DNA from: a virus
DNA length: 27,843 nucleotides
Direction: 5' to 3' (one strand)
Virus record (IMG/VR): IMGVR_UViG_3300010158_000265
Location: 1-27,843 of that record
A model generated the notes under the pieces. The model was not told where the DNA came from. It did not search any database and was given only the letters and a program-made list of their open reading frames with translations. This document shows, one piece after another, positions 1 through 27,843 of this stretch (position 1 is the first letter of the stretch; every line of letters begins with the position of its first letter). The position numbers were made by a program, and so were the translations under genes.

Positions 1-902
1 GCATCTCTAGCAACTATTTTATTTGCAGTGTTGGTAGTAGTTGCATCTATTGCCCAAGTTTTTGCAACACTGCCATCAAAACTACCACCAGTTATATATG
101 ATCCATTAATTAACAAATTGGTTACCTTACCGGCACTATCAGCACTTGTAGCAGTTCCGTGTCCTTTATTGAAATATATATCTCCTACATTATCTCGTTG
201 AACAATTGAATTAGCAGACGATGCTGTCGAAGCTGATACGTAATTACCATTTTCATTTTTTAATTTATTAGAATTATCTGAAAATTTACTCCATCCATAT
301 AATTGAACTTCGTTAGTAGTTCCGTTTTTAAACGTAATACCTTTATAAGCATAAGGAAACCCGGTGAGACCGTTTGAAGAATTTACATCAAACCCCACAT
401 TACTAATGATTCCAATAACTTCATTATTAAGAGTTATTTCAATAACAGGGTGAGAAATATTAACTAAATCTTTCAGTTTAGTTGATACAAGTCTTGTTGT
501 TCCAAATCCGGGAACAGATTCAGGACCAATTACGTTAAATCCGGTCCCAGTGTTGATAGATAACTGATTATTAGCAGTATCATACCATAAATTTCCAATA
601 CTAGAAGCACCAGAAGACGAAGAAGAATAAGATAACACCGATAGTGTTTGCCATTTATCATTATTAAAAACTTTAATTACACTATTAGTTTTATCAAACC
701 ATAGTTGCCCAGTTATTTTATTTGCTGGCTCAGTCAGTGCAGAAAAATTTTCTAAAAGATGAAGAAGATTGTTATTTTGTATTTCACCAAATTTTGATAC
801 ATTTTTTCCAATAAAGACAAGGCTAGAAGTTGTGTTATCAGTAAACCCATCGGCTAACTCTAACAAAACTGTACCATCTGATTTTCTAATTTCGTATGCC
901 AT
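1..902 (-). CDS. Tail-fibre-like protein, third paralogue, 3' end cut by window edge
   Basis: The gene starts with ATG at 902-900 and stays open to base 3, giving the first 300 residues; the C-terminus lies outside the window. A strong Shine-Dalgarno (AAGGAA) lies just upstream and overlaps the stop of the 604-residue gene, with a 10-base gap. The N-terminus (MAYEIRKSDGTVLLELADG, then IGKNV, LLENFSA and GQLWFD) matches the starts of the next two genes upstream, so the three are paralogues. A second LWYD motif follows a Ser-rich linker at about residues 90-105. Near the visible end are fibre-type motifs (IVQRDNVGDIYFNKG, ATSADSAG, NKIVARD), as seen in repetitive shafts of phage fibres. I infer a virion fibre attached by its N-terminus to the baseplate or to a neighbouring fibre. 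The receptor-binding end is not visible. Confidence 0.8.
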   Translation of the reverse strand, partial: MAYEIRKSDGTVLLELADGFTDNTTSSLVFIGKNVSKFGEIQNNNLLHLLENFSALTEPANKITGQLWFDKTNSVIKVFNNDKWQTLSVLSYSSSSSGASSIGNLWYDTANNQLSINTGTGFNVIGPESVPGFGTTRLVSTKLKDLVNISHPVIEITLNNEVIGIISNVGFDVNSSNGLTGFPYAYKGITFKNGTTNEVQLYGWSKFSDNSNKLKNENGNYVSASTASSANSIVQRDNVGDIYFNKGHGTATSADSAGKVTNLLINGSYITGGSFDGSVAKTWAIDATTTNTANKIVARD

Positions 903-912
903 TATTTTTTCC

Positions 913-2727
913 TTAAGAGACAGTTCTTGTCCAGATCCATTCTTGATTTAAAACTCTAAATTCTTGAACAACATAAGATAACACAGGTGTAATACCTGTT
1001 AATGTAGATACTATTGCATTTGCTGCAATAGCAGATACAACTGTTTGCCCAGAGACAAAAGCAGTAGAATAATTAATTGCGGCATTATGCTGAGGAATAG
1101 TTATTGATGATCTACTACATAGTATTCTAGCACGGACGCCGTCGGGCAAATCAAATACAGAATCTCCGGCAATAGTATTAACTATAGGAAGCATTTTATT
1201 TAGATATGGAATTAATTCAGTTTTTTCGTCAATCATTCTCGATACATCCATGCTGAACACAAATCCCTTGGTTCCAACTAATGTAAATTTATCATCAACA
1301 TATTTTTTATTCGAAGCATCAAGCGGATTTTGAGGTGCTGCCACACTGGTAATTCTTTCTCCGGTAACATCAATCGTTCCAGCGCCTGCTGCTGATAGAT
1401 ATAACGTAACATTTGATCCAGTCGAAGATATTGTGCTACCTCTTATAACAACGTTAGTAACTGTTAGGTAGTCTAAAATTCCTGTTTGACGTAACCCCGG
1501 TGCAGCTGATATAACATTACCCAAAGAAGTTGCGTTAACTACAGGATTGCCATTTATTTTATAAGAATCTGCAGTAGAAGAAAGATTTATATTATCATTA
1601 AATTGCCATGCATTTCCATATGAGGATGTCCAAGATATAGTATGATCTGTTGTTCCTATTAATGTTATTCCGCCACCTTCAATTGCAACATCATCCGGAA
1701 CAACTTGTCCATATGCCAATTGAATATTTTTATCATTAATTTGTAAATTATTAGATTGCACATTTGTAGTTGCGCCAATCACATATAAATTGCCTGTAAT
1801 ACGAGTATCACCTGTAATATCTAATGAATATTGTGGATTTTCATTAAACAATCCTATTCGACGATTATTTGTATCAAGTTGCAATGCTGTAAAATAACCA
1901 ACATTACTATTAACGCCGCGAATTCTAAAACTTTTGTTTGTTGTGTTATGAGAAAGAGATGCATTTTGAGAATCAATTGATATAGTTACATCTTGATTAG
2001 ATCCAACAAATAATCCGCTATTGCTTATTAAACTTAAAGATCCTGTAATGATAGCATTTTGATCTTTTCTTAAATAAAGATCTGGAGTAATACCTTGAAC
2101 AGCATCGGCACTGGTTGCAGTTCCAACAAATCGTATTCCATTAAGGGAAGTATTTAAATTAAATCCAACTGCAACAGAAGACATCCCAAGAAAAGCAACA
2201 TCAAAAGTAAAACTAGTCGATGATGCAATACCTAACAATGTTCCCTTATTATATAAAGATGCAACAATGTGATTCGATTTAGTATTGTCGGTAATTGTTT
2301 CAACAATCCATCCAGATTTGCCATCTACTGCCGAATATTGAGGTGCTGCTAGAACAAAATTAGATCCGTCAGGAGTAAACCATAGTTGTTTATTAGTAGT
2401 ATCGATCCATAGATCTCCTTGATTAAACAGTATTGGTTTAGTTGCAGAAACTTGAGTGCTAGCAACTGGTTTAAAAACATTTTCTAAACCGTAAACATAC
2501 ATTCTACCATCAGTTTTATTATACCACAATTGTCCAGTTAACGGAGATCTAGGTTCGTTAACTGATGCAAAATTTTCTAATAAACCTATTAAATTATTAT
2601 TAAAATTTTGTCCATAAGAATCAACATTTTTTCCAATCAGTGTCAAACTAGTAGTCAGCTGATCAACTCTAGTATCAGCTAATGTTAGTAATATAGTTCC
2701 GTCTGATTTTTTAATAGTATACGCCAT
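913..2727 (-). CDS. Tail-fibre-like protein, second paralogue (604 aa)
   Basis: The protein begins MAYTIKKSDGTILLTLAD and carries the family's N-terminal block: IGKNV, NNNLIGLLENFASV, GQLWYN at about residue 65 and a second LW-type unit (GDLWIDTTNKQLWF) at about residue 105. The middle (about 220-450) is rich in short beta-type segments with NxxIGLFNENPQYSLDITGD, a motif common in phage fibre shafts. The last 120 residues lack a tail-collar motif; this part (about 485-604) resembles nothing I recognise and may be the tip. The start is well placed: AAGG lies about 10 bases upstream and the preceding stop is only 2 bases away, so translation is probably coupled. I infer a structural fibre protein at the baseplate rim, possibly host-binding. 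The fibre family is fairly sure; the exact role is not. Confidence 0.8.
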   Translation of the reverse strand: MAYTIKKSDGTILLTLADTRVDQLTTSLTLIGKNVDSYGQNFNNNLIGLLENFASVNEPRSPLTGQLWYNKTDGRMYVYGLENVFKPVASTQVSATKPILFNQGDLWIDTTNKQLWFTPDGSNFVLAAPQYSAVDGKSGWIVETITDNTKSNHIVASLYNKGTLLGIASSTSFTFDVAFLGMSSVAVGFNLNTSLNGIRFVGTATSADAVQGITPDLYLRKDQNAIITGSLSLISNSGLFVGSNQDVTISIDSQNASLSHNTTNKSFRIRGVNSNVGYFTALQLDTNNRRIGLFNENPQYSLDITGDTRITGNLYVIGATTNVQSNNLQINDKNIQLAYGQVVPDDVAIEGGGITLIGTTDHTISWTSSYGNAWQFNDNINLSSTADSYKINGNPVVNATSLGNVISAAPGLRQTGILDYLTVTNVVIRGSTISSTGSNVTLYLSAAGAGTIDVTGERITSVAAPQNPLDASNKKYVDDKFTLVGTKGFVFSMDVSRMIDEKTELIPYLNKMLPIVNTIAGDSVFDLPDGVRARILCSRSSITIPQHNAAINYSTAFVSGQTVVSAIAANAIVSTLTGITPVLSYVVQEFRVLNQEWIWTRTVS

Positions 2728-2729
2728 GT

Positions 2730-4418
2730 TTAAACCTTAATAATATAATTAATTGTTACTGGACCAGTAGCAGTTAACGACGGCAGATTAGGAACTTTAA
2801 ATGTGCCAGATGCATTAGTTCCATATTTTATGCCAATTACTGAAAATAAAGAATTATAAAATCCGCTTTGATTGTAAGAAGTTCCGTTGCACAACACCCA
2901 CCCATCGGGGATTATAGTTCCTGCCCACGCCATTATCATTCCAGAAGATGATAATCCAGGAGTCACATCGGCTAAGAAATTAGATTTAGTAACTTTATAT
3001 AAAGATACTCCGCCGGACACTGCAAGTGTACTACTTGCACTAACTGTCGAAGTAGATAATTGATCTTCAATTGCTTTATAAGTCAATGCTGAAGTTAAGA
3101 CTACATTTTGTGTTCCATTAAAAGATTGAGGAACTGAAGTAAGAACTTGACCAGCTATTTGAAAAGTTCTAGGAAGTGCTAATCTTGTAGCAGATCCTGC
3201 ATTACCATTAAATTGTGTAGAGGCGCTGCCGATTGTATCTGCCCAGATATTTTTAAATTTTTTATCAACAGATCCTAAATCATAAGTTGAACTAACTAAA
3301 GGAGAAATATTCTGAGAATATATAACATTAGTAAATGTAGATATTCCGCTAACAGATACCGATCCAGTTACTGTTAAATTATTATTTGTTCGAATAGGAC
3401 CTACAACAAATAAACTACTAGACATAGTAGTTACATCTGATATTTTTACTGTTCCCTGAACATCTAAAGAAGCGGTAGGATTTATATTACCTGATCCTAT
3501 ACCTACTCTTTTTGAACCACCATCTAATGTTAATAATGCTTGAGATATTCCTGAAGTATCAGTGATTGATAATTTTATTTTAGATCCGGGACTTATACTA
3601 GAAATACTTCCGTCGTTTCCAAATTTTTGTAATAAAAATGTAGACGAAGTTACACCAATTCTTAATCCTGTGTTGTTGTCAATTACTAAACTTTCAGTTA
3701 ATGACTGAGGTATATCTTTTCTTAAAAAGAAATTAGATGAAACTGTCTGCGATGCAGGAACAGTGACCCTAAGTGCCGATGCTTCTGTTGCATTGCCTAA
3801 TATTTTAGGAGATGTATAATTATAAAGTTTTGTGCTTAAATTTAATCCAGGAATTAAATTGTCAAAACCTTCGATAACTGCTAATGGTTTAAATGTTTCC
3901 TTGGCAAGTATGGTAATAACATCGCCGTTAAGATAACTTATAATAACAGGGTGATTAACTCCGTCAGTTCCTGCTATGGAAATATTCTGACTGCCTGTTT
4001 GTAATCCTAAACTAAAATCAGCTCCTACTGTAACCCAGATACCGGGACTACTAGAAATTTTTAATTGTAAAGAAGTAGTGTCAACCCAAATGTCACCAAT
4101 TTTTACATTAGTAGGTTCATCCGATTGCTGGTGGATACCGTTAATAGGATACCATGTAGCATTATCTAAAATTTTTAATTTTTTATCATCAATATTGCTA
4201 GTATCATACCATAATTGCCCTTCTGTAGGATTAGTAGGAGGTGTTGCATTAGAAAAATTTTCTAATAATTTTAAAAAATTAGTTGCAATTATTGGTCCAT
4301 AACCTGGAGAATTAGGACCCACTAAACCTAAACTAGTTGAATAATCAACCGTACCTGTGTTAATTGTAATCGGTGTTTTATTAGCATCGTCGGAATAGTG
4401 AATAGTATAATTAGGCAT
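2730..4418 (-). CDS. Tail-fibre-like protein with C-terminal tail-collar domain (562 aa)
   Basis: This is the first of three tandem paralogues. The N-terminal block is more diverged (MPNYTIHYSDDANKTPITIN) but keeps LLENFSN and GQLWYD at about residues 50-70 and a second unit (GDIWVDTTSLQLKI) at about 105. A shaft-like middle contains VGIGSGNINPTASLDVQGT and, at about 375-405, YDLGSVDKKFKNIWAD followed by NGNAGSATRLA, typical of phage fibres. The last 75 residues look like a phage Tail Collar domain: GMIMAWAGTIIPDGWVLCNG, then YNSLFSVIGIKYG and FKVPNLP. In T4 this domain is found in the short tail fibre gp12, so a baseplate-attached fibre is plausible. The preceding stop is 5 bases upstream; the ribosome site is weak (GGAA about 12 bases before ATG). 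Confidence 0.85.
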   Translation of the reverse strand: MPNYTIHYSDDANKTPITINTGTVDYSTSLGLVGPNSPGYGPIIATNFLKLLENFSNATPPTNPTEGQLWYDTSNIDDKKLKILDNATWYPINGIHQQSDEPTNVKIGDIWVDTTSLQLKISSSPGIWVTVGADFSLGLQTGSQNISIAGTDGVNHPVIISYLNGDVITILAKETFKPLAVIEGFDNLIPGLNLSTKLYNYTSPKILGNATEASALRVTVPASQTVSSNFFLRKDIPQSLTESLVIDNNTGLRIGVTSSTFLLQKFGNDGSISSISPGSKIKLSITDTSGISQALLTLDGGSKRVGIGSGNINPTASLDVQGTVKISDVTTMSSSLFVVGPIRTNNNLTVTGSVSVSGISTFTNVIYSQNISPLVSSTYDLGSVDKKFKNIWADTIGSASTQFNGNAGSATRLALPRTFQIAGQVLTSVPQSFNGTQNVVLTSALTYKAIEDQLSTSTVSASSTLAVSGGVSLYKVTKSNFLADVTPGLSSSGMIMAWAGTIIPDGWVLCNGTSYNQSGFYNSLFSVIGIKYGTNASGTFKVPNLPSLTATGPVTINYIIKV

Positions 4419-4423
4419 ATTAA

Positions 4424-5092
4424 TTAAATTCCATTAGTAAGGCTTTGAATTCTCACAGTATAATCAATTTGTATCATTCGATTTAATGATTTTTGCACAG
4501 GATGAAAAATAACATGAGTCAATAAAGGTCCCATATTTTGTCCATTTACACTATATCCGCGCAATCCTAATTCATCAAACACAAAATCCCCATCTTGATT
4601 AACACTAGAATCAAATGCAGCTTGACCGTTCGGTTCACCAAAATCTAATAAACAACTAACAAGAACATCCGAATAGTAAGTTCCGGCTATATGACGCACT
4701 TCCATAAAATTTCTATCAGGATCAACATCATAAACGCTTTGTCCATTGACTGATTTGTAATATTTTTGATTATACAAAGCTGCATTTGTTCCGGAAACAT
4801 TAGGAGTTAAGTAGGTAATAATACCAGTTGGATCAACTCTACTTCCGCCGTTGCCAAATACCATTTCTGCAATAAATCCATTGCCTGTGTTAGCAATGCT
4901 ATTTGCCAAAGCCATGCTAAAATTTTCATAATGAATAGCATTAGATTTGTCTATAAAAACTTCTTTAGTTTGAGGATCAAAAATTTTAATGTGACCTCTG
5001 ATGCTTATAGCACCTTTTTCATTAGGTTTAATGTAAGGTTGCGTAGTATTCTGCATATTTTTTCTCATTTCTTTATTCTTAGAGTTGTCCAT
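4424..5092 (-). CDS. Virion structural protein of unknown role (222 aa)
   Basis: I do not recognise a named family. The protein is compact, acidic to neutral and without membrane segments. It contains GAISIRGHIKIFDPQTKEV, a helix-like ENFSMALANSIANTGNGF and EMVFGNGG near residues 70-80; a similar layout (short beta segment, helix, then a GNGGT-like turn) occurs in small phage tail and fibre proteins. It sits between the giant baseplate gene and the fibre genes, so a connector or rim protein is a reasonable guess. The first ATG (5092) overlaps the giant gene's stop by 14 bases. ATGs at codon 9 (5068) and codon 13 are alternatives; conserved-looking sequence begins only after codon 13, so the true start may be downstream. 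Confidence 0.7.
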   Translation of the reverse strand: MDNSKNKEMRKNMQNTTQPYIKPNEKGAISIRGHIKIFDPQTKEVFIDKSNAIHYENFSMALANSIANTGNGFIAEMVFGNGGSRVDPTGIITYLTPNVSGTNAALYNQKYYKSVNGQSVYDVDPDRNFMEVRHIAGTYYSDVLVSCLLDFGEPNGQAAFDSSVNQDGDFVFDELGLRGYSVNGQNMGPLLTHVIFHPVQKSLNRMIQIDYTVRIQSLTNGI

Positions 5093-8000
5093 AGTGATAT
5101 TTATCCGGTAAGGCAGACTGCTTATCTCTCAAGAAACTAGCTTGAACACTAGAGTCTGCCAGTAAGGAAACGGAATCGTTATACCAATCAACTGCTGTTT
5201 TTTGTATTACAACGATGCGTGTTCCTGTATTAATATTAATTATGCTTGAATTTAAATGAAGAATATTTGTTTCACCAGATAATTCAATAGTAAATTCAGG
5301 ATCTAATTCAATATCACTGCTGATTCCAGAAGCATTAGTTTCACCGCTATCGAATGCAATCGAAGGATCATGGAGGGTTACTGAGTTAATTGTTGGTTTT
5401 CTTAGTAAGATTCCCCCGTAATATACTTCAACTTGGTCAGTAGCTGTAGTTAATGAATTAAATTTTATTCCTGGTAAAATATAATTAGATACTCCTCCTG
5501 TTGTAGAAGTAGTATAGGTAATAATATTCTCTTTAAAAGGAACTGTTTGACTAGATCCTTGATCAACTATTAAAGTTCCGACAGGATAAAAATCTTTTGC
5601 ACCGGTTCCTAACGTACCTCTTTTTATTCTGCTCAATGTATTATTTGATAATTCCATGTATTCAATTCTTTCTCCTGCAATTAATATAATTCCTGGTATA
5701 TTTTTTGAAGGATAAGGAACAGGCAATACGCTATCGTTTTCTACATATATTTCTGTTGATGTAGTATATAAAGGAGCAGCTAATCGAGTTGAGTTAACAT
5801 AGCTTAATCTTTTATAATGCGTGCGATTTAATATATCTTTAAATATTCTATAACCAATTACTGCAGAATCGTTAACATCAGTCATACTAACAATTACAAC
5901 CATATCCAACTCATTGAAAGGATAACCGTCGTCGATTACAATTGTTTTACCATCGGTATCAATATAATAATCAAAACTGTTAATTAACGTATTTCCACCA
6001 ATGGACACCCAGACATAGTCATCATTGACAAGCGGTCGATCCATTGTGTATCTTCTAGAACCTCTTGCTTTAAATACTTCTGTTCGAATTAAAGAACCAT
6101 CATGATTTGAATATGTGATTACTTTTATCATATCTCCAGAACTCAATGCAATCCGAGGTATATAAATTCTACCGTTAGATATATAATAGTCACTGTATAC
6201 AATATTAGTTATTGCCATCACATCATTAGTTTTTAAGAATCCATTTTTAAATTTAATTTGTTGGTTAGGCTGATCTAAAATAAAATCAACACCGTTTCTA
6301 ATTTTAATTCCATTGATATGCACTTCGAGAGATGCAAGATCAAAGACTCCAGAAGGGTATTCATTATTAGGATCAATATCAAATATTATTTGTCCATTAC
6401 TAACTGAATAATAAACAGTATTAGGAGGAACTAATCTTTTCTTATTAAGCTCAACAACTGCGTTAGCATGAGCAGGCCCAATATTTCCAGGAAACTGATC
6501 TAAAATAAAAGAATTAGAAAATCCGTTTGGATAAATTCTTTGTTCTTTTACTTCACTAAATCCTTTATATGTTGCTCCAAAAAACCATGCCTGAAGTGTG
6601 TTGGTCCCTGAAGTAAGACCAGTAACAGTAACACGCCCTCTCTTATTTTTAGAACTGATAGTAGATAGAGTGTATTCAGAAGTTGTTAAACTTTTTCCAT
6701 TTAAACTAACATATGCACTGCCGATATCATCGTATAATGCTTCTGCGTCAATTGTAATTTTATTTGTATTAGATACTGTAGAATAATCAGAAGAAATATA
6801 ATCAATACCTCCAATACCAACTACAGTTACACCTATTAATCCATTTACAGTTTGCGTAGACACTGTGAGTGTCTTGTTAGAAAAATCTACATTATAGTCT
6901 GATCCATAATTTAAAATTTTATTATTAAATGACACCATCAATGTTCCTGTATTAGGAGGAAGCATAGATAACTGAACTACTGTAGATAATGTTGTAGATG
7001 TTACTTCTTGCATAATTTGAGACATAACAGGAGAACCTCTTTCTGCTCGAGTATATACACTAATACCAACACTTTCTAATACTTGTCCAGGTAACAATTC
7101 TTCAGGAGCATGGCTTACATTAGGAGAAACAAATGCATCTCCATCTAAAATAATATCAGAAGGATTTATACCAGTTGCATTTACTAATGCGTTAGTCAAT
7201 GTGCTCCAAGCACCTCCGTCAATTATTGTGTCAAGATCAGCGTCACTTGAATTATCACCCCAAGACGATTCAGCAAATGGTAAGGTATCCCAGTTGGCTG
7301 AATAAGAAAATGGTAATGTTTGTAGCTGAACACCCGGATAGCTAATTCCGGTCATCAATTGACCATTTTCTTTGCCAGGCATCCCGCTTGTTGGATTATA
7401 AAAATCTGCAATCCTGTCTATTGCATTATATAGATTTATATTTTTAGAATATGTGACAGATAATACTTGTCCAATTAACGGAGCATATGTTAGAACAATT
7501 TTAGAATAAGTTTTATGATATCCGTTGAATAATTCTTTGTAAGTAACTACTTGATAATCTGATGATAGAACTGTAATTCCATCTAATTTGATATCAATTA
7601 AACTTTTTTTGTTTTGAGCGGCCCAAGACAATTTAAATTCAAATTCATTACCATCACACACAAAACTATCAGAGTATTGGGTAGATCCAATTTCTCGATT
7701 AGTAGAAATTCTATCAAATTTAATACCAATTGTATTAGATCTAATTTTTTCGTTAATTAAAACTGCGTATGCCTTTGCAGGAATTAGATCCGTTGGACCT
7801 CCTCCAGAAATAACAACAGTAGGATTTAATGTATAACCACTTCCGGGATTAGTAATTTCAATTTCAATTACTTTGCCTAAAGAAATGTATGCAATTGCAG
7901 TGGCTCCAGATCCCAAATCTCCTTGAGCGGTAATAATTTGAACACTAGGAACCGATGTATAACCTTTTCCACTATTAGTTAATGTTATTTTTCCTACTTT

Positions 8001-11000
8001 AAGTTTATAATTATCATACCAACCTTTTCTAGGATAAACATTCATTAACGTATCATCTAAACTAACAGGAGTAAATTTATGCGTATCTTGATCGTATGTT
8101 GGCGCTAGATCAAAATCAGTTGTATACGAGTGCGTAGGGTCAATAATATCATAATTAACTTGAAAGTTTCTAATTTTTGTATGATAAGGTTTAACTTCAT
8201 TAATATATTCTTCATAGTATTGACTATTTTGAAATTTATAAACAGGCCGTTGATCCAGTAAACCTGCCATATTTTTAACATTAATAAAAGAAGTTTTAAA
8301 TGCCCAATCTAAGAACTTTTGTTCGCTCATTGCATATCTAACTGCTTTAAAGAAAAATTTATTCCAATATATCTTTAACGGACCTACAAAAATATCATTT
8401 TTTATAGAATATAATATTTTTGCTAATTCAATCTCGGGTGATTGATCAAATAAAGATTGATCATATGTTAACTGATAGTCAAAATTATAAGAAGAATTAA
8501 CTTTATTCCACAATATATCTTTTAATTTAATTGTGCCTTTTTCACTATATAATAGATCATAATTATTATCAAAAGTTCCGTTACCTTTAACTTTCTTTAA
8601 AATAATATATTTGCCATTGCCTTGATTATTAACTTTAACATAATCACCAACAATAAGATTTAAAGAATCTAACAAATATGGTTGATCAATAGTTGCAGAC
8701 AAAGGTTTTAAACTATCATAACTGCTAGAAATCCAATCAATATAATCCCAATATAAAGTAGTATTATATTGTTGTGTATAGACAAGCGTCCATGTTTTAT
8801 TAACATATTGATATTTTGACCATACATTATTAATAGTAGAATCTGCTCGAACTACTACAGTATAAGGTCTTACTATTAACGTTGGTGCATCTATCAAACC
8901 AAATCCGGGATTTATAATTTCAGCAGAAATAATCTGTCCAAAATCGTTAATTGTAGTTTTAATAGAGCTACCAGATGTATCTCCAATTATTTCTACAGCA
9001 GGTGCAATATTATAACCGGAACCGGGATTATCTATAGAAACTGATATTATTTTTCCGTTTGATATAGAACAAGATAATGCAGCAGTTTTTGTGCCTCCGA
9101 CAAATACTAAATGTAAATTTTCAATGTCATCGACAATTTTATCGTATTGCCCTAATTCAGGAAAAGGAATTTCATCTTTAGAATTTAAATTTGTAAAATT
9201 AACAAAATTAGAAATTATATTTTGAGATAACACAGTATTAGTATATTCAAATAAATTTCTCAGTGCGCCTGTTCTGTCCTTAAACAATGTTTGGCGTGGA
9301 CGAACTTCTACACCGTATCTAGTTCTTTCAGGTAAATTTGCATCAGGTACGGGATTTCCAACACTGTCTTTTCCTAACAAGCTGTCTAATAATTTTTTAT
9401 CAAGTAAACTGTTAGGCATGCTAGAAGCAGAATTTTCTTCTAATAATAACCATTCGGTATGCCTATTAATATCATTATCAATATCATCTTTAGAAATATT
9501 GAGATATATTCTACTAGCAGTTAACGAATCTTTTACATTAGTAACTGATATTGCATTAGGTGCTAATATAGATACAAACTTGGTTCCATATACGTTAGGA
9601 TTAAAAATTAAACCAGCTACATCGCTTGCTGAAGTTTTTCTTCCATTAACATCCGGAACAATAACTTTATTCTTAACCCAGAAATAATATACATTTGTAG
9701 ATGCACCTGTATTAGAATTATAATATTGTTTAACACTAACAACTGAATTGTCAGGATATTTAGGTTGTCCGCTAATACCTTGCATTAGACCAGCAGGAGT
9801 ATCAGCAATTGCACTCCACTGGCTAGGAAGATATTCGCTGCTAACCCATTCATATACATCAATACTTGCTCCCGGAAATAATGTTCCCCATGTATTTTTT
9901 CTATATTCAATGTCGCTTTGCTCATACCATTGATACTTTACTGTGCTTAGATCCCACCATAATTCTCCCAGGTGTTCTTCTATCCAGCTGGTATTAGTAT
10001 CAACTACTACGCTGTCTACTCCTATACTATAGATTGCAGGGTCAAATGCAGTTTTATATCTAATTTCTTGATCTGCAAGACCTGCAATTCGGCCCTTAAC
10101 CGGATCAATAATATCTAAATAATCAATTACAGTTTCTTCAAAAGTATCAATAGTTGAAGAATTTTTAATTTTAGATATATCAATAAGATCTGGCTGTGTG
10201 CTATGGATAGCCCAACTATTAACTGTTGGATCTATTTTATCAAATAAGAAAACTTTACCGCTAGAACCAGATGCTCCTACAAAAATTTGAGATCCGCTAA
10301 TTACAGAAGATTGCCCATAATTTGAATTGTTTGCAGGATTTTGTGAAGAATCTGCTAATTCTTCTGCATACACAAACATTTCATTGTTTCGATTAAACAC
10401 AAATGAACTTCCGGAGTTAGCAATAATGTTAATAAAGTTGCAGGTATTAGAATCAAATGTAGTTTTTTTAGAATCAATTAATATTTTAGAAGCACTGGAA
10501 TTTCCTTGTGCAGTTACAACTAAAACTTTAGACGTGCTATCAATTGACATTGAAATCCCAAATTGCATATCTGTTCTAGGATTGTTTATTATTTGTATAG
10601 GACTAGTAGTAAACTGAGTTCCGGTATTCTTATACACAAAAACTTTACCGGGTGCGTTAACTGTTGTGCTTGCTACTGTAGACGCAACAAATAGATATAA
10701 ACCATCATCGGACATTAAAACAGAAGATCCAAATTGATCTCCAACTTTACAAATACTTGGAGCAGAAATAGTTTGAACACCCGGCCCAACGCCTGGATTA
10801 TTTAAAATATATACTGCACCGATATTATTATCAGAAGGAGCAGAAACAGCAACAAAATCTCCATGAGCTGATCCGCTGATTGCATATCCATATTGGTTAC
10901 CAGAAATACCCTGACTATTAGCTCCTAATAATGTAATTGTAGATGTGTCGGCGTTTTCTGACACACTGTAAGTATATACTTTATTCTGACCAGGTGCCCC

Positions 11001-14000
11001 AATTAACATTAATTGATTAGATGCAACAGGATTAATATCTTTGCTAACATAAATGCTCGATCCAAATAATCCATTATTTTGAGGATTAGGATTTTTTAGA
11101 ATATGTAATACTACTTCTTGAGATAATGTAAAATTAATTTTTGATACTTTTACAATTCCTTCATTCAAATAAGCATTTGCACCTACGTAACTTGCGTTAG
11201 GTGCGCCTGCAAATATAGCATCAGTAGCATTGTCATATATTAATGAAGATCCAAAATTAGAAACATTTGTTCCTGTAAAATAATTTGTAGGTGATGTTTT
11301 TGATGCAGGACCATAATTAACTACGGGAATCATTGTTCCATTGTCAAGATTATAAACAAATATTCTTCCAGATCGCGATGTTTGACTAACATACCCCGGA
11401 GACGAAATAATTACTATACTTCCGTCGGACGATGTAGCAATTTTATATCCGTATTGTTGACCTATCTGAGTATCTACTGTAGTTGATATAACTTTGGTAC
11501 TATAATTTTTTAATTTTTTATAAACCTCCCATCTTCCATCAATATTAGTATCTGCCCATATTAGATCATTTTCTTTAAAATTAATCAAATCTTGCAAATT
11601 AGCAATTTCGTCAAAGTTATCTACTCTAACACTTACAAATTTAAATAATAATGCAGATGTATTAGAAACAGATAAAGAAGCCATAGTAGTAGCAGCTTCA
11701 AAACTATTAAGAGAGGTAACACGCTGAACAATATAAACACCATCAGAACTGTTATCAAGTCCAACAATAGATACAATATTGCCAGCTGACAAATTATGAA
11801 ATTTGTCAGTCGTAAATGCAATAACCTTAGTAGGAATAGATATAGAAGAACCTATCACCTTAGCAGGTTGTTTAGTATATCGATATACATCCCATTCGCC
11901 GTCGTCTCTAAATCCTAACCAAACTGTATTTCCCTCTTTTATATTACCATTATTTGCAATATCTAATATGCTGTTATTATTATAAGCAGTTGCAGTAACA
12001 TCATCTGCTTTTACATATCCCGCAACTGGCAAAATTATTCCGTCAGTTGAACTAGTTGTTAAAAACACACTGTTAGACAAATAGTCAGCATTTTTAATAG
12101 TAACTTCAGTTGGATTAATATAAGATATAGTATCGTTTGGATTTGTAGGAGAAGTGTCTACAAATTTTATTAATTGAGAATTTTCTCTAAAATCATTTTC
12201 TTTTAATGGAAATTCAATTTGATTATAAGATGTGAAGTTTCCGTATGATCCTATTCTAAATGCCCACTCTTCGTTAAAATCTATTTGCCCTTTAAGATTA
12301 TGAATACTTGCTTTAGCTAGTTTATCAATAGCATTTCTAGTTCCTTTTTCTTTGATAAATCCTTGATAAAATTTATATTGTGCAATAGGATTAACAAAAA
12401 TATTGTTAAGATAATTTCTAGGTGTATAACCAATAAGATGCTGTGCCATCTTTTGTTGGCCGGCATCAAAATTATCAATGTCTAAACTATAAAAATCTTC
12501 AAATTGATTAATTTTATAATCAAAATTAGGAAGTAACTGTGCAACAGGTTTTGTTCCTAATACTGTCCATTTAGCAAAATCAAATGATGCAGTTCCTACA
12601 ATATTTTGATTAGCCGAGTAATATTTTCCGACATATTTTACAATTTCTGCAATTTTATAATCAGTATAAGACTGCCATATTGAAATTTGTGCGTCATCGT
12701 AAATAAACCCAGGACTTAAAAAATCACCATTCCAGTTAGCTGTTTTAAAACCTATTAATCTAATTCTACTTTGACGATACCCGGTATCAATATCATAGAT
12801 TGTATCATTGAATATACTTTTATTATTAAGAATAATAACATGTTCTTTTTGAACAAGATTTAATCTTGCATAAAATAATCCTTCGGTAGTATTTCTAGTG
12901 CTGATTGAACAAGTCCCATTTTCTCTACTGAGGAAAAATTTATCCTTAGGAAAAGATTGTCCAGTTGCAGTTAATAAACTATATTCATAAAAGCTATTCA
13001 ATACATTATCAACAGCTGAATCAATAAATTTATATTTTAAAGAATTAGAAAATGGACTTAATGCAATTACAGATTTATCTGCCCAATTTTGTGTTGTCCA
13101 ATATAAAAACTCTTTTCCTGTAAAAGACCAATTTAGAATTTGTGCTAGTTCTTTATTATATTCATCAAAAATGAATCCCTGATTTTCTAACCATTTACCG
13201 TAACCAACTATAAAATCATACACTTCTTGAACTGTGCTGTATTTTGTTCCATAAGGAACCATTATATCAACACTGTCAAATTCTTTAGTAGTTAATATTG
13301 AAACACCACCAACTGTTGGTATTTTAGATAATATTGAATAATTTGCAGAAATAAATGCAGATCCGGTATTATGACTTTTTAAAACTCTATAATACGAATT
13401 GTCATAAGACACAATCTGTCCAGACTGATAAAAAGAATTTGCATTCCAAGTTAAGAAAGGCTCTGATTTTCCTCCAACAATGATTAAAGAATCAGTTGAT
13501 CGATGAATTGGTGAATTAATAAAAAAATACGGAACTCTTTTGTCGTAACCTTTAACTACATATTTTCCATTATTTTTTTCTACAATAATACCAGATATTG
13601 CAGCAGATTTTATAGGTGCGCTTACATTGAAATGTAATGTATAATCCTCTACAGGCAACAATACTCCAGGATTTGGACTAGCAGGATCAATGGAATCAAT
13701 TATAACAGATAATTTATCTTTGCTTAAAAACCCTCCGGCTTTGTAGCATAAATTAAAACTTATCAATGATAAATCATTTTTAAGAGTTTGAATATAATCA
13801 GTTCTACGTTGTTTACCGTGCTCAACTACCCACACACTATATCCTGATGTAGACAACAAATTACCCGAACTGTCAACATCGTTGGGTATTACAACACTGG
13901 CAGGATTTAACAACTTATGATCAGAATTAGAATTATAAATGTATTGACCAGTTTTATCTTTGATTAATCTGCTAGTATCAAACATTTTTGCTGCATAATC

Positions 14001-17000
14001 GGCAGGTTTTGTTAATGCTAAAATAATTTGAACAGCAAACGGCCACTGACTACTGCGTCTCCACGAGGTTTCTGCTGGGCCGTGATCACCAAACGACCAT
14101 TCTTGATCTGTATCAATGATTGAATCATTTTTTGCAAGAGACGCCCAATTTCTAATATCAATAATGCCACCGTGTTCGTCCACAGGAATAATATTAGACA
14201 GGCCAGGCCGAGCATAAGTTTTATTAATACCCATTCTTGAACCTTGTCTAATCATTCCGTTTTCAAGATCTTTCCATAGTGTTAAATTACCGGAAGTATA
14301 CGGAGCTGGACCATATTCTGATTCCCACCATGTTGGTTTAACAGAAAATCCTAGCATTTCCCAAGGATGTGTATCAGGTCGATCAGTGTCAAAATAATAT
14401 TTGTAAATTCCTCTCCAATTACCGGGAATGGTTTTATTAAAAATTGTATCTATTGCAGATTTATAATTATATGTTTTGTGATTAGATAATTGATAAGTTA
14501 AGTTTGAAGAATAATCTATACCGTAAACACTTGCCCATTTTAAAAAATCTCCCTGAATAATATTATAAATTTCTTTATAAGAATTATATTGAGATCTAAA
14601 TACTCCAGGAAGTATGTTATTAATATCGATCAAATCTTGATTATATAAAATTTTAAGATTATTATAGACACGAGTTTCGTATTCTAATAATGCAAGATCT
14701 CTAAAATCATCTTTATCATTATAATCAGAATATGCCACTGTTAAACTTCCGTCGTGACCCTGGATGACTTTTACGGGACCATCTACATAGGTATAATCAA
14801 TAAAAATACTAGGAACAAATTTAGGATAAAGACCTAATTTAGTAGGAGTAGGAGGAATATAAGAACCGTCAGTGCAGTTATAATCTTTAATAACAACAAC
14901 ATCGCCCTTAGTAATAGTTGCAAGTATTAAAACACTTGCATCATATTTTTCAAAAATATAATCTTTTTCGTAGGTTAAAAGTGAATTATTTAGATAAACT
15001 AGAACAGATCTATCACTTAAAATACTGTTATCAAAAATAGATGTTATAGAATAATTTTTATTACGACTATCGGTAACAGTGTATGTTCTAGTAATATTAT
15101 TATTACCATAGCCTATCATGTCACTTCTTCCGTAAGGAAAAGAAGAGTTTTTATTTTGTATAATAGATGCTAGTGCAGAATCTAACACATCAGCCGGAGA
15201 CAATTGGCCTCCAACTTGAGAAATAAATTTAATTAAATTTAATTTAAACTGATAATAATCGTTACTAGATTGTCTAATTGAATCTATTAAACTATTTTCT
15301 ACATTGGTAATAAATGAATGCGCAAAAGAAAGAGGATTATTATTTCCAATTAATCTAGATCCATATTTTGTAGAATTTGGTAAACTTTTTAGATTACTAA
15401 CTCCCGGAAATGCTCCAATAAAATTAGGATCTTTGTCAATCATAGATTTTACATGATCAGATAATTCGCTTAATGTTAAAGATGATAATACATCATTAAG
15501 TGGATTATTTGTTAAATTTAATGGAGTTTCATAAGTTCCTAAATCGTTAGGATTTGCCAAAGTATAACACTTAATTAATACCCTTTTAGGAATTACACTA
15601 CCGTCGATGTTATTTTTAAAAGTTACAAATAATTTATTATCAATTTTTTCTAGAGTAAAATCAGTCGATATATTTTGTTTAACATCATCAACGAATACTG
15701 ATACTGTTAGGTCATTAATTGTTGCTGCATTATCAAAAACATTTATTTCAATATTTTTAACATTACTAGAAACTATTTGAAATTGTAATACAGGGATTTG
15801 ATAAGGATCTGCAGGAGTCCATACATTTATGTAAGTAGGAGAACTTTTATTAATTTTTAAATATGCAGTATAAGAAGGAAAAGATGTAACTACATTATTT
15901 CCAATAATGCTGATTGACTCTGTTCCAAAGAAATTATTAAACAAATAAGTTCCTTCTAATCCTATGTCATTATAATATTTTAATGGAAAACCTAAAACAG
16001 GGTCAACAGCACCAGAACCTGTCATATAACCAAAAATTTGATTACCAAAAAATTCAGAGTTATAATATTTGGGATTGCTAAAACTAAATCCATCTTTGTC
16101 AAATAAATCAAACATAGGTGCTTGATTCCTAACTGTGCGTTGTTGAGATACAACCCAAGAATCTCCGTTAAACCACCATCCTTGCCCAGTGTGAGTATCA
16201 CCCATATTGATTACAACACCGTCTCCAACATTAGGAGTCATTATTTCGATTAAATTAATAAATTCTTGCCCATCAATAATGGCAAGAGAAACTTCAAATA
16301 TTTTTCCCTTAACTAACGGATCGGGGTCGGCATTAAAAATTACACGGTGGCCTGCTGCCAATCGAACTCCATCAACATAATATCCAACTGTTTTTTCTAC
16401 TTTAGAAAAAGCGTCAGTTGTTATTGTATCAATTAGGTCAATTGAATCAACTGCTTTTTCACAAAAATTCCAAAGTTGCATATCTGGAATAAATTCAATA
16501 ATTGGTCGAGATGCTCTTTGCGTTTGCAAATATACAGGATTATTATCCCCGTTAGCAATTGCTGTAAATTTAATAACATCACTGTGAAACCAGCGATTAT
16601 ATCTAGACCAAGGATTTAAATCATTACTAGATTTATTAATTGTTACATATTCAGGAACTAATGGAAGATTTTTAAAATTATCAAATGAAAATTCATCAAA
16701 AGGAGTTTCGTCAAAATTGTCATTGTATATAGTACCAATATTGTCAGGTGATGTTAATTTAGAAAATTCAACTAATTTAATACCTTCTCCGACTCCTTCA
16801 ACAATAAAATCTTTATCAGCATATTCTGCAGGAGTTACTTCGCCGGCAAATCTAACTTTAAGACCGTTGATAAATTCTATTCCGTTGCCAGATCGATATT
16901 GCACTTTATTAAGAATTTGATTTTCTACATCAATAACAGAATTTTCTAATAGTTTTTTTACTAAAAGACGACCACCTACTACATGATTATCATCAGTACC

Positions 17001-17750
17001 GTAGTATAAAACGCTAGGAGTTGTGTCGTCGACAGTAAAAATTATTTGACCCAACGAGGTGCCATTGCCAATAATTCCGTGATTATACTGACCTGCTGCA
17101 TCAGCCGTATCAGATGTTTTAAAATAAAATTTATGGACAGAAGTTACATTGAATACATAGGTAACTCCTCTAAAGAAAGTCAATAGAGGATCTTCAGTTA
17201 ATCCATCAGGAGTAAAGATAAAGAAGTTTCCATCTGCTGAATCGGTTACTGTATAGGTGCTAACTTCGCCAGTTTTAATGGTATTTTTTTGAGTTCCGGA
17301 TATAAAAACATAATCAGGACCATTTGGTAGCCAATAATATTCTCTAAAATTAATAAATTTATCCCAGTCAATTCTAGGATTATAAGAACTAAAATTAGGT
17401 CTAAATAATTGATCTAAGTTTTTATTATTTCCGCCGTAAACACCAATTTGATTCACTAAATCATCAAATCCAAATGCTTTTTTAATGCTGCCGTCAAGCT
17501 CTTTTACAATTAAACCTGGCTCAAGCTGATATTTTTGTCTTAGTGGCAACGATTCAGAAATATATACATCCGATGCATAATTAAAATTTTTGCTTAATTT
17601 GCTTCCTACAAACCCGTCTATGCGTTCTAGTTCAGGAGTTTTGGTTAATTGATCTAATGTGCTAGATAAAAACTTTTGATTTTTATCTGTTCTAAAAAAT
17701 GTAGGTAATAGATTAATTGATTGCTTATCGATATTTTTATTATTAGCCAT
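5079..17750 (-). CDS. Giant baseplate/virion protein at the gp7 position (4223 aa)
   Basis: This single open frame of 12.7 kb encodes a protein of roughly 460 kDa. It follows gp6, where T4 has gp7. Visible order: a conserved N-terminus (INLLPTFFRTDKNQKFL, WDKFINFREYYWLPNGPDY); a cupredoxin-like domain at 172-266; a Trp/Pro-rich block at about 1120-1240 (DRPDTHPWEMLGF, WRRSSQWPFA); a segment at 1794-1814 (FYQGFIKEKGTRNAIDKL) resembling the FYSTKGIEASYKFLFK part of T4 gp7; an FG-GAP propeller at 2095-2507; the block LWWDLSTVKYQWYEQSDI near 2590; NPGSGY repeats between about 2900 and 3320; a block with VKPYHTKIRNF near 3175; then many beta-sandwich-like segments and IKRGTLGTGAKDF near 4035. I infer a baseplate wedge/periphery component, perhaps replacing gp7 and other wedge proteins. 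Start support is good: AAGGAA about 10 bases upstream overlaps the gp6 stop. No frameshift or intein was seen. Confidence 0.85.
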   Translation of the reverse strand: MANNKNIDKQSINLLPTFFRTDKNQKFLSSTLDQLTKTPELERIDGFVGSKLSKNFNYASDVYISESLPLRQKYQLEPGLIVKELDGSIKKAFGFDDLVNQIGVYGGNNKNLDQLFRPNFSSYNPRIDWDKFINFREYYWLPNGPDYVFISGTQKNTIKTGEVSTYTVTDSADGNFFIFTPDGLTEDPLLTFFRGVTYVFNVTSVHKFYFKTSDTADAAGQYNHGIIGNGTSLGQIIFTVDDTTPSVLYYGTDDNHVVGGRLLVKKLLENSVIDVENQILNKVQYRSGNGIEFINGLKVRFAGEVTPAEYADKDFIVEGVGEGIKLVEFSKLTSPDNIGTIYNDNFDETPFDEFSFDNFKNLPLVPEYVTINKSSNDLNPWSRYNRWFHSDVIKFTAIANGDNNPVYLQTQRASRPIIEFIPDMQLWNFCEKAVDSIDLIDTITTDAFSKVEKTVGYYVDGVRLAAGHRVIFNADPDPLVKGKIFEVSLAIIDGQEFINLIEIMTPNVGDGVVINMGDTHTGQGWWFNGDSWVVSQQRTVRNQAPMFDLFDKDGFSFSNPKYYNSEFFGNQIFGYMTGSGAVDPVLGFPLKYYNDIGLEGTYLFNNFFGTESISIIGNNVVTSFPSYTAYLKINKSSPTYINVWTPADPYQIPVLQFQIVSSNVKNIEINVFDNAATINDLTVSVFVDDVKQNISTDFTLEKIDNKLFVTFKNNIDGSVIPKRVLIKCYTLANPNDLGTYETPLNLTNNPLNDVLSSLTLSELSDHVKSMIDKDPNFIGAFPGVSNLKSLPNSTKYGSRLIGNNNPLSFAHSFITNVENSLIDSIRQSSNDYYQFKLNLIKFISQVGGQLSPADVLDSALASIIQNKNSSFPYGRSDMIGYGNNNITRTYTVTDSRNKNYSITSIFDNSILSDRSVLVYLNNSLLTYEKDYIFEKYDASVLILATITKGDVVVIKDYNCTDGSYIPPTPTKLGLYPKFVPSIFIDYTYVDGPVKVIQGHDGSLTVAYSDYNDKDDFRDLALLEYETRVYNNLKILYNQDLIDINNILPGVFRSQYNSYKEIYNIIQGDFLKWASVYGIDYSSNLTYQLSNHKTYNYKSAIDTIFNKTIPGNWRGIYKYYFDTDRPDTHPWEMLGFSVKPTWWESEYGPAPYTSGNLTLWKDLENGMIRQGSRMGINKTYARPGLSNIIPVDEHGGIIDIRNWASLAKNDSIIDTDQEWSFGDHGPAETSWRRSSQWPFAVQIILALTKPADYAAKMFDTSRLIKDKTGQYIYNSNSDHKLLNPASVVIPNDVDSSGNLLSTSGYSVWVVEHGKQRRTDYIQTLKNDLSLISFNLCYKAGGFLSKDKLSVIIDSIDPASPNPGVLLPVEDYTLHFNVSAPIKSAAISGIIVEKNNGKYVVKGYDKRVPYFFINSPIHRSTDSLIIVGGKSEPFLTWNANSFYQSGQIVSYDNSYYRVLKSHNTGSAFISANYSILSKIPTVGGVSILTTKEFDSVDIMVPYGTKYSTVQEVYDFIVGYGKWLENQGFIFDEYNKELAQILNWSFTGKEFLYWTTQNWADKSVIALSPFSNSLKYKFIDSAVDNVLNSFYEYSLLTATGQSFPKDKFFLSRENGTCSISTRNTTEGLFYARLNLVQKEHVIILNNKSIFNDTIYDIDTGYRQSRIRLIGFKTANWNGDFLSPGFIYDDAQISIWQSYTDYKIAEIVKYVGKYYSANQNIVGTASFDFAKWTVLGTKPVAQLLPNFDYKINQFEDFYSLDIDNFDAGQQKMAQHLIGYTPRNYLNNIFVNPIAQYKFYQGFIKEKGTRNAIDKLAKASIHNLKGQIDFNEEWAFRIGSYGNFTSYNQIEFPLKENDFRENSQLIKFVDTSPTNPNDTISYINPTEVTIKNADYLSNSVFLTTSSTDGIILPVAGYVKADDVTATAYNNNSILDIANNGNIKEGNTVWLGFRDDGEWDVYRYTKQPAKVIGSSISIPTKVIAFTTDKFHNLSAGNIVSIVGLDNSSDGVYIVQRVTSLNSFEAATTMASLSVSNTSALLFKFVSVRVDNFDEIANLQDLINFKENDLIWADTNIDGRWEVYKKLKNYSTKVISTTVDTQIGQQYGYKIATSSDGSIVIISSPGYVSQTSRSGRIFVYNLDNGTMIPVVNYGPASKTSPTNYFTGTNVSNFGSSLIYDNATDAIFAGAPNASYVGANAYLNEGIVKVSKINFTLSQEVVLHILKNPNPQNNGLFGSSIYVSKDINPVASNQLMLIGAPGQNKVYTYSVSENADTSTITLLGANSQGISGNQYGYAISGSAHGDFVAVSAPSDNNIGAVYILNNPGVGPGVQTISAPSICKVGDQFGSSVLMSDDGLYLFVASTVASTTVNAPGKVFVYKNTGTQFTTSPIQIINNPRTDMQFGISMSIDSTSKVLVVTAQGNSSASKILIDSKKTTFDSNTCNFINIIANSGSSFVFNRNNEMFVYAEELADSSQNPANNSNYGQSSVISGSQIFVGASGSSGKVFLFDKIDPTVNSWAIHSTQPDLIDISKIKNSSTIDTFEETVIDYLDIIDPVKGRIAGLADQEIRYKTAFDPAIYSIGVDSVVVDTNTSWIEEHLGELWWDLSTVKYQWYEQSDIEYRKNTWGTLFPGASIDVYEWVSSEYLPSQWSAIADTPAGLMQGISGQPKYPDNSVVSVKQYYNSNTGASTNVYYFWVKNKVIVPDVNGRKTSASDVAGLIFNPNVYGTKFVSILAPNAISVTNVKDSLTASRIYLNISKDDIDNDINRHTEWLLLEENSASSMPNSLLDKKLLDSLLGKDSVGNPVPDANLPERTRYGVEVRPRQTLFKDRTGALRNLFEYTNTVLSQNIISNFVNFTNLNSKDEIPFPELGQYDKIVDDIENLHLVFVGGTKTAALSCSISNGKIISVSIDNPGSGYNIAPAVEIIGDTSGSSIKTTINDFGQIISAEIINPGFGLIDAPTLIVRPYTVVVRADSTINNVWSKYQYVNKTWTLVYTQQYNTTLYWDYIDWISSSYDSLKPLSATIDQPYLLDSLNLIVGDYVKVNNQGNGKYIILKKVKGNGTFDNNYDLLYSEKGTIKLKDILWNKVNSSYNFDYQLTYDQSLFDQSPEIELAKILYSIKNDIFVGPLKIYWNKFFFKAVRYAMSEQKFLDWAFKTSFINVKNMAGLLDQRPVYKFQNSQYYEEYINEVKPYHTKIRNFQVNYDIIDPTHSYTTDFDLAPTYDQDTHKFTPVSLDDTLMNVYPRKGWYDNYKLKVGKITLTNSGKGYTSVPSVQIITAQGDLGSGATAIAYISLGKVIEIEITNPGSGYTLNPTVVISGGGPTDLIPAKAYAVLINEKIRSNTIGIKFDRISTNREIGSTQYSDSFVCDGNEFEFKLSWAAQNKKSLIDIKLDGITVLSSDYQVVTYKELFNGYHKTYSKIVLTYAPLIGQVLSVTYSKNINLYNAIDRIADFYNPTSGMPGKENGQLMTGISYPGVQLQTLPFSYSANWDTLPFAESSWGDNSSDADLDTIIDGGAWSTLTNALVNATGINPSDIILDGDAFVSPNVSHAPEELLPGQVLESVGISVYTRAERGSPVMSQIMQEVTSTTLSTVVQLSMLPPNTGTLMVSFNNKILNYGSDYNVDFSNKTLTVSTQTVNGLIGVTVVGIGGIDYISSDYSTVSNTNKITIDAEALYDDIGSAYVSLNGKSLTTSEYTLSTISSKNKRGRVTVTGLTSGTNTLQAWFFGATYKGFSEVKEQRIYPNGFSNSFILDQFPGNIGPAHANAVVELNKKRLVPPNTVYYSVSNGQIIFDIDPNNEYPSGVFDLASLEVHINGIKIRNGVDFILDQPNQQIKFKNGFLKTNDVMAITNIVYSDYYISNGRIYIPRIALSSGDMIKVITYSNHDGSLIRTEVFKARGSRRYTMDRPLVNDDYVWVSIGGNTLINSFDYYIDTDGKTIVIDDGYPFNELDMVVIVSMTDVNDSAVIGYRIFKDILNRTHYKRLSYVNSTRLAAPLYTTSTEIYVENDSVLPVPYPSKNIPGIILIAGERIEYMELSNNTLSRIKRGTLGTGAKDFYPVGTLIVDQGSSQTVPFKENIITYTTSTTGGVSNYILPGIKFNSLTTATDQVEVYYGGILLRKPTINSVTLHDPSIAFDSGETNASGISSDIELDPEFTIELSGETNILHLNSSIININTGTRIVVIQKTAVDWYNDSVSLLADSSVQASFLRDKQSALPDKYHYGQL
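5098..5105 (-). promoter_or_regulatory. Possible late promoter before the 222-aa gene
   Basis: The minus strand reads GATAAATA, again NATAAATA-like, ending 5 bases before the first ATG of the 222-residue gene and lying inside the end of the giant gene. If it is real, the transcript would begin near that ATG and translation would probably use the ATG at codon 9 or 13 instead. The single motif is weak evidence. Confidence 0.2.
5950..7020 (-). other. C-terminal run of beta-sandwich-like repeats in the giant protein
   Basis: Residues of about 3575-3930 of the giant protein form a series of similar units, each with a short beta strand, a hydrophobic xVxxNGK/xVxxNGI turn and a closing 'YxxD' segment (for example VSFNNKILNYGSDYNVDF, VSLNGKSLTTSEYTL, VHINGIKIRNGVDFIL, VSIGGNTLINSFDYYID). 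At least four such units are visible. The pattern suggests stacked small beta domains that could form an arm or project from the baseplate. The unit boundaries are read by eye. Confidence 0.5.
7800..9050 (-). repeat. Four degenerate NPGSGY-type protein repeats in the giant protein
   Basis: Four copies of a short unit of the form I-x-I-x-N-P-G-x-G-Y-x-x-x-P-x-V-x-I can be read: VSIDNPGSGYNIAPAVEI, AEIINPGFGLIDAPTLIV, ITLTNSGKGYTSVPSVQI and IEITNPGSGYTLNPTVVI. They come in two pairs (about 8985-9050 with 8870-8935, and 7930-7995 with 7800-7868) separated by some 870 bases of unrelated sequence. Each pair is linked by a Gly/Ala/Ser-rich hairpin. This looks like a small beta module used twice. 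The function is unknown. Confidence 0.6.
10230..11468 (-). other. FG-GAP type seven-blade beta-propeller inside the giant protein
   Basis: Residues 2095-2507 contain seven successive units of about 45-65 residues, each with a Y/F-G motif, a strand ending in a hydrophobic run plus SAP/GAP/SSP-like turn, and a closing V-x-V-Y/F strand. Examples are QYGYKIATSSDGSIVIISSP, FGSSLIYDNATDAIFAGAP, QYGYAISGSAHGDFVAVSAP, QFGSSVLMSDDGLYLFVAS and YGQSSVISGSQIFVGAS. The pattern and number of units match the FG-GAP repeats of integrin-alpha-type propellers. The calcium-binding DxDxDG loops typical of some FG-GAP blades are not obvious. In a baseplate protein such a domain would most likely mediate protein or surface-sugar binding; that role is inference. 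Confidence 0.75.
16953..17237 (-). other. Cupredoxin-like domain lacking copper ligands, inside the giant protein
   Basis: Residues 172-266 read like the plastocyanin/cupredoxin-like module often seen in marine phage structural proteins: LLTFFRGVTYVFNV, then VHKFYFKT, YNHGIIGNGTSLGQIIFTV and LYYGTDDNHVVGGRLLV. Copper-binding members have a first His, then a Cys-x-x-His-x-x-Met loop near the end. Here a first His (206) and a late His (256) remain, but the Cys is absent (YY-GTDDNH) and the Met position is Val. The fold is probably kept as a structural or binding domain without a copper site. Confidence 0.55.
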
Positions 17751-17764
17751 TGTGACTTATTTCC

Positions 17765-20700
17765 TTAACTGCTCGAAATACTTGTTGATTTTAATTCTGA
17801 CGCGGTGAGATTATCAATTACTTGTATATCATTAACTGTTGTTCCGCTGACAAATATTTCATCTCCAGAACATGTAATTTGATATAAACTACCAAAATTA
17901 GAATCCATCTTAGGTACAATAACAAAATTAGTTATGTCCGGAGTCATCAAATTCATTACATATGTAGATAGTTCGCTAAAATTAAATGTTTGTCCAAAGT
18001 TCCAATTATCAATTTTAAAGAAATCTTCAATTGCTGTTAAAATTCTAGTTTGTATGTCAGTGGTGCTAATGATCTTAGCAGGATTTCTAACTGCTTTAAA
18101 AGTAGCCTGTAATTGTGGAACTGCTTGACTTCCAAATAATACTTTATATTTTGCAGGATGAAATACAATTTCATCACTAATGGCCTTTATAGGCTCTAAT
18201 ATTGCAGCATAATTTTCTTCTAAACTTTGTGTAGTAGGAGGAAGAGGTTCAATTCCTGTTCCTGATGCAAGCCAAGCTCTATATGCTTGATCGTATGACG
18301 AAATTAACAAATAAACATCCATTATATTTGTTTTTCCAGGATCAATTCTTCTTTCTTCTCCACTATTATGCACGTAATGAAATTTTAAACCGCGACGCCC
18401 CGGGAAAGCATAATAAGACGGTTCTAAATCAAATTCATAAGTGCTGTTATATCGTTTAACTATATTGACATCTGAATTATAAAAATAATAAAGTTGACCA
18501 ATTTCTGGTGTTTCTGCCTGTAGAAGATCTGCCTCATTGGTATATGAAATAATGTAACTTGAAGTGCTAATAACTTGATATCTCATACCGTCAGCCTGTG
18601 TTTGAAAATACACAAAATTATCTTTAAATCCAGTTTGTAAATTTATATGATCAGGATTAACAATATTGTTAAATGAATCAGGGTCGTCAATTTGACCGTC
18701 ATCATTTTTATCAAAAAAACTAACCATTACTTTTTTAGGTTCCATGTATCCGTCAGGTTCTATAACGGCACTATCAATTTGCCAATTGTAATCAACTCCT
18801 AACGAATTAGTGCCAGTTGATTGTTTGTTAATAGATAATACATTTATTTGATCTTTGATAATAGTATCGGTTGTAAAATCATAATTTTTCTTAGATTTAT
18901 CTATAAAAAATGCAGTTTCTTTTTCACTTTCAAAAATATAATTTGTGGTCCTATATCTGACTTTATACTTTCGACCTGTCCACTCAAATGCAACCATCCA
19001 ACTAGAATCTTTATTAATATTGCTAGTGTCTTTTTGATATATTAGGCTAAATGGAGTTTTTAAATCTAAATTAGTATCAGAAATAATATACCATTTGCGT
19101 GTCAGTGTATCAAAACTTATACCAAAATTCTTTTTTGATAAAGCTAGATTAACTATTTCATTTTCTAATGAATATCCTAAAATACTCTGAAACTTAGGAA
19201 TAATCTCAACAGGGGTTGCACTGCTAGTTATTGAGCCGTCGCCGGGTATATTGCCTGTTAAAATAACTGGTCCCACTCCCCCTGTTAAATTTCCTAAACC
19301 ACTGTTAGTACCGTCGCCCGTAACTCCAACAATTTGAGACCAAATATATGAAACAGTAGTTTCATCTTGAATAGAAGTTAGTTTACCAGTTGGTAAAAAG
19401 TATTGCGGCACTCCTTTTTTATCGGGAGCAACAAATTTAATTAAAGCGCCTGGTTCAAAAAATGACATAAAGTTGCTGCCAAAAGCGCCCAAAGAGATGG
19501 GTCCTTTATCAGTAACAAAATATCCACGAGTTTGGTTAGTTGTTTTATTTGATTGCACCCATTTTAATCCATATCCCAATACTGCAGGTCTTGAATATTG
19601 ATCTAGATAAAAAGATTTCAATAAAGGAGAATTTATAATAGGACCTAGTTGACTTTTTACAACTACTAATATTTCGTTCCTAGATTCAAAAGTAAATTCA
19701 AAATTAAATTCTTTATTTTCTTTATATAATACACCATCGTTAGCAAAAATATTTGTCTTACTATATTTTCCAGTTATATCACTAAGTTCATAATATTTGC
19801 TAATACCGCTGCTTAATCGATTAATGCTTTTAATTTTAATAATATTAGAATCAACATTGAGAGGAGCAATATTATAATCCTCAGCAGTGATCATTCTATT
19901 TTGAGTGTAATACGATTGGGGGGCTTTTAATTTAATATTAGCATCGCTTTCTGATACTGCAGAATTAGTAACAGTATATTGAAGACTCAAAATAACATTT
20001 AAAGAGTGACTTTGACCCGATTTACTAGTATAAGGAATTTTAACAGAAATATTGCTTAACTGCTCTGGCTTAATTGTATAAGCCAGACCGTTACTTTGTC
20101 TATAATATAATCTAAAAGATCCAGTAGGCAAATTACCAAAACTACCGTCAGCAAAACTTAAATCAACTTGATCGTTTTCTCGAGTAATAACTCCGTAAAT
20201 GTTTCTTTCATTTTTATTAATACTATTATAGATAATATTATTACCAGTAATTGCAGGAACTTTAGTCCATTCAGTTTGATGAGTTTTTCCATCTGCTGAT
20301 AACTGCCACAACCATACATCAGTGTCATTAATGTCAGGAACGTTTACGCCAACAATTTCATTAGGAACAGGGCTAGTTACTGAAAAATTAGAAGCAGATA
20401 ACGAACCTTGACGAAAATGGATGAAAAATCCAGTATTGGCACTGGAACTACCTTTGTTGTCGTTCTTAAACACAATACCAAACTGAGCGGCAGGTGTAGG
20501 AGTTTCTTCATAAATGAAGTTTTTTCCATCAAAAGTAGACGAAACTAGTTCAAACGACATCTGATTTCCTCCAATATTCTTTGCAAAAGAATAAACAGGG
20601 ACGTCAGTAGTATTAGTGTTAATCTTATATTGTTCGGTAGGAATTCCATCAATTGTTTTTTTAGCCAACGGTTTTCCAAATGCAGTAGGATTAGTAACCG

Positions 20701-21184
20701 AAGCATTAATAATAGAAATAAACTGCTGATACCAATTTGAATTTGTAGGATCGTTCCATCCAATAATAGAATTAGCTAAATTAATTCCATTAGAATCTAT
20801 CACATTCTCAGTTGTAGAAATTGAAGATATTTTTAAAAAGCCGTTAGCAGGAATATTTCGTTTGGCATTATAATTGATCAATCTAGCTAGACGTAGAATG
20901 CTTTCTCTGCGTTCTGCAGTTTCAAGAAAATTTTCTCGAGCATTTAAGTCAATACGAAAACTTAGATTTTGACCTAAGAATGCTATTAGATCAATAAGAG
21001 CAACATATTCACTACTATCAATATAATCATTAAAATCTTCGGGATAATTTTCTCGAAGATAAGTGATCATTGTTCGACGTAATGTCTCAAAGTCATAACT
21101 TTTAAAATCTGCATTACGGAAACTTTGATAGATTTTTTTCCAGTCTTCTGCAATTAAAAGCTGATTAGTTGTTGATGGTATCAT
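17765..21184 (-). CDS. gp6: Baseplate wedge protein gp6 (1139 aa)
   Basis: The N-terminus carries the family signature at about residues 13-110: DWKKIYQSFRNADFKSYDFE, TMITYLRENYPEDFNDYI, SSEYVALIDLIAFLGQNLSF, RIDLNARENFLETAERRESI and LARLINYNAKR. gp6 dimers form the inner ring of the baseplate wedges in T4 and relate to Baseplate_J proteins. The C-terminus (about 990-1110, with YKVLFGSQAVPQLQATFKAV and IQTRILTAIEDFF) fits the conserved dimerisation region. T4 gp6 has 660 residues, so nearly 480 extra residues lie in the middle; one inserted stretch holds an EF-hand-like loop (825-836). The gene follows gp25, as usual, after a 52-base gap with a candidate late promoter, and a weak ribosome site (AAGAGA) precedes the ATG. 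The giant gene starts 14 bases beyond its stop. Confidence 0.92.
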   Translation of the reverse strand: MIPSTTNQLLIAEDWKKIYQSFRNADFKSYDFETLRRTMITYLRENYPEDFNDYIDSSEYVALIDLIAFLGQNLSFRIDLNARENFLETAERRESILRLARLINYNAKRNIPANGFLKISSISTTENVIDSNGINLANSIIGWNDPTNSNWYQQFISIINASVTNPTAFGKPLAKKTIDGIPTEQYKINTNTTDVPVYSFAKNIGGNQMSFELVSSTFDGKNFIYEETPTPAAQFGIVFKNDNKGSSSANTGFFIHFRQGSLSASNFSVTSPVPNEIVGVNVPDINDTDVWLWQLSADGKTHQTEWTKVPAITGNNIIYNSINKNERNIYGVITRENDQVDLSFADGSFGNLPTGSFRLYYRQSNGLAYTIKPEQLSNISVKIPYTSKSGQSHSLNVILSLQYTVTNSAVSESDANIKLKAPQSYYTQNRMITAEDYNIAPLNVDSNIIKIKSINRLSSGISKYYELSDITGKYSKTNIFANDGVLYKENKEFNFEFTFESRNEILVVVKSQLGPIINSPLLKSFYLDQYSRPAVLGYGLKWVQSNKTTNQTRGYFVTDKGPISLGAFGSNFMSFFEPGALIKFVAPDKKGVPQYFLPTGKLTSIQDETTVSYIWSQIVGVTGDGTNSGLGNLTGGVGPVILTGNIPGDGSITSSATPVEIIPKFQSILGYSLENEIVNLALSKKNFGISFDTLTRKWYIISDTNLDLKTPFSLIYQKDTSNINKDSSWMVAFEWTGRKYKVRYRTTNYIFESEKETAFFIDKSKKNYDFTTDTIIKDQINVLSINKQSTGTNSLGVDYNWQIDSAVIEPDGYMEPKKVMVSFFDKNDDGQIDDPDSFNNIVNPDHINLQTGFKDNFVYFQTQADGMRYQVISTSSYIISYTNEADLLQAETPEIGQLYYFYNSDVNIVKRYNSTYEFDLEPSYYAFPGRRGLKFHYVHNSGEERRIDPGKTNIMDVYLLISSYDQAYRAWLASGTGIEPLPPTTQSLEENYAAILEPIKAISDEIVFHPAKYKVLFGSQAVPQLQATFKAVRNPAKIISTTDIQTRILTAIEDFFKIDNWNFGQTFNFSELSTYVMNLMTPDITNFVIVPKMDSNFGSLYQITCSGDEIFVSGTTVNDIQVIDNLTASELKSTSISSS
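18677..18712 (-). other. EF-hand-like calcium loop in gp6 (residues 825-836)
   Basis: The loop DKNDDGQIDDPD has acidic or amide residues at EF-hand positions 1, 3, 5 and 12, Gly at 6 and Ile at 8, which matches the DxDxDGxIxxxE/D consensus. A single loop without clear flanking helices resembles dockerin-like or extracellular calcium loops. Calcium binding could stiffen the wedge, but this is inferred from the motif alone. Confidence 0.5.
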
Positions 21185-21236
21185 AATTATAGAATCTCTT
21201 TGATACCGTATTTATTGGTTTAATTAAGTTGGTATA
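21185..21236 (-). other. Longest intergenic gap of the window (gp25-gp6), no terminator
   Basis: This 52-base spacer is the only junction longer than 15 bases. It contains the candidate late promoter described separately and the weak ribosome site of gp6. An ATACC...GGTAT inverted repeat has only 5 paired bases and a loop of more than 20, and no T-run follows, so I do not call a terminator. Confidence 0.6.
21209..21216 (-). promoter_or_regulatory. Candidate T4-like late promoter upstream of gp6
   Basis: The minus strand reads AATAAATA, which fits the T4 late -10 box (TATAAATA) as relaxed to NATAAATA in marine T4-like phages. It lies 24 bases before the gp6 ATG, leaving room for a start site and the AAGAGA ribosome site. 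T4-like late promoters need no -35 element. The motif is short and the genome AT-rich, so chance is possible. Confidence 0.4.
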
Positions 21237-21674
21237 TTATTGCGTAATAAGACCTAACTTTTTATCAAATGACATTTTCATATTTGCTGTTTGATCAGTA
21301 CCAATATATTGTAGTGTAATTTCAAGTAACATACCATATTGTTGTTCGTTGATATTAATTTGAATAGGAACTGCTCTAGGATCGCTATTACATATCCTAC
21401 TAATATCATCGCTTAATGCTTGTTTAACATCATCAGTAAATGGTTCAAAAATTAAATCCCAAATTATAGTTCCAAAAGACGGATTCATTACTCTTTCACC
21501 CTTTCGAGTGTTAAACTGATTAATAATATCCTGTTTAATAATATCAAAATCATAAAGTCGAGTGTTTACTGAATTTGGGTCTACAGAACTGTATCCAATA
21601 TAAAATTGACTCTTTTTTGCAGTGTGCTGAGAACTATACTGACTAGGATTAATTTCAATATTTTTGTATGCCAT
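21237..21674 (-). CDS. gp25: Baseplate wedge protein gp25 (145 aa)
   Basis: This is a full-length gp25/IraD-like protein. The diagnostic motif is TRKGERVMNPSFGTIIWDLI FEPF-type sequence at about residues 56-78, followed by an acidic helix (DDVKQALSDDISRIC) and a C-terminal strand region (LLEITLQYIGT). gp25 joins the wedge to the tail sheath and is among the most conserved parts of contractile machines (GPW_gp25 family). Its length is close to T4 gp25 (132 residues). It sits between the spike gene and gp6, an order shared by many T4-like phages. The upstream stop is 8 bases away and no good ribosome site is visible, so translation probably depends on coupling to the gp5-like gene. Confidence 0.95.
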   Translation of the reverse strand: MAYKNIEINPSQYSSQHTAKKSQFYIGYSSVDPNSVNTRLYDFDIIKQDIINQFNTRKGERVMNPSFGTIIWDLIFEPFTDDVKQALSDDISRICNSDPRAVPIQININEQQYGMLLEITLQYIGTDQTANMKMSFDKKLGLITQ

Positions 21675-21682
21675 GATATTAT

Positions 21683-23860
21683 TTATTGTCCAGTTTTAAC
21701 AGGATTTCCGTAGCTGTCTGTAAGCACGGAATTAGATCCAGTACCTACTGTTCCCTGTGGAATAACTCCACTTGTTTGAAACTTTGTTTTATATTCGGCA
21801 TAATATTGCTGACGTTTTGCTAGACCGTTAGTTCCGCCATTGACTATTTTAGTAACTGCTAAACAATCATTCCAATCTACACTTGCAGTTCTGCTCTTCT
21901 TATATTCATTAAAGAAAAATACAACTGATTTTGCTGCCCATTCAATAGATTCAATTAATTCAGGTTGTGCTTCAAAATCAATTCCTGCATTAAAGAATTT
22001 AGTCATCTTTTTATAAACATCTCGACCTGTTAATTGAATAAATCCACGACCTTTGTATCGAACTCCGTCACCTGTTTGTGTATTTCCTAAATCTTTTCGA
22101 CCTTCGTATTCAGCGCCACTAGCATATTCTCTTAGTGCCCTAAACCCATCGCTTTCAACTTTACATTGCGCCATCCACGCAGCCAATTTAATAGGATCGT
22201 TAACTCCTGCATTTACTAAAATACTTTGCAAATAAGTTTCATTTGCACCGGCATTTTTACTTGCCGGAATTGCTACCGGTGTGGCATTTACTGGTGTAGC
22301 TCCTGGCTCGGCAGTAGGGCTAGATGGGCCGTCTGTCCTAGGAGTAACTTGAACATCAGTATTAGCCGATGTAAATTTTGTCGGATTAGTATTTTCGTGG
22401 TGATCCCAAGGTTCGTGAGTAGGGACACGTTGCATAATACTATTAATATTTCCCGATTTATAAAATTGTCCGTTTGCCCATCCGGAGTCATCTGAACGAT
22501 TAGGCAAGCTAAAAATATCTAATTTATCGGGCACATCGGCCGTTGCTGCTGCTGCTGCCGGTGCGGCTGCCGGACCATTCATATGTATTTGCGTAGCAGT
22601 TTCTAAAATATTTCCAGAAGCACCAATATTCATATTAGCACCTGCACTTAATTTCATTGCATCGCTACTGGAAATATTCATAGTAGCACCTGCACTTAAT
22701 TTCATTGCATCCCCGCTGGCAAGATTAACAATTGCCCCTGCCTGAAATTTAATATCACTATTTGCCAATAAATTAGCGTTTCCTCCAAATACTAGTTTTC
22801 CATCTTTATCACAAATAACATTAAATCTGTTAACACAGTTCATTTCAATGCCGCTAAATGCATTCATATTGATGTTTCGGCCCGCTTCAATATTAACATC
22901 TCGATCTGCACGAAAATTAAAATCATTTTCTGTATGAATGCTAACACTGTCTTTAGCATAGATATCTATTTTACCATTTGAAGTAAGCTCAATCCATGCA
23001 TTTCCTTTACTGTTTGCAATGTAAATTAGATCACTAGAATTGTGCATGAGAATTTGATGTCCTGTTCTAGTGCGAATGCGAACTAGTTCGTTCTGTCCAT
23101 TTTCGTCACCGTCATCCATTACAAATGATGTTCCACCTAATCGACTTACCGGAATAGCGTTGCCTCGATTAGCATCGTATCCCATAGTTCTTTTGTTTGA
23201 TGAATTTGTATCATATGGCCCAGGCGTGCTAATACCAAATACTTTGCTTGGAGCTTCTCTGCGTGCAGAACTAGAGGTGACTCCTCGAATATCGTCTAAC
23301 AATAATCCTTGAGCTAGTAATCTATCTGCAAAAGGATGAACTGGTTTTTTTTGACTTGCCGGATCTAATAAAGTTTTTGAGCTTCTTTTATGGAATTCTG
23401 CAACTGGTAATCTTTTGGTGCCATATTTTAATTCTTCTTCCGGTGTTAGATAAACATCAGAACCGTCGGTGCTTGCTGCAATACCAGGAACCATATAATT
23501 TTGAAATTCATGAGGGATACATCCTAACCAATAACCTTGATTAGGATCACCGTCAATGAATATTACTAAAACTTTTGTTCCAATATCGGGCGGCACCATC
23601 CAAAAACCATAACTTTTTTGAACATCGTCATATTTTCTAGGATCAGTTCCCTCGAACTGAGGATTCATTGCCCCATAGAAAGGACTGAGATATTTTACAG
23701 GATATACTTGTGAGTCAGAAAAAGCATTACCAATAGGTGCACCTTTTTCAATAACAACTTCACATGATCCCATTCGTGTAGTATCTTTTAGATTAGTAAT
23801 CCGAGCCACGTAAGGTCCTGGACTAGGTAATCTGCCAATTAGTCTTGTTTCTATTCCCAT
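21683..23860 (-). CDS. gp5: Baseplate central spike gp5-like with C-terminal GH19-type lysozyme (725 aa)
   Basis: The protein forms the axial spike and digests peptidoglycan during infection. Residues 8-130 form the gp5 OB-fold domain (RLPSPGPYVARITNLKDTT; FWMVPPDIGTKVLVIFIDGD; QGYWLGCIPHEF). Residues about 248-427 are a repetitive VgrG-type beta-helix (GKIDIYAKDSVSIHTENDF; DVNIEAGRNINMN), with two 16-residue near-identical repeats. A Pro/Ala linker (428-445) and a Thr/Pro-rich stretch lead to an enzyme domain at about 537-690 with GH19 chitinase/endolysin hallmarks: QCKVESDGF, EYEGRKDLGN, GDGVRYKGRGFIQLTGRDVY. E569 and E586 are the likely catalytic pair. In T4 gp5 a different lysozyme sits between the OB fold and the helix, so the layout here differs. 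The gap to the hub gene is 2 bases and no strong ribosome site is visible. Confidence 0.93.
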   Translation of the reverse strand: MGIETRLIGRLPSPGPYVARITNLKDTTRMGSCEVVIEKGAPIGNAFSDSQVYPVKYLSPFYGAMNPQFEGTDPRKYDDVQKSYGFWMVPPDIGTKVLVIFIDGDPNQGYWLGCIPHEFQNYMVPGIAASTDGSDVYLTPEEELKYGTKRLPVAEFHKRSSKTLLDPASQKKPVHPFADRLLAQGLLLDDIRGVTSSSARREAPSKVFGISTPGPYDTNSSNKRTMGYDANRGNAIPVSRLGGTSFVMDDGDENGQNELVRIRTRTGHQILMHNSSDLIYIANSKGNAWIELTSNGKIDIYAKDSVSIHTENDFNFRADRDVNIEAGRNINMNAFSGIEMNCVNRFNVICDKDGKLVFGGNANLLANSDIKFQAGAIVNLASGDAMKLSAGATMNISSSDAMKLSAGANMNIGASGNILETATQIHMNGPAAAPAAAAATADVPDKLDIFSLPNRSDDSGWANGQFYKSGNINSIMQRVPTHEPWDHHENTNPTKFTSANTDVQVTPRTDGPSSPTAEPGATPVNATPVAIPASKNAGANETYLQSILVNAGVNDPIKLAAWMAQCKVESDGFRALREYASGAEYEGRKDLGNTQTGDGVRYKGRGFIQLTGRDVYKKMTKFFNAGIDFEAQPELIESIEWAAKSVVFFFNEYKKSRTASVDWNDCLAVTKIVNGGTNGLAKRQQYYAEYKTKFQTSGVIPQGTVGTGSNSVLTDSYGNPVKTGQ
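21790..22250 (-). other. GH19-like lysozyme domain of the spike protein
   Basis: Residues of about 537-690 carry a lysin of the GH19 chitinase/lysozyme type. The first presumed catalytic Glu (E569) is in KVESDGF and the second (E586) in EYEGR, followed by the substrate-cleft signature YKGRGFIQLTGR. The helix AAKSVVFFF and KIVNGGTNG are also family-like. Cleavage of the cell-wall glycan is expected, judged by homology only. Confidence 0.8.
22541..22578 (-). repeat. Ala-coding trinucleotide run in the spike linker
   Basis: A run of GCN codons, including four or five consecutive GCA, encodes GPAAAPAAAAATADVP at about residues 428-445. It links the beta-helix to the rest of the C-terminal half. 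A trinucleotide run can change length by slippage without shifting the frame. Confidence 0.7.
22636..22711 (-). repeat. 48-base tandem duplication in the spike beta-helix
   Basis: A 28-base sequence (22636-22663) recurs exactly at 22684-22711, with similar flanks, giving a 48-base period or 16 residues. The encoded units are DAMKLSAGATMNIS and DAMKLSAGANMNIG. This is consistent with duplication of two beta-helix rungs and with spike-length change by slippage or unequal exchange. Confidence 0.85.
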
Positions 23861-23862
23861 AA

Positions 23863-24990
23863 TTATGTTCTATTAATTTTCATTATTGTATCAAGTGGAC
23901 TATTTAAAGATGCACTGTTACTTCCAAATTTATTAACTACAGACAGTGCAGAATCAGCAGTAGTTTTTAATCCTCCAGGAAATGCAGATGATGAACTATT
24001 TAATGCTGTTTCTACACTAGGTATATTACCAGTAATTTTAGAAAGACCTGACTGCACTGTAGAAAATTTATCAGATAACATTCCTGCATCCGGCAATGAA
24101 GACAGACTTAAATTTTTTGTTGCAGGAAGTATGGATGCAATTCCAGCAATAGAAGATGCTCCCGGAATATTTGCAATAGATCCGCCTTGAGAAATAATTG
24201 CTTTTAAGTCTGCCAAACTAACGGCGGCAGCGGGTGCAATTGCTGCAGGTTGGCTTATTGGTATATTTGATAATGCATTTGTAGGAATATTATTAACAAT
24301 TAATCCTTTCTTAACTGCACTTGATAAATCAACTCCGTCAGGAATTGATTTAGCAGCATCGGAAAGCTGTGCTGTTATTTTAGCTTGCAAATCAGGACTT
24401 AGCCCAGCAAGTTTGCTAACGTCAACTCCTAGTTGACTTGCTAATGCAGACGACGGACCGTTAAGTCCGTCGATTTTAGAAGAAACAGAAGATGCTAACC
24501 CGGCTGAATCTTTTCCTAAATTTGTAACAGCAGACATTGCCGAACTACCTAAGGTGCTTGCAGAGCCTAAATTAGATGCAAGGACAGTGTTTGCTAGATC
24601 ATTTGCGCTGTTAATAGATAATCCTGCAGACTTTGCAGTGTTGGTTATCTGAGCAATTGATCCTCCTGCACTATTAACATTTGTCGATAGCGCAGACAGA
24701 CCTGAATTAGTTAATCGAAGAGCAGAATCTATGTTTGATAACCCTGCTAATGCAGATCCCGATCCTCCAGATACAGAATTTAATAGTGTGCCTACTGTTG
24801 CAATACCGGCAGTTGCACCTGCTAATGTCCCACCTAAGCTGCTAGCAAATTTTGATAATGATCCCGGTAATCCAGTTGACGGTAATATTTTGCTAGCAAT
24901 TTCTGCTGCTAGATTAGTAGTCGATGCTCTTAAGGTTGAGGGAGTTTCTACAGGAACTTCAGTGCTAGCCTGTTCAGGATTAGCAACCGA
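23863..24990 (-). other. Ala/Ser/Gly-rich low-aromatic C-terminal extension of the hub
   Basis: Residues of about 690-1064 repeat motifs such as LPGSLSKFASSLGGTLAGA, NSGLSALSTNVNSAGGSI and DSAGLASSVSSKIDG. The composition differs sharply from the first part of the same protein. It may be a helical, flexible or tube-facing segment, or a tape-measure-like piece; none of these is shown. Confidence 0.6.
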
Positions 24991-27057
24991 ATTAAAAATT
25001 GCACCTCTTGATTTTTTAGGAATATTTTTATCTAATTGAAATTGTCCCGGAACACGTATTAAATGTAACTTTTGTGTGAACATTCCATCAGTAAAAGCAT
25101 TGTTAACTGATATTACCCTAAATACACCGCTGTAAGGAGTAATTTTATTATCAAATATTGCTTCTCCTGTAGTTTCATCAATGTCTGTTGGATTCTTAAA
25201 AATTACAACAATCATAACATCCGTAGATGTATACGGTGCTTCCCCTTCGCCAACTGTACCATCTTCGTTGGCCTTAGGTCGATAATTTCCCATGCTGCCA
25301 GTTACTAGATAAAAAGGATCCCCAATAATTTCAATTTCGGCAGTGCACTGATCTGTGTTTTCGAGAATAGCTTGATGCATGTTTCTTGCTAGATCGTCAT
25401 ATGGATCTGCTTGATTTCTTTGTCCAGCGATTGGTTGATTACTAGTAAATGTATCTGTTTGTTTTATATCTTGTTTAACTGTAGATATTCCTAACGGAGA
25501 ATCTTTTCTATCACCTGCAGAAGTGCCGGGCAACTCAGTCTTACTAGGATCGGGACTTTCTACAGAATCTGAAGATGCCGGTCTACCTGGTTTATTACCC
25601 AATGCTTTAGGAATAGCTTGAAAAAATAATGTATTAAATTTTAATTGAAAACTTTTAATATCAATATTTGCACCAGTATACAGATAGTTGTAGGTTCGAT
25701 TTGCAATTTGTAAAAAATTGCTAGTATCAATTGTTTCATTTGCTATTAACGGTATACGAGTAGAATGAATTTTGTATGGCAATACTACATATCTGTATGT
25801 ATAAAAAGGTTTATTTGTTTTATTGTCAACTATGCCTTTATCAATCACTTCTATATTAACTGTAAAATAGTTAACCATTCCGTATGGATCAATAGTTTTT
25901 GTGTTAGGTTTACTTAGATCTTTTAAAATATTTTTTAGATATTCGCTATTACACACAATTGATATGATACATTCGTGTATGTTCATTCCGGGAGAAAACA
26001 TTACTACAGGAGTAGTTGGACTAGCTTTAGACTTAGTTGAACTTTCAGCAGGATCATCAAACGCATATACTGCATTTGATTTAAGAAATTCAGCTATTTT
26101 AGAATCTAATATTTCTCTGTTTTCTTCATTGTCGACTATTCCTGTTTGATCAACTTTTGGAACTATTATCTCATATGAATTAAAATTGTTAGATTGACTA
26201 GTATCTCTTTCATTAGCTGTATCAGATTTTGAAGATTCGTTTAATGCATTTTGAAAATCTGTTAACAATTCTCCAACATTATTGCCTTTTATCTTTATAC
26301 TAGAAGTTAATTGAGAAGGTGTACCAAATGCTCGTTCATTGAAAGGAACACATTTACATTTATATTTTGCACCTGCTTCGGTTACATCTATATCAAGACC
26401 TGTGAAGCTAATAATAAAGTATCTTGTAGAATTTGGAACTATTTGTGCAGTTTCGGCAATCTCTTGTCCGTCCGGATATCCTATAAACTCCATCTTAAAA
26501 AGATAAGGAGTGCTCATATATGATTCGTAGCCTGCTGCTACTGCTGAAACTTGTAAGGCTTCAATAAATCCGCTCATGCTATAGGGTTCATAAATTTCAA
26601 ATTCTAACTTTGTTGCCACACTTAAATTAGTTTGTTCATTAGCACCCATTAAGGTATCAATACGAACGTTGTTAATAAAGAAATCAAATCGGCCTGGACT
26701 ATTTTTATTAAATGAAGACACAAGACTAGAACCGATTGAAGTATCTGCCGTGATTATGTCTTTTATATTTTCACCAATCACATTACCGCCTCGATCTTTT
26801 TTAGCTGTTACTTCAGTTCCTGTAACTCTATTAATTGCCGAGACATTTGTAGAAATTCCTTTAGTGCCTTTACCTCCAGATCGCGCAATTACAAAATAAT
26901 TTTCAGAACTTCTATAAGATGTAGGATCACTTAACGCCTCTTTTCGTAGAGAAGCTAGAGTAAAAATATAATTGTAAGAACTATAATTGTTTAGTGGATT
27001 AGACTTATTAGACTTTACTACCTTAGGTGGAGTAGTGCTTGAACTGGTAACTGGCAT
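23863..27057 (-). CDS. Baseplate hub protein (gp27-type role) with Ala/Ser-rich C-terminal extension (1064 aa)
   Basis: The N-terminal ~690 residues fit the large hub proteins of marine T4-like phages: PLNNYSSYNYIFTLASLRKE; VRIDTLMGANEQTN; LEFEIYEPYSMSGFIEALQ; YLFKMEFIGYPDG; NIHECIISIVCNSEYLKNIL; and a closing GVFRVISVNNAFTDGMFTQKLHLIRV. The hub would hold the spike and receive the tail tube; the gene directly precedes the gp5-like gene, as expected for an axial partner. From about residue 690 to the end the composition switches to Ala, Ser, Gly, Leu and Asn, with almost no aromatic or Cys residues and several predicted amphipathic helices (for example PDLQAKITAQLSDAAKSI). I cannot assign that part. 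The ribosome site is moderate (AGGAT before ATG) and the gp53 stop is one base upstream. Assignment as gp27 proper is by position and partial motif similarity. Confidence 0.78.
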   Translation of the reverse strand: MPVTSSSTTPPKVVKSNKSNPLNNYSSYNYIFTLASLRKEALSDPTSYRSSENYFVIARSGGKGTKGISTNVSAINRVTGTEVTAKKDRGGNVIGENIKDIITADTSIGSSLVSSFNKNSPGRFDFFINNVRIDTLMGANEQTNLSVATKLEFEIYEPYSMSGFIEALQVSAVAAGYESYMSTPYLFKMEFIGYPDGQEIAETAQIVPNSTRYFIISFTGLDIDVTEAGAKYKCKCVPFNERAFGTPSQLTSSIKIKGNNVGELLTDFQNALNESSKSDTANERDTSQSNNFNSYEIIVPKVDQTGIVDNEENREILDSKIAEFLKSNAVYAFDDPAESSTKSKASPTTPVVMFSPGMNIHECIISIVCNSEYLKNILKDLSKPNTKTIDPYGMVNYFTVNIEVIDKGIVDNKTNKPFYTYRYVVLPYKIHSTRIPLIANETIDTSNFLQIANRTYNYLYTGANIDIKSFQLKFNTLFFQAIPKALGNKPGRPASSDSVESPDPSKTELPGTSAGDRKDSPLGISTVKQDIKQTDTFTSNQPIAGQRNQADPYDDLARNMHQAILENTDQCTAEIEIIGDPFYLVTGSMGNYRPKANEDGTVGEGEAPYTSTDVMIVVIFKNPTDIDETTGEAIFDNKITPYSGVFRVISVNNAFTDGMFTQKLHLIRVPGQFQLDKNIPKKSRGAIFNSVANPEQASTEVPVETPSTLRASTTNLAAEIASKILPSTGLPGSLSKFASSLGGTLAGATAGIATVGTLLNSVSGGSGSALAGLSNIDSALRLTNSGLSALSTNVNSAGGSIAQITNTAKSAGLSINSANDLANTVLASNLGSASTLGSSAMSAVTNLGKDSAGLASSVSSKIDGLNGPSSALASQLGVDVSKLAGLSPDLQAKITAQLSDAAKSIPDGVDLSSAVKKGLIVNNIPTNALSNIPISQPAAIAPAAAVSLADLKAIISQGGSIANIPGASSIAGIASILPATKNLSLSSLPDAGMLSDKFSTVQSGLSKITGNIPSVETALNSSSSAFPGGLKTTADSALSVVNKFGSNSASLNSPLDTIMKINRT

Positions 27058-27058
27058 G

Positions 27059-27361
27059 TTAGAATCCTAACGAGTTTTTTAATGTAGACAATTTTGGCAA
27101 ATAGATTATCTGCCCTGCAAACATATCGTATATAGGATCTTTAATTAAATCTTTGTTTCTAACAGAAAATACCCACCATAAATTGCTATCTCCATATAGA
27201 TCGTATGCTAGTAAATCTGGTCTAAATTCATATTGACTAGTTAAAGTATATTGAACATCATCTGTTTGATTAGGTATATTCCTAAGATTAACAATATCTA
27301 GATAGGAACCCGTTATTTGTGTAGAATAATAAGGACTTAATTTTGAATATATAGATGACAT
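27059..27361 (-). CDS. gp53: Baseplate wedge protein gp53-like, short form (100 aa)
   Basis: Visible motifs are YEFRPDLLAYDLYGDSNLWW, VFSVRNKDLIKDPIYDMFAG and QIIYLPKLSTL. These fit the gp53 / LysM-like wedge protein of T4-like phages, where a D-x-Y-G-D-x-x-x-W-W segment precedes an 'I-x-D-P-x-x-D...G-x-x-I-x-x-P' end. T4 gp53 has 196 residues, so this is about half, close to the short versions I recall from marine phages. The start is fixed by the TAATG overlap with the upstream gene's stop, and AAAGG lies about 10 bases upstream. It probably attaches gp25 and gp6 of neighbouring wedges. Confidence 0.85.
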   Translation of the reverse strand: MSSIYSKLSPYYSTQITGSYLDIVNLRNIPNQTDDVQYTLTSQYEFRPDLLAYDLYGDSNLWWVFSVRNKDLIKDPIYDMFAGQIIYLPKLSTLKNSLGF

Positions 27362-27843
27362 TATAGATAACCTTTAGATCTTATATTATTATTCAGATAA
27401 TCACTGACTGTAAACTGTTGTATTTCATTTCTGCTGTAAACAGGAGTTAGTGTAATAGTAATAGTAGAAAGCACAGGTGCACTAGATAATGATTTAGAAG
27501 TAAAATAATCAACATTCTCTGGAAAATCTACTTTAACAGATGATACTGCAACAGGAACATTATTCATTATGGCATCACCATAGGCAAATAATCTACAAAC
27601 AGGAGGAGGACTTCCTGCATTTTCGTCATCTCCCCAACGCATTTTGGTCAATGCACGGAGCAAATGAAGTATACTAAAATAAACTTCTGCTTCATAATCA
27701 TTTTGAACAGTAAATTTAGCACCTAAAGAGATAGCACTAACTGCACTATTTTTATAAAAATATTGATTATAATTAGAGTGTGTTGCTGAGATTGAATTAT
27801 AAGTTGCAGTATATTCTTGTCCTATTGTAGGAGTATAGGGAAA
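27361..27843 (-). CDS. Tail-tube cap/initiator protein (gp48/gp54-like), 5' end cut by window edge
   Basis: The frame stays open from the stop at 27361-27363 to the window end, giving 160 C-terminal residues. The only nearby possible start, TTG at 27663, is internal: reading on upstream gives SLGAKFTVQNDYEAEVYFSI and then LHLLRALTKMRWGDDENAG. The motif SPPPVCRLFAYGDAIMNNVPVAVSS-type segment and DFPENVDYF match, from memory, the C-terminal part of baseplate tail-tube proteins (gp48/gp54), which cap the hub and start tube growth. Its place just before gp53 and the hub supports that. gp48 and gp54 cannot be told apart from this piece. The stop overlaps the next gene's ATG (TAATG). Confidence 0.7.
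   Translation of the reverse strand, partial: FPYTPTIGQEYTATYNSISATHSNYNQYFYKNSAVSAISLGAKFTVQNDYEAEVYFSILHLLRALTKMRWGDDENAGSPPPVCRLFAYGDAIMNNVPVAVSSVKVDFPENVDYFTSKSLSSAPVLSTITITLTPVYSRNEIQQFTVSDYLNNNIRSKGYL

Follow-up and report, generated by a model that had tools for sequence, protein, structure and literature searches.

Where does a phage spike hold an enzyme that its chain carries behind the beta-helix and not before it? The question is raised by a gp5-like open reading frame in the window, by which we mean the whole 27,843-nt stretch analysed here (positions 1 to 27,843 of the IMG/VR virus record IMGVR_UViG_3300010158_000265). In T4 gp5, run as a control, Pfam places the OB fold at residues 33–173, the lysozyme at 183–310 and the best beta-helix repeat at 484–506, which bears out the contrast with T4 drawn in a preliminary description made from the sequence alone. 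That description put the enzyme at or beyond the spike tip, where it would either lead penetration or be folded back. We consider it likely that the protein forms the central spike of a phage with a contractile tail, a distant relation of PA5oct, RaK2 and other jumbo phages, and that its folded-back chain holds an exchangeable enzyme near the hub.

Layout of the spike and its relatives

From N- to C-terminus the spike consists of an OB fold, a conserved neck, a beta-helix, an Ala/Pro linker, an end segment, a second linker, a GH19 domain and a short tail (Table 1). The order OB fold, beta-helix, linker and GH19 is confirmed as real by Phage_base_V, DUF2345, PHROG endolysins and models; the preliminary description had this order right and overlooked the conserved end segment (about residues 445–500) and the second linker before the enzyme. 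Phage_base_V matches with 24.9 bits against a cut-off of 23.8, and the model has an OB fold at about residues 12–116, so that the protein begins as a gp5-type central spike does. DUF2345 matches residues 298–431 with a score exactly at its cut-off, and the predicted model aligns to T4 gp5 (1k28) over residues 12–427 (Foldseek E 4.8e-5; VIA Z 7.7, a middling value, with 282 residues aligned and rmsd 5.2). These two matches point to a triple-stranded beta-helix, the trimer being extrapolated from a single-chain model that has no intra-chain strands at residues 302–450. PHROG 13211 (baseplate hub and tail lysozyme) matches residues 16–418. The whole-chain model has a mean pLDDT of 68.7, with blocks of 81–95 at residues 541–700. 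Pfam and PHROG profile searches returned no enzyme match in the neck, and no relative was found with an enzyme in this slot of T4: the neck measures 70–97 residues without insertion in the 116 of 194 spikes in which both anchors are present.

Table 1. Features of the spike gene and its neighbours in the window
Feature	Coordinates	Strand	Basis or remark
Central spike, gp5-like, with a GH19 enzyme at its C-terminus	21683..23860	-	725 aa ORF, ATG start
OB fold, residues 12–116	23513..23827	-	Phage_base_V; model aligned to OB folds
Conserved neck, residues 130–255	23096..23473	-	where T4 gp5 carries its lysozyme
Beta-helix region, residues 256–428	22577..23095	-	DUF2345, models, 1k28 alignment
Tandem repeat of 48 nt, equal to one 16-residue unit of the beta-helix	22636..22741	-	absent from L020
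Ala/Pro-rich ruler-like linker, residues 429–452	22505..22576	-	3-residue steps per 16 beta-helix residues
Conserved end segment, residues 453–500 (from about 445), with RVPTHEPWDHHEN	22361..22504	-	spike alignments, model
End motif RVPTHEPWDHHE, residues 478–489	22394..22429	-	alignment of 39 spikes
Second linker, residues 501–532	22265..22360	-	conserved among 17 GH19a members
GH19 domain, residues 533–697	21770..22264	-	PHROG, PDB endolysins, model alignment, conserved Glu
C-terminal tail, ending LTDSYGNPVKTGQ	21686..21769	-	similar tails behind other enzyme classes
gp25-like baseplate wedge protein	21237..21674	-	next gene downstream of spike; Pfam
Baseplate wedge protein phrog_10646, 1139 aa	17765..21184	-	putatively gp6-like, by position
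Virion structural protein phrog_11190, 1064 aa	23863..27057	-	upstream; putative hub, by gene position
gp53-like baseplate wedge protein	27059..27361	-	Pfam, PHROG

The spike lies among baseplate genes, with gp53-like, gp25-like (Pfam) and phrog_10646 wedge proteins around it, and the gene order resembles that of T4, where the gp53 gene precedes gp5 and the gp6 gene follows.

Relatives were sampled from eight IMG/VR scans, with at most 80 loci of each (several scans matched 450 to 600 or more stretches), and ten named phage records, giving at least 641 loci, some of them from the same contig. They hold 629 spike proteins that are complete at the 3′ end, of which 370 are unique, or 276 at 90% identity; the 238 spikes with the strict end motif were counted and the 38 without it left out. 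The cargo behind the end segment was classed with our own HMMs built from the loci, M15 by hand. Among the matches listed, 76 of the 238 spikes carry no cargo, 64 GH19b, 31 an SLT-type enzyme, 26 VgrG3-like cargo, 17 GH104 and 16 GH19a; rarer arrangements, again among the matches listed, are GH19a with SGNH (2), SLT with SGNH (1), GH104 with SGNH and a second GH104 (1), M15 (1) and other (3). With these 76 cargo-free spikes the layout is not universal in the group, a prospect that the preliminary description had raised. A scan of genome contigs for relatives, as a clue to host or prophage, found none.

Cargo-free relatives stop shortly past the motif of the end segment, of which I475, R478, P480, H482, E483, P484, H488 and E489 are invariant across 39 aligned spikes. 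Among the matches listed the strict motif occurs in 157 of 194 representatives and a relaxed one in 174. In an alignment of 84 spikes, E483, P484, H488 and E489 are invariant by selection because the rows were picked by the strict motif; R478 is the sole independent one of its five invariant end positions. At the far end of the chain, a GNPV-like tail motif is found in 12 of 15 GH19a, 44 of 49 GH19b and 11 of 26 SLT spikes and in none of 14 GH104, 46 cargo-free and 7 other spikes, against a background of 9 in 3140 sequence windows.

A linker that scales with the beta-helix

The Ala/Pro linker (30% Ala, 20% Pro) behaves as a ruler, with three residues for each 16-residue unit of the beta-helix, a relation that looks new. 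When the beta-helix is measured from W289 to N428 and the linker from N428 to P453, linkers of 19, 22, 25, 28 and 31 residues pair with beta-helix lengths of about 107, 123, 139, 155 and 171. The window and L020, its nearest relative by core, differ by exactly one 16-residue unit and three linker residues, and the extra unit of the window is still visible as a tandem repeat in its DNA.

Four anchor rules were tried, and the last two covered 110 and 143 of the 238 representatives. The first (157 of 238) gave a Spearman coefficient of 0.54 and a Pearson coefficient of 0.26 for the distance from N428 to the motif, and a Spearman coefficient of 0.69 in the 73 with the LPNR anchor; the second (108 of 321 proteins, 92 representatives) gave a Spearman coefficient of 0.71, its linear fit being spoiled by mis-anchored rows. 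Under the third, with all anchors present in 136 of 321 proteins and 110 of the 238 representatives, 103 of 110 lie within one residue of the 3-per-16 line, and the Pearson r of 0.785 compares with a highest value of 0.339 in 10,000 permutations. The neighbouring segment P453–E483 does not scale with beta-helix length under the same rule (r −0.18). The seven outliers from the line under this third rule are L051, L054 and L061 (by 2), L176 and L387 (by 1–2) and, probably through mis-anchoring, L175 and L178 (by 13). The fourth and widest rule admits 178 of 321 proteins and 143 of the 238 representatives, 123 of them within 1.5 residues of the line; Spearman is 0.53, and Pearson r falls to 0.18 because 20 of the 143 rows do not fit.

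Classed by cargo under the fourth rule, the fit comprises 12 of 12 GH19a, 54 of 54 GH19b, 18 of 18 SLT, 26 of 30 cargo-free and 10 of 15 GH104 spikes, and 1 of 11 in the remaining class, which is mostly VgrG3-like. Ten of the 20 misfits are VgrG3-like spikes; by eye, three of four such spikes have 22 linker residues for 131–139 beta-helix residues, where 23.5–25 are predicted, and one has 24. L240 and L241 lie −7.7 off the line, though +32/+6 apart from each other, and most of those inspected among the remaining eight appear mis-anchored. Phylogenetically independent pairs agree: on well-supported branches of the core tree about 6 of 6 change the same way under the third rule (median p 0.03), a second count giving 4.8 the same, 0 opposite and 1.2 undecided of 6 (p 0.06). 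Under the fourth rule the averages are 8.0 the same, 0 opposite and 2.0 undecided of 10 (median p 0.008), and in the second count 7.2, 0 and 2.9 of 10 (p 0.016).

Three extended residues span 9–10 Å. From the T4 beta-helix, with 187 residues in 100 Å (PMC4576200), 16 beta-helix residues correspond to 8.6 Å, close to the span of three extended residues. The Ala/Pro composition would suit an extended path beside the beta-helix, and a linker extrapolated to zero would end level with about residue 295. The ruler implies a chain that returns alongside the beta-helix to dock on the head, which would probably bring the enzyme near the hub.

Docking of the end segment on the head is suggested by a model of the core built from 84 diverse cores (pLDDT 88.2, pTM 0.80), in which residues 441–500 reach pLDDT 89–95 and residues 421–440 61–63; the model from a smaller alignment gave the end segment 40–63 from residue 451 on. 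An end segment ordered in a monomer model should pack on its own chain, consistent with docking on the head. Among the top 200 residue couplings its partners are 35 in the head, 6 in the helix and 3 in the linker, where 71% in the head is expected by column count; 285–455 and 295–498 are among these couplings, and the strongest of them, 341–477, is to the helix. These couplings are noisy (Neff 165, with one OB hairpin not recovered), as are mean-field couplings from a separate run, and they back a fold-back weakly.

A mechanism can be proposed on this basis. Three chains would form the OB head and the beta-helix, and at the tip each chain would reverse and, as a stretched-out Ala/Pro linker, return along the helix, the linker length being set by that of the helix. 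The end segment (about residues 445–500) would dock on the OB head, and the second linker, leading on from it, would carry the GH19 domain, a putative peptidoglycan hydrolase. Held near the hub, the enzyme would take the position of the T4 lysozyme in space and not in sequence; it would follow the puncturing tip into the periplasm and open the wall so that the tube can pass. The slot past the end segment serves as a cassette site where enzymes have been exchanged, gained and lost many times over. Of this picture, the domains, the conserved active-site glutamates, the exchange and the ruler are computational results, while the trimer, the return path, the docking face, the place of the enzyme and peptidoglycan as its substrate are inferred. 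The preliminary interpretation as a whole is partly supported: a position at or beyond the tip is, from the ruler, probably wrong, and of its two alternatives the ruler, the pLDDT of the end segment and, weakly, the couplings favour the folded-back one over the leading one.

It is unlikely, and would be compatible with a fold-back, that cleavage of a linker, in assembly or on infection, leaves the GH19 domain to act detached or loosely bound. T4 gp5 is cleaved, and a released enzyme would be a variation on this; the second linker is also conserved in GH19a, where 17 of 17 spikes have P515 and T516, and likewise N525, P528 and P532. That conservation equally fits a module inherited together with its linker, and inspection by eye recognised no processing site.

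Rather improbable is a chain that goes on past the tip with the GH19 domains foremost. This is the simplest reading of the domain order, and evolved VgrG proteins are usually pictured with the effector foremost, past the tip; tip cargo as in type VI secretion was our starting alternative and was set back by the ruler. There may be room at the tip, as a PAAR match (PF05488) was obtained in 1 of 20 related records, which may be fragments, as the window is; one cargo class of the relatives resembles a VgrG effector domain, and it is with the helix that the end segment has its strongest single coupling. However, nothing would make a linker that hangs free at the tip scale by 3 per 16 with the beta-helix, and the end segment is predicted to be ordered within the monomer.

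The GH19 enzyme and the exchange of cargo

The enzyme domain is matched by PHROG endolysins 9506 (residues 543–692, E 3e-39) and 181 (544–695, E 1e-35) and, by sequence, by endolysins in the PDB. The best fold match aligns model residues 536–708 to 7r6s (Z 20.0, 165 aligned, rmsd 2.2); against the GH19 model (about residues 532–697) other endolysin structures give Z 13.7–18.2 and chitinases about 11–13, chitinase C (2dbt) giving 13.1 with 157 aligned and rmsd 3.3. The predicted GH19 fold is well supported, as the preliminary description had proposed from the sequence. Glu569 and Glu578 are conserved in 17 of 17 GH19a spikes, that of the window included, and for a homologue of solved structure, ‘Endolysin A’, there are two deposits, in which the residue corresponding to Glu569 is Glu (9hqw) or Gln (9hnu). 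Glu578 is presumably the second catalytic glutamate, since its nine-residue spacing from Glu569 matches chitinase C. Phage endolysins of the GH19 type (9hqw, 9ms7, 7r6s) resemble the domain in sequence, fold and catalytic Glu and differ in that the GH19 of the window is part of a structural spike. It is probably not the lysis enzyme, because one related record (L005) holds both a spike GH19 72% identical to that of the window and a separate GH19 frame of 212 aa; separate GH19 frames of 204–231 aa occur in 10 of the 20 related records searched.

That the domain is an inactive binding or structural remnant seems very unlikely to us. The window protein is missing at E ≤ 1 from the matches of the Pfam GH19 model, which scores relatives at 16.5, 19.4, 25.2 and 25.3 bits, below its cut-off of 25.5 (L004 and L012 narrowly so), a single GH19b spike (L021) passing with 33.0 bits; two further GH19b relatives, L044 and L045, deviate from the GRG motif. 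Against a remnant stand the two glutamates kept throughout GH19a, the Glu and Gln deposits of ‘Endolysin A’, and the recurrent replacement by other wall hydrolases, which suggests selection for activity. Practically no chance is left to an assembly or gene-calling artefact that joined the spike to a neighbouring endolysin gene; nothing in its favour was found, and it is already contradicted because another contig (L001, 99.89% identical over 10,210 bp) carries the same fusion, 16 of the 238 non-redundant spikes among the matches listed have the GH19a module (the window's included; 18 with the two also bearing SGNH), and gp25 directly follows the spike in the window, an arrangement shared by 32 of 46 cargo-free relatives.

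Among the other cargo classes, SLT cargo matches a lytic transglycosylase (9udh, E 2e-31) and GH104 cargo the lysozyme 1am7 (E 7e-26), which we take to be that of lambda; VgrG3-like cargo matches the PDB entries 4nso (‘Effector protein’) and 4noo (‘VgrG protein’, presumably V. cholerae VgrG3) at E 2e-5. M15 resembles VanY and SGNH Lipase_GDSL_2, both below the cut-off. On a tree of the cores only, the 11 cargo states need 31 changes, where the least possible is 10 and shuffling gives a mean of 137.5; a first, smaller set had nine states and 25 changes. VgrG3-like cargo forms one clade. These comparisons show the enzyme to be a swappable module and the slot behind the end segment a cassette site with repeated exchange, gain and loss, which looks new.

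The window itself offers an example, since L020, its nearest relative by core among the matches listed, is without cargo: DNA similarity stops at 22383 and returns at the stop codon (21685), leaving 697 bp in the window against 52 bp in L020. In the first set of 157 spikes all 107 modules detected by HMM start past the end motif. Downstream of the 46 cargo-free spikes of that set a gp25 match is found in 44 and is the first listed ORF in 32, and no ORF in their flanks is matched by six enzyme HMMs (the VgrG3-like and M15 types not among the six).

Within classes, cargo mostly travels with its core, as core and cargo identity are correlated (r 0.78 in GH19b, 0.73 in SLT, 0.86 in GH104 and, weakly, 0.30 in GH19a); independent movement within classes was rejected from the clear correlation in the first three. 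Recombination through the DNA of the end motif is not claimed: a 104-bp blastn stretch over the motif is 83.7% identical between the window and L020, and over 596 random pairs the end segment is 56.5% identical in DNA against 59.2% and 57.6%. The ten loci in which a PAAR-like gene adjoins the spike are all without cargo; six of them are non-redundant and fall into a single clade on the core tree of the first set, so that the pattern counts as one event, and mutual exclusion of PAAR and cargo as a trend was rejected.

Relation to known spikes and significance

An enzyme after the beta-helix is not new, as earlier papers on jumbo phages describe a C-terminal lysozyme behind the beta-helix in gp078 of Klebsiella phage RaK2, called ‘a very unusual domain composition’ in 2013 (PMC3622015), and an enzyme C-terminal to the beta-helix in CBB_240 of CBB in 2017 (PMC5259590). 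Both proteins share with the window the OB fold, the beta-helix and a hydrolase C-terminal to it, and the passages on them describe neither a ruler nor an exchange of modules. The spikes of RaK2, GAP32 and Munch have GH24 and a weak M23 (under the cut-off) in Pfam and are without the strict end motif, whereas the window has GH19 and the motif. The spikes of Pseudomonas phage PA5oct (477 aa) and Salicola phage SCTP-2 (476 aa), with cores 35% and 29% identical and a variant end motif, stop shortly past it with no enzyme, in contrast to the window. A myophage needle without any enzyme is also described (PMC11948020).

T4 gp5 shares the OB fold and triple beta-helix, the model matching 1k28, and differs in its GH24-type lysozyme between the two, where the window has no enzyme match; a further feature of T4 is gp5.4, a tip protein of the PAAR type. 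Evolved VgrG proteins of type VI secretion, like the window, carry an effector C-terminal to the spike. They have a gp27-like part fused N-terminally and a type VI locus, whereas the spike of the window starts with the OB fold, has a separate upstream gene in place of the fused part, stands among phage baseplate genes and probably has a fold-back tether. Predicted relatives in BFVD are A0A6J5L6V6 (742 aa, aligned over 795 columns) and a 933-aa GH19 protein of cyanophage S-N03 (696 columns). Among the papers listed from the open-licence literature on fold-back spikes and C-terminal extensions, on tail lysozymes (GH19, jumbo-phage and freshwater), modular virion hydrolases and PAAR tips, and on evolved VgrG and VgrG-3-type hydrolases, we found no description of the ruler or of cargo exchange.

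We lean towards a tether general to contractile spikes, in which a doubled-back, length-matched ruler clips the end segment to the head and leaves the tip bare, and in which at least six families of wall-cutting enzymes, one shared with a type VI VgrG effector, have been exchanged. If this is true, domain order alone cannot place a spike enzyme, and the opposite orders of T4 and the present spike may share one geometry. The ruler would then be a falsifiable structural prediction from sequence for many uncultivated phages, and the exchangeable cargo, with its VgrG-effector-like class, would tie phage spikes to evolved VgrG by sequence. The cargo classes would amount to nature's own catalogue of enzymes able to withstand delivery on a spike.

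Variation in cargo and C-terminal ends

The enzyme module behind the conserved end segment of the spike (the cargo) varies among the related loci (L-numbers). An SGNH/GDSL-like domain is added C-terminal to the GH19 or transglycosylase cargo in three spikes, and a VanY-like (M15) cargo domain occurs in one of the sampled spikes. The C-terminus of the Atu_ph07 spike combines a trypsin-like domain and an endolysin-like part, and the Phosso spike has a long, glycine-rich linker and an end that is similar by eye. A short TDSxGNPVxTG tail is common to spikes whose enzymes differ.

Features of the spike loci (L, related loci)
Feature	Position	Remark
ORF, 4223 aa	window 5079-17750 (-)	follows gp6-like gene; CBM_5_12 match
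Extra gene, 405-432 aa	L237:5006-6304, L242:3715-4932	separates spike from gp25
TDSxGNPVxTG tail	window 21686-21769	also C-termini of many relatives
SGNH/GDSL-like domain	L018:6001-8574, L042:5561-8137, L213:3501-6101	match under Pfam cut-off
VanY-like (M15) cargo domain	L269:3477-5453	match under Pfam cut-off
Atu_ph07 spike	L083:4905-7502	cultivated jumbo phage
Phosso spike	L084:2914-6048	cultivated jumbo phage
PAAR-like genes	L103:5084-5383, L144:2705-3004, L160:5170-5466	Pfam, own HMM
48-nt tandem repeat	window 22636-22741	one additional 16-residue beta-helix unit encoded

Neighbouring genes

The PAAR-like genes adjoin the 3′ end of cargo-free spikes of a single clade; the Pfam match was above the cut-off in L144 and below it in L103, and the genes were also recognised with a custom HMM. 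The CBM_5_12 match in the window was barely above the cut-off, and the second gene past the spike of Vibrio phage 2.275.O is annotated as CBM family 5/12. For the extra gene of L237, the family search gave nothing above the cut-off.

Beta-helix length

As the tandem repeat in the window illustrates, duplication of units appears to be a way in which the spike lengthens.
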